A stretch of 45,987 bases of DNA, from positions 1-45,987 of the forward strand of contig JAFPVE010000002.1 in the NCBI GenBank assembly GCA_017413025.1, given 5' to 3'. The stretch comes from Acetobacter sp. GTDB lineage: Bacteria; Pseudomonadota; Alphaproteobacteria; Acetobacterales; Acetobacteraceae. The notes below the pieces were generated by a model. It had not been told where the DNA came from. It did no database searches and was given only the letters and a program-made list of their open reading frames with translations. The position numbers were made by a program, and so were the translations under genes. Numbering within the stretch: the stretch's first letter is position 1; each line of letters starts with the position of its first letter. Positions 1 through 45,987 of the stretch are shown piece after piece.

Positions 1-144
1 AAATACACGACGCCATAAATCAACATTCAATATTAAACTACCCCCAGAAGACTTACGCCAACCACGACTCAACCATACATCACACCACTCCCTCATACCC
101 TTACAAACATACTCACTGTCCGTATAAATCTTAATAAAACAACT
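1..144 (-). pseudogene. rnhA: rnhA (ribonuclease HI) remnant, N-terminus missing
   Basis: Reading the minus strand from 144 to the window edge gives 48 codons that match the middle of RNase HI: an IYTDSEYV segment (the Asp of TDS is one of the catalytic metal-binding acids), then a Trp-rich helix region and NVDLWRR, the family's NVDLWQRL motif. The first 60 or so residues, which should carry the first catalytic Asp and the Glu, are absent. The frame is closed by TAA at 145-147 and by another stop further upstream, where the TVP38 gene lies. No ATG precedes the TDS motif. The 3' end is outside the window. I read this as a 5'-truncated, non-functional copy; a functional RNase HI would have to be elsewhere. 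An assembly error at the contig edge is an alternative. Confidence 0.6.
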
Positions 145-175
145 TTAACTCTCTGAAATAGAGAAAATAGTAAGC

Positions 176-916
176 TTAAAAAACCTTTAAACCTTCATAC
201 AAAAATACCCGTTTAATACAAAAACAACGCCATAACCATGCACTTAAAATACTAGAAACAATGAATAACCCTCCCCCCATAACATATCGCCACTCACTTC
301 CTAACTGAACCCCAGAACCTAACAAAACTGTTACCATATTCTGCGGCAAAACACCAAGAAACGTTGCCACTACAAAAGGCATGACACGCATACTAGAAAC
401 TCCACCCAAAGAATTCAACAGTAAAGCCGACCCAACAGGTAATAATCGCAAAGTCAATATACTTAAAAAAGGTTGATTCGTAATAAATCGATCGAGCAAA
501 ATAAAACGCTCACCAAACCGAACACGTACCCAGCCACGTCCAATCCATCTTGCCCACAAAAAACCAATCAAACACCCAAAAACAGAGCCTATCATCATAA
601 TAATAAGCCCTATAATAACACCATAAGACAAACCCGCAGCAAAGCCAACAACTTGCCTCGGTAGACCAAAACTACACCATAACGCCACTACTCCAAAAAA
701 AAGAGCATACCCTAATATACCCCTCACAAATACCTCATATTCTAAAATACGCCACTTCTCCACATCATGACACACCCATAACCCTACACAAACTAATGCT
801 AATAACACGCAAAAACCTACAAAAAACTCCCTAAAATATACACTACGAAGTAATGAAAACATCATTTTAACAAAATATTCCTCTGCTATTTCCTCTGTTT
901 TTTGCTTTTGTTTCAC
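176..916 (-). CDS. TVP38/TMEM64 (VTT/DedA-like) family membrane protein
   Basis: Inner-membrane protein of 246 aa. It has a short cytoplasmic N-terminus and about five or six hydrophobic segments. Two stretches fit the VTT (SNARE-associated, PF09335) domain: a Gly-rich segment, GCLIGFLWARWIGRG (near residues 114-128), and LRLLPVGSALLLNSLGG followed by a helix with P and Q (VLPQNMV). Family members are linked to lipid scrambling or transport and membrane homeostasis, but no substrate is established here. It is divergent from leuA, with a 298-bp AT-rich gap between them. The RNase HI remnant begins about 30 bp after its stop on the same strand. Family membership is reasonably sure; the function is open. 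Confidence 0.8.
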   Translation of the reverse strand: MKQKQKTEEIAEEYFVKMMFSLLRSVYFREFFVGFCVLLALVCVGLWVCHDVEKWRILEYEVFVRGILGYALFFGVVALWCSFGLPRQVVGFAAGLSYGVIIGLIIMMIGSVFGCLIGFLWARWIGRGWVRVRFGERFILLDRFITNQPFLSILTLRLLPVGSALLLNSLGGVSSMRVMPFVVATFLGVLPQNMVTVLLGSGVQLGSEWRYVMGGGLFIVSSILSAWLWRCFCIKRVFLYEGLKVF

Positions 917-1146
917 ACGCTTATATCTTATCTCAAACGTATTTTTACGTTTTTTATTTTATACAAACAGTAATCAAATAATTGTCTCATCTTTTTCACC
1001 CTAATTTACTTCGCTCAAATTACCCTCTGCTTTCTCACCTTACTAAATTACCTAAAGAAGAATTATACATCTTAATTTCATTTCTGTTTTCTTTCTTTAA
1101 TATACTCATTATACTCAGTTACTACACTTAAGAGAATCACATATAC

Positions 1147-1175
1147 TTGCAAACCTAGAAAGTATAAAGTATTAG
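1147..1175 (+). promoter_or_regulatory. candidate sigma70 promoter for leuA
   Basis: TTGCAA (1147-1152) and TATTAG (1170-1175) are separated by 17 bp and lie about 40 bp before the leuA start. This is a consensus-like arrangement, but the region is so AT-rich that chance matches are common. I see no obvious leader peptide or attenuator in the 298-bp gap. Confidence 0.25.
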
Positions 1176-1214
1176 TATTGTCACACATTCCCATCAAGAT
1201 CTGGAAGACGCTTA

Positions 1215-2819
1215 ATGGCTTATCATTCTCCTTGTTTCACACATCCTTCTTTTGGCGACCTAACACCTGACCGTGTCATTATTTTTGATACGACTCTTCG
1301 CGATGGTGAACAATCTCCAGGATTTTCTATGAATCTTGCAGAAAAGTTGCGCATGGCTGAGGCTCTTGTATCTCTTGGCGTCGATGTTATTGAAGCAGGC
1401 TTTCCAGTTGCTTCAAAAGGAGATTTTGAGGCTGTTTCTCATATTGCACGTCATACCCGTGGATCTGTTATTTGTGCACTTGCGCGCAGTGGTAGTATAA
1501 AAGATATTACCGCCGCAGGAGAAGCCCTAGCCCCTGCTGAACGCAAGCGTATCCATACTTTCATTTCTACTTCTCCTTTACATATGAAATATAAGCTCCG
1601 TATGGAACCCAACACTGTCTTAGAGCTCATTACAGCAGGCAACAAGGCTGCACGACAATTGACAGACGATGTTGAATGGTCAGCAGAGGATGGATCCCGT
1701 ACAGAAGAGGACTTTCTCTGTCGATGTGTAGAAGCCGCTATCCGTGCTGGCGCGACAACCATTAATATTCCGGACACTGTAGGATATGCTACTCCTAAAG
1801 ATATGGAACATATTTTTTCCATGTTGCGAGATCGTGTACCTGGTGCCGATCATGTTATTTTTTCTGCACATAACCATAATGATCTTGGTCTAGGAGTTGC
1901 AAATACGCTTGCTTCTCTACATGGAGGAGCACGACAAGTTGAATGCACGATTAACGGGATCGGTGAACGAGCAGGAAATGCCGCTCTTGAGGAAATTGTT
2001 ATGGCTTTACGTACTCGCCATGATTGTTACCCTTATACCACAAATATTCATACACAGAAACTGCTAAAAGTCTCACGTATGTTGGCAACAATTACAAGTT
2101 TTGATGTACAGCCCAATAAAGCGATTGTAGGACGTAATGCTTTTGCCCATGAAAGCGGTATTCATCAAGATGGCATTATGAAAAATGCTGCCACATACGA
2201 AATCATGACTCCTGAAAGTGTTGGATGGTCACGCTCATCTCTCGTCATGGGAAAACATTCAGGGAGAGCTGCTTTCCGTGAAAAACTTAATGCTCTTGGA
2301 TATGATACTATAGACGAAACACGTTTTAATGATGCTTTTACCCGTTTTAAGGATCTTGCTGACCACAAAAAACTTATCTATGACGAAGATATTATTGCTT
2401 TAGTTGACGATGAAGTACGTAACCATGACCATATTCGTTTTGTGAGTATGTGTGTTAATACTGTTTCTGGTCACCCCTCCCATGTTCAACTAACCCTTTC
2501 TATTGATCAATGTGCCGTTGAAGTTACCGCAACAGGAAATGGTCCAATCGATGCAGCCTTTAATGCCTTACGTCAGGCCTTTGCCCATGAAGCACAACTT
2601 TTATTATTTTCCGTTGCAGCCATTACAGAGGGAACAGATGCACAAGCACGTACAACCGTTCGATTAGAAGAATCGGGTAAGCTTGTTGATGGTCAAGGCA
2701 CTGATGCTGATACAGTTGTTTCTGCTGTGCGCGCTTATGTACATGCGCTAAATAAACTTCTCATTAAACGTACACGTAAAAAGCCTAAAACTATAAGAGA
2801 GCGTGAAGGTAATATTTGA
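1215..2819 (+). CDS. leuA: 2-isopropylmalate synthase
   Basis: First committed enzyme of leucine biosynthesis: it condenses acetyl-CoA with 2-oxoisovalerate to give 2-isopropylmalate in the cytoplasm. The 534 aa match the usual length of the long bacterial form. The TIM-barrel starts with FDTTLRDGEQSPG (Asp25 region, metal and substrate site), and the metal-binding HxH is visible as SAHNHNDLG near residue 220. GIGERAGN and HESGIHQDG are also conserved. The C-terminal 120 residues or so form the allosteric leucine-binding domain, so feedback inhibition is expected. The ATG is preceded by GGAAG with a 7-nt spacing. It stands alone, followed by the mre block on the same strand after 160 bp. Confidence 0.95.
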   Translation: MAYHSPCFTHPSFGDLTPDRVIIFDTTLRDGEQSPGFSMNLAEKLRMAEALVSLGVDVIEAGFPVASKGDFEAVSHIARHTRGSVICALARSGSIKDITAAGEALAPAERKRIHTFISTSPLHMKYKLRMEPNTVLELITAGNKAARQLTDDVEWSAEDGSRTEEDFLCRCVEAAIRAGATTINIPDTVGYATPKDMEHIFSMLRDRVPGADHVIFSAHNHNDLGLGVANTLASLHGGARQVECTINGIGERAGNAALEEIVMALRTRHDCYPYTTNIHTQKLLKVSRMLATITSFDVQPNKAIVGRNAFAHESGIHQDGIMKNAATYEIMTPESVGWSRSSLVMGKHSGRAAFREKLNALGYDTIDETRFNDAFTRFKDLADHKKLIYDEDIIALVDDEVRNHDHIRFVSMCVNTVSGHPSHVQLTLSIDQCAVEVTATGNGPIDAAFNALRQAFAHEAQLLLFSVAAITEGTDAQARTTVRLEESGKLVDGQGTDADTVVSAVRAYVHALNKLLIKRTRKKPKTIREREGNI

Positions 2820-2970
2820 GTCATATCTCACACCCAACAATATTTCGTGCTTAATTTGGTTATATCTTTTCTTCATGAATGAGATACTTTTTAAGTATTT
2901 TTGAGAAATGACAACTTAATATCTTTATACTTCCGTTTTCTATATCATTTTTACTATTTTTTTGAATTAG

Positions 2971-4026
<1,056 letters not shown>

Positions 4027-4096
4027 AGTTATGCATGTAATGTGTTAACATAAATTCCAACGATTTACAAAAGCATGCAGAAAGGATTAGCATTCT

Positions 4097-5026
4097 ATGC
4101 TTCCGTTTTCTGTCCAGACGAAACAATTCCTGAACAGGCTAACATTTTTAACGCTGTTACTTCTTTCTGTAGGTATCATTATCATTGGTCAGTTCGATAA
4201 GTCACTTACTAACAAGTTTCGTATGGCTGTTATCAGTAGTCTCATGCCCTTATGGAATATAGCACTACATATTCAAACTGACACCAACGCGTTTCTTGTT
4301 AATTTTAAGGAAATACACCGCCTCACAGATGAAAATCGTCAACTCCAAATTGAAAATACGAATTTACGTCAATGGTATGATGTTGCTGTTTCTCTTGCAC
4401 GAGAAAATCGAGTTCTTAAAACAGAACTCCACTGGAACCCAGAACCCAGTCCTAGCTTCGTTACAAGCCGTGTTATAGCAGACAGAAGAGACATTTATAC
4501 ACGCACCGTTTTATTAATGCGTGGAACAAAAAGTAATATTCACCTCAACGATCTTGCCCTCACGCCCAATGGTCTTGTCGGACGTATCACAGAAATTGGA
4601 CCTCACATAGCACGAGTTTTACTCATTACAGACTCATCAAGCCGTATACCTGTCGAACTTGAAACAAGCCACGTCCCTGCTATTATGGTAGGTAACAATA
4701 CCTCATTACCTCGTCTCCTTTATTATCCTCAAAACGTCCATCCTATTGAAGGAGAACGCGTTGTTACATTAAATCAAGATAGTTCTTTTCCAACAGGTAT
4801 TCCTATTGGTACCGTACATTACCAACACCCAGAACAGCCTACCATCTGTCCATTTGCACACCTTGAACATCTCGCAATATTACGTGTTTTTGATTTTCAT
4901 CAACAACCTGAAATACTATCTAAGACACTCACACCTAAATTATCAAAATACGTCCCTTCTACCCCATCCCGTCAATTGTTTATAACATCTATCAAGAATG
5001 TGTTCTTCAAAAAACAAGAGAGATAA
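4097..5026 (+). CDS. mreC: rod shape-determining protein MreC
   Basis: Bitopic inner-membrane protein that activates PBP2-RodA and links MreB filaments to periplasmic synthesis. The 309 aa carry a cytoplasmic N-terminus, one transmembrane helix (about residues 15-31), a coiled coil rich in E, N and L (about 70-110), and then the beta-domain with conserved VIADRR, NGLVGRI and LLITDSSSRIPV. The ATG follows AAGGA. It ends 2 bp before the mreD start, which suggests translational coupling. Confidence 0.95.
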   Translation: MLPFSVQTKQFLNRLTFLTLLLLSVGIIIIGQFDKSLTNKFRMAVISSLMPLWNIALHIQTDTNAFLVNFKEIHRLTDENRQLQIENTNLRQWYDVAVSLARENRVLKTELHWNPEPSPSFVTSRVIADRRDIYTRTVLLMRGTKSNIHLNDLALTPNGLVGRITEIGPHIARVLLITDSSSRIPVELETSHVPAIMVGNNTSLPRLLYYPQNVHPIEGERVVTLNQDSSFPTGIPIGTVHYQHPEQPTICPFAHLEHLAILRVFDFHQQPEILSKTLTPKLSKYVPSTPSRQLFITSIKNVFFKKQER

Positions 5027-5028
5027 TT

Positions 5029-5604
5029 TTGAAAATGTCCTCTCTTTTTCTTCATAATTCATTACCAGACAAAAATAGATCTCCATCATTTTGGCAACAA
5101 CTAGACAAAATAGCACGCCATATGTTGCCAACGCTCTTTGCTTTATTAACAATTATCTTCCTTTCTTCTCCATTACCTATTCCAGGTTCAACAGAACTCT
5201 TATCTGCTACCATTATAAACACGGTCTTTTTTTGGTCTCTATGGCGTCCATCTGGTATGCCTGTATTGAATGTTTTTTTAATCGGAATATTCATGGATCT
5301 TACAGGATCTGCACCATTAGGCATCAATACATTAACACTTCTTTTAATGTACGGAGTTGTAGATTATTATCGTTTCTATTTGATACGATTTCGTTTCGTC
5401 ATTATATGGTGTATAATCAGCTTAATCGGATTATCTATAGCCATCATGCAATGGCTATTAACATGTTTACTCCGTTTCTATATTTTTAATCCCATTCCCA
5501 TTCTTTTTGAAGCATCTCTTTGTACAGGAATTTATCCATTATTTTCTACGGTTTGCTCTCAAATACTTTATTTTTTTGATAAAAACTACGAAACACTTGA
5601 TTAG
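5029..5604 (+). CDS. mreD: rod shape-determining protein MreD
   Basis: Small polytopic inner-membrane partner of MreC. It has 191 aa and about five hydrophobic segments after an N-terminal cytoplasmic stretch. The segment GIFMDLTGSAPLGINTL is the family hallmark (FxxGLxxDxxxxxPLG type). The start is uncertain: TTG at 5029 has GAGAG at a good distance, and an in-frame ATG follows two codons later at 5035. It sits between mreC and the PBP2 gene in the elongasome block. Confidence 0.88.
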   Translation: MKMSSLFLHNSLPDKNRSPSFWQQLDKIARHMLPTLFALLTIIFLSSPLPIPGSTELLSATIINTVFFWSLWRPSGMPVLNVFLIGIFMDLTGSAPLGINTLTLLLMYGVVDYYRFYLIRFRFVIIWCIISLIGLSIAIMQWLLTCLLRFYIFNPIPILFEASLCTGIYPLFSTVCSQILYFFDKNYETLD

Positions 5605-5633
5605 ATTCCCTATTTTGATAACATACGTAATTA

Positions 5634-7499
5634 GTGAATAACAAAGGTTTCTTTTCCGTGCCCATACATCATCAAAATCAAAAAAATCTTACATGGTGTG
5701 TTTTTACACGAAGAGCTTTGTTTTTGATGACTTTACAAGTGGCTGCATTAGGAGAACTAGGACATCAATTGTACCGTCTTCAAGTTAGAAACGGTAAGTA
5801 TTACGCCCGTATGGCAGCTAAAAATTATATCCGCAAAAGGCTTATAACACCTACACGCGGTCTTATTACAGACCGAAACGATTTTATTTTAGCAGATAAT
5901 AAAGAAAATTGGCGTGCTTTGATCTTACCCGAAGAAACAACAGATGCTGTAGCAACGATCAAACGTTTTTCTTCTATTATCCCTCTTGATGAGTATGCAC
6001 TTAATCGTATTAGACGCGAAATACGGCATAAACGTCCTTTTGTCCCTATTATGTTACGTGATTTCCTCACTTGGGACGAAATGGCACGTATTGAATTTAA
6101 TACCCCATATCTTCCAGGTGTTCTTATTGATGTTGGTACACACCGATTTTATCCAGAAGGTGCCGCGCTGTCTCACATCGTTGGCTATGTTGCGCCACCC
6201 AACAGCAAAGATATCGCGCATTCTGCTTTACTTTCTCTACCTGGAATGCGAATCGGTCGTTCTGGCATTGAACAAAGCCAAGATGAGCTACTTCGTGGCA
6301 CTGCTGGCTCTGTCGAAATGGAAGTCAACGCTGTAGGTCGTATTATATCTGAAATCAATCGTGTAGAAGGCACCAGTGGTAAGAAAATCTGCCTCACAAT
6401 TGATCACAATCTTCAACAAAAAGTCATACACCATATTGGACAACAGATAGCTTCTGCTGTAATCCTTAATTGTTGCACCGGAGAGGTACTTGCAATGGTG
6501 AGTACCCCTTCTTTTGATCCTTCATTATTTGATAATGGTGTTAGCCACGAGCAATGGATCGCATGGATAAATGATCAACATACTCCTCTTGTTAATAAAG
6601 CCGTTTCTGGAGTATATCCGCCCGGATCAACATTTAAGCCAGCTGTTGCTATGGCGGCTTTAGAATCTGGAATTTTTTCAACAACAGATAGAGTTTTTTG
6701 TTCTGGTCATATTGATATCGGGGGTACACGTTTCCATTGTTGGTCCAGAACAGGTCATGGCTCTGTCGACCTTCATTTAGCATTAAAATACTCTTGCGAT
6801 GTTTACTTTTATGAAGTTGCTCGCCGCATTGGTATGAATCGTATCGCTCAAACAGCACACCGTTTTGGTCTTGGTGTCTCTCTTGGTATTGAACTTCCTC
6901 ATACAAGAACAGGAATGATTCCAACTCCTGCGTGGAGACGTGCGCATCACCATCACTGGAATCTTGGCGATACTATCGTAAGTGGTATCGGACAAGGATT
7001 TGTACAAGTTACCCCCCTACAACTTGCCACTTATACAGCCCGTATTGCAACAGGACGTGCAATTGAACCTCGACTTGTCCGGGCTATTAATGGTATAGAG
7101 ACACCCGCTATGCAAAATAGTTATTGGCCTACACTCAACATGCATCCTCCTTTTCTTAAAGCTCTTCGTGAGGGTATGTTTGCAGTTGTCAATGAACCAC
7201 ATGGTACAGCCCCTCAAGCCAGACTGAATTTACCTAATATCGCTTTAGCTGGGAAAACAGGTTCGGCTCAAGTACGTCGTATTTCTCGTGCCTTACGTGA
7301 AAGTGGTCATTTCAATTCGGCTAATCTTCCATGGGAATACCGTCCTCATGCGTTGTTTATTTGTTTTGCCCCTTATAGTGCACCTCGTTATGCAGTAGCT
7401 GTCGTCGTCGAACATGGAAATGCGGGTGCTGAGTGCGCTGCTCCTTTAGCACGTAACATTATGTACGACACATTACTACACAGTACTCTTAAAATATAA
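5634..7499 (+). CDS. mrdA: penicillin-binding protein 2 (elongasome transpeptidase)
   Basis: Monofunctional class B PBP that cross-links lateral-wall peptidoglycan with RodA as its glycosyltransferase partner. It has 621 aa: one N-terminal membrane anchor (about residues 25-45), a pedestal domain, and a C-terminal transpeptidase domain. All three active-site motifs are present: SxxK as S332-T-F-K335 (in PPGSTFKP), SxD as S387-C-D389 (in KYSCDVYF) and KTG at 541-543 (GKTGSAQ). The start is GTG; no ATG fits the expected N-terminus better. It lies 29 bp after mreD and 20 bp before rodA. Confidence 0.95.
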   Translation: MNNKGFFSVPIHHQNQKNLTWCVFTRRALFLMTLQVAALGELGHQLYRLQVRNGKYYARMAAKNYIRKRLITPTRGLITDRNDFILADNKENWRALILPEETTDAVATIKRFSSIIPLDEYALNRIRREIRHKRPFVPIMLRDFLTWDEMARIEFNTPYLPGVLIDVGTHRFYPEGAALSHIVGYVAPPNSKDIAHSALLSLPGMRIGRSGIEQSQDELLRGTAGSVEMEVNAVGRIISEINRVEGTSGKKICLTIDHNLQQKVIHHIGQQIASAVILNCCTGEVLAMVSTPSFDPSLFDNGVSHEQWIAWINDQHTPLVNKAVSGVYPPGSTFKPAVAMAALESGIFSTTDRVFCSGHIDIGGTRFHCWSRTGHGSVDLHLALKYSCDVYFYEVARRIGMNRIAQTAHRFGLGVSLGIELPHTRTGMIPTPAWRRAHHHHWNLGDTIVSGIGQGFVQVTPLQLATYTARIATGRAIEPRLVRAINGIETPAMQNSYWPTLNMHPPFLKALREGMFAVVNEPHGTAPQARLNLPNIALAGKTGSAQVRRISRALRESGHFNSANLPWEYRPHALFICFAPYSAPRYAVAVVVEHGNAGAECAAPLARNIMYDTLLHSTLKI

Positions 7500-7519
7500 C
7501 AAACATATGGTAAGGATCA

Positions 7520-8665
7520 TTGAATAATTCAACCAAATTTTATAAACGTTTATTCCTTATCAAACCTGAGTCTTATTTCCTTACCAAGGTACGACGTATT
7601 AATTGGCTTTATGTCGTTCTTATTTTTTTGTTAGCAAGTATAGGATATATCACCCTTTATTCTGTTACAGGAGGTATATCTTCCCATTTCGCCACACCTC
7701 AAGCCATCCGTTTTGCTGTCGGAGTTGTTGTAATGATTACCACTGCACTCCTACCTCAACACATTATTAAAGCTATAGCTGCCCCTTTATATATCCTTTC
7801 TATCCTATTACTCGTTGCAGTACTCTTTAAAGGGCATGTTGGTAAAGGAGCTGAACGTTGGCTTATTATTTGTGGCGTACAAATCCAACCTTCAGAATTT
7901 GCTAAAATTGCCCTCATACTCGCCTTATCAAAATGGTTTTCTCGTATCGATTATAAACAAATTGGTAATCCGCTTTGGCTCATTCCTCCCGCTACCATGG
8001 TCATCCTTCCTGTATTGCTTATCCTAAAAGAACCTAATCTAGGCACAGCCGTTATTATTGGTGGTATTGGCGCATCACTTTTCTTCGTCTCTGGTATGCG
8101 TTTATGGCTTATTGCTCTATTACTCCTTCCCACACCTGCCTTACTTCAATTTGGATACGCACATTTACACGATTATCAACGCGCACGTATAAAAACCTTC
8201 CTCCACCCCAATAACGACCCTCTTGGTGCTGGTTATAATATCATTCAATCCAAAATTGCTTTAGGATCAGGAGGTATGTGGGGACAAGGATATATGAATG
8301 GTTCACAAGTACAACTTAATTTTCTCCCAGAAAAACAAACTGATTTTATTTTTACCGTGATTGCTGAAGAATGGGGATTTATCGGTGCAATCACAGTTAT
8401 TAGTTTATTACTTCTCATTATTCTAGGTGGTATGATAATAGCCATATTGTGTCGAAACCAATTTAGTAGATTATTAGCTCTTGGTATCAGTATGAATTTT
8501 TTTTTCTATTGCCTCGTTAATTTATCTATGGTAATGGGACTTATACCTGTTGGAGGCGTGCCTTTACCTCTTGTTTCCTATGGTGGGTCGTCTCTTCTAG
8601 CGGTCATGTTTGGCTTTGGTTTACTCATGTCCGCTTGGATACACCGTTATACTGACTATGAATAA
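7520..8665 (+). CDS. mrdB: rod shape-determining peptidoglycan glycosyltransferase RodA
   Basis: SEDS-family polymerase that extends glycan strands from lipid II during elongation. It has 381 aa with about ten transmembrane helices. Family motifs include KGAERWL, QPSEFAKI, LKEPNLGTA, the long loop with NDPLGAGYNIIQS, FLPEKQTDFIF and the C-terminal VGGVPLPLVSYGGSS. The start is TTG at 7520, preceded by TAAGGA at a good spacing; the nearby ATG at 7507 is in another frame. It is the last gene of the elongasome block. No clear terminator separates it from the RND genes 128 bp downstream. Confidence 0.95.
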   Translation: MNNSTKFYKRLFLIKPESYFLTKVRRINWLYVVLIFLLASIGYITLYSVTGGISSHFATPQAIRFAVGVVVMITTALLPQHIIKAIAAPLYILSILLLVAVLFKGHVGKGAERWLIICGVQIQPSEFAKIALILALSKWFSRIDYKQIGNPLWLIPPATMVILPVLLILKEPNLGTAVIIGGIGASLFFVSGMRLWLIALLLLPTPALLQFGYAHLHDYQRARIKTFLHPNNDPLGAGYNIIQSKIALGSGGMWGQGYMNGSQVQLNFLPEKQTDFIFTVIAEEWGFIGAITVISLLLLIILGGMIIAILCRNQFSRLLALGISMNFFFYCLVNLSMVMGLIPVGGVPLPLVSYGGSSLLAVMFGFGLLMSAWIHRYTDYE

Positions 8666-8793
8666 ATTTACCTATAAAGACAATATTATCTCTTTATTTC
8701 TTAATTTTGATTCGTGCTTTAAGAGAATTTTATCTACCTGGGTAGCATTAGTTAACATTATTTGTTATCAACAAAAATCAACAATAAACTACA

Positions 8794-9948
8794 TTGGTCA
8801 TAACTCTAGTGTCTCTTACTAGTGTATCTTACACAACCTTATTGTCTATCATTACTCTCCTCATTCTCGAAGGATGTAAACGTCACAAGCCTCCTCCTTA
8901 TCCAATACCAGTACAGCCTGTAGACGTACTTACTCTACAACCTCAAAAGATAATAATCCACACTAATTTACCTGGACGAACAAACGCCATTGAAATTGCT
9001 CATATACGTCCTCAAGTTACTGGTATTATTCAAAAACGTTTCTTTATTGAAGGTTCAGATGTTACCGCAGGTCAACAACTTTATCAAATCGATCCATCAC
9101 GTTACCAAGCAGCCTATCAATCTGCCCAAGGAGAATTACTCCAAGCAAAAGCATTAGAAAAAACAGCTCTTGCAAAAGTCATGCGCTACCGTAACCTCAT
9201 ACAGGATCACGCAGTTAGTAAGCAAGACTTAGATGATGCCATAGCAACAGAAAGACAAGATAGAGGACAAATTTTAACGGCTAAAGGACAACTCAAAAAA
9301 GCCGAGATTGACCTTACCTACGCTCGTGTTCCTGCGCCTATTTCTGGTCGCATTGGTCGTACATTAGTCACAGTAGGATCGCTTGTCACAGCTAACCAAA
9401 ACAATGATCTTGCCGTTATCACGCGATTAGACCCTATCTATGTCGATGTTAACATGCCTATTGTAACCTTATTCCGTCTACGACAAGAAGTCGCCAATGG
9501 TCTTATTCACCCTAGACCTGATGGAAAAGTACCTGTTACACTAACAATGGATGACGGTGCTCACTATAAAGAGACAGGTGCACTAGCCCTGTCAGAAGTC
9601 AACGTTAATACTTCTACTTCAACAGTCGTTGTCCGTGCCATTATGCCAAACCCAAAAAAAATATTGCTCCCGGGCATGTATGTTCACGCCCAACTCGATG
9701 AAGGAACAATTCCCAAAGCACTCTTGATTCCTTTAGAAGCTGTTACCCGCAACACCCATGGCGATCCACAAGTGTGGGTCGTACAGCCTAATAATACAAT
9801 AGCCCTACGTAAAATTAAAGTAGGACAAATTATCAATAACTGTTGGCTTGTTACCGATGGATTAAAATTTGGCGAGCGTATCGTTATTCATGGCATACAA
9901 AAAATCTCCCCAGGGGTAAAAGTATCTCCTCATGACATCACACATTAA
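8794..9948 (+). CDS. RND efflux periplasmic adaptor (AcrA/MexA-type membrane fusion lipoprotein)
   Basis: Membrane fusion protein that bridges the inner-membrane RND pump and the outer-membrane channel. It has 384 aa and starts with a hydrophobic signal ending in a lipobox-like LEGC, so it is probably a periplasmic lipoprotein anchored through that Cys. Then come a proline-rich linker, the biotinyl-lipoyl half-motif (RPQVTGIIQKRFFIEGSDV), a coiled-coil hairpin rich in A, Q and K (about residues 105-170), the second lipoyl half (APISGRIGRTLVTVGSLV) and the beta-barrel. The start is TTG at 8794 or GTG at 8809, with no strong ribosome-binding site. It begins an apparent three-gene pump operon with no regulator gene next to it. 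Confidence 0.9.
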   Translation: MVITLVSLTSVSYTTLLSIITLLILEGCKRHKPPPYPIPVQPVDVLTLQPQKIIIHTNLPGRTNAIEIAHIRPQVTGIIQKRFFIEGSDVTAGQQLYQIDPSRYQAAYQSAQGELLQAKALEKTALAKVMRYRNLIQDHAVSKQDLDDAIATERQDRGQILTAKGQLKKAEIDLTYARVPAPISGRIGRTLVTVGSLVTANQNNDLAVITRLDPIYVDVNMPIVTLFRLRQEVANGLIHPRPDGKVPVTLTMDDGAHYKETGALALSEVNVNTSTSTVVVRAIMPNPKKILLPGMYVHAQLDEGTIPKALLIPLEAVTRNTHGDPQVWVVQPNNTIALRKIKVGQIINNCWLVTDGLKFGERIVIHGIQKISPGVKVSPHDITH

Positions 9949-9999
9949 TTGATACCTTTTCAGACAATGCTTTCTACTCACAACAAATAATAACTTTTT

Positions 10000-12900
10000 A
10001 TGTTGCTTTCACGTTTTTTCATTAACCGACCAATTTTTGCATGGGTAGTTAGTCTACTTATTATGCTTATAGGCGGACTATCTATCTTTAGAATACCTAT
10101 TGCACAATATCCAAGTATTGCACCGCCTATCATTGCGATTACTGTCACTTACCCCGGTGCCTCTGCTGATACCGTCAATGATACGGTTGTACGCCCTATT
10201 TTACAACAAATGTATGGATTAGATCACCTAGAATATATTTCTGCGCAATCTTACGCCTCAGGACAGATGGAAATAGATCTCACATTTACACAAGGAACAA
10301 ATATTGATATTGCCCAAGTGCAAGTACAAAACAAACTACAACTTGCGCAATCAAAATTGCCATCAGAGGTAACAGCCCAAGGAATTAGCGTTACAAAAGC
10401 CGTAAAAAACTTCATGCTTGTACTCGGTTTTATCTCCACTGACGGAAGTATGTCAGGAAGCGATATCGCCGAATATGTAGCTTCTAATATTGCTGACCCT
10501 CTCAGCCGCATTACAGGTGTAGGTGATCATACGCTTTTTGGTTCGGAATATGCCATGCGGATATGGCTCAACCCCAACAAATTGTTTCACTACGGTATTA
10601 CAATTAAAGACGTTGTCGCAGCCATTCAAGCCCAAAATATTCAGATTTCTTCAGGAGAACTTGGCGGTCTTCCCGCTGAAAAGGGTATTCATCTTGATGC
10701 AACGATTATTGGCCCAACTCGCCTAACAAGTCCAAAAGAGTTTGAAAACATTCTTCTACGAGTTAGATCCAATGGCTCACAAGTGCGGATCCAGGATGTT
10801 GGCAAAGTTGAACTTGGTCCACAAAGCTATAATATGACTTCTTTTTATAACAATAAACCTGCGGCTGGTATGGCACTAAAACTTGCTCCAGGTGCTAATC
10901 AACTCTCGACAGAAGCAGCTATACGTCAGAAAATCCATGAACTTGAACGTTTTTATCCTCCTGGTTTAAAAACCGTTTATCCACTCGATACAGAACCATT
11001 TATCACTTTATCGATCGAAGAGGTTGTTATTACTCTTCTTGAAGCTATTGTGTTAGTGTTTCTTGTTATACTCGTCTTTCTACAAAATTTTAGAGCCACA
11101 TTTATCCCAAGCATCGCAATTCCTGTCGTCTTACTAGGAACATTTGGGATATTGAACATACTCGGTTACTCAATCAACACATTGACTATGTTAGCCCTCG
11201 TCCTTGCCGTTGGTCTCCTCGTCGATGATGCCATTGTGGTCGTCGAAAATGTTGAACGTATCATGACAGAAAAAAAACTCTCTCCACCAGAAGCCGCAAT
11301 TCTCTCTATGGATGAAATATCTGGTGCTTTAGTTGGTATTGTTCTAGTACTTTCCGCCGTCTTTCTGCCTATGGCGGCATTTACAGGATCTGTTGGTGTT
11401 ATTTACAGACAATTCGCAATCACTATTACTTCCGCTATGTGGCTCTCACTCTTCGTTGCTTTAACACTCTCTCCCGCTTTGTGTGCCACTCTCCTCAAAC
11501 ACGAATCACATCAAAAGCATACAGGTCCTGCAGGATGGTTTAACCACTATTTTGACAGACTCACAAAAAAATACTTACAAGGGGTAACATTTTTTACCCA
11601 TCACTTATTTCTTTCCCTTGTCGCGTTTGCTTGTATCACTTGTTTAACCGTTTTATTATTCCTCAGATTACCTACAGGTTTTCTCCCCGATGAAGATCAA
11701 GGATTGATTTTTGGTCAAGTCACAATGCCTCCCAATACCCCTATGGAACAAACAGCAAAACTTAATCGTGAGATTTCAGATTATGTCTTTAAAACTGAAG
11801 GTTCATTCGTTGAGTCTGTTTTTTCTGTAAACGGTTTTAATTTTGCAGGACAAGGACAAAACGCTGGTGCCTTTTTTATCCGCTTAAAAGATTGGAAATT
11901 ACGTCCTAGATCCTCACAAAGCTCAGCAGCTATTGCCTTACGCATTATGCAACATTTTTGGTTTGACCCTCGTGCACGAATTTTTGCTATTAATCCTCCT
12001 GCTGTTCTCGAATTAGGCAATGCTACTGGCTTTGATCTAGAGTTAGAAGACCGTGGACATGTTGGTCGGCAAAAATTGTTAGAGGCTCGTAATATGGTAC
12101 TAAAAATGGCTGCAAAAGACCCACGCCTTATGGCTGTACGCCCTAATGGTATGGAAGATGCTGCTCAGTACCGTCTTGATATCAACCGCGCCAAAGCTCA
12201 AGCTCTCGGTATTCCTATAGATGATATAAACACCACTTTAGAAGGCGCTTTAGGTTCTATTTACGTCAACCAATTCACTTACAACGGTCGTGCCAAACAA
12301 GTCTATGTTCAGGGAATACCAAGTGCGCGCATGCTCCCTCAAAATCTTAATCAATGGTACGTTCGTACCGCTTCAGGAACGATGGCACCTCTTAATGCCT
12401 TCATCAATGGCGTATGGACCAGCGGTGCACAAAAAATTGAAAATTATAACGGTTATAATTCTTACGAAATTCTTGGACAACCTTCCGCAGGACATAGTTC
12501 TGGAGAATCTATTAAAGCCATTAAAGACATTCTCAAAAAATTACCGTCAGGAATCAGTTATGAATGGACAGGTTTATCATTTCAAGAAATTGCTGCAGGA
12601 TCCTCTACTGGAACCCTTTATACCCTTGCAGGGATTACTATTTTTTTATGTCTCGCCGCATTATATGAAAGTTGGGTTATTCCCCTTTCTGTTATGTTTG
12701 TTGTACCACTAGGCGTTCTCGGAGCAATTGCTGCTACATTATGGTGTAGCAAAAATAACGACGTTTATTTTCAAGTAGGAATCCTAACAACTGTTGGACT
12801 TGCCGTGAAAAACGCTATTCTTATTGTAGAATTTGCCAAAGCAGGATTTGAGCGAGGGCACACTCTCGAAGAGGCTGTACTTACCGCTGCACGTGAACGC

Positions 12901-13155
12901 CTTAGACCAATCCTAATGACATCTATTGCTTTTGTCGTTGGTGTCTTTCCTCTTTCCATTGCAAGCGGTGCTGGATCTGCTGCACGACAGGCGATTGGCA
13001 CAGCTGTTGTTGGCGGTATGTTAACAGCTACTTTACTTGCTGTCTATTTTGTACCGGTCTTTTTTACGATCGTATTACGCATTTTCAAAATTAAACGACA
13101 GAATAAACGTTTCCTTTCTACACCTCCTTCTCTTTCACCTCATGGGAATGAATAA
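10000..13155 (+). CDS. RND multidrug efflux transporter (HAE1 family, AcrB/MexB-like)
   Basis: Proton-driven inner-membrane pump of 1051 aa, the usual length for hydrophobe/amphiphile efflux RND proteins. It has the 12-TM layout with two large periplasmic loops. The proton relay residues are visible: Asp409-Asp410 in GLLVDDAIVVVENVERIM (TM4) and Lys937 in VGLAVKNAILIVEFAK (TM10), matching D407/D408/K940 of E. coli AcrB. The N-terminus (FFINRPIFAWVVSLLIMLIG) is typical. It starts 51 bp after the adaptor, and the outer-membrane factor follows 3 bp after its stop. Substrates cannot be read from sequence. Confidence 0.96.
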   Translation: MLLSRFFINRPIFAWVVSLLIMLIGGLSIFRIPIAQYPSIAPPIIAITVTYPGASADTVNDTVVRPILQQMYGLDHLEYISAQSYASGQMEIDLTFTQGTNIDIAQVQVQNKLQLAQSKLPSEVTAQGISVTKAVKNFMLVLGFISTDGSMSGSDIAEYVASNIADPLSRITGVGDHTLFGSEYAMRIWLNPNKLFHYGITIKDVVAAIQAQNIQISSGELGGLPAEKGIHLDATIIGPTRLTSPKEFENILLRVRSNGSQVRIQDVGKVELGPQSYNMTSFYNNKPAAGMALKLAPGANQLSTEAAIRQKIHELERFYPPGLKTVYPLDTEPFITLSIEEVVITLLEAIVLVFLVILVFLQNFRATFIPSIAIPVVLLGTFGILNILGYSINTLTMLALVLAVGLLVDDAIVVVENVERIMTEKKLSPPEAAILSMDEISGALVGIVLVLSAVFLPMAAFTGSVGVIYRQFAITITSAMWLSLFVALTLSPALCATLLKHESHQKHTGPAGWFNHYFDRLTKKYLQGVTFFTHHLFLSLVAFACITCLTVLLFLRLPTGFLPDEDQGLIFGQVTMPPNTPMEQTAKLNREISDYVFKTEGSFVESVFSVNGFNFAGQGQNAGAFFIRLKDWKLRPRSSQSSAAIALRIMQHFWFDPRARIFAINPPAVLELGNATGFDLELEDRGHVGRQKLLEARNMVLKMAAKDPRLMAVRPNGMEDAAQYRLDINRAKAQALGIPIDDINTTLEGALGSIYVNQFTYNGRAKQVYVQGIPSARMLPQNLNQWYVRTASGTMAPLNAFINGVWTSGAQKIENYNGYNSYEILGQPSAGHSSGESIKAIKDILKKLPSGISYEWTGLSFQEIAAGSSTGTLYTLAGITIFLCLAALYESWVIPLSVMFVVPLGVLGAIAATLWCSKNNDVYFQVGILTTVGLAVKNAILIVEFAKAGFERGHTLEEAVLTAARERLRPILMTSIAFVVGVFPLSIASGAGSAARQAIGTAVVGGMLTATLLAVYFVPVFFTIVLRIFKIKRQNKRFLSTPPSLSPHGNE

Positions 13156-13158
13156 ACT

Positions 13159-14697
13159 ATGAATTTTCTATTCTTTAACCGATCATCTCCATATCAACGT
13201 AGTCTTTTTTTTTGTGTGATAACAACTCAGATACTAACGGCTTGCACGATGATTCCTCATTACCATCGTCCAAAACCTCCATTAGCTAAAACATGGCCGA
13301 CTTACGCAAAAACAGATAATATTTCTACAAATATAATCGCTTCAAATATTGGTTGGAAAAATTTTTTCATTGACCCGCGTCTCCGTGCACTTATTGCGAT
13401 TGCTATTCGAGAAAACCGTGACTTACGTGCTGCCGCAGCAAGTATTGTGGAAGCACAAGGAGAGTATGATGTTCAGCATGCTGAATTATTTCCTAGTATT
13501 TCTGAAACAAGTCGCGTTATGTACATGATGCCATCTAGAGCAGCTGGTTTAAGTTTTGCTCCAGGTCTCGACATGCGTCAAAATCCGACTGCTTTCCATT
13601 TTTATCAAGGAGGCATCGGGTTTTCTTCTTACGAAATTGACCTTTTTGGGCGTATTCGATCCTTGACACGCCAAGCTAAAGAGAATGCCCTTTCACGAGT
13701 CTCTAACGTCCGTAGCTTACTTATCAGTGTGATTTCACAAGTCGCCATTGCCTATATTACATGGTTAGGAGACCAAAAATTACTCAACATCACCACACAA
13801 ACCCTTGCTAACCAACAAGAGAATTTACACCTGATACAAAACAAATTTCATAACGGAGAAGCCAATATGTTAACCGTACGACAAGCTGAAACTCAAGTTG
13901 CACAAAGTGCAACGCTCCTCTCCGAAGCCAAAAGAAAAGTCGAACAAGACAAAAACCTCCTCACTTTGCTAATCGGTGCCCCTATTCCATCGCATTTGCC
14001 ACCTCCTAATCCTTTAGGAAAACAAACCATCCTTGCCGATATACCCGCTGGTTTACCTTCTGATCTCCTAGAAAACAGACCTGATATTATAAGTGCTGAA
14101 CATGCACTCCTTGCCGCACAAGCAAATATTGGTGCCGCACGTGCCGCCTTTTTCCCACGCATTACCCTAACAGCGACTAACGGTCTTACCAGTCTTGCAT
14201 TTCATAAACTCTTTACAACTGCGGCAACAACATGGGGTTTTAATCCTTCACTTGAAATCCCCATTTGGACATGGGGACAAAACAGAGGAAATCTCATTGC
14301 TTCTAAAGCACAGCGTGATAGTAAAATCGCGAGTTATGAAAAAACAGTACAAGCAGCCTTTAGAGAAGTGGCAGACGCTTTAGCGGCACGCAAAGCTTAT
14401 CTTAACGAAAAACACCAAGTAGACGCTTGGACAAACTCTGCTGCTAAGGCTTACCACCTTACAAAATTACGTTTTGACGTTGGAACAGATTCCTACTTAA
14501 ATACTCTTGAAGCTCAACGTTCCTACTTACAGGCGCAACAAATTCAAACACGAGTTGCTGTTGCAAAATATCAAAACCTCGTGACCATTTACAGAAGTTT
14601 AGGAGGAGGATGGAAAGAACACACAGATACTAAAAAACTGGATCACCCCACAACTAAAGAAAAACGTTTACAGAATTTCCTTCAAAAGCCCACCTAA
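13159..14697 (+). CDS. outer-membrane efflux lipoprotein (OprM/NodT-type)
   Basis: Outer-membrane channel of the tripartite pump. It has 512 aa with a signal peptide ending in the lipobox LTAC, so it is probably lipidated like OprM. Two repeated outer-membrane efflux (OEP, PF02321) domains follow, with the usual motifs: SYEIDLFGRIRS, DLLENRPDI and AAQANIGAARAAFFPRI. A run of nine T (13205-13213) lies inside the signal-peptide coding part; the frame is intact as given, but slippage there would abolish the protein. It is tightly coupled to the pump gene and converges on the frameshifted opgH-like gene, 50 bp away. Confidence 0.93.
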   Translation: MNFLFFNRSSPYQRSLFFCVITTQILTACTMIPHYHRPKPPLAKTWPTYAKTDNISTNIIASNIGWKNFFIDPRLRALIAIAIRENRDLRAAAASIVEAQGEYDVQHAELFPSISETSRVMYMMPSRAAGLSFAPGLDMRQNPTAFHFYQGGIGFSSYEIDLFGRIRSLTRQAKENALSRVSNVRSLLISVISQVAIAYITWLGDQKLLNITTQTLANQQENLHLIQNKFHNGEANMLTVRQAETQVAQSATLLSEAKRKVEQDKNLLTLLIGAPIPSHLPPPNPLGKQTILADIPAGLPSDLLENRPDIISAEHALLAAQANIGAARAAFFPRITLTATNGLTSLAFHKLFTTAATTWGFNPSLEIPIWTWGQNRGNLIASKAQRDSKIASYEKTVQAAFREVADALAARKAYLNEKHQVDAWTNSAAKAYHLTKLRFDVGTDSYLNTLEAQRSYLQAQQIQTRVAVAKYQNLVTIYRSLGGGWKEHTDTKKLDHPTTKEKRLQNFLQKPT

Positions 14698-14747
14698 AAA
14701 ACACTTAAAGCGTTATTTTTTTATGTTGATTGTTTCTGTCTGTATTT

Positions 14748-16861
14748 CTATTTATTGTTTTGATTGTCTTGTTTCTTTTTACGGGCGTATTCTTTTAGGA
14801 AGAACATTTCCCATAATTCTCGACACCGCAACACAACGAGTTTTTCTAACCGGGTCAGTTCTTCTATATTTTTATGTTGAAGTTTTTCTTTCCAAAACGC
14901 GTATTTTTTAGGTTTGTAAGGAGTACTGACCATATGCCTTAGGGCAAACCATGGATCAGCAATAGCGGCATCAAAACTTGCTGTTTTTGCCAATGTCTTT
15001 TTGAATTCTTCAGTGTATTGATACGTTTTTCTTACAACAGGGTAGAGATTATCATCATCGTAATAGGTTTTTAACCATTGTAATTTCTGAAAAATCGGTG
15101 CTTTCCGGCTCGTTACACGCACAAAAACAGGAGCACATGTTAAAACTAGTATGGGAAACACAAAAAGACATTGAAACAAAAAAGCTTGTGTTTCACTAAA
15201 ACTTAAACCTGTTAAAAAAAACATTGTCTTCGTATTAACGTAAGGAAAAATTTCAAAATATACATAAGTCAACAACATCAGCCCCAACAATGAAATATAC
15301 CAGAAGCTCTTAAAACAAACAGACCAAGGCAATAATGTGCCATCTCTATCTTGCACTTCCCATGTAATCCGTTTCCGTGCTAACCACAGAAACAAAAAAC
15401 GCGATAAAACACACATCGCAATCAGCTGAACGCACAAATTAAAAAGTATGAAAATAAAATATGAAAAAAAGAATTTTACAGTGCCTCCCATTTTCTCAAT
15501 AAAATGCCTTTTCCTTAAAACAAGAAAGTTCACAAAGATTTGCCCTACAAGAGGTATCATGACTAAACTTGCAAAAATTAAGAAATATTTGGTTTCCTCT
15601 GAGATTGCCATTTGATATGCAGTCCTTACCCAGCCAACACGTAAAGAATGCGTAAAAGCAAGATGCACGGCGTAATACATCACACAAGTGCCACATAAGC
15701 CTAATGAAGCAGCATAGTAAAAAATTGCCCGTTGGAACATTGTGAGCCGCCCAAAAGTATTAAGACTTTTGGACATAAAAAACCGAAACCATTCTTGTGC
15801 CCCCACTAACCACCGCCGCTCCCGTTGGTAAAACGTTAGGATATTATGAAGTTGTTGATCAAAAGCTATAATCTGCGGTAAGACCCATGTCTCATAACCG
15901 CCTCCGTTCATGAGGCACCCTTCGTAATAATCATGCGAAGTCATTTTACCGCTTGGAAAATATCTCGTAGAAGTCGAAACAGGCAAATTACAACATTTCA
16001 TAAAGGCTTTTACCCGTATAATGGCATTATGCCCCATATAAAACCCAAAGCCGGGATTCATATAGTAGTAGTAATAGGTGTAGAGAAAATTATCCGTAAA
16101 AAATCGAAAATTTGATACCCGCCCAAAAATCGTTTCAGATGAAACTTCTACAAAACGCGCTTGGATAATAGCAGTATTATCGTTTCCCTCTATTGTTCTT
16201 GCTAGTTGTATAAAAGACTCACCGGGTAAAATACTATCTGCATCGAGCATAATAACATAATCATATCCCCCCCCCAACGCCTATAAAAATCAGATGTATT
16301 CCCTACCTTAGCAAAAATATTATCCACCCTATGACGATACGCAATACAAAACTTAGGAAACATTCGGCGTAAATGGTGTACAAGCGCACTTTCTTGTACA
16401 ATAATACCTTCTTTCCGACTATCCGAAAGCACAAACCAATCAAAATGATGCGCTTCTGGCATATCTGCCACTTCCTCCATCATCGCTTGAAGCCCGCCAC
16501 CCACACGAGCAACATCTTCGTGATAAATCGGCATTAAGACAGCAATACGCGTGTTTTCTTTTAAAGGAATAGCGTAATTGATCGGATTAAGCGGGTCTTT
16601 CTCAACAGGTTTAAGAGCTGAATATCCCCCCATACAATACAGCAATGCTTGTGCCCCACCTAAAGAGGCGGTTAAAGCCGTCAGTACACATAGAGGAATT
16701 AAAATATAGGGACTCACCCCCATAACAAACAGCTGTATACCAGATAAAGCAAACAAACACACAAATTGTACAGCCGAGACTACAAATAAAATCCGTCCCC
16801 TACTACGCTGCCTCTCTTTTTTCAATAATGAAGCATAGGCTTTTTTGTCCATAATAGCCAT
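14748..16861 (-). pseudogene. second OpgH-type glucan glucosyltransferase, frameshifted at a poly-G tract
   Basis: Two overlapping reading frames together make one OpgH/MdoH-like GT2 membrane glucosyltransferase of about 704 aa. The first part (16861 down to about 16276) has two N-terminal TM helices and the start of the GT domain (VLMPIYHEDVARV, FVLSDSR, then FYRRWGG). The second (from about 16275 down to 14748) continues with YDYVIMLDADS, GHNAIIRVK, SHDYYEG, RERRW and the C-terminal TM block. The break is a run of nine G on the coding strand; ten G would give RRWGGGYDYV, which has the family spacing. As given, translation ends at 16202 after 219 aa, before the catalytic DADS. The ATG has AAGGGA 8 nt upstream. 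It may be a pseudogene, a phase-variable gene in its off state, or a homopolymer sequencing error. Confidence 0.8.
16267..16275 (-). repeat. homopolymer of nine G on the coding strand of the opgH paralogue
   Basis: Nine C on the plus strand, read as G9 in the gene. It lies between the codons for FYRRW and YDYVIMLDADS. G10 (or G7) restores one open frame across the whole gene; G9 gives a frame that stops 20-odd codons later. Long G tracts are rare in this AT-rich sequence, and this is the longest one I noticed. Confidence 0.9.
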
Positions 16862-16943
16862 AACGTTTTTCCCTTCAAAAGTCTTAGAAGAAAAACTTGA
16901 AGTGGATTAAAAACACTGTTAAAAAAACTCTTAAAATAAAAAT

Positions 16944-17276
16944 CTAAAAAAGACAATGATTTAAAAGAATATCTTTTAAGCGAGCGTTTTCTTTAATTGT
17001 CTCTAATCCAGAAGGTTTTTGAATTTTAGGAGACCAAATCTCTGGTAAAAGAACCGACTCCGCACAATTCTTAACTTTCTCCCATGAAAGAGATTGTCCT
17101 TGTGGCACAGACAGCCCTGCTTCAACAAGCATTTTCTGTAAAAGCGATGTCTCTAACGCAACACCATATGTCTCACCTGTTGGTGAATTTTCCGCATAAT
17201 CCTCTACAGGATCTAATGGCTGTTCTATTGGTGCACTTATAGAGACTTCGTCTTTCTTCTGTTTTATCTCTCTCAT
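16944..17276 (-). CDS. hypothetical 110-aa acidic protein upstream of the opgH paralogue
   Basis: I do not recognise this protein. It has 110 aa, no signal peptide and no membrane segment. The N-terminal half is rich in E, D and P (EQPLDPVEDYAEN) and looks disordered; the second half is more helical (SLLQKMLVEAGLSV, LETIKENARLKDILL). AAGGA lies 7 nt before the ATG, a convincing start. It is on the same strand as the opgH paralogue, 82 bp before it, so the two are probably co-transcribed. The pairing suggests a role with the glucosyltransferase, but this is inference from position only. Confidence 0.6.
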   Translation of the reverse strand: MREIKQKKDEVSISAPIEQPLDPVEDYAENSPTGETYGVALETSLLQKMLVEAGLSVPQGQSLSWEKVKNCAESVLLPEIWSPKIQKPSGLETIKENARLKDILLNHCLF

Positions 17277-17461
17277 AAAACTTCCTTAAAGAAATCCAAT
17301 ATGTTCACCGCTAAATATAGTGTTTCTCTAAAATACCAGATTTTTCCAAAACTGTACTTCTTAATGAGTGTATCGTGCTTCACGCACTGTTTCAGAAGTA
17401 TTTAGAGGTTTTAGAAAAAACTCATTAACAATGATCATCAGCCACGATTTACATCTACAAC

Positions 17462-18688
17462 CTACGTATGAGATAATTTAATTGTCCATAGACGGGCAAT
17501 GTCATAGGCTGCACTTGTTTCTGGAATTGTTTCAAAAGCAGCAATAGCCTGTTTTCTCTGCCCAGCCTGCATATAGGCAAGACCTAAATGTAAATGAGCA
17601 ATCGCTGAATCACGCACACCTTTTTTGAGTGCTTGCTGCATTAATGCTAATCCCTTTTGTGTCTCACCAAAAGTAACATCGTTATACCCTACCAGAAAAA
17701 GCGCGTCTCCTGTTTTCTGATTTCTCGCTTGAAGTTCAGCATCAGCATTCCCAGCTTTAGCCTCAGCCACAGCTTTTTCAACCATAGTTTTCAAACGTGC
17801 TTGACGATCAGCCCCTGCACCAACCCCCAGCACTTTTAATTTATAACCTTGTGTCATCATATCAAGCGCAAGCTGAGGCATATGAAGCTGCAAAGCAATT
17901 TCTGTCATATTCATAAAATCAGCAGCATGCAGCATATCGCCCACTGCTAAACGAATACGATAAACATCCAACTGTAGAGAGAGAGGTAAATTTCTATTCG
18001 TTATTAACCCATGCAATAAAAGAGCCCAGTATTCTCTTTTGGGATAATATGTTGTTAGCAAAAGGTAAGCACGGGTTTCTTGTGCAGAATCATGCAAGGC
18101 CGTAGCACTCGCTGCCATCATCTGAAGCTCTGCTTCCTGAGGCTTATGCCATTTTCCATTACCAGCTCTATCAGCCTCTATAATTTCTTTCACGGTTTGA
18201 ATAACATTAACATAATCTCTTTTAAGATAGTATGATTGCACCAATAATAATTGCATTTGTGGTGTAGAACCATACTCATGAATATAATGTTGAATACTCG
18301 TAATAGCGTTCTGATAATCCTTACTTCTATAAGCCATATCCACTTCGGAAAGCAACAATTTACGGCGCATATCCTTTGATGTACGAGAAGACTGGATAAG
18401 ATCTTCATAAGCAGACAAAGCAGCTGATACATCACCAAGCTGTGTCGCTACAGCAGCTTGCATCTGAGCAATGACATATTTATCATAGTCGCTTATATGT
18501 CTCGCCTTATTCGCCTCTTTAATTTCATGCATAGCTTGAATATAACGGTGTGCTTCAAAAGCAGCATGTGCACGTTGTAAGGCTATCCCCACTTCAGGAG
18601 TTAGAACATCTTCAGCATATGCAGATGCCGAAAAACAAGCAAGTGCAATCCCCATACTTAAAAGATAAAAGCGTAAACGATTGAACAT
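17462..18688 (-). CDS. periplasmic TPR-repeat protein of the TonB cluster
   Basis: Secreted protein of about 408 aa. The N-terminus (MFNRLRFYLLSMGIALACF, then SASAYAED) is a typical Sec signal peptide cleaved near AYA. The rest is all helical with tetratricopeptide-like repeats, for example near residues 25-60, 95-155 and a clear C-terminal repeat (AIAHLHLGLAYMQAGQRK, then AIAAFETIP). A TTG two codons upstream (18694) is an alternative start. It follows exbD2 by about 60 bp on the same strand. A TPR protein at the end of tonB-exbB-exbD-exbD clusters is seen in other alphaproteobacteria, to my knowledge, so it is probably an accessory factor of this energising system. Its exact role is not known. 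Confidence 0.75.
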   Translation of the reverse strand: MFNRLRFYLLSMGIALACFSASAYAEDVLTPEVGIALQRAHAAFEAHRYIQAMHEIKEANKARHISDYDKYVIAQMQAAVATQLGDVSAALSAYEDLIQSSRTSKDMRRKLLLSEVDMAYRSKDYQNAITSIQHYIHEYGSTPQMQLLLVQSYYLKRDYVNVIQTVKEIIEADRAGNGKWHKPQEAELQMMAASATALHDSAQETRAYLLLTTYYPKREYWALLLHGLITNRNLPLSLQLDVYRIRLAVGDMLHAADFMNMTEIALQLHMPQLALDMMTQGYKLKVLGVGAGADRQARLKTMVEKAVAEAKAGNADAELQARNQKTGDALFLVGYNDVTFGETQKGLALMQQALKKGVRDSAIAHLHLGLAYMQAGQRKQAIAAFETIPETSAAYDIARLWTIKLSHT

Positions 18689-18749
18689 GATCAACTTTTC
18701 AATACAAAATTTTTATTAGGTTACAAGAAAAGGTCACAAAGCACAAAAA

Positions 18750-19187
18750 TTACTGTTCAACAAACTGCGCTTGCCCCGTAATGCCAATATCCGTAACACC
18801 AAGACGCTGGGCATCCGCCATAACATGTACGACAGTCTTATAACTCGCTAATCGATTAGGTTGAATATGAAATTCAGGACGAATATCTTCAGGCACTGCT
18901 GCAATCTGTCTTAAATGTGCTTGCAAATCCGCTTCAGATGTAATAGGCACCCCATTCCAACTTAAACTATTATCAAAATCGATCCCTAAAGTCACAACAG
19001 GAACCTCTACCTTAGGAGGAGGAGGATTACCCTGAGGTAAATTAATCGAAACAGATTGCGTTTGCATCGGAATAGTAATGATAAACATTATTAGAAGCAC
19101 CAGCATGACATCGATAAGAGGCGTCATATTAATATCGACAATTGCTTCCCCTTCCGTAGTACTTTGTGAATCAACAATCAAACTCAT
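18750..19187 (-). CDS. exbD: ExbD/TolR family biopolymer transport protein (second copy)
   Basis: Component of the proton-driven TonB energising complex. About 145 aa from the ATG at 19187, which has AAGG upstream; a TTG start at 19223 would add 12 residues. Layout: short cytoplasmic N-terminus, DINMTPLIDVMLVLLIMFII with the critical membrane Asp (the PLxDVMLVLLI motif), then a periplasmic domain. It lies 69 bp after the first exbD, counted to this start. Two ExbD paralogues in one operon suggest a hetero-oligomeric or specialised complex. Confidence 0.88.
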   Translation of the reverse strand: MSLIVDSQSTTEGEAIVDINMTPLIDVMLVLLIMFIITIPMQTQSVSINLPQGNPPPPKVEVPVVTLGIDFDNSLSWNGVPITSEADLQAHLRQIAAVPEDIRPEFHIQPNRLASYKTVVHVMADAQRLGVTDIGITGQAQFVEQ

Positions 19188-19256
19188 CGTATTTCGCCTT
19201 ATATCTTCTCTAGCCGTATACAAAAAGCAAAACTAAAACCAAAGAGACCTATCCCA

Positions 19257-19691
19257 CTAACCCTTTGGTTTCTCTGTAATAAATTCAATACTGTAAATTC
19301 CAGCCTGCTGACATGCAGCAACAATCACTCCAACACTATCATACTTTGCATTTTTATCTCCTCTGATTTGAATCTGAGGTTGCGGATGAGTTACAGCTAC
19401 TTTCTCAAGAAGTGCCTCTAAATCTGCTTGTCCTTGCACCATTGTCCTGTTCCACCAAATATGCCCATCAGGGGTTACAGCAATAACAACATTCGCCAAT
19501 TTTGTTTTTGTCGGTTGATTGATATCTCTTGGCAGGTTGACTTTCACTGTGTGTATAGCAACAGGAATTGTAATTAGAAAGATAATGAGCAACACCAACA
19601 TAATGTCAACAAGCGGGGTAACATTGATCGCAGAAACAACTTCATCCCCTCCGTTGTCATCACTACTAAGATGAACACCCATTTCTTTCAA
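19257..19691 (-). CDS. exbD: ExbD/TolR family biopolymer transport protein (first copy)
   Basis: 144-aa partner of ExbB. It has a cytoplasmic N-terminus of about 24 residues, one TM helix containing INVTPLVDIMLVLLIIFL with the proton-carrying Asp, and a periplasmic domain ending YSIEFITEKPKG. Its start overlaps the exbB stop by 4 nt (ATGA), a classic coupling. With the second exbD downstream, the ExbB product probably assembles with both. Confidence 0.92.
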   Translation of the reverse strand: MKEMGVHLSSDDNGGDEVVSAINVTPLVDIMLVLLIIFLITIPVAIHTVKVNLPRDINQPTKTKLANVVIAVTPDGHIWWNRTMVQGQADLEALLEKVAVTHPQPQIQIRGDKNAKYDSVGVIVAACQQAGIYSIEFITEKPKG

Positions 19692-20668
19692 TCCACCCGC
19701 GTAGAAACCGTCGTCGTAGTTGGTGCGCTAACATGCCGAATGTGAATACGCTCTGTTGTCCCTGGTCGTGCACCGCCAATCAAAATCGCTTGAAGATCAT
19801 CAGCAAAGTCCCTTACCTGATCCATCACACACTTATTGCGACGCAACAAGAGATTATATGCTAATACCGCAGGTACCGCCACAGCAAGCCCAACAGCCGT
19901 CATAATCAAAGCCTCACCCACAGGACCAGCTACTTTGTCGATTGAAGCTTGTCCCTCAACACCAATATCGATAAGTGCATGATAAATACCCCATACCGTA
20001 CCAAATAATCCTACAAAAGGTGCTGTTGAACCAACTGTACCTAAAAAAGCCATCCCTTTTTGCAAACTAATCTGAGTATGATTAACTGCACGTTGAATAG
20101 ATATATTCGCCCAAGTCTGTAAGTCTACTGTTTTTTGCATCGTAGCTTCATGGTGTTCGACGGCTTTAACTCCCATATCGGCAATGTAACGGAACAATGA
20201 CGCATCAGGAAGAGCAGCAGCACCATCTTTAATATTCTTTTTAGACCAAAATAAAGAAGAAAGCTCTTTAGCTGACGCTAAAATCCGCATTTGCTGGATA
20301 TACTTTGCAACCATAACATACCACGATCCTACGGACATTAACAACAAAATAATGAGGGTACCACGTGCAACAAAATCACCCTGTGCCCATAAATTACCCA
20401 AACCATACGGGTTAGTATTTTCTGTCGTTGAAGAGGTTTTTACCGAAGAAGCAGAAGAAGTTCCTGGAGTAGACACACCTCCCTCCACATGCGACGTAAC
20501 AGCCGCCGATGAAGATGGTGTTTGTAATGATGACGCTGATGCGAGCATAACCTGCTCCGATCCATGAGACGAAGATACTACCGTCTGTGCTGAACCAGCA
20601 CACGGCAGACCACCCAACAACAATACAAATGCACATAAAGAAAACAAGTAACGAGATCGTTTAGTCAT
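19688..20668 (-). CDS. exbB: TonB-system proton channel ExbB (MotA/TolQ/ExbB family)
   Basis: Inner-membrane channel component that converts proton flow into TonB motion. It has 326 aa: a signal sequence (cleavage near GSAQ), a long Ser/Thr/Ala-rich linker (about residues 28-90), then the MotA/TolQ/ExbB domain with three TM helices. The conserved segment GMAFLGTVGSTAPFVGLFGT, followed by VGLAVAVPAVLAYN, is present. The extended N-terminus is typical of the TonB-linked ExbB type rather than TolQ. It starts 79 bp after tonB, with AGGA upstream of the ATG. Confidence 0.92.
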   Translation of the reverse strand: MTKRSRYLFSLCAFVLLLGGLPCAGSAQTVVSSSHGSEQVMLASASSLQTPSSSAAVTSHVEGGVSTPGTSSASSVKTSSTTENTNPYGLGNLWAQGDFVARGTLIILLLMSVGSWYVMVAKYIQQMRILASAKELSSLFWSKKNIKDGAAALPDASLFRYIADMGVKAVEHHEATMQKTVDLQTWANISIQRAVNHTQISLQKGMAFLGTVGSTAPFVGLFGTVWGIYHALIDIGVEGQASIDKVAGPVGEALIMTAVGLAVAVPAVLAYNLLLRRNKCVMDQVRDFADDLQAILIGGARPGTTERIHIRHVSAPTTTTVSTRVD

Positions 20669-20747
20669 TTATATAATCCTCATTTCAACCCAACGTTAAT
20701 ACAAACAGAGAAAACATCACAGAAGAGATCCTTTTAATTTAACAATA

Positions 20748-21434
20748 TCAATCTAACTTGTAACGAATAATATAGACCTTATGTAACTCCTTAACCGGCA
20801 CACCATTACGCATAGCAGGACGATAACGAGCACGATGGACATAATCTAATGCAGACGTTACAAAAGCCTGCCCTCCTGTAAAAGAACGCACGGAACAATT
20901 ACTTGTCTTTCCTGTCGTATCCACATCACATACCAAAACAACGCGTCCTTCTATATTATCCTCTTCCATTTCAGGTGGATAAACAGGTTGCACGTTATTA
21001 AGCGGAACATCGCCAGCAAGAACATCTGGAGGAGCGTTAGACGTAGCTGCCGAAACAGGCGGAACCTCTTCCGTTTGACGTTGAGGCACCAAAGGCACCT
21101 TATGAAACTTATGCGTAATATGACGCATAGGCGGTTTCGGCGGCGGTGGCACCACAATTTTCGGTGGAGGAATAAAGGGTGGTGGTGGCACCACAATTTT
21201 CGGTGGCGGTGGTGGTGGCGGCGGCGGTGGCGGGGGCGGTGGCGGCGGCGGAAAAATAGTCACATTAACAGGAGGCAAACGCACAATCGGTTTTACATTA
21301 CTCCTCGTACCATACGCCAAAATGACTATAATAGGAATATGCAGAAAAATGACAAACAGAAGCACACCCATTCTGAAGGAAACACCCGAACTAACGGGAC
21401 ACTGAATCACGTTCTGCGACTCATCTTCAGTCAT
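20748..21434 (-). CDS. tonB: TonB energy transducer
   Basis: 228-aa protein that spans the periplasm and hands energy from ExbBD to outer-membrane receptors. An N-terminal cytoplasmic stretch is followed by a TM helix (about residues 23-41), an uninterrupted run of 17 prolines after NVTIF, two KIVVPPPP segments, a basic linker and a C-terminal TonB domain (YPPEMEEDNIEGRVVLVCDV through RYRPAMRNGVPV to YIIRYKLD). The proline run should need EF-P for efficient translation. It is first in the tonB-exbB-exbD-exbD-TPR operon. No Fur box was recognised. Confidence 0.93.
   Translation of the reverse strand: MTEDESQNVIQCPVSSGVSFRMGVLLFVIFLHIPIIVILAYGTRSNVKPIVRLPPVNVTIFPPPPPPPPPPPPPPPPPKIVVPPPPFIPPPKIVVPPPPKPPMRHITHKFHKVPLVPQRQTEEVPPVSAATSNAPPDVLAGDVPLNNVQPVYPPEMEEDNIEGRVVLVCDVDTTGKTSNCSVRSFTGGQAFVTSALDYVHRARYRPAMRNGVPVKELHKVYIIRYKLD
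21145..21206 (-). repeat. direct repeat in the tonB proline-rich region
   Basis: A 23-bp segment occurs exactly twice, at 21145-21167 and 21184-21206, offset by 39 bp (13 codons). Both copies encode a PPKIVVP unit. Immediately on the coding-strand 5' side lie 17 consecutive proline codons built from (CCN) triplets. Because all units are multiples of three, slippage here would change TonB length without breaking the frame. Confidence 0.85.
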
Positions 21435-21608
21435 CTGTAACCATCTTCCCTTCCTCTTATATTATAAACAAAACAATAGAAAACCTCTGAACCCATACGA
21501 CACACCTGTTACCGTGCTGTTTTTTATAACCCTATTTACACAAAACATCAAGAATACTTTGGATATTTTAATCTATCATATTTTTTAATATAAACGCGTT
21601 CCCCTTCT

Positions 21609-22740
21609 TTAACGAGCATTCGAACTTGCTTCTGAACGCGTCGCCCCTACTCGCATAGCTAAAGCCGCCGCCATAAAAGAATCTAAATCACCATCGAGAA
21701 CTGCATCAGGATTACTTGTTTCTACTTCTGTACGCAAATCTTTGACCATTTGGTAAGGAGTAAGAACATACGAACGAATTTGATGCCCCCATCCGATATC
21801 AGTTTTAGCAGCTTCAGCAATAGCATTCGCAGCTTCGCGCTTTTGGAGTTCAACCTCATACAAACGTGCCCGCAACATCTGCATAGCCGTTGCACGATTA
21901 CGGTGCTGTGAACGATCGGTTTGACATGCAACAACAATCCCCGTCGGAATATGCGTAATACGGACAGCTGAATCAGTCTTATTAACATGCTGCCCCCCTG
22001 CTCCAGATGCCCTGAAGGTGTCAACTTTAAGATCTGAATCATTGATCTCAATTTCGATAGAATCATCAATAACTGGATATACCCAAACCGACGCAAAAGA
22101 TGTTTGGCGCCGAGCTGCAGCATCAAAGGGAGAAATCCTCACCAAACGGTGTACACCTGCCTCCGTCTTCAACCAACCATATGCATTAACACCGCTAATA
22201 AGAATAGTAACTGACTTTAGACCAGCTTGTTCTCCTTCTGAACTTTCAATGAATGTCACCTTATAGTGGTGCTTCTCTGCCCAACGCATATACATACGCA
22301 ATAACATCTCTGCCCAATCTTGCGCTTCAGTACCTCCTGCCCCTGCATTAATTTCAAGATAACAATCGTTACTATCAGCCTCTCCAGAAAGCAAACTCTC
22401 AATTTCACGACGACTAGCCTCATCAGCTAATCCGCGCAATATAGCAACACCCTCTGCTATCAACACTGCATCACCTTCGGATTCTGCCAATGTAATCAAC
22501 TCAGAAACATCTCTTACCTCAGCCTCAAGAGCTAAAACACCCTCTATCTGAGAAGCAAGAAGCGTTCTCTCACGCATAACCTTTTGCGCACACTCTACAT
22601 CACTCCAGAAATCAGGCTCCTCTATACGGCTGTTGAGCTCTGCTAACCGATCCTCAGCAACATCCCAGTTAAAGATACCTCCTTAGTAATAACACAGATT
22701 TTCTAATCTGTTCATAAAGAGCTTCTGATTCAGCAGACAT
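21609..22740 (-). CDS. prfB: peptide chain release factor 2, with programmed +1 frameshift
   Basis: RF2 terminates translation at UGA and UAA. The ATG at 22740 (AAGGAG 9 nt upstream) opens 23 codons ending RRYL and then an in-frame TAA at 22671-22669. A +1 shift continues with [13 protein letters not shown] and the rest of RF2, giving about 376 aa in total. The specificity loop SPF ([11 protein letters not shown]) and the catalytic GGQ ([10 protein letters not shown]) are both present. The frameshift window matches the E. coli prfB site in layout, an AGGAGG Shine-Dalgarno-like element, then TAT CTT and the stop, but the stop is UAA here instead of UGA. It lies between tonB and the PBP1A gene, all on the minus strand. 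Confidence 0.93.
22668..22684 (-). promoter_or_regulatory. prfB: prfB programmed +1 frameshift site
   Basis: On the coding strand the site reads AAGGAGGTATCTTTAAC: an internal Shine-Dalgarno element (AGGAGG), a TAT spacer codon, the slippery CTT codon, the stop TAA, then C. The SD-to-CTT spacing equals that of the E. coli site (AGGGGG TAT CTT TGA C). Slippage of the peptidyl-tRNA on CUU to UUU gives the AAC (Asn) continuation. In known sites low RF2 slows termination at UGA and favours the shift. With UAA, RF1 could also terminate, so feedback may be weaker. Confidence 0.88.
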
Positions 22741-22804
22741 AAGCTTTTTTCTCCTTATTTACTTTAAACAATTTACCTTAACAACACACATGATAAATTT
22801 TATT

Positions 22805-25453
22805 TTAGTAAAGACCACCCATACCAATATTACCATTAGGTGTTTTTTGCGATATCGTAGTGCTCTCTGTCATCACAGATTTTTTCTCCATACCATTTCT
22901 TTCCACAGTCACATCACTTTCAGAATCAGGAATATTTTCCGCACCTGTATCAAGTGTACTCAATTCTTGTGAACCATAGAAAAGATTACTACTCTGACCC
23001 GGCACCTGATCATCCTTAAACGCATCTACTGTTATTCCTCTCCCTGTGTTATATTGTACTAAAGTAATACCCTTTGGAGGAATAAAAGAAAGTTTTGACT
23101 GGCCATAAAGAACAACTTTCATCATTTTATTCCAAATTGGACCTGCAACAATACCACCTGTCTCATGTTTTCCTAGAGAACGAGGCGTATCGAAACCAAC
23201 CCATACAACCGTTACAATATCTGGGGAATACCCTGAAAACCAAGCATCATTAAAATTTTGACTCGTTCCAGTCTTACCAGCAATTGGATAATCAATACCT
23301 AATCCTGCACGCTTTCCAGTCCCTCGACGAATAACATCTTGTAACATTGTTGTCACCTGGAATGCACTTTGTGGTGTTGCAACACTAGGTCTATCATCAT
23401 GCAGATTTGGAAAATCATTTTTATTCAACAACTTTCCAGATACTCCTACCGTTTTTACAAGATCTGTTTTATTTCCTCCTACAGAATCCTGTGACATAGA
23501 TGATGTCAACGAAAGCCCCATTTTTGCACGCCAGATAACATGTCCTGTACGATCACGCACATCATCAATAAAAGTCGGTGTCACACGATGACCACCCATA
23601 GCCAAAGTTGCATAGGCACCCGCCTCTCTTAAAACTGTCGTCTCTACAGCACCTAAAGCAGCTGGCAACACCAAAGGCATAGACGAAACTAACCCTAATT
23701 TCTCCGCCATATCAGCCACATTTTTCATACCTAGAAAGGCAGCTAAACGTATTGTTACAAGATTACGAGACTCTCTTAATGCATCATGTAAAGTGGTTGG
23801 TCCCCAAAAATCTCTTTCATAATTATTAGGATGCCACGTTCCATAAGAAACAGGCGCGTCATCGAATATCTGCGACGGGGATAAACCTCTCTGCATTGCC
23901 ACAAGATATACAAACGGCTTAAAGGATGATCCAGGTTGTCGCATTGCTTGTGTTGCACGATCAAATTGAGACTCACGAAAAGACCACCCCCCCACCAAAG
24001 CTAAGACACGCCCTGTATGTGCATTCATAGTAACAAGTGCCCCTTCCACCTGTGGAACCTGCCTCAAAGCAACGCGCCCACCTGATGCTTGAGGTTCAAT
24101 CATCACAACATCGCCATCATGCAATGGATGCCGACTTTTAGCCCAAACCATATCTCTAGCTTGTATAACTCCTATTTGTGCTAACCCGTCCATGCTATTC
24201 TTACGAACAACAATATTTTTTCTCCAACCTACTTGACCACGTATTGCATCAAGAACAACAGCCAACCGCCATTGATCAATCATTCCTCGTGGAGGTGTTA
24301 GGCTCGCTAAAGCATGCAACCAAACTGAAGTAGTCACGCCAGAATGAATGCCCGAAAAATGATACACAGGTCCTTGCCATCCACGATGAACACGATCATA
24401 TTCTATAAGCCCCTGTCGTAAGATAGTTTGCGCCGACCGCTGCAATGATAAATCAAGGCTTGTATGTACACTTAATCCCCCTTGCATTGTTACCTCTTGC
24501 CCATAACGATCTATGAGCTCACGTCTTACTTCTTCGGCAAACCATTCCGAACCAGGTGCAGGACCTGTTCTAATAGAAGTACGAACACCTAATGGCTCAC
24601 TTTCTGCTTTTTGTGCATTTTGTAAAGAGAGAGCACCTATGTCTACCATACGTTCTAATACCCAATTCCGACGATTAATCGCAGCATCAGGAAAACGTTC
24701 TGGATTATAATTTGTAGGCGATTTAGGAAGTGCAGCAAGAAAAGCCGCTTGTGCATTGTCTAACTCATCAAGTGACTTACCGAAATAAGTCTGTGCTGCA
24801 GCACCAATACCGTATGCCCCATTACCCAAATAAATTTCATTAAGATAAATTTCAAGAATTCTTTCTTTAGACAACACGTGTTCAATTCGTAAAGCTAAAA
24901 AAGCCTCCCTCGCTTTACGACGTATCGACACTTCATTACTCCCTAGCAGCATAATACGTGCTACTTGTTGTGTAATTGTAGATGCACCAATCGGTCTACG
25001 ACCACGTCCACGTATAAGGTCAGTTAAAGCGGCGCGAACAATAGCAAAAGGATCCACACCTTTATGAACCCAAAAATTGCGATCTTCTGCGGCAAGAAAA
25101 GCATTTTTTACTTTATCAGGAATAGCGGTATAAGGTATAAAAATGCGTCTCTCTCTTGCCAATTCAGCTACTAAACGATCATCACCTGCATAAATACGAC
25201 TCATCACTGGAGGTTGATAAGAACGTAACCCATCTACAGTTGGTAAACCTGCAACTATCTCGCAATACTGTTTCCACACTTCCAATCCTAAAGCAACACA
25301 TCCAACAACCAAAATCACCACTATGCCCCCCAAAACAACACGCCACTGTCTGAAACGCGAGTGTGATAAGAGAACCCGACGCGATGAAACAGAATGCAAA
25401 TCGTCAGAAAGCGTAATACCTGTTATACGTGTCCTTTTATCTTTTTTGGTCAT
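22805..25453 (-). CDS. mrcA: penicillin-binding protein 1A (bifunctional glycosyltransferase/transpeptidase)
   Basis: Class A PBP of 882 aa that polymerises and cross-links peptidoglycan. A basic cytoplasmic N-terminus and one TM helix (about residues 36-58) lead into the GT51 domain with the catalytic Glu in AAEDRNFWVHKGVD (near residue 122) and the GASTITQQVAR motif. The transpeptidase domain has SxxK as SSFK in RQPGSSFKPFVY (about residue 507), SxN as SRN in RESRNLVTIR, and KTG in AGKTGTSQNFNDAW (about 724). It ends with a low-complexity tail. A G7 tract lies in the VGGW part, in frame. It is 64 bp upstream of prfB on the same strand. Confidence 0.95.
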   Translation of the reverse strand: MTKKDKRTRITGITLSDDLHSVSSRRVLLSHSRFRQWRVVLGGIVVILVVGCVALGLEVWKQYCEIVAGLPTVDGLRSYQPPVMSRIYAGDDRLVAELARERRIFIPYTAIPDKVKNAFLAAEDRNFWVHKGVDPFAIVRAALTDLIRGRGRRPIGASTITQQVARIMLLGSNEVSIRRKAREAFLALRIEHVLSKERILEIYLNEIYLGNGAYGIGAAAQTYFGKSLDELDNAQAAFLAALPKSPTNYNPERFPDAAINRRNWVLERMVDIGALSLQNAQKAESEPLGVRTSIRTGPAPGSEWFAEEVRRELIDRYGQEVTMQGGLSVHTSLDLSLQRSAQTILRQGLIEYDRVHRGWQGPVYHFSGIHSGVTTSVWLHALASLTPPRGMIDQWRLAVVLDAIRGQVGWRKNIVVRKNSMDGLAQIGVIQARDMVWAKSRHPLHDGDVVMIEPQASGGRVALRQVPQVEGALVTMNAHTGRVLALVGGWSFRESQFDRATQAMRQPGSSFKPFVYLVAMQRGLSPSQIFDDAPVSYGTWHPNNYERDFWGPTTLHDALRESRNLVTIRLAAFLGMKNVADMAEKLGLVSSMPLVLPAALGAVETTVLREAGAYATLAMGGHRVTPTFIDDVRDRTGHVIWRAKMGLSLTSSMSQDSVGGNKTDLVKTVGVSGKLLNKNDFPNLHDDRPSVATPQSAFQVTTMLQDVIRRGTGKRAGLGIDYPIAGKTGTSQNFNDAWFSGYSPDIVTVVWVGFDTPRSLGKHETGGIVAGPIWNKMMKVVLYGQSKLSFIPPKGITLVQYNTGRGITVDAFKDDQVPGQSSNLFYGSQELSTLDTGAENIPDSESDVTVERNGMEKKSVMTESTTISQKTPNGNIGMGGLY

Positions 25454-25625
25454 GTTAATATGCTTAATATATTAATTTTCAACATAAACTTTATAGACTT
25501 TCAACTCTTTGAATATTTTACAATTACATATACAAACACATAAGATTTCATATTCTAACAGAAAAATTTTCTATATTCTTAACAAGTTCACAACACAACA
25601 ACAAATTAAGGAGAGGTAACACGCT

Positions 25626-26240
25626 ATGTCTAGCTACCATCTTATGCGCGCAAGCCAATTAGTCATTGCAACGCATAACACCAACAAGTTTAAAGAATTT
25701 TCAAACCTTATAAAACCTTTTGGTATTGTCACCATTTCCTCAGGAGAACTTAAGCTTCCTGAACCAGAAGAAACAGCAAACACGTTTGCCGGCAATGCCA
25801 CTATTAAAGCACAAAAAGCTGCATATATAACAAATTTACCCGCTTTAGCAGATGACTCCGGCTTATGCGTTACTGCTATTAATGGGGCACCAGGAATTTA
25901 CTCATCCCGATGGGCAGGATCAAATAAAGATTTTACCTCAGCCATGGAACGTATTAACAATTACATAAAAGATAAAGAAGACCGTACCGCGTGGTTTATG
26001 TGTGTCTTGTGTCTAGCATTACCAACTGGACAAACGTGGTATTTTGAAGGACGTATAGATGGACAAATCGTATGGCCACCCAGAGGAAATCAGGGTCATG
26101 GCTACGACCCCATTTTCCAGCCAAAAGGAGAAATACAAACTTTTGCTGAGATGACCAACTCAAAGAAAAATAGTATTAGCCACCGAGCGCAAGCATTTCA
26201 CGCATTCCGTACCAGCTGCCTCGAAGAACATATTCCGTAA
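25626..26240 (+). CDS. rdgB: non-canonical purine NTP pyrophosphatase (RdgB/HAM1)
   Basis: House-cleaning enzyme that hydrolyses dITP, ITP and XTP to monophosphates and keeps deaminated purines out of nucleic acids. Its 204 aa match the family. The phosphate-binding start VIATHNTNKFKEF, the catalytic LADDSGLCV, then GAPGIYSSRWAG, GHGYDPIFQP and the terminal SHRAQAF are all visible. AAGGAGAGG precedes the ATG at a slightly long distance. It is the only plus-strand gene between PBP1A and rpsA. Confidence 0.95.
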   Translation: MSSYHLMRASQLVIATHNTNKFKEFSNLIKPFGIVTISSGELKLPEPEETANTFAGNATIKAQKAAYITNLPALADDSGLCVTAINGAPGIYSSRWAGSNKDFTSAMERINNYIKDKEDRTAWFMCVLCLALPTGQTWYFEGRIDGQIVWPPRGNQGHGYDPIFQPKGEIQTFAEMTNSKKNSISHRAQAFHAFRTSCLEEHIP

Positions 26241-26282
26241 AATATAACCCGAAGCAACTGGATCGTAACACGAAAAACTGAC

Positions 26283-28013
26283 CTATACCTTATCCTCGCC
26301 ATCATTATAACGATGATGACGCTGGATAGCAGCACCCAAAATGTCCCCTAATAATGCACCGCTATCAGTAGAACCATAATCACTAATAACCTGTTTATCT
26401 TCCTCTATCTCACGCCCCTTAATTGTTAGAGTTACCCTACGATTAGCACGGTCAACAGAAACCACTTTTGCATCAACACTTTCTCCGACAGAGAAGCGAT
26501 CTGACCTTTGATCAGCTTTATCACGAGCTAGTTCTGTACGACGAATAAAACCCGTAAGAACATCGCCAACTTTAACTTCAATACCATTTGGCTGAATTGC
26601 CACCACATTACACGTAACAATGTCACCTTTTTGAATGTTTTCTAGAGCATCCGCCGCGGGATCTTTCCGAAGCTGTTTAATACCAAGAGAAATACGCTCT
26701 TTTTCTACATCAACATCTAAAACCTTAGCCTGTACACGTTGATCTTTTTCATAGGTTTTTATAGCTTCTTCACCTGACGCGTCCCACGATAAATCAGACA
26801 TATGAACCATACCATCAATATCAGGCAACAACCCTATAAACACACCAAATTCTGTGATGTTACGTATTGTACCTTCTATAGTCGATCCAACAGGATGTTC
26901 TTCTGCAAATTGCGCCCATGGATTACGTTGTAATTGTTTCAGACCCAAAGAAATACGACGCTTATCACTATCCACATCAAGGACCATTACCTCCACCTCT
27001 TGAGAGGCAGCAACAACCTTAGCAGGATGAATATTCTTTTTCGTCCAAGATATTTCAGAAACATGCACTAAACCTTCGACACCAGGTTCCAATTCAACAA
27101 ATGCACCATAATCTGTAATATTAGTCACACGACCTGTAAAACGAGCACCAGCCGGATATTTCAGCGCAACACTTTCCCAAGGATCTGTTTCAAGTTGTTT
27201 CATTCCAAGAGAGATACGCTGTTTTTCTGGATTAAATCGAATTACTTGCACTTGAACAGGTTGTCCAATCTGTAAAGCCTCAGATGGGTGATTAATACGT
27301 TTCCACGCAATATCCGTAACGTGAAGCAGACCATCAACGCCACCAAGATCAACAAACGCACCATAATCTGTAATGTTCTTAACAACACCAGCAAGAACCA
27401 TACCTTCAGTCAAGCCTTGGATTAACTCACTGCGCTGCTCAGCACGTGTTTCTTCTAAAACTGCACGACGAGAAACAACAATATTCCCCCGATCACGATC
27501 CATTTTAAGAATCTGAAACGGTTGCAGAACCCCTATTAAAGAACCAACATCACGCACAGGGCGAACATCAACTTGACTCCCAGGAAGAAATGCCTTAGCA
27601 CCACCTAAATCTACGGTAAAACCTCCCTTAACACGACCTTCAATTGTACCATTAACACGTTGATTATTTTCGAACGCTTTTTCTAGAGTGTTCCAAGATT
27701 CTTCACGACGAGCTTTTTCCCGAGAAAGAACAACGTTACCATCTTGATCTTCATAACGTTCAACGTACAACTCGACAACATCGCCAATTTTTACCTTTGG
27801 ATCAGAATCAAGAGACGCAAACTCACGTAATGCAACACGCCCTTCACTTTTTAATCCAACATCAACGATGACATGAGTATCAGTCAGACGAATAACGCGT
27901 CCATGAATAACAGACCCCTCAAAACTACTATCACACCCTAAAGTTTCATCAAGAAGAGTTGCAAAATCTTCGCCACGGAAATGATCCGTATTCTGAGTTG
28001 TGGCTGAAGTCAT
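26283..28013 (-). CDS. rpsA: 30S ribosomal protein S1
   Basis: RNA-binding ribosomal protein that helps load mRNAs with weak or structured starts. From the ATG at 28013 it has 576 aa (start MTSATTQNTDHFRGEDFATL), which matches the usual alphaproteobacterial N-terminus. The open frame extends to an ATG at 28115, but the extra 34 residues (basic, Cys-containing) do not look like S1. Six S1 domains can be followed by repeats of DYGAFVDLGGVDGLLHVTD and DYGAFVELEPGVEGLVHVSE types and the recurring RISLGMKQL-like ends. The many genes here without strong Shine-Dalgarno sequences fit reliance on S1. It is downstream of cmk with a 314-bp gap to this start. Confidence 0.95.
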   Translation of the reverse strand: MTSATTQNTDHFRGEDFATLLDETLGCDSSFEGSVIHGRVIRLTDTHVIVDVGLKSEGRVALREFASLDSDPKVKIGDVVELYVERYEDQDGNVVLSREKARREESWNTLEKAFENNQRVNGTIEGRVKGGFTVDLGGAKAFLPGSQVDVRPVRDVGSLIGVLQPFQILKMDRDRGNIVVSRRAVLEETRAEQRSELIQGLTEGMVLAGVVKNITDYGAFVDLGGVDGLLHVTDIAWKRINHPSEALQIGQPVQVQVIRFNPEKQRISLGMKQLETDPWESVALKYPAGARFTGRVTNITDYGAFVELEPGVEGLVHVSEISWTKKNIHPAKVVAASQEVEVMVLDVDSDKRRISLGLKQLQRNPWAQFAEEHPVGSTIEGTIRNITEFGVFIGLLPDIDGMVHMSDLSWDASGEEAIKTYEKDQRVQAKVLDVDVEKERISLGIKQLRKDPAADALENIQKGDIVTCNVVAIQPNGIEVKVGDVLTGFIRRTELARDKADQRSDRFSVGESVDAKVVSVDRANRRVTLTIKGREIEEDKQVISDYGSTDSGALLGDILGAAIQRHHRYNDGEDKV

Positions 28014-28327
28014 ATTACAATTATTAACCCTATGTCGAACCGTGCTTATAAGCACACATTTATATCGACTTATCCTGCGCATCGTAACCCACGACACGTC
28101 TTGCCCGAACACCATAGTAGAAGCTTTTCTCCTAACTATTATACCATCGAGCCATTTTCACCAAAATTGCTCATTATCCACCTAATAATAAATTAGAACG
28201 GACTATGTATAGCTAAAAACCACACTACAGTTTTGTCAAGCAAAACTCAACATAACTAAAAAAACTCTTTAAAATTACCTTACTTTACTTAAACTTAGAA
28301 GTATCATGAACTATCTCTCTTATATAA

Positions 28328-28987
28328 TTATGTCACTTTCGGGCATGTATTGAGTCTTTCTCGTACAATACGTAAGGCTTCAGACAATACACTCGCCGCA
28401 TCCATAGCATCTGTTTCAATGACGTAAGCATCGTGTGCCTGACACAAAGGCGCATTCTTGCGGTTGGTGTCGATATGATCACGGCTTTTTAAAGAGTCTT
28501 CTATTATATGGAGTTTTTCTGAAGCATCTGAGGCTGTCATATCCCCGCCCATTTGGAGAAAACGTCTTAAAGCTCGTGTCGGTAGTGAAGCTGTAATAAA
28601 AAACTTAACATCGGCTTCAGGAAAAATAACGGTACCAATGTCACGCCCATCAAGAACGCCACCATGTATTGAAGCAAAATGTCTCTGAATATCAATCAAC
28701 GCTTCACGTACCGCCGGTTGTGCGGCGACATTGCTTACCGCTTGTGTAACTTCCGGACTACGCAAACCTGATCGACGTGTATCTTCTATTGTCAATGCAC
28801 GTGCAAATGTTTCTGCTGGATCCGTTGGCTTTGATCCTGCCTCAAGCACTTTCCACGTTACAGCACGATATAACAACCCTGTATCAAGATAGGGTAATTT
28901 CAAAACCTCTGCTAATTGACGTGCCAATGTCCCTTTTCCTGCCGCAGCAGGTCCATCTACAGCAATAACAGGTCCACCGATTTTCAT
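28328..28987 (-). CDS. cmk: cytidylate kinase
   Basis: Phosphorylates CMP and dCMP with ATP in pyrimidine nucleotide recycling. It has 219 aa. The P-loop is AVDGPAAAGKGTLAR at the N-terminus, with conserved LPYLDTGLLYRAVTW and the DGRDIGTVIFPEADVKFFI segment. The start overlaps the aroA stop by 4 nt, so it is translationally coupled to aroA; the aroA-cmk-rpsA order is common in alphaproteobacteria. Confidence 0.95.
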   Translation of the reverse strand: MKIGGPVIAVDGPAAAGKGTLARQLAEVLKLPYLDTGLLYRAVTWKVLEAGSKPTDPAETFARALTIEDTRRSGLRSPEVTQAVSNVAAQPAVREALIDIQRHFASIHGGVLDGRDIGTVIFPEADVKFFITASLPTRALRRFLQMGGDMTASDASEKLHIIEDSLKSRDHIDTNRKNAPLCQAHDAYVIETDAMDAASVLSEALRIVRERLNTCPKVT

Positions 28988-30330
28988 AGGTCAAACCCCG
29001 CACCAATACTATTCATTAAAGATAAGTAACCCGGGAAACTCGTATCAATAAAACACGTATCATCAAGAGAGACTTGTTGCTTAGCAACTAACCCTAATAC
29101 AGACGCACTCATCGCCAATCGATGATCCATGTGGGTTTCTACATACCCTCCGCCTGGAATATTGCCCCCTGCCCCCCATATGATGAGATCGTTGTTTTCT
29201 ACTTCGGTACGAACACCATTTTTTTCCAACATAGACACAATAGCCCTTAACCGATCGCTTTCTTTAACACGCAATTCTTCGAGACCACGAAAACGTGACA
29301 CACCGCGTGCATATGCCGCCGCTACGGCTAAAATAGGATATTCATCAATCATAGACGGAGCACGCTCCTCAGGAACATCGACCCCTTGTAGTTCAGAAGC
29401 CCTAACAGACACATCACCAACAGGCTCCCCACCTTCTGTATAGGTATTTGTTATGGTCACCAATCCACCCATTTCAATAATCGTTGTTAAGGCGCCTGTC
29501 CGTAGAGGATTAAGCCCTACACCCTTTATGTGTATTTCTGAGTCAGGTACCAATAACGCCGCAACGAATGGAAATAATGCCGAAGACACATCACCAGGCA
29601 CGACAACATCACGTGCAATTAAAGAGGCTCGCCCTTTTAACCGAATGATACGCCCGCCCATTGAGGTTTTTTCAACAGCAACTTCTGCGCCAAAATGCTG
29701 TAACATATTTTCTGTATGATCCCGCGTCGCCACAGGTTCCTCGACACATGTTTCCCCCTCTGCGTTTAAGCCTGCTAACAGAACCGCGGACTTAACCTGT
29801 GCGGAAGCCACTGGAAGACGATAATGTAATGGTGAAGGATGTGCGTTACCCCGAATAGTTAGAGGTAATAACCCGCCCTCTCTGGATAAAAAAGTGGCTC
29901 CTGTTTGTGTAAGCGGGTCCATAACCCGCTTCATTGGTCTTTTGCGTAAACTGGCATCGCCACTTAAAACAGACGTCACCCCATGTGTCGCAAGAATACC
30001 ACAGAGTAACCGCGCCGCTGTGCCAGAATTTCCCATGTCGAGCACATCATCAGGCTCTTGTAAATGACCAATTCCTCGCCCTGTAACCCACCATTTTTTT
30101 GTTTCGTTTTTTACAAGCGTTGCCCCCAAAGCACGCATTGCTGCAGCTGTACGGAGCACGTCTTCCCCTTCTAACAAGCCTGTAATCCCCGTTTGACCTT
30201 GCGCAAGAGCAGCAAACATCAAAGCACGATGACTAATAGATTTATCCCCAGGCACACAAAGAGTGCCTTTAAGAGGCTGCCGAGTACGCTTCACACATAA
30301 GGGACGGGGAAAAAAAATATGTTCTGTCAT
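28984..30330 (-). CDS. aroA: 3-phosphoshikimate 1-carboxyvinyltransferase (EPSP synthase)
   Basis: Sixth step of the shikimate pathway: transfers enolpyruvate from PEP to shikimate 3-phosphate. It has 448 aa with PGDKSISHRALM, the substrate-binding GNSGTAARLL, RPMKRVMDPL, the catalytic region SMIDEYPILAVAAAYA and RVKESDRLRAI. The residue pattern after GNSG (TAARLLCG with Ala after Thr) resembles class II EPSP synthases common in alphaproteobacteria. First of aroA-cmk(-rpsA) on the minus strand. Confidence 0.96.
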   Translation of the reverse strand: MTEHIFFPRPLCVKRTRQPLKGTLCVPGDKSISHRALMFAALAQGQTGITGLLEGEDVLRTAAAMRALGATLVKNETKKWWVTGRGIGHLQEPDDVLDMGNSGTAARLLCGILATHGVTSVLSGDASLRKRPMKRVMDPLTQTGATFLSREGGLLPLTIRGNAHPSPLHYRLPVASAQVKSAVLLAGLNAEGETCVEEPVATRDHTENMLQHFGAEVAVEKTSMGGRIIRLKGRASLIARDVVVPGDVSSALFPFVAALLVPDSEIHIKGVGLNPLRTGALTTIIEMGGLVTITNTYTEGGEPVGDVSVRASELQGVDVPEERAPSMIDEYPILAVAAAYARGVSRFRGLEELRVKESDRLRAIVSMLEKNGVRTEVENNDLIIWGAGGNIPGGGYVETHMDHRLAMSASVLGLVAKQQVSLDDTCFIDTSFPGYLSLMNSIGAGFDL

Positions 30331-30967
30331 GTTTTTTCTTATAACTCTGATCTAATAAACTCGTTACTAACCAACTACCACCATTCAATCAAAATACATG
30401 AATAAACCTGAATAAATTTTTAGCAATACCCGTTATGACATCCATCTCATTCTATAGAAAAATGATCTCATACAACAAAAAAAGAGCAGTCAGATATACC
30501 CGATAAAACTTTCTCTGTTTATCCAGCAAACTGGTATATGATTCCAATGACTTTTTTCTACTATTAAAACATTAAAAATTCAAAAAACTGCTTTTAATTG
30601 AAATGTAAATGCTTCCACGTATTTTTCTTCAATTATGTTTACAAAACCAATAAGTATCATAACATCTCTGTTTAATATCTTTCATCATAACAACTAATAC
30701 ATAACTTCTATTTTCCGAAAACCTAAACTATTTATCTGATTACAAAGGAAAATATTGCGGATATAGTAAAGTTAAATTGAATTAAAAAACTGTATCTGCA
30801 GACACCGTATTATATTTGGTTATTACATTTGGTTTTAGTGACTGAACGGATGTTTTATAGGATTTATACAGCGTTTGCGTGGAACATTTAGTCGACATTA
30901 TTTAAAAATTACTTTAGCTTCTAGTCGTCACTAAAAAAATTTACTAGAATCATTCTGGAGAGTTTTT
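30331..30967. other. gene-poor AT-rich intergenic region
   Basis: This 637-bp gap between the divergent aroA and the DUF4234 gene is very AT-rich, with many stops in all frames. The longest thing I see is a 38-codon minus-strand frame near 30790-30910 (starting MSTKCSTQTL) with no recognisable similarity, which I do not annotate. No tRNA, convincing hairpin terminator or insertion-sequence ends were found. It must hold the promoters of aroA (minus) and the DUF4234 gene (plus), but none stands out. Confidence 0.5.
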
Positions 30968-31297
30968 ATGAAACAACGTTCTATCCCACTGTCTATCTTT
31001 CTTTCAGTAGTTACGCTGGGTATTTATGGGTACATATGGTGGTTCCAAGTAGCAGAAGACACTATTCAAGAACTAAAATATGAATCCATCGACAGTGCTC
31101 CGCTTAATTTGCTCTATTTGTTTATCACCTTTGGTCTTTACTTGTTCTGGTGGAATTATAAGATCTCAACGTATCTAAGTACAATTGAAAAAAGACGTAA
31201 TATAGAACCCGATATCTGGGCTCCGTTTATGTCGTTGATATTTGGTCTGATTCTTCACCAGTCAAGAATCAACAGGATAAGCAGAGAACAACACTAA
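30968..31297 (+). CDS. DUF4234 domain small membrane protein
   Basis: 109-aa protein with the DUF4234 layout: a basic N-terminus, then SIFLSVVTLGIYGYIWWFQV, which matches the family's repeated 'TxGIYxxYW' helix, and a second copy of the same idea at LFITFGLYLFWWNYKIS, followed by a third hydrophobic segment (WAPFMSLIFGLILHQSRI). It is therefore probably an integral inner-membrane protein. GGAGAG lies 6 nt before the ATG. It is isolated, with its own terminator, inside the accessory-looking stretch that also holds a decayed antitoxin gene. Function unknown. Confidence 0.75.
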   Translation: MKQRSIPLSIFLSVVTLGIYGYIWWFQVAEDTIQELKYESIDSAPLNLLYLFITFGLYLFWWNYKISTYLSTIEKRRNIEPDIWAPFMSLIFGLILHQSRINRISREQH

Positions 31298-31321
31298 ACA
31301 TCTTTCTGATCTAGATTCATC

Positions 31322-31374
31322 AAAAATCTCTTGCCAACAAGTATTATATTTGTGAGTTTGGTAAGAGATTTTTT
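31322..31374 (+). terminator. Rho-independent terminator after the DUF4234 gene
   Basis: Inverted repeat AAAAATCTCTTGCCAAC (31322-31338) and GTTTGGTAAGAGATTTTTT (31356-31374), a long stem with one mismatch, ending in a run of six T on the plus strand. It lies about 25 bp after the DUF4234 stop. Confidence 0.75.
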
Positions 31375-31434
31375 AGATTTATCCATACTCGTTTATGTCT
31401 ACCTCTCATATCAACTACATTTTTAAAGTATCTT

Positions 31435-31593
31435 TCAAAGAGTATTGACTACTACGTAATCAACAAAATCTTGAGCATGTGCAAAATAAACGAGTTTTTG
31501 AAGTTGCATGTGAGTAATCCCACCACCTTTCTGAGCTAGACGAATAAACTCATTCGCAACAACAAAAGAAGAATAGGGTGCATGTGGTTCCAC
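31435..31593 (-). pseudogene. truncated Panacea/SocA-like (DUF4065) antitoxin remnant
   Basis: A 52-codon minus-strand frame, too short for routine calling, reads VVANEFIRLAQKGGG then ITHMQLQKLVYFAHAQ. This is the N-terminal signature of the Panacea/SocA/GepA domain (typically 'VANYFI..A...G..IT.MKLQKLLYFAHGW'). After YFAHA the similarity ends and the frame stops at 31435-31437, so only the first third of the usual 150-aa or longer domain is left. A possible start is GTG at 31593 with GGAAGG close upstream; two stops lie just before. I read it as the decayed 5' end of an antitoxin gene. It could be an expressed short peptide, but nothing shows this. Confidence 0.6.
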
Positions 31594-31668
31594 TTTCCTT
31601 CCGATAAACGATCATCACGACACTAGTTTGACATAAAAATCGTTGATATATTTGCTAAATTTATTTTT

Positions 31669-32064
31669 CTAAGAACGCCGCTCTATTTCTACGCCAACGC
31701 CTTCTACTTCTTCGAAAGCATCAAGTTTTTCAACTCTTACGCGCACCACCCGTACACGTTGATCTAGACTTAAAATTCCTGTCGCAATTTGATTCGCTAA
31801 TGTTTCCACGAGTCGCACATGCTTCTCACGCACAATACGGCGCACAAGTTGCACAACAGGTTCATAGGACACAGTGCTACTCAGATCATCAACATACGCT
31901 TCGGAACATTTTGCCTCCTCGACCCCAAAACAGACAGAGACACGAATACGTTGCGTTACGCCGTGTTCATGGGGAAAAACGCCAATATGGGCATCAAGCA
32001 CCATATTCCGTAAAAATAAACAACGTAACGGGGGATCCTCTGCCCAAGGTGCAAAAATAGACAT
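31669..32064 (-). CDS. folB: dihydroneopterin aldolase
   Basis: Folate-pathway enzyme that converts 7,8-dihydroneopterin to 6-hydroxymethyl-7,8-dihydropterin. It has 131 aa. Family features: LRNMVLDAHIGVFPHEHGVTQ near the N-terminus (the Glu in the E/H segment takes part in pterin binding), then LVETLANQIATGIL and the final VRVEKLDAFEEVEGVGVEI. It lies 3 bp after the upstream SDR gene on the same strand, an arrangement that ties the two enzymes to pterin metabolism. Confidence 0.93.
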   Translation of the reverse strand: MSIFAPWAEDPPLRCLFLRNMVLDAHIGVFPHEHGVTQRIRVSVCFGVEEAKCSEAYVDDLSSTVSYEPVVQLVRRIVREKHVRLVETLANQIATGILSLDQRVRVVRVRVEKLDAFEEVEGVGVEIERRS

Positions 32065-32067
32065 AAG

Positions 32068-32871
32068 CTACTCTTCCAAAGCAATACTACCTGGCAGTGC
32101 TGGAGACCATTGCAAATGCTGCCCTCCATCAAGTGCGATCATTTGACCTGTTACAGCAGGTAAAGCCAATAAAAACAAGGCAGCCCGTGCCACTTCTTCC
32201 GGTGATGTTCCATACCCTAAAGGCACTGACGCACATTGCTGTGCAAATTGTTCCACCGTTTGTCTCACGCTCGGCAAGGCATGACCGGGACCAATAGCAT
32301 TCACACGAATCCCATGCGGTGCCAATGCCAATGCCATCGTTTGCGTTAATGTCCACAAAGCGCTTTTAGAAACCGTATAACTCACAAAATGCGGTGTAAG
32401 AGACCACACACGTTCGTCTAACATATTTAACACCATACCCCGCCCCTCCGCGGGCATGGCTTTTGCAAAGGCTTGTATGAGAGCAAAAGGCGCTCTCACA
32501 TTAGGAAGCATATGGTTCATCCAACTTTCGTACGAAACATCGTTCCATTCATCCCGTTCAAAAACCGAGGCATTATTCACCAAGACACCTAAATGTCCAC
32601 CCAAAAGACGCTGCGCTTCAACAATAAGCGCTTGCGTCTCTTTTTCATTGCCCAAATCAGCGCGTATAATACACCCATGCCGCCCACGACTTTTAACACT
32701 TTCCAAAGTCTGAGTCGCAGCATCAACGCTTTCTTTATAATGAATAGCCACGTCAAAGCCAGCTTCTGCCAACATGAGTACCAAAGCACGCCCTAAACGA
32801 GCTCCTCCCCCCGTGACAAGGGCACGACGGACTATCGCAGGATCAATCGGCAGCGCAGAGGTCCATGTCAA
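32068..32871 (-). CDS. SDR family oxidoreductase, probable pteridine (dihydromonapterin/FolM-like) reductase
   Basis: Short-chain dehydrogenase of 267 aa. The NAD(P)-binding TGGGARLGRALV replaces the usual TGxxxGxG (pteridine reductases have a similar TGxxxRxG pattern), followed by LVNNASVFERDEWND, the catalytic YxxxK in SYTVSKSALWTLT, and IRVNAIGPGHALP. The Arg in the nucleotide loop and the tight coupling to folB (3-bp gap) support a pteridine or dihydrofolate reductase role of the FolM/PTR1 kind, but a general SDR cannot be excluded. Confidence 0.82.
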   Translation of the reverse strand: MTWTSALPIDPAIVRRALVTGGGARLGRALVLMLAEAGFDVAIHYKESVDAATQTLESVKSRGRHGCIIRADLGNEKETQALIVEAQRLLGGHLGVLVNNASVFERDEWNDVSYESWMNHMLPNVRAPFALIQAFAKAMPAEGRGMVLNMLDERVWSLTPHFVSYTVSKSALWTLTQTMALALAPHGIRVNAIGPGHALPSVRQTVEQFAQQCASVPLGYGTSPEEVARAALFLLALPAVTGQMIALDGGQHLQWSPALPGSIALEE

Positions 32872-32898
32872 TAGAAAAAGTCCTTCTGTGTATTACAA

Positions 32899-33495
32899 TT
32901 AAATTGGGTGACGTGCACTTAAAGCTGCGGCTAATGTGCCATCATCAAGCATATCAAGTGCTCCCCCTATGGGCATGCCACGTGCAACCCGACTCACAAT
33001 AACCCCCGTATAACATGCTAAAGTCTCGGTTAGCCAATGCATCGTCGCCGTTCCTTCTACAGTCGTACCCAATGCGAGAATAATTTCTCTCACATTACCC
33101 GTTTCAACCCTATGTAATAACGAAGTCACATTCAGATCTTCTGGCCCCCTCCCCGCTAAAGGCGACAATGTTCCACCTAATACCTGATACACACCCCGAT
33201 GTACACCAGCACGTTCTAGTGCCCAAAGATCTCCGACTGTTTCAACCACACAAATAAGACCTTGATCTCGCTCTCTATCCGTACAGATATGGCATGGATC
33301 TACCGTATCTAATGTTCCGCAAACGGAACATATGCTCACAGACGATCCTGCTTGTTCTAAAGCCTGTAATAAAGGAAATAAACGAGCTTGCGGATCACGC
33401 AAAAGGTATAATACAACCCTTCGAGCAGACCGTGGACCAAAACCAGGCAAACGGGAAAACAAACGAACGAGACACTCTATCTCTTGGCTATTCAT
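32899..33495 (-). CDS. recR: recombination mediator RecR
   Basis: Works with RecF/RecO to load RecA at gaps. It has 198 aa: N-terminal HhH region (LPGFGPRSARRVVLYLL), a C4 zinc finger (CSVCGTLDTVDPCHIC), then a Toprim domain (ICVVETVGDLWALE, YQVLGGTLSPLAGRGPEDL, GTVEGTATMHWL) and the C-terminal RVARGMPIGGALDMLDDGTL. It lies just after ybaB in the dnaX-ybaB-recR unit, an order conserved across many bacteria. Confidence 0.96.
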   Translation of the reverse strand: MNSQEIECLVRLFSRLPGFGPRSARRVVLYLLRDPQARLFPLLQALEQAGSSVSICSVCGTLDTVDPCHICTDRERDQGLICVVETVGDLWALERAGVHRGVYQVLGGTLSPLAGRGPEDLNVTSLLHRVETGNVREIILALGTTVEGTATMHWLTETLACYTGVIVSRVARGMPIGGALDMLDDGTLAAALSARHPI

Positions 33496-33520
33496 ACTTT
33501 AAAAAGTATAATTCAATGTC

Positions 33521-33844
33521 TTAAAAAGGCAACTTAAAACCAGGCGGTAAATTAAGCCCTCCCGTTACTTTTTGCATTTCCTCTGCGGCTTTTTCATCTA
33601 GCTTACGACGTGCATCGGCACACGCTGCAACAATCAAATCTTGTAACATTTCCATTTCATTAGGATCTGCTAAAGCTGGATCTATACGAATAGAACGCAT
33701 ATCCCCCTTACCACTTAACACCACTGTCACTTTACCAGCGCCAGATTCCCCTTCAATAGTCATACTCTCCAACGCGTTCTGCATCGTTTCCATTTTAGCT
33801 TGCATTTGCGAAGCCTGTTTCATCAAAGATGCAAGATTTTTCAT
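33521..33844 (-). CDS. ybaB: YbaB/EbfC family nucleoid-associated protein
   Basis: Small DNA-binding dimer. From the ATG at 33844 it has 107 aa ([20 protein letters not shown]). I prefer this start because GGGAGG lies 7 nt upstream; the longer frame to 33859 would begin with TTG inside that element. The N-terminal helix, the central [19 protein letters not shown] strand region and the C-terminal [13 protein letters not shown] are typical. It sits between dnaX and recR as in most bacteria. Confidence 0.93.
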
Positions 33845-33901
33845 GCTGTAACCTCCCAATTGTTAAGAATCACACTAAATAAGTAAGAACATTCTATACG
33901 C

Positions 33902-35851
33902 TTACGTTAATACCTCTAAAATACCCTCTTGATCACAAACCTCATCCTGTGAAAGAAAATCTATATCTGATAACTCTTCTTGCGGTAAACCATAATTATC
34001 AAGCTCGTTGTCATAGACTTTACATACCTCCGCATCAGGAAACGCACTCAAGGCTGCCTGCACAAAAGGATGCCTCTCTAATTCCTTACGACGAAACTCA
34101 ATCACTTTTGTCCCTTGTATATCTAGCGTAGGCTGGCCTGGATCGTTAGATAAAATAACACGCCATTGTCGACCAGTTACTTCTTCAAGGATGCGACGAA
34201 ATTGTCGATCTACATTTTTTGGTACACCAGATTCAACCCGCATAATAATCTCTCCGGGTTGAAAATTTACCTCATGTGCTGCACATCGTAAATGTCCATG
34301 CAATACTGGCGCACGATTTTGCACAAGGGCAACAGCTTCTCGCCAAGTTCTAGGAGCTATTTTATCACAAGAAGACGTTAATTCCCTTGCTGCAGAAAGT
34401 TTAACAGAGTCAGTTGCACAATGGTCTCTTAAAAGAACACTCACATTTTCTTGATCTTTATCTGAATCTTTATCTGACACAAGCTGCAACTGTAAATGAT
34501 TCGTTTGTTTCTGATTTCCATCAACAGACGTATCACTAAAATTGTACACGTCAGAATGACTACGATCTTTTTCGTCCACAATACGACGGATAACTTCTTC
34601 AGGAGAAGGCAAATCTGCTACGTAACACAAACGTATCAACACCATATCTGCAGCAGCCCGACGATCAGATGCATATTCTAGCTCCTGTACCCCTTTTAAT
34701 AAGATCTGCCATGTACGCATCAGTACAGGCACAGTCATCATAGAAGCTATTTTCTCACCCCTCACGCGCGTAGCCTCAGACATCTCTGCTGTATTTACGA
34801 GTCCAAAATCTATACGCAAACGCGAAATCGTGTGAACCAATTCTAACATATCAGCTAATATGAGCCCTGGATCTATTCCACGATTATACGCCGTATCCAT
34901 AAGATTAAGAACCTGAGCCGTTTCACCAGTCAACGTCAATTCTAGCATATCCAACACAACGTCACGATCTGCAAGTCCAAGCATATCATTTATTACTTGC
35001 TGACCAATAATACCATGAGCTTCAACATAATCCAAAGCATGTGCAATAGCCTGATCAAGTAACGACAATCCATCGCGAACAGAACCATCCGCAACACGCG
35101 CCACTAAAGCCAAAGCCTCATCAGAAAAGTGAACACGTTCCTTTTCTGTAATACAACGAAACAAATCTATAAGTTCTGTCTGAGAAATACGTCGCAAGTC
35201 AAAGCGTTGACAACGCGACAATACTGTCACCGGAACCTTACGTAATTCAGTCGTAGCAAAAATAAACGTTGCCTGTTCAGGAGGTTCTTCCAAGGTTTTT
35301 AATAATGCATTAAACGCACTACGTGACAGCATATGAACTTCATCAATAATGAAGACTTTCATCCGTCCTTGCACTGGGCAAAAACGAGTCGTTTCAATAA
35401 TTTCACGTACATCATCCACACCTGTATGCGATGCTGCATCCATTTCTAAAACATCAGGGTGTCGATCATTTAAAATAGCACGACAATTAAAACACACACC
35501 ACAAGGATCTGGCGTAGGTCCACCTTTACCATCAGGTCCAATACAGTTTAAGGCACGTGCAATAATACGTGCCGTTGTTGTTTTACCAACCCCTCGTACC
35601 CCTGTCAGCATAAACGCATGCGCAACCCTTCCCAAGGCAAAAGCATTACGTAATGTACGCACCATTGACTCCTGACCAATAAGATCAGAAAACGTAAGCG
35701 GACGATATTTACGCGCTAAAACACGATAATTAGCATGATCTTTTAGAGAAACTTGAGAAGACGAGTCATCTTCATCAAATAAACCAGATTCGTTTGGTTT
35801 GAGTGTTGACAAACTATCAATTTGTAAATCTTCTCCCTGGCGTTGTTTCAT
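33902..35851 (-). CDS. dnaX: DNA polymerase III subunit gamma/tau
   Basis: Clamp-loader ATPase of 649 aa. After a 45-residue N-terminal extension comes KYRPLTFSDLIGQESMVRTL, the Walker A GVRGVGKTTTARI, a four-Cys zinc site (C at GPDPC...CGVCFNC region), Walker B FIIDEVHML, and sensor/Arg-finger VTVLSRCQRFDLRRI. The C-terminal part (from about residue 400) is less conserved and would carry the tau domains for polymerase and helicase contact. I found no clear A-rich slippery site for a separate gamma form. The SRP RNA gene is just upstream, ybaB just downstream. Confidence 0.95.
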   Translation of the reverse strand: MKQRQGEDLQIDSLSTLKPNESGLFDEDDSSSQVSLKDHANYRVLARKYRPLTFSDLIGQESMVRTLRNAFALGRVAHAFMLTGVRGVGKTTTARIIARALNCIGPDGKGGPTPDPCGVCFNCRAILNDRHPDVLEMDAASHTGVDDVREIIETTRFCPVQGRMKVFIIDEVHMLSRSAFNALLKTLEEPPEQATFIFATTELRKVPVTVLSRCQRFDLRRISQTELIDLFRCITEKERVHFSDEALALVARVADGSVRDGLSLLDQAIAHALDYVEAHGIIGQQVINDMLGLADRDVVLDMLELTLTGETAQVLNLMDTAYNRGIDPGLILADMLELVHTISRLRIDFGLVNTAEMSEATRVRGEKIASMMTVPVLMRTWQILLKGVQELEYASDRRAAADMVLIRLCYVADLPSPEEVIRRIVDEKDRSHSDVYNFSDTSVDGNQKQTNHLQLQLVSDKDSDKDQENVSVLLRDHCATDSVKLSAARELTSSCDKIAPRTWREAVALVQNRAPVLHGHLRCAAHEVNFQPGEIIMRVESGVPKNVDRQFRRILEEVTGRQWRVILSNDPGQPTLDIQGTKVIEFRRKELERHPFVQAALSAFPDAEVCKVYDNELDNYGLPQEELSDIDFLSQDEVCDQEGILEVLT

Positions 35852-35935
35852 ATCTCACCCGAAAATAGAAAATACCAGAGAAAAATCTCACACATACCCC
35901 TAAAACACCCCATTATAGAGTGAACGAAAATTACT

Positions 35936-36029
35936 GGAAAGCTGATAATAACCCGAACGAGACCTTCTATGGCTGCTTCCTTCCGGACCTGACCTGTTTA
36001 AAAGGACATTCGTCTACTACCAACTTTCC
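35936..36029 (-). ncRNA. ffs: signal recognition particle RNA (small, 4.5S type)
   Basis: The minus strand contains GGTCAGGTCCGGAAGGAAGC followed by AGCC, the invariant SRP RNA core that binds Ffh, inside a roughly 94-nt hairpin. The ends pair: GGAAAGTTGGTA at the 5' side with the 3' segment TATCAGCTTTCC. The ends given are where pairing stops and are accurate to a few bases. It lies about 85 bp upstream of dnaX on the same strand, a frequent neighbour. Confidence 0.93.
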
Positions 36030-36037
36030 AAGTTTTT

Positions 36038-36066
36038 ATTTTGTGCTAAACTAGCTCTTGTGTCAA
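36038..36066 (-). promoter_or_regulatory. sigma70-like promoter of the SRP RNA
   Basis: On the minus strand a perfect TTGACA (-35, at 36066-36061) is followed after 17 bp by CAAAAT (-10, at 36043-36038, four of six consensus bases). Transcription would begin 7-10 bp later, exactly where the SRP RNA terminal stem begins near 36029. Confidence 0.55.
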
Positions 36067-36177
36067 GATACCAAATAAGCGTGGCTTTCTCTAGCTATTA
36101 ATTTCTTTTATTTCAAGGTTAAAATTTACATAATCGATACTTGTTAAGTAAGCTATAAATTTTAATGGAGTAATTTT

Positions 36178-36591
36178 ATGTCAGTTTTTCGTTATTCTGC
36201 TAGTCTACTCATTGCCTTTACTCTAATTTGTACCACTCCTATTGCCTCATGGGCAGATGATGACGATCAACCTACACAACGCGACAATTCCGTTAATATT
36301 CTTCTTCGAAAAGAGCTCGCTGTTTTACGTCTAACCTCGAAAACAATTAGTGATCCTTGTGTCAAGGCTCTCAAAAAACTACATACAACACAAAACCTAT
36401 TAAAAGAACACGAAGGAGACGATCAGAACCCTGATATTGCTGTTGTTGAAGATGTTTTAGAATCTGATTTTGAAACAGCCTCTGAACGTTGTGCAGTTGA
36501 TGTACGGGATATATGTCAAAACCACAAATCTTCAAAAGATATTCTTAAAGCCTGCGAAAAAATAGACAATCTTCCTGATGAAAACGAATAA
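36178..36591 (+). CDS. hypothetical secreted four-cysteine protein
   Basis: I do not recognise a family. It has 137 aa with a clear Sec signal peptide (hydrophobic SLLIAFTLICTTPIA, cleavage near SWA at residue 26) and an acidic start of the mature protein (DDDDQ). The mature part has four Cys (61, 105, 113, 126), enough for two disulfides, and is mainly helical and charged. GGAG lies before the ATG. It is an isolated gene between the SRP RNA and opgH, converging on opgH. A periplasmic structural or binding role is possible but unproven; the DsbA/ScsC-like protein encoded further right could act on it. Confidence 0.7.
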   Translation: MSVFRYSASLLIAFTLICTTPIASWADDDDQPTQRDNSVNILLRKELAVLRLTSKTISDPCVKALKKLHTTQNLLKEHEGDDQNPDIAVVEDVLESDFETASERCAVDVRDICQNHKSSKDILKACEKIDNLPDENE

Positions 36592-36697
36592 TTTTTACAC
36601 TTTTCCACGTCTTCGTTTCCATGTCTTCGTTGTATCTGTTTTCCTACAAAATCTTTTAAGATTTTTATGTTTGTCGTCTTGTTTGTGTATTTTTATA

Positions 36698-38878
36698 TCA
36701 GATTGCTGGGAGATCAAGAATCATCTTTACACCTTTACGTGTTGCTAAAACCGCGGCTTTTTCTTTCGCTGTCAAATTACGTTCTGCTGCCTCTAGAGTA
36801 GGGGATTCTGATAACTTAAGAAGTCCAACAAGTTGTTCAACATCTATAGGATCACCTATCTTACGCTCAGGCGGAATCATAGCCAAATGTGCTTGCTGTA
36901 ATGCGATATCAGCACGTAAAGCACGCATGGCTTCGTAAGGTTCCTTGTTGGCAATCTCATGCATATTTTGATCATGTTGTATACGCTTGAGTATATCTAA
37001 GACAACAGGAGGCTTTGTTTCTTCTGGAATAAGCAACAAACCTGATCGACAAAACTGTTGCCCTATTATGCGACTACTCGTCAACGCAACCAGAGGAATA
37101 GAAAACATTAAGCCTAACAGAATAGGTGTCATCCAAAAAAACAACGCAGGCGAAACTATCCATGCGCCTATTCCTAATACCGTTCCAAACACTGTAAAAA
37201 ACCAATAATTCCTAATAACATCCCTTAACGGCGTACGTCCATCATCTCGTCGCTGCACGTTCCAACCCGAATCATGTCCCCTAAGGATAGACAGAATATC
37301 TAGAGTTTGGATCAACATTGAAATGGGTGCTATTAACCCTCCTATCAATGTTTCTAAAAAAACAGAAACCCCAAGCCGCCATGTACCTCCACATTCATTT
37401 CTTACCTTGTGATCACATAACATAGCAATATAAGCCAAAAGCTTAGGTGCTAGTAACACAACCATTGTTCCAATAAACACATTTCTTGCTTGTACGGGAT
37501 CAACATGCGGCCAATTCGGATAAAGTAGTTTAGTCGTTCCAAAATATTCAGGATGATAAAAATACGCCTGTATAGAAATACAAACACCCACAAGACAAAA
37601 TATTAACCACAAAGGTGAGGTAACATATGCCCCTATACCGACAATCATATGCAAACGACTTACCCAATGAAGCTTACGCGTTGGTAATACTCTCATATGT
37701 TGAAGATTACCCTGACACCACCGCCTATCACGAATAGCAATATCTGTTAAGGTTGGAGGGCTTTCCTCATATGATCCATCAAGCGCTGGAATCATATGAA
37801 TAGCCCAACCACCACGGCGCATTAGCGCAGCTTCAACAAAATCATGACTCAAAATATGCCCCCCAAATGGAGGCTGCCCCGATATATGGGGTAACCCTGC
37901 TTGTTCTGCAAAAGCACGTGTGCGAATAATCGCATTATGCCCCCAATAATTCCCCTCTGAACCATGCCACCATGCAATACCAAAAGCAATTATAGGCCCA
38001 TATATCCGACCAGCAAATTGTTGAAGCCGCGCAAACAGCGTAGTTCCTCCAACAATCATTGGTAAAGTCTGGATCAGACCTACACCAGGATTACGCGCCA
38101 TCGCGTCGGCTAGCCGAACAAGTGTCGAACCAGACATTATAGAATCTGCATCTAATATGACCATACACTCATAAGCAGCCCCAAAACGACGAATCCATTC
38201 ACCAATATTCCCTGCCTTTCGTTCGATATTTTTGTATCTACGGCGATAAAAAATACGATTATGCCCACCTGTTTTTTCCCGTAATTCTAGGAATGCCGCT
38301 TCTTCTTGCACCCAGATATCAGGATCTGTAGTGTCCGACAAAATAAACAGATCAAAAGACTCAAGTTGGCCAGTTTGTTCCAGACTGGTATAAATTGTCT
38401 GTACCCCTGCCATAACACGATACGGCACTTCATTATAAGTTGGTAACAAAAGGGCTGTTTTATTCCTCAAATGTGGCAAAGCACCAAAACACTGAATCCC
38501 AAGCCCACGACCACCATGCGTAATAAACGAACAAAATCCAGCCACTGCTGATGTAAAAGCCAAAGCAATCCACATAAACAATACACTAAACAACAGCAAT
38601 ATAATGATACCAAGCGTCGAAACACCTGACTCATCCATCACCTTATGCGTACACCATGCGCCATATATCGTCATCAATAACGCAGAACCAATGACCGCCA
38701 CACGACGTAACACAATACTATGCGGCGAAGTAACAGGTTTACCCTCTCGCCCTTTCATATCTGGAGGAGTACGCAAATCCTGCACCGGCATATCCAACGG
38801 TGCCTCTGGAGGAAGTGCAGGGAAAAACATGCTGTCAGAAAATTTTTGCTTAATTATGGTGTCCACCGGTACAACCAT
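36698..38878 (-). CDS. opgH: glucans biosynthesis glucosyltransferase OpgH
   Basis: Inner-membrane GT2 enzyme that builds the beta-1,2-glucan backbone of osmoregulated periplasmic glucans from UDP-glucose and exports it. It has 726 aa with a cytoplasmic N-terminus, two TM helices, the glycosyltransferase domain and a C-terminal TM block. Catalytic motifs are intact: FILSDTTDPD, VILDADSIMSG (near residue 240), GHNAIIRTRAF, LSHDFVEAALMRRGGW and RDRRWCQGN. The spacing RRFGAAYECMVILDADS is the reference for reading the broken paralogue at 14748-16861. Its start overlaps the opgD-like stop by 25 bp, so the two genes are coupled. Confidence 0.95.
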   Translation of the reverse strand: MVVPVDTIIKQKFSDSMFFPALPPEAPLDMPVQDLRTPPDMKGREGKPVTSPHSIVLRRVAVIGSALLMTIYGAWCTHKVMDESGVSTLGIIILLLFSVLFMWIALAFTSAVAGFCSFITHGGRGLGIQCFGALPHLRNKTALLLPTYNEVPYRVMAGVQTIYTSLEQTGQLESFDLFILSDTTDPDIWVQEEAAFLELREKTGGHNRIFYRRRYKNIERKAGNIGEWIRRFGAAYECMVILDADSIMSGSTLVRLADAMARNPGVGLIQTLPMIVGGTTLFARLQQFAGRIYGPIIAFGIAWWHGSEGNYWGHNAIIRTRAFAEQAGLPHISGQPPFGGHILSHDFVEAALMRRGGWAIHMIPALDGSYEESPPTLTDIAIRDRRWCQGNLQHMRVLPTRKLHWVSRLHMIVGIGAYVTSPLWLIFCLVGVCISIQAYFYHPEYFGTTKLLYPNWPHVDPVQARNVFIGTMVVLLAPKLLAYIAMLCDHKVRNECGGTWRLGVSVFLETLIGGLIAPISMLIQTLDILSILRGHDSGWNVQRRDDGRTPLRDVIRNYWFFTVFGTVLGIGAWIVSPALFFWMTPILLGLMFSIPLVALTSSRIIGQQFCRSGLLLIPEETKPPVVLDILKRIQHDQNMHEIANKEPYEAMRALRADIALQQAHLAMIPPERKIGDPIDVEQLVGLLKLSESPTLEAAERNLTAKEKAAVLATRKGVKMILDLPAI

Positions 38879-40398
38879 TGCTCAGATACCGGACCATTCT
38901 CTGTCTCCAGAGTAGCGTTAAGATCAGATACCTTAGCATCACCGGGCACGAACTCAAATGTAGCACGCCACCCGTTAATCTCCGGGTTCGGCTTAACCAC
39001 GACATTATGTATTGTACCAGCAGAAGCTTTAGGTGTAATATGAAAACGCGTGTCTTTTGGTAAATGACTAAAAAGATCCCCTGTAAAATCTATACAAAAG
39101 AAACGCGCATCTCCATTATCCGCTACGGCTCCTACACGCGTTGCCCCAATTCTAGCCAAGGTTGTCGGAAAAGGAACGTCCCACCCCCAATACATACGAT
39201 AAGTATATGTATATTCTTGCCCGGCACGCAAAGGTTCCTTTGGTCGCCAAAACGATACAATATTATCATTAACTTCATTAGGTGTAGGAATTTCTACCAA
39301 TTCCACCCAACCAGAACCCCAATCTCCAATAGGTTCGATCCATAAAGAAGGACGCTTTTCATAATGAAGAGTTAAATCTTCAAAATCATGAAAAGCACGC
39401 ATCCGTTGCATTAACCCAAAGCCTCGCGGCGATATGTCAGAAAAAGTCGAAATTTGAAGATCTAATGGGTTACAAAGTGGACGAAAAAGTTGTTGCCCTG
39501 AACCAGTCCACATTTGCAAGGCTTCACTATCGTGCGCTGCAGGACGCCAATCATCAACATGGCTATGATCGTTGACACCAAAGTAATACATGCTTGTTAA
39601 CGGAGCAATACCCGACTGTTTAACAACTGTACGAGGAAATAACGATGTTTGCACGTCAAATACCGTAGGATCACCTTGGCGAATCGTAAAGCGAAAAGCA
39701 CCAGTTAACGACGGACTGTCTAGCAAAGCATAAAGCACCATTGCTTGAACACCTGGGCGTGGTTTCTCTAACCAAAACGCACGAAAAATAGCAAACTCCT
39801 CACCTTTCGGATCGCCGGTGCCATTAGCAAAGCCACGTGCATAAAGACCATAAATCTGTCCTTTGGCAACAGCTCGAAAATAAGAAGCCCCTAAAAAAAC
39901 ACAAAACTCCTCTTTAAGGTCAGGCGTATTGATTGCTGAACACAAGCGAAAACCTGCAAATCCTAAATCACCATCAACTTTTAATGCCGGGTCAGCATAA
40001 GTAAATAAATCAGACGAATAAGGCACTACACGTGATCGACCATTAACCACCTCATAGATCGCTACACGCGGTCGATAAAGAAAGCCACGCGGAAAAAACT
40101 CCACATCGAAAGCTAAATTATCTTTAGCCCACAAAGCACATTCACGTTTATACGTAATACTACGATATTGGTCGAATGTTAAATTTCTAATTGCTTTAGG
40201 TAAATGCTGTTCTGGCTCGTGATAAGGTGAAGTAGATAATTTACGAGCAATTTGGATAACAGTACTATCATCAAAGTCACCTATTGCATCCTCAATATTT
40301 TCAGCTCGTGCAGCATGTACCAATCCATCCGTCATAGAAAACAGTGCAGCTCCAACCCCTACCCGAATAACATCACGCCGATTCACCTTTCCTAACAC
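38854..40398 (-). CDS. opgD: periplasmic glucan biosynthesis protein (OpgD/OpgG family), Tat-exported
   Basis: Periplasmic enzyme that processes or branches the glucan emerging from OpgH. It has 514 aa. The N-terminus carries a twin-arginine signal (VNRRDVIRVG, then a weakly hydrophobic stretch, cleavage near HAARA), which favours OpgD over the Sec-dependent OpgG. The mature part is a typical MdoG domain: FDVEFFPRGFLYRPRVAIYE, SSYFRAVAKGQIYGLYARG-like region, FGVNDHSHVDDWRPAAHDSE (acidic catalytic region) and YRMYWGWDVPFP. The start is GTG at 40398 with AGGAG 7 nt upstream. Confidence 0.92.
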   Translation of the reverse strand: MLGKVNRRDVIRVGVGAALFSMTDGLVHAARAENIEDAIGDFDDSTVIQIARKLSTSPYHEPEQHLPKAIRNLTFDQYRSITYKRECALWAKDNLAFDVEFFPRGFLYRPRVAIYEVVNGRSRVVPYSSDLFTYADPALKVDGDLGFAGFRLCSAINTPDLKEEFCVFLGASYFRAVAKGQIYGLYARGFANGTGDPKGEEFAIFRAFWLEKPRPGVQAMVLYALLDSPSLTGAFRFTIRQGDPTVFDVQTSLFPRTVVKQSGIAPLTSMYYFGVNDHSHVDDWRPAAHDSEALQMWTGSGQQLFRPLCNPLDLQISTFSDISPRGFGLMQRMRAFHDFEDLTLHYEKRPSLWIEPIGDWGSGWVELVEIPTPNEVNDNIVSFWRPKEPLRAGQEYTYTYRMYWGWDVPFPTTLARIGATRVGAVADNGDARFFCIDFTGDLFSHLPKDTRFHITPKASAGTIHNVVVKPNPEINGWRATFEFVPGDAKVSDLNATLETENGPVSEQWLYRWTP

Positions 40399-40475
40399 AC
40401 CTTATCTCCTGACACGAAGCAAACTTTACCAACATTTCACATATCATAGCGAATTATTTTCACGTATTTATTTTA

Positions 40476-41510
40476 TTAGAAATCATCCTCTAAAATATCG
40501 TGATCATTAACACCCATCATAGCTTCAGCTACAACACCCGCATGTTCTCGGACTTTCTGTTCAATCGATACAGCCATTTCTGGATGATCTCGTAAAAACT
40601 GCTTAGCATTTTCACGTCCTTGACCAATACGCTGACTATCACAGGAAAACCACGCACCGGATTTTTCAACCACTCCAGCCTTTACACCTAAATCTATCAA
40701 CTCACCTACTTTGCTAATCCCCTCACCATACATGATATCAAACTCGACTTGTCGAAATGGTGGTGCCATTTTATTTTTTACAACCTTAACACGTGTCTGA
40801 TTCCCTAAAATCTCATCTTTATCTTTTATAGAACCAACACGACGAATATCCATGCGAATAGAAGAATAAAATTTAAGTGCATTACCACCCGTTGTTGTTT
40901 CCGGGTTACCAAACATAACCCCAATTTTAAGGCGAATCTGATTCAGAAAAATCATGAGTGTGTTTGATCGTGCTACTGTACCCGTTAATTTACGGAGTGC
41001 TTGACTCATCAATCGTGCATGTAAACCAACATGACTATCCCCCATATCACCCTCAAGCTCAGCCCGAGGAACAAGAGCGGCTACACTATCCACCACCAAA
41101 ACATCTATCGCACCAGAACGAACAAGTGTATCTGCAATTTCAAGCGCTTGTTCACCCGCATCAGGCTGACTAATTAACAAGTTATCAACATCTACTCCCA
41201 GCTTTTTGGCATAGCCCGGATCTAACGCATGTTCTGCATCGATAAAAGCGCAAGTTCCACCATTTTTTTGAGCTTCAGCAATCACATGTAAAGCAAGTGT
41301 CGTTTTACCAGAACTTTCTGGTCCGTAAATTTCCACCACACGACCCCGTGGTAAACCGCCAATACCTAGCGCTATATCTAACCCTAAAGATCCTGTGGAA
41401 ATGACGTCACATTGCTCTTTAGGACGTTGTCCAAGACGCATAACAGACCCTTTACCAAAGGCACGTTCAATCTGATTTAATGCACCTTCAAGAGCTTTTG
41501 CTTTATCCAT
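40476..41510 (-). CDS. recA: recombinase RecA
   Basis: Strand-exchange ATPase and SOS co-protease. It has 344 aa. Walker A is [13 protein letters not shown] (about residues 64-76), the catalytic-loop and L2 regions include [25 protein letters not shown] in two overlapping stretches, and an acidic C-terminus ends HDILEDDF. No intein. The upstream 180 bp show no GTTC-N7-GTTC repeat, so I cannot support LexA control of the alphaproteobacterial type. Stands alone on the minus strand. Confidence 0.97.
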
Positions 41511-41691
41511 TACATATCCCTCTTTTTTCTATTCATCTCATTATGTCTCTATATACAACAGAGTTTAAAGAAAACTATACATGACTTATTTAAGGTATCA
41601 TTCTTTTCCTTATTCTCATATCGCAAATAAGAGCCTCTATCAGAACTACTGATCATATATACCAACTCATAAACATTCCCAAAGAAAACAC

Positions 41692-43134
41692 CTAATGCCT
41701 ACGAATCATAGGTAAGGCTAAACCTTTTCCTCTGGGATCTGTCCAAGCAAAACAACGCGCAGCATCACCCGGTAAACCTTCAGGACAAGACACACTATTG
41801 GCTCTTCCGCTTCCTTTAAGAAACTTAGGACGTTCTCCCGCGACCGCGGCACGCAAAGCAATAGCGGCTGCATCTGCTGCCATATTTTGACCAGAAGCTG
41901 CCGCTACAGCGCGAAACTTCTGTTTTCCTATATGAGCTATACCCGCCGGCAAAAGAGGTTTTGGCGCTCGCGAAGGAGATGCCGCCAGCACAATCCCTGT
42001 GGATCCGGCGACGCGTCCTGTCCCAAAAAGATTATTCATACTTAAAACACAAGCAACGGTTTCACCAAAACGATCTGTAACAACATAACTCGTTGATGCC
42101 GGTAAAGGCGCTAAAGACGTTCCTTGAGGAAAACGCCTTGTATCTAACATATGCTGAACAGCAGAAAGACGCACACCCTGACCTTTATTCAAATGGCGCC
42201 ATCCTGCCACAACCTGATTAGCATATATCACTTTTCCGTTAGAAAGATAACGTGCTGCCATACCCAACCCACCATCCGCTGGTGGCGGTAAAAAACTAAG
42301 ATCAACACCATTTTGACGTGCTACCAGAGGTTTCTCTACCCTTACAAGAGATCGACGCAAATCCTGAATTGTTAAAGCCCCACCTGCAGCATCCGCATCT
42401 GCCACAAAAGTTTGCCCGAGTACACCCCCATAAAGATCGCCAACACCTGCCGTACGCAAACGTTCAAGAGAACCAGAAAGGCGTGTCTGCACCAAAATGT
42501 CATTCTCTTTAAGAGCAGTACCGTCACTTCGTGCAAAAATAGCTCGTGCATTATTATCCGCAAATAATGCACTCTGCACAACAGCAAGGTCTGAAGCTAA
42601 TAAGCGACTTACAGGAACGCCTTGGGATGCCAAATTTTGTGCGGGAGTAAACAAATCAGCCAATTGCACACTACCATAACGTAGCTGGAGCACAAACAAA
42701 CCACGTGCTAACATCGGCACTGCTGCTGGTCGATCACCCTTTCCTTCTGTATCACTTCCCACGCGTGGTAAAAATTCAAAAGCACGACCTACAGAATCAC
42801 CTGGCTTCCAAGCTAAACACGCCCCACCACTTCCTAAAGAAGCCCGTGAAGGCAACGTTACTGCCAACGCTAGACCAAGTGCTGTCGCTGCATCGGCAGC
42901 ATTTCCTCCCCGAGCCATAACATCATACGCAACTTGGGCTGCATGCGGTTCATCCGCCGCAACACTTCCTACAAAACCATGCTCAACGGGTTGTGTAACA
43001 GCACCACCTTCCCCTTCGCAAGCAACCAAAGCACAAGCACCGAAGCCGAGCACAGCAACACGCAATAGACGTGGCACAAAAACCAAAAACCAATCCACAA
43101 ATAAAGAAAGACTTTTTTGAAATCTACCTAACAT
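41692..43134 (-). CDS. divergent gamma-glutamyltransferase-like lipoprotein
   Basis: 480-aa member of the gamma-glutamyltransferase Ntn-hydrolase family, shorter than the usual 560-590. The N-terminus is a lipoprotein signal with lipobox LVAC, so it is probably membrane-anchored in the periplasm. AAQVAYDVMARGGNAADAATALGLALAVTLP, shown here in joined pieces, is the classic N-terminal region. The cleavage region reads LPASTSYVVTDRFGETV, with Ser-Thr where the catalytic Thr-Thr is expected. The Arg that binds the glutamyl carboxylate (FRE motif) appears replaced (FEFLPR), and the Asn-x-Met-Asp-Asp motif after AGSTGIVL is missing. Substrate may differ from glutathione. GGAGA precedes the ATG. Confidence 0.78.
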   Translation of the reverse strand: MLGRFQKSLSLFVDWFLVFVPRLLRVAVLGFGACALVACEGEGGAVTQPVEHGFVGSVAADEPHAAQVAYDVMARGGNAADAATALGLALAVTLPSRASLGSGGACLAWKPGDSVGRAFEFLPRVGSDTEGKGDRPAAVPMLARGLFVLQLRYGSVQLADLFTPAQNLASQGVPVSRLLASDLAVVQSALFADNNARAIFARSDGTALKENDILVQTRLSGSLERLRTAGVGDLYGGVLGQTFVADADAAGGALTIQDLRRSLVRVEKPLVARQNGVDLSFLPPPADGGLGMAARYLSNGKVIYANQVVAGWRHLNKGQGVRLSAVQHMLDTRRFPQGTSLAPLPASTSYVVTDRFGETVACVLSMNNLFGTGRVAGSTGIVLAASPSRAPKPLLPAGIAHIGKQKFRAVAAASGQNMAADAAAIALRAAVAGERPKFLKGSGRANSVSCPEGLPGDAARCFAWTDPRGKGLALPMIRRH

Positions 43135-43302
43135 GGACTAGATTCTCCATAGTCCAATATCTTCCGCAAAACGCCATCCTATTTTAATTCTATACGTTTT
43201 AATTCTATACATATGACACATGACAAAATTTACAAAACAAGCCATACTATATCCTCTGTTTTATTTAATACCCGTGCAATACCATATTTACGGATACTCA
43301 AC

Positions 43303-44073
43303 ATGGCTAAATTTATTCTTATACGTTTTTTTATAGCATCAATGACATTTTTTTTTGCCATAAAAATAACTCCAGCACGTGCACATAGTACCAGTTTTAC
43401 CCCCGCCCAACGCGCTGAAATTATTTCTATCATGCGTGAAGCCTTAAAAAACGATCCCTCGATTTTATCTGATGCTATCACAGCTTTACAAAACAAGGTC
43501 TCGGATAAACAAACAGATTCTGCTCTTGAATTTATCCGTAACAACCCCGACCAATTTCGTCAAAGTACAACCGACATTGTTCTCGGCAACCCCCATGGAA
43601 CGCTTAGCCTTGTAGAGTTCTACGATCCACGTTGCACCTATTGCCGTAAGATTCTCCCTGATCTGAAAAGACTCGTTGCCGATGAGCCACAGCTCCGGCT
43701 TGTTGAAAAAGTTATCCCTGCTCTTGGTGCCAATAGCGTCATTGATGCAGAAGCCGTTTTAGCTGCGGGGCTTCAACATGCTTACCTCAAATTTCAAAAA
43801 GCCCTTATGTTTGATACCACTGCTCCAGGGATAGAGCGTATTCGTAGGGTCGCCGTAGAAACAGGACTTAACCCTGATCGTCTCGTCCGCGATATGAAAA
43901 GCCCTGCTGTTGTCTCAAAACTCGCGAATAATATGGCTCTTGCTCGCGCTATTGGGCTTGATGGAACGCCAACTTTTATCATCGGCGATCAAACCATTAT
44001 TCCTGGTGCTGTTTCTTTAGAAGAGCTTAAAGATCTCTTATCACAATTAAAACAAAACACACAAAAGCCTTAA
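43303..44073 (+). CDS. periplasmic DsbA/ScsC-like thiol:disulfide oxidoreductase
   Basis: Thioredoxin-fold protein acting on periplasmic disulfides. I choose the ATG at 43303 (256 aa) because it starts a Sec signal peptide (MAKFILIRFFIASMTFFF, cleavage near ARA); the open frame reaches an ATG at 43213 with no ribosome-binding site. The mature N-terminus (FTPAQRAEIISIMREALKND) resembles the ScsC/Com1 N-terminal helical oligomerisation segment. The active site is C111-T-Y-C114 in EFYDPRCTYCRKI, and the cis-Pro is in DGTPTFIIGD. It is divergent from the GGT-like gene and 37 bp before crcB. Confidence 0.88.
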   Translation: MAKFILIRFFIASMTFFFAIKITPARAHSTSFTPAQRAEIISIMREALKNDPSILSDAITALQNKVSDKQTDSALEFIRNNPDQFRQSTTDIVLGNPHGTLSLVEFYDPRCTYCRKILPDLKRLVADEPQLRLVEKVIPALGANSVIDAEAVLAAGLQHAYLKFQKALMFDTTAPGIERIRRVAVETGLNPDRLVRDMKSPAVVSKLANNMALARAIGLDGTPTFIIGDQTIIPGAVSLEELKDLLSQLKQNTQKP

Positions 44074-44110
44074 CTTTCCTTAACTCTATTACGTTATCTT
44101 TCTTCTCACC

Positions 44111-44506
44111 ATGTTCGCACAGCTTATGCCCTCTTTGCTTATCGGTCTTGCCGGTGCCTTTGGCACATTACTCCGCTATTGGATCGGATTGGCAACAGCG
44201 CATTGGAACGGTGTTCTCCCATGGGCAACGATGATGATCAATATTACCGGATCGTTCCTCATTGTTTTTTTTGGCGACTTAACAGCTTTAGAAAGTAAAT
44301 TTCCCCTCTCAGAAACAATGCGAACAATTATTATGGTCGGTTTTTTTGGCGGTTATACCACGTTTTCATCGTTTAGCCTGCAAACGATCAACCAATTAAA
44401 AGATGGTCACCCCATTCATGCGCTGCTTCACATCGGCTTAACTGTTATACTCTGCATTGTAGGTGCTGCTGTGGGATATATGGCGGCGGAGGTTATAAAT
44501 CATTGA
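44111..44506 (+). CDS. crcB: fluoride ion channel CrcB/FluC
   Basis: Dual-topology dimeric fluoride exporter of 131 aa with four TM helices. Conserved features: GGxxGTLLRYWIG type motif (AGAFGTLLRYWIG), the WATMMINITGSF segment with the key Asn, and GGYTTFSSFSLQT with the two Phe that line the pore. Only 37 bp separate it from the upstream oxidoreductase, too few for the fluoride riboswitch often found before this gene, and none is seen. Confidence 0.95.
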   Translation: MFAQLMPSLLIGLAGAFGTLLRYWIGLATAHWNGVLPWATMMINITGSFLIVFFGDLTALESKFPLSETMRTIIMVGFFGGYTTFSSFSLQTINQLKDGHPIHALLHIGLTVILCIVGAAVGYMAAEVINH

Positions 44507-44604
44507 GAGTCCTCAAAAAGACGAAATAACAAAAAAACAACTCGCCACAATTTACTTAACGATAGAGCACTCTCCTGATCATATACCATTCGTTGTTTAC
44601 CTAA

Positions 44605-44645
44605 AAGAATAGGGCATCAGCCTAAAAATGGGACACCCTATTTTT
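44605..44645. terminator. candidate bidirectional terminator between crcB and the 202-aa gene
   Basis: AAGAATAGGG (44605-44614) can pair with CCCTATTTTT (44636-44645) with one G-U pair and a loop of about 21 nt. On the plus strand it ends in T5 (for crcB); on the minus strand the other arm ends in TTCTTTT (for the 202-aa gene). The long loop makes it weaker than a classic terminator. Confidence 0.4.
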
Positions 44646-44677
44646 ATAAAATTAGTTTTATATTTACCAGATAAAGT

Positions 44678-45286
44678 TCAAGCTGAGGGTTCCAAATCTT
44701 CCGCACTATTATCTCTGAAAAAGAACCAACTTTGACCGCCATCTTGAGTATAGATAAACTCTATGTCTTTTTGACCGTTAGAAGAACTAATTATTGATGG
44801 TTGGGTTGAACCTCCAACAGATTGATTCAATAAAGAATCGCACCAAAAATGACTAGAATCACAGATGTTTACAAGTGGGAGATCTCGATATAAAAAAGAG
44901 GGATTGATAGACGACGGCATATTGACTGTAAAATTTGATGTCGTAGAAGGTGGTGAAACAAACTCTAGAGCTATCACCGAAACCTTTTCTAGTTTTGAAG
45001 CCATTACAAGATCCCGGAGATTTATAGACGATTGCGATACTGATGTCTTTCCGGTTAAATCATTTGGATTTGGAGAGGTATGAATCGGCGTAATGACAAA
45101 TAATGTACAAGCCGTAGGAGGTAGAACGCTATCTCTAATATCCTTCAAAGCAGCAAAAGCCGTCTCAAAAGGCTTTTGATTTTTACAGGCGTTAGCGTCA
45201 AAAACTTGCCGAACAATTTCTGTGTTATTAGCTTCGTTTACTGTTGCACCCCCCCCTGACCCAGTAAACATGATCAGTAGTACCAC
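44678..45286 (-). CDS. hypothetical membrane-anchored protein, natural start probably frameshifted
   Basis: I do not recognise this protein. The intact frame has 202 aa if started at GTG 45286, with a partial hydrophobic start (VLLIMFTG), a Gly-rich turn and then a soluble, Ser/Thr/Asn-rich domain with five Cys (NAC, TAC, NIC, FWC pairs) and a final YTQDGGQSWFFF segment. Upstream the same frame reads KKVIIISSIIGIIGVVLLIM, an ideal membrane anchor, but the ATG at 45333 is joined to it through a run of eight A that is one base too short (or two too long). So the real start is probably that ATG with slippage or indel. Expected location: anchored in the inner membrane, facing the periplasm. It converges on crcB. 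Confidence 0.55.
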   Translation of the reverse strand: MVLLIMFTGSGGGATVNEANNTEIVRQVFDANACKNQKPFETAFAALKDIRDSVLPPTACTLFVITPIHTSPNPNDLTGKTSVSQSSINLRDLVMASKLEKVSVIALEFVSPPSTTSNFTVNMPSSINPSFLYRDLPLVNICDSSHFWCDSLLNQSVGGSTQPSIISSSNGQKDIEFIYTQDGGQSWFFFRDNSAEDLEPSA

Positions 45287-45322
45287 GCCAATAATACCGA
45301 TAATACTAGAAATAATTATAAC

Positions 45323-45333
45323 TTTTTTTTCAT
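45323..45333 (-). repeat. start codon plus eight-A homopolymer before the 202-aa frame
   Basis: On the minus strand ATG (45333-45331) is followed by A8 (45330-45323). With A8 the frame is MKKKL then stop; with A9 it is MKKKVIIISSIIGIIGVV, continuous with the downstream protein. Runs of eight or nine A are known sites of DNA and RNA polymerase slippage. Confidence 0.8.
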
Positions 45334-45429
45334 AAAGAATCCATTCCCTTTATACAAACAACGTAAAACATCGAAAATGTATCATAACTTCAATGTCCAT
45401 CTCCGATATTTTTTCTTACAAAAGAGTAA

Positions 45430-45458
45430 TAAAACCGGTTCAGAAATTCTGAACCGGT
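45430..45458 (-). terminator. Rho-independent terminator of the aconitase gene
   Basis: Perfect inverted repeat ACCGGTTCAG (45434-45443) and CTGAACCGGT (45449-45458) with a 5-nt loop, followed on the minus strand by TTTT. It lies about 30 bp after the aconitase stop. This is one of the few GC-rich hairpins in the window. Confidence 0.8.
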
Positions 45459-45489
45459 CTCTTCCATAACACCTTATTATAAAGTGTTT

Positions 45490-45987
45490 TTAGGCGTTTT
45501 TCACCATACCCCGTAAGACGTATTGGAGAACACCACCATGTCTGTAGTATTCCACTTCATCGAAAGTGTCGATACGGCAGAGCAAGGGTACCTCTTGGGT
45601 AGAACCATCATGCCTTTTAATGACCATGGTGACATCCATACGCGGTTTGAGGTGTTCAAGCCCTTTAATGCTGATGACTTCATCACCTTTCAGCCCAAGT
45701 GTCTGGCGTGTAGTACCTTCCTTAAACATTAAGGGGAGAACACCAACACCGACGAGGTTAGAACGGTGAATACGCTCAAAGCTTTCAGCAACAACCGCTT
45801 TCACACCAAGCAAGAGTGTGCCTTTTGCTGCCCAGTCACGCGAAGACCCTGTGCCATATTCTTTACCACCGATGACAACCAATGGCACACCCTCTTTCTG
45901 ATACGCCATAGCGACATCGTAGATAGTGTCTTCTTTGCCATCTGGATAGTGTTTAGAATAGCCACCCTCTTTACCATGGAGCATTTC
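45490..45987 (-). CDS. acnA: aconitate hydratase, C-terminal part (gene continues beyond the window)
   Basis: C-terminal 164-plus residues of aconitase A, which interconverts citrate and isocitrate in the TCA cycle. The swivel-domain motifs are clear: [20 protein letters not shown] (substrate-binding Arg/Ser region), [28 protein letters not shown], and the ending [20 protein letters not shown]. The reading frame is open to the right edge, so the start and the Fe-S cysteines lie outside. Codon use is visibly less AT-rich than its neighbours, as expected for a highly expressed gene. A strong terminator follows. Confidence 0.95.

Follow-up and report, generated by a model that had tools for sequence, protein, structure and literature searches.

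A G9 tract between the two halves of an OpgH-like glucosyltransferase gene: a probable contingency locus in a small-genome Acetobacter

In Campylobacter jejuni and Neisseria, runs of G or C lie within surface-sugar and methyltransferase genes. In the genus Acetobacter, polE, which belongs to pellicle variation, reportedly switches through a homopolymer. Campylobacter and Neisseria are the classical hosts of poly-G contingency loci, and 29 loci with runs of 7 or more are given for C. jejuni NCTC11168 (PMC4965091). For A. pasteurianus, interconvertible rough and smooth pellicle variants are described in PMC5553594, and hyper-mutable tandem repeats in strain IFO 3283 are cited in PMC4686929. An earlier note on the DNA analysed here had called phase-variable glucans new for this kind of bacterium, which is too strong a claim with the pellicle variants already in print. 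What looks new is the scale of the tracts and the classes of genes that carry them. Open-access titles and abstract openings on phase-variable mdoH or osmoregulated periplasmic glucans describe no switched OPG synthase, and the open-access literature searched yielded neither a switched OpgH-like synthase nor a contingency repertoire of several gene classes in acetic acid bacteria. The open-access matches for phase variation, phasevarion or homopolymer in Acetobacter or acetic acid bacteria look incidental, judging by title.

The locus lies in a stretch of 45,987 nucleotides (the window), which is contig 8 of an Acetobacter genome of 1,464,704 bases in 45 contigs (G000). It is compared throughout with a genome of the same genus, G012 (1.7 Mb), taken as the sheep-abomasum MAG Acetobacter sp. 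isolate RGIG5182. As in C. jejuni and Neisseria, G/C runs occur in surface-sugar and methyltransferase genes and stand in differing frames within one genome. Unlike in those bacteria, the host is an alphaproteobacterial Acetobacter, the gene proposed to switch is an OpgH-like family 2 glycosyltransferase (GT2) gene, and switching is predicted here from the sequence. The locus would have in common with the rough and smooth pellicle variation (polE and related genes) that a surface polysaccharide changes spontaneously and reversibly in the same genus (PMC5553594), but the gene is another one. Type III methyltransferase genes split at G11 and G13 further resemble phasevarions, the phase-variable type III mod genes; in contrast to known phasevarions, these candidates are found in Acetobacter and are proposed here from their gene sequences.

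The split gene, its relatives and its likely product

The features of the window that bear on the gene are the following.

14748..16277, minus strand: 3′ half of the GT2 gene, which is read in a different frame, with DADS, SHD, RERRW and the C-terminal part, without a further stop
16267..16275, minus strand: G9 homopolymer tract (C9 on the plus strand), the proposed slippage switch
16276..16861, minus strand: 5′ half of the OpgH-like GT2 gene, 195 codons ahead of the tract; the open frame continues to 16202
16944..17276, minus strand: small gene of about 110 amino acids directly upstream of the GT2 gene, without a Pfam match
36698..38878, minus strand: intact canonical opgH/mdoH paralogue without the tract (NF003956, 1029 bits, cut-off 864)
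38854..40398, minus strand: opgG/mdoG adjoining the canonical opgH (PF04349, 609 bits)

The frame of the 5′ half is open for 219 codons from the ATG at 16861, enters the G9 tract and ends about 24 codons further on. The other frame leads out of the tract with the residues LGGGYDYVIMLDADS and is open for 509 codons (14748-16277). Seven codons separate the tract from DADS, and the catalytic motifs of GT2 enzymes (DADS, SHD and the RxxRW type) are found in the split gene. The earlier note had reported that the nine G place the two halves in different frames just before DADS, and that about 500 codons past the tract stay open with all motifs intact; coordinates, sequence and the retained DADS, SHD and RERRW agree with both statements. 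The gene thus has a homopolymer within its coding region whose length sets the frame, as in contingency loci mediated by simple sequence repeats (SSR).

Both halves are matched by the same set of nine NCBIfam MdoH models, with all scores below the curated cut-off. In the best model, NF003958, the 5′ half covers positions 24-203 (103.8 bits) and the 3′ half positions 201-694 (222.8 bits); the halves, scored apart, do not reach the family cut-off of 419, and even their summed scores stay below it. OpgH/MdoH, the GT2 glucosyltransferase of glucans biosynthesis, is therefore the best curated family for both halves, with which they share the DADS, SHD and RxxRW-type motifs. In contrast to that family, the split gene scores below the curated cut-offs, falls into a separate tree group, has no adjoining opgG and has relatives that are accompanied by polysaccharide export genes. 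PF04349 is found in the window solely at 38854-40398, and the neighbours of the split gene are the small gene, a TPR gene and RND-type genes (RND named by eye). In a tree of 36 second-half sequences, the inner order of which is unsure owing to long branches, the window copy belongs to a group of seven rows (support 100/100) that stands apart from the canonical Acetobacter OpgH and also contains the copy on contig 43 of the same genome (G000:C43), two G012 copies, genes of G006 and G033 (contig C54) and a plasmid gene of A. persici. Another gene of G033 (contig C27), that of G035 and a plasmid gene of A. pasteurianus cluster separately, on the same side of the midpoint root as the canonical sequences.

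The gene neighbourhood of the relatives points to the product. In all six tract-free relatives read with their flanks, the GT2 gene comes after an OPX (polysaccharide export) gene, which is matched by Poly_export in the four that were scanned and annotated as such in two. A. persici has a short gene between the OPX and GT2 genes, and a 'capsular polysaccharide synthesis protein' comes next. The G000:C43 copy adjoins a Poly_export gene and an AT3-SGNH acyltransferase gene, and the G012:C12 copy adjoins a Poly_export gene; next to the window copy there is no OPX gene. The gene ahead of OPX, which looks KpsE/Wzz-like by eye, has a Pfam match in none of the five cases scanned, and a search of solved structures with the intact C43 paralogue as the query gave no match at E<=0.001. 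Because the tract-free relatives adjoin polysaccharide-export genes, a surface or capsule-type polymer is the likelier product, rather than a periplasmic glucan. The earlier note had named a periplasmic or surface glucan, of which the surface alternative gains from these neighbours and the periplasmic one becomes less likely.

The tract site in sister genes and the orthologue in a related genome

Four OpgH-like copies are readable across the tract site, and all four carry a G run of 8 or 9, so that the length differs (8 versus 9) between paralogues.

Copy in the window: G9, out of frame
Copy G000:C43 (L098): G9 at the homologous codons, in frame, 682 codons open
Copy G012:C8 (L036): G9, in frame; 5′ end lost at the contig end
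Copy G012:C12 (L035): G8, out of frame; TAG about 315 codons further on

Two residues separate Gly/Ser from Tyr/Phe in 30 of 30 loci, canonical OpgH types and G000:C43 included, and the frame arithmetic of the earlier note, which had counted two residues from Gly to Tyr, is right. At this site, none of 29 further loci read, mostly canonical OpgH types, has a G run of at least 7, and the stretches read of the flanked relatives in G006, G033 (two) and G035 contain no G or C run of at least 8; the tract thus probably arose within the G000/G012 lineage.

The copies other than that in the window look mosaic-like. Between G000:C43 and G012:C12, the nucleotides are 85-97% identical from about 300 bases before the tract up to about the tract, mostly 40-68% identical in the middle and mostly 73-92% identical near the 3′ end. 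The same pattern, in which the block up to about the tract and the 3′ end are alike and the middle has diverged, appears to include G012:C8. The 5′ half of the window gene shares 54% identity with G012:C12 and 49% with G000:C43.

The window gene itself has a syntenic orthologue in G012, which, as judged by gene order and identity, is present as two pieces at contig ends. G012:C6 ends in the three RND-type genes that also neighbour the window gene (86-91% identity), together with the final 83 codons of the GT2 gene (90%). G012:C47 ends in homologues of the four genes that flank the GT2 gene opposite the RND-type genes (71-90%), together with the small upstream gene (90%) and the initial 50 codons of the GT2 gene (71%). 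The middle of this orthologue, including the tract, was not found in the G012 assembly. In the comparison of the tract among related genomes that the earlier note had proposed, the sister copies show G9 in frame in G012:C8 and G8 out of frame in G012:C12, and the syntenic orthologue has no readable tract. The ends of G012:C30 and C57 probably hold a second window-type GT2 copy, split between them and cut near the same residues as the syntenic copy, as would be seen for a collapsed repeat.

Over the last 83 codons, the window gene is 90-92% identical to the two G012 copies, with a dN of about 0.04 and a dS of 0.18-0.20 against either copy. The resulting dN/dS of about 0.2 speaks against prolonged neutral decay, although the stretch is short and contains 16 differences; this is the comparison of synonymous and non-synonymous change past the tract that the earlier note had suggested. 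The small gene at 16944..17276 has a syntenic counterpart in G012:C47 with 90% identity. The short genes ahead of the GT2 genes in G000:C43 and G012:C12 are 74% alike and have no detectable similarity to it. One conserved small partner gene before all OpgH-like copies was considered and rejected, since the small gene of the window matches only its G012:C47 counterpart; against those of C43, G012:C12 and A. persici, the best E is about 0.8.

G/C runs across the genome and the genus

G000 contains 34 distinct G/C tracts of 9-12, collapsed from 57 overlapping G9 matches. From Markov models built on the window, 1.7 (order 1), 1.3 (order 2) and 4.2 (order 3) tracts would be expected, and the excess over chance (34 against 1.3-4.2) is of the kind that contingency loci would produce. 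A/T runs of at least 9 in the window show no excess (3 observed, 2.7-6.6 expected). On the plus strand, G000 has 16 tracts of 9-12 in 1.46 Mb and G012 has 27 in 1.7 Mb, which makes them the two densest per Mb of 49 genomes of the genus; the remaining 47 have 0-20 plus-strand tracts in 2.3-4.7 Mb. This comparison rests on forward-strand counts, as reverse counts are inflated through double matches, and the forward count of G000 agrees with the 16 plus-strand tracts in the list of distinct tracts. How the genomes rank varies with the measure, since G025 and G019 too come out above G000 when overlapping G9 words are counted per Mb. G012 has 54 tracts of at least 9 in all. The idea that the tracts stem from a loss of mismatch repair finds no support, as MutS (906-codon frame) and MutL (631) are present in G000 and both are also open in G012; they were found in all eight genomes searched.

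Several of the runs lie in genes of DNA methylation and restriction. In G000, a type III DNA methyltransferase gene is split at G11 (G000:C42:3822-3832; L096:3323-3333), where one frame covers positions 8-435 of PDLC03634 and the second frame positions 437-614. A divergent type III DNA methyltransferase gene in G012:C41 is split at G13 (L153:2031-2043), with PDLC03641 covered over 56-435 and then 440-630. The two runs split these divergent genes at the corresponding place, and both genes are candidate phasevarions. In a restriction specificity subunit gene of G000 (G000:C4:6611-6622; L074), G12 lies between two recognition domains and is out of frame; the counterpart in G012:C55 (L166:3204-3216) has G13, in frame. 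The two genes are 98.5% identical over 132 bases before the tract and 96.2% over 53 after it, which is, as far as sequence comparison goes, the most direct evidence in this analysis that the length of the run varies and determines the frame. From about 55 bases past the tract onwards the two genes differ, and the second recognition domains are not alike; the genes are therefore not simple alleles. In this differing part, the G000 sequence matches a stretch ahead of the G012 run (96.9% over 128 bases), which suggests that the recognition domains may be shuffled too.

Other runs lie in or near genes of the cell surface. Six lipoprotein-type genes follow one pattern, in which the signal peptide contains a C run of 9-11 immediately ahead of the lipobox.

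G000, lipoprotein-type genes with the C run: C16:40366, C31:175084, C38:1109 and C43:88074
G012, lipoprotein-type genes with the C run: L123 and L127

An in-frame ATG is present in three of the six and absent in three, and one of the three with an ATG has only 51 codons open past the tract. A further G/C run (L085:3218-3226) precedes the first ATG of an OmpA-family gene by about 75 bases, and its flanks recur near the starts of four other contigs (C17, C21, C30 and C36); this run may be a promoter switch of a gene family present in several copies. In G012, two genes for GT25 (LPS-type) glycosyltransferases (L103 and L105) carry G9 in frame. The window contains one more run within a gene.

45249..45256, minus strand: G8 run, in frame, in the gene for a small protein with a hydrophobic N-terminus

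A look-alike of this small protein, recognized by eye, is found at G000:C31:200673-200682 with G10, out of frame. A separate frame irregularity of the window concerns 21609-22577, which reads like peptide chain release factor 2 and apparently lacks the usual N-terminus in this frame; this is perhaps the programmed frameshift common in that gene.

Runs of 9-10 also stand in frame in housekeeping genes, namely ilvC, priA and aroKB of G000 (L095, L075 and L092) and atpF and mqo of G012 (L113 and L128), and many G/C runs are without a long frame on either strand. A long tract by itself is therefore no proof of a switch. G runs accumulate widely in the G000/G012 lineage, and for each of them we infer any selection for switching.

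Competing explanations and biological meaning

A frameshift fixed once in a redundant paralogue would leave a plain pseudogene, the decay of which would fit the position of the window copy on the longest branch (2.12) of the second-half tree and the intact canonical opgGH in the same window. The G012:C12 copy, likewise out of frame, contains a further lesion, a TAG, which would suit a gene in decay. Such decay is unlikely, as the 500 or so codons past the tract run without a further stop and keep their motifs, the syntenic orthologue is retained at the low dN/dS over 83 codons, and the lesion sits at a G9 that two other copies carry in frame. The long open frame and the conserved motifs would also be expected if transcriptional or ribosomal slippage, which is generally known on homopolymers, yielded some full-length enzyme from the out-of-frame allele. 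However, in-frame copies of equal tract length indicate that the site is not built round one fixed offset, and we hold this explanation to be very improbable.

Homopolymers are the usual site of sequencing errors, and G012 is a metagenome assembly, both of which favour an error of sequencing or assembly, or a consensus drawn from a mixed population, with the dominant allele actually in frame. A mixed population, if true, would itself be phase variation. The G9 of C43 in the same assembly is in frame, which argues against systematic errors at that length, and tracts that are out of frame are also found among the methyltransferase and specificity genes of two genomes. Error, the main alternative in the earlier note, is less likely than was feared there; we still count it, at a decidedly low probability. 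The runs could instead have grown by mutation in a reduced genome, without selection for switching. Many tracts lie outside genes, as far as frames show, and the in-frame runs in ilvC, priA, aroKB, atpF and mqo extend the excess beyond contingency-like genes. Against growth by mutation stand the presence of MutS and MutL, the lack of an A/T excess in the window and the recurrence of tracts at the same site of diverged genes and at signal peptides, and we consider it rather improbable.

We conclude that the G9 tract of the GT2 gene is probably a real poly-G contingency locus. The phase variation proposed in the earlier note is supported indirectly, by the tract excess, the in-frame tract in two related copies and the specificity gene, the copies of which in the two species differ by one G and in frame. 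At G9, translation would stop about 24 codons into and past the tract, before DADS, and no active enzyme would be made. Slipped-strand mispairing would alter the tract length, and at other lengths the frames would join and the membrane GT2 would be produced. As judged from the neighbours of its relatives, the enzyme would probably build or extend a polysaccharide of the surface or capsule type, with OPX-type machinery as its exporter. The set proposed to switch in this lineage would comprise the OpgH-like genes, the lipoprotein signal peptides, the tract upstream of the OmpA-family gene, the type III methyltransferases and the specificity subunit.

The broader proposal, to which we give about even chances, is that a small-genome gut Acetobacter runs a contingency system in the style of Neisseria and Campylobacter, with stochastic switching of G tracts that acts on capsule-type GT2s, surface lipoproteins, the promoter of an outer-membrane protein and DNA methyltransferases. 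The GT2 family would, in addition, be reshuffled as mosaics, with the tract ending a conserved block beside the variable catalytic and membrane region. Acetic acid bacteria are known mainly from fermentations and insects; if the proposal is true, they include gut species that hedge their surface and methylome like mucosal pathogens. It would then be testable, in a genus that is harmless and offers many relatives with few tracts, whether contingency switching follows host-associated life rather than pathogenicity.
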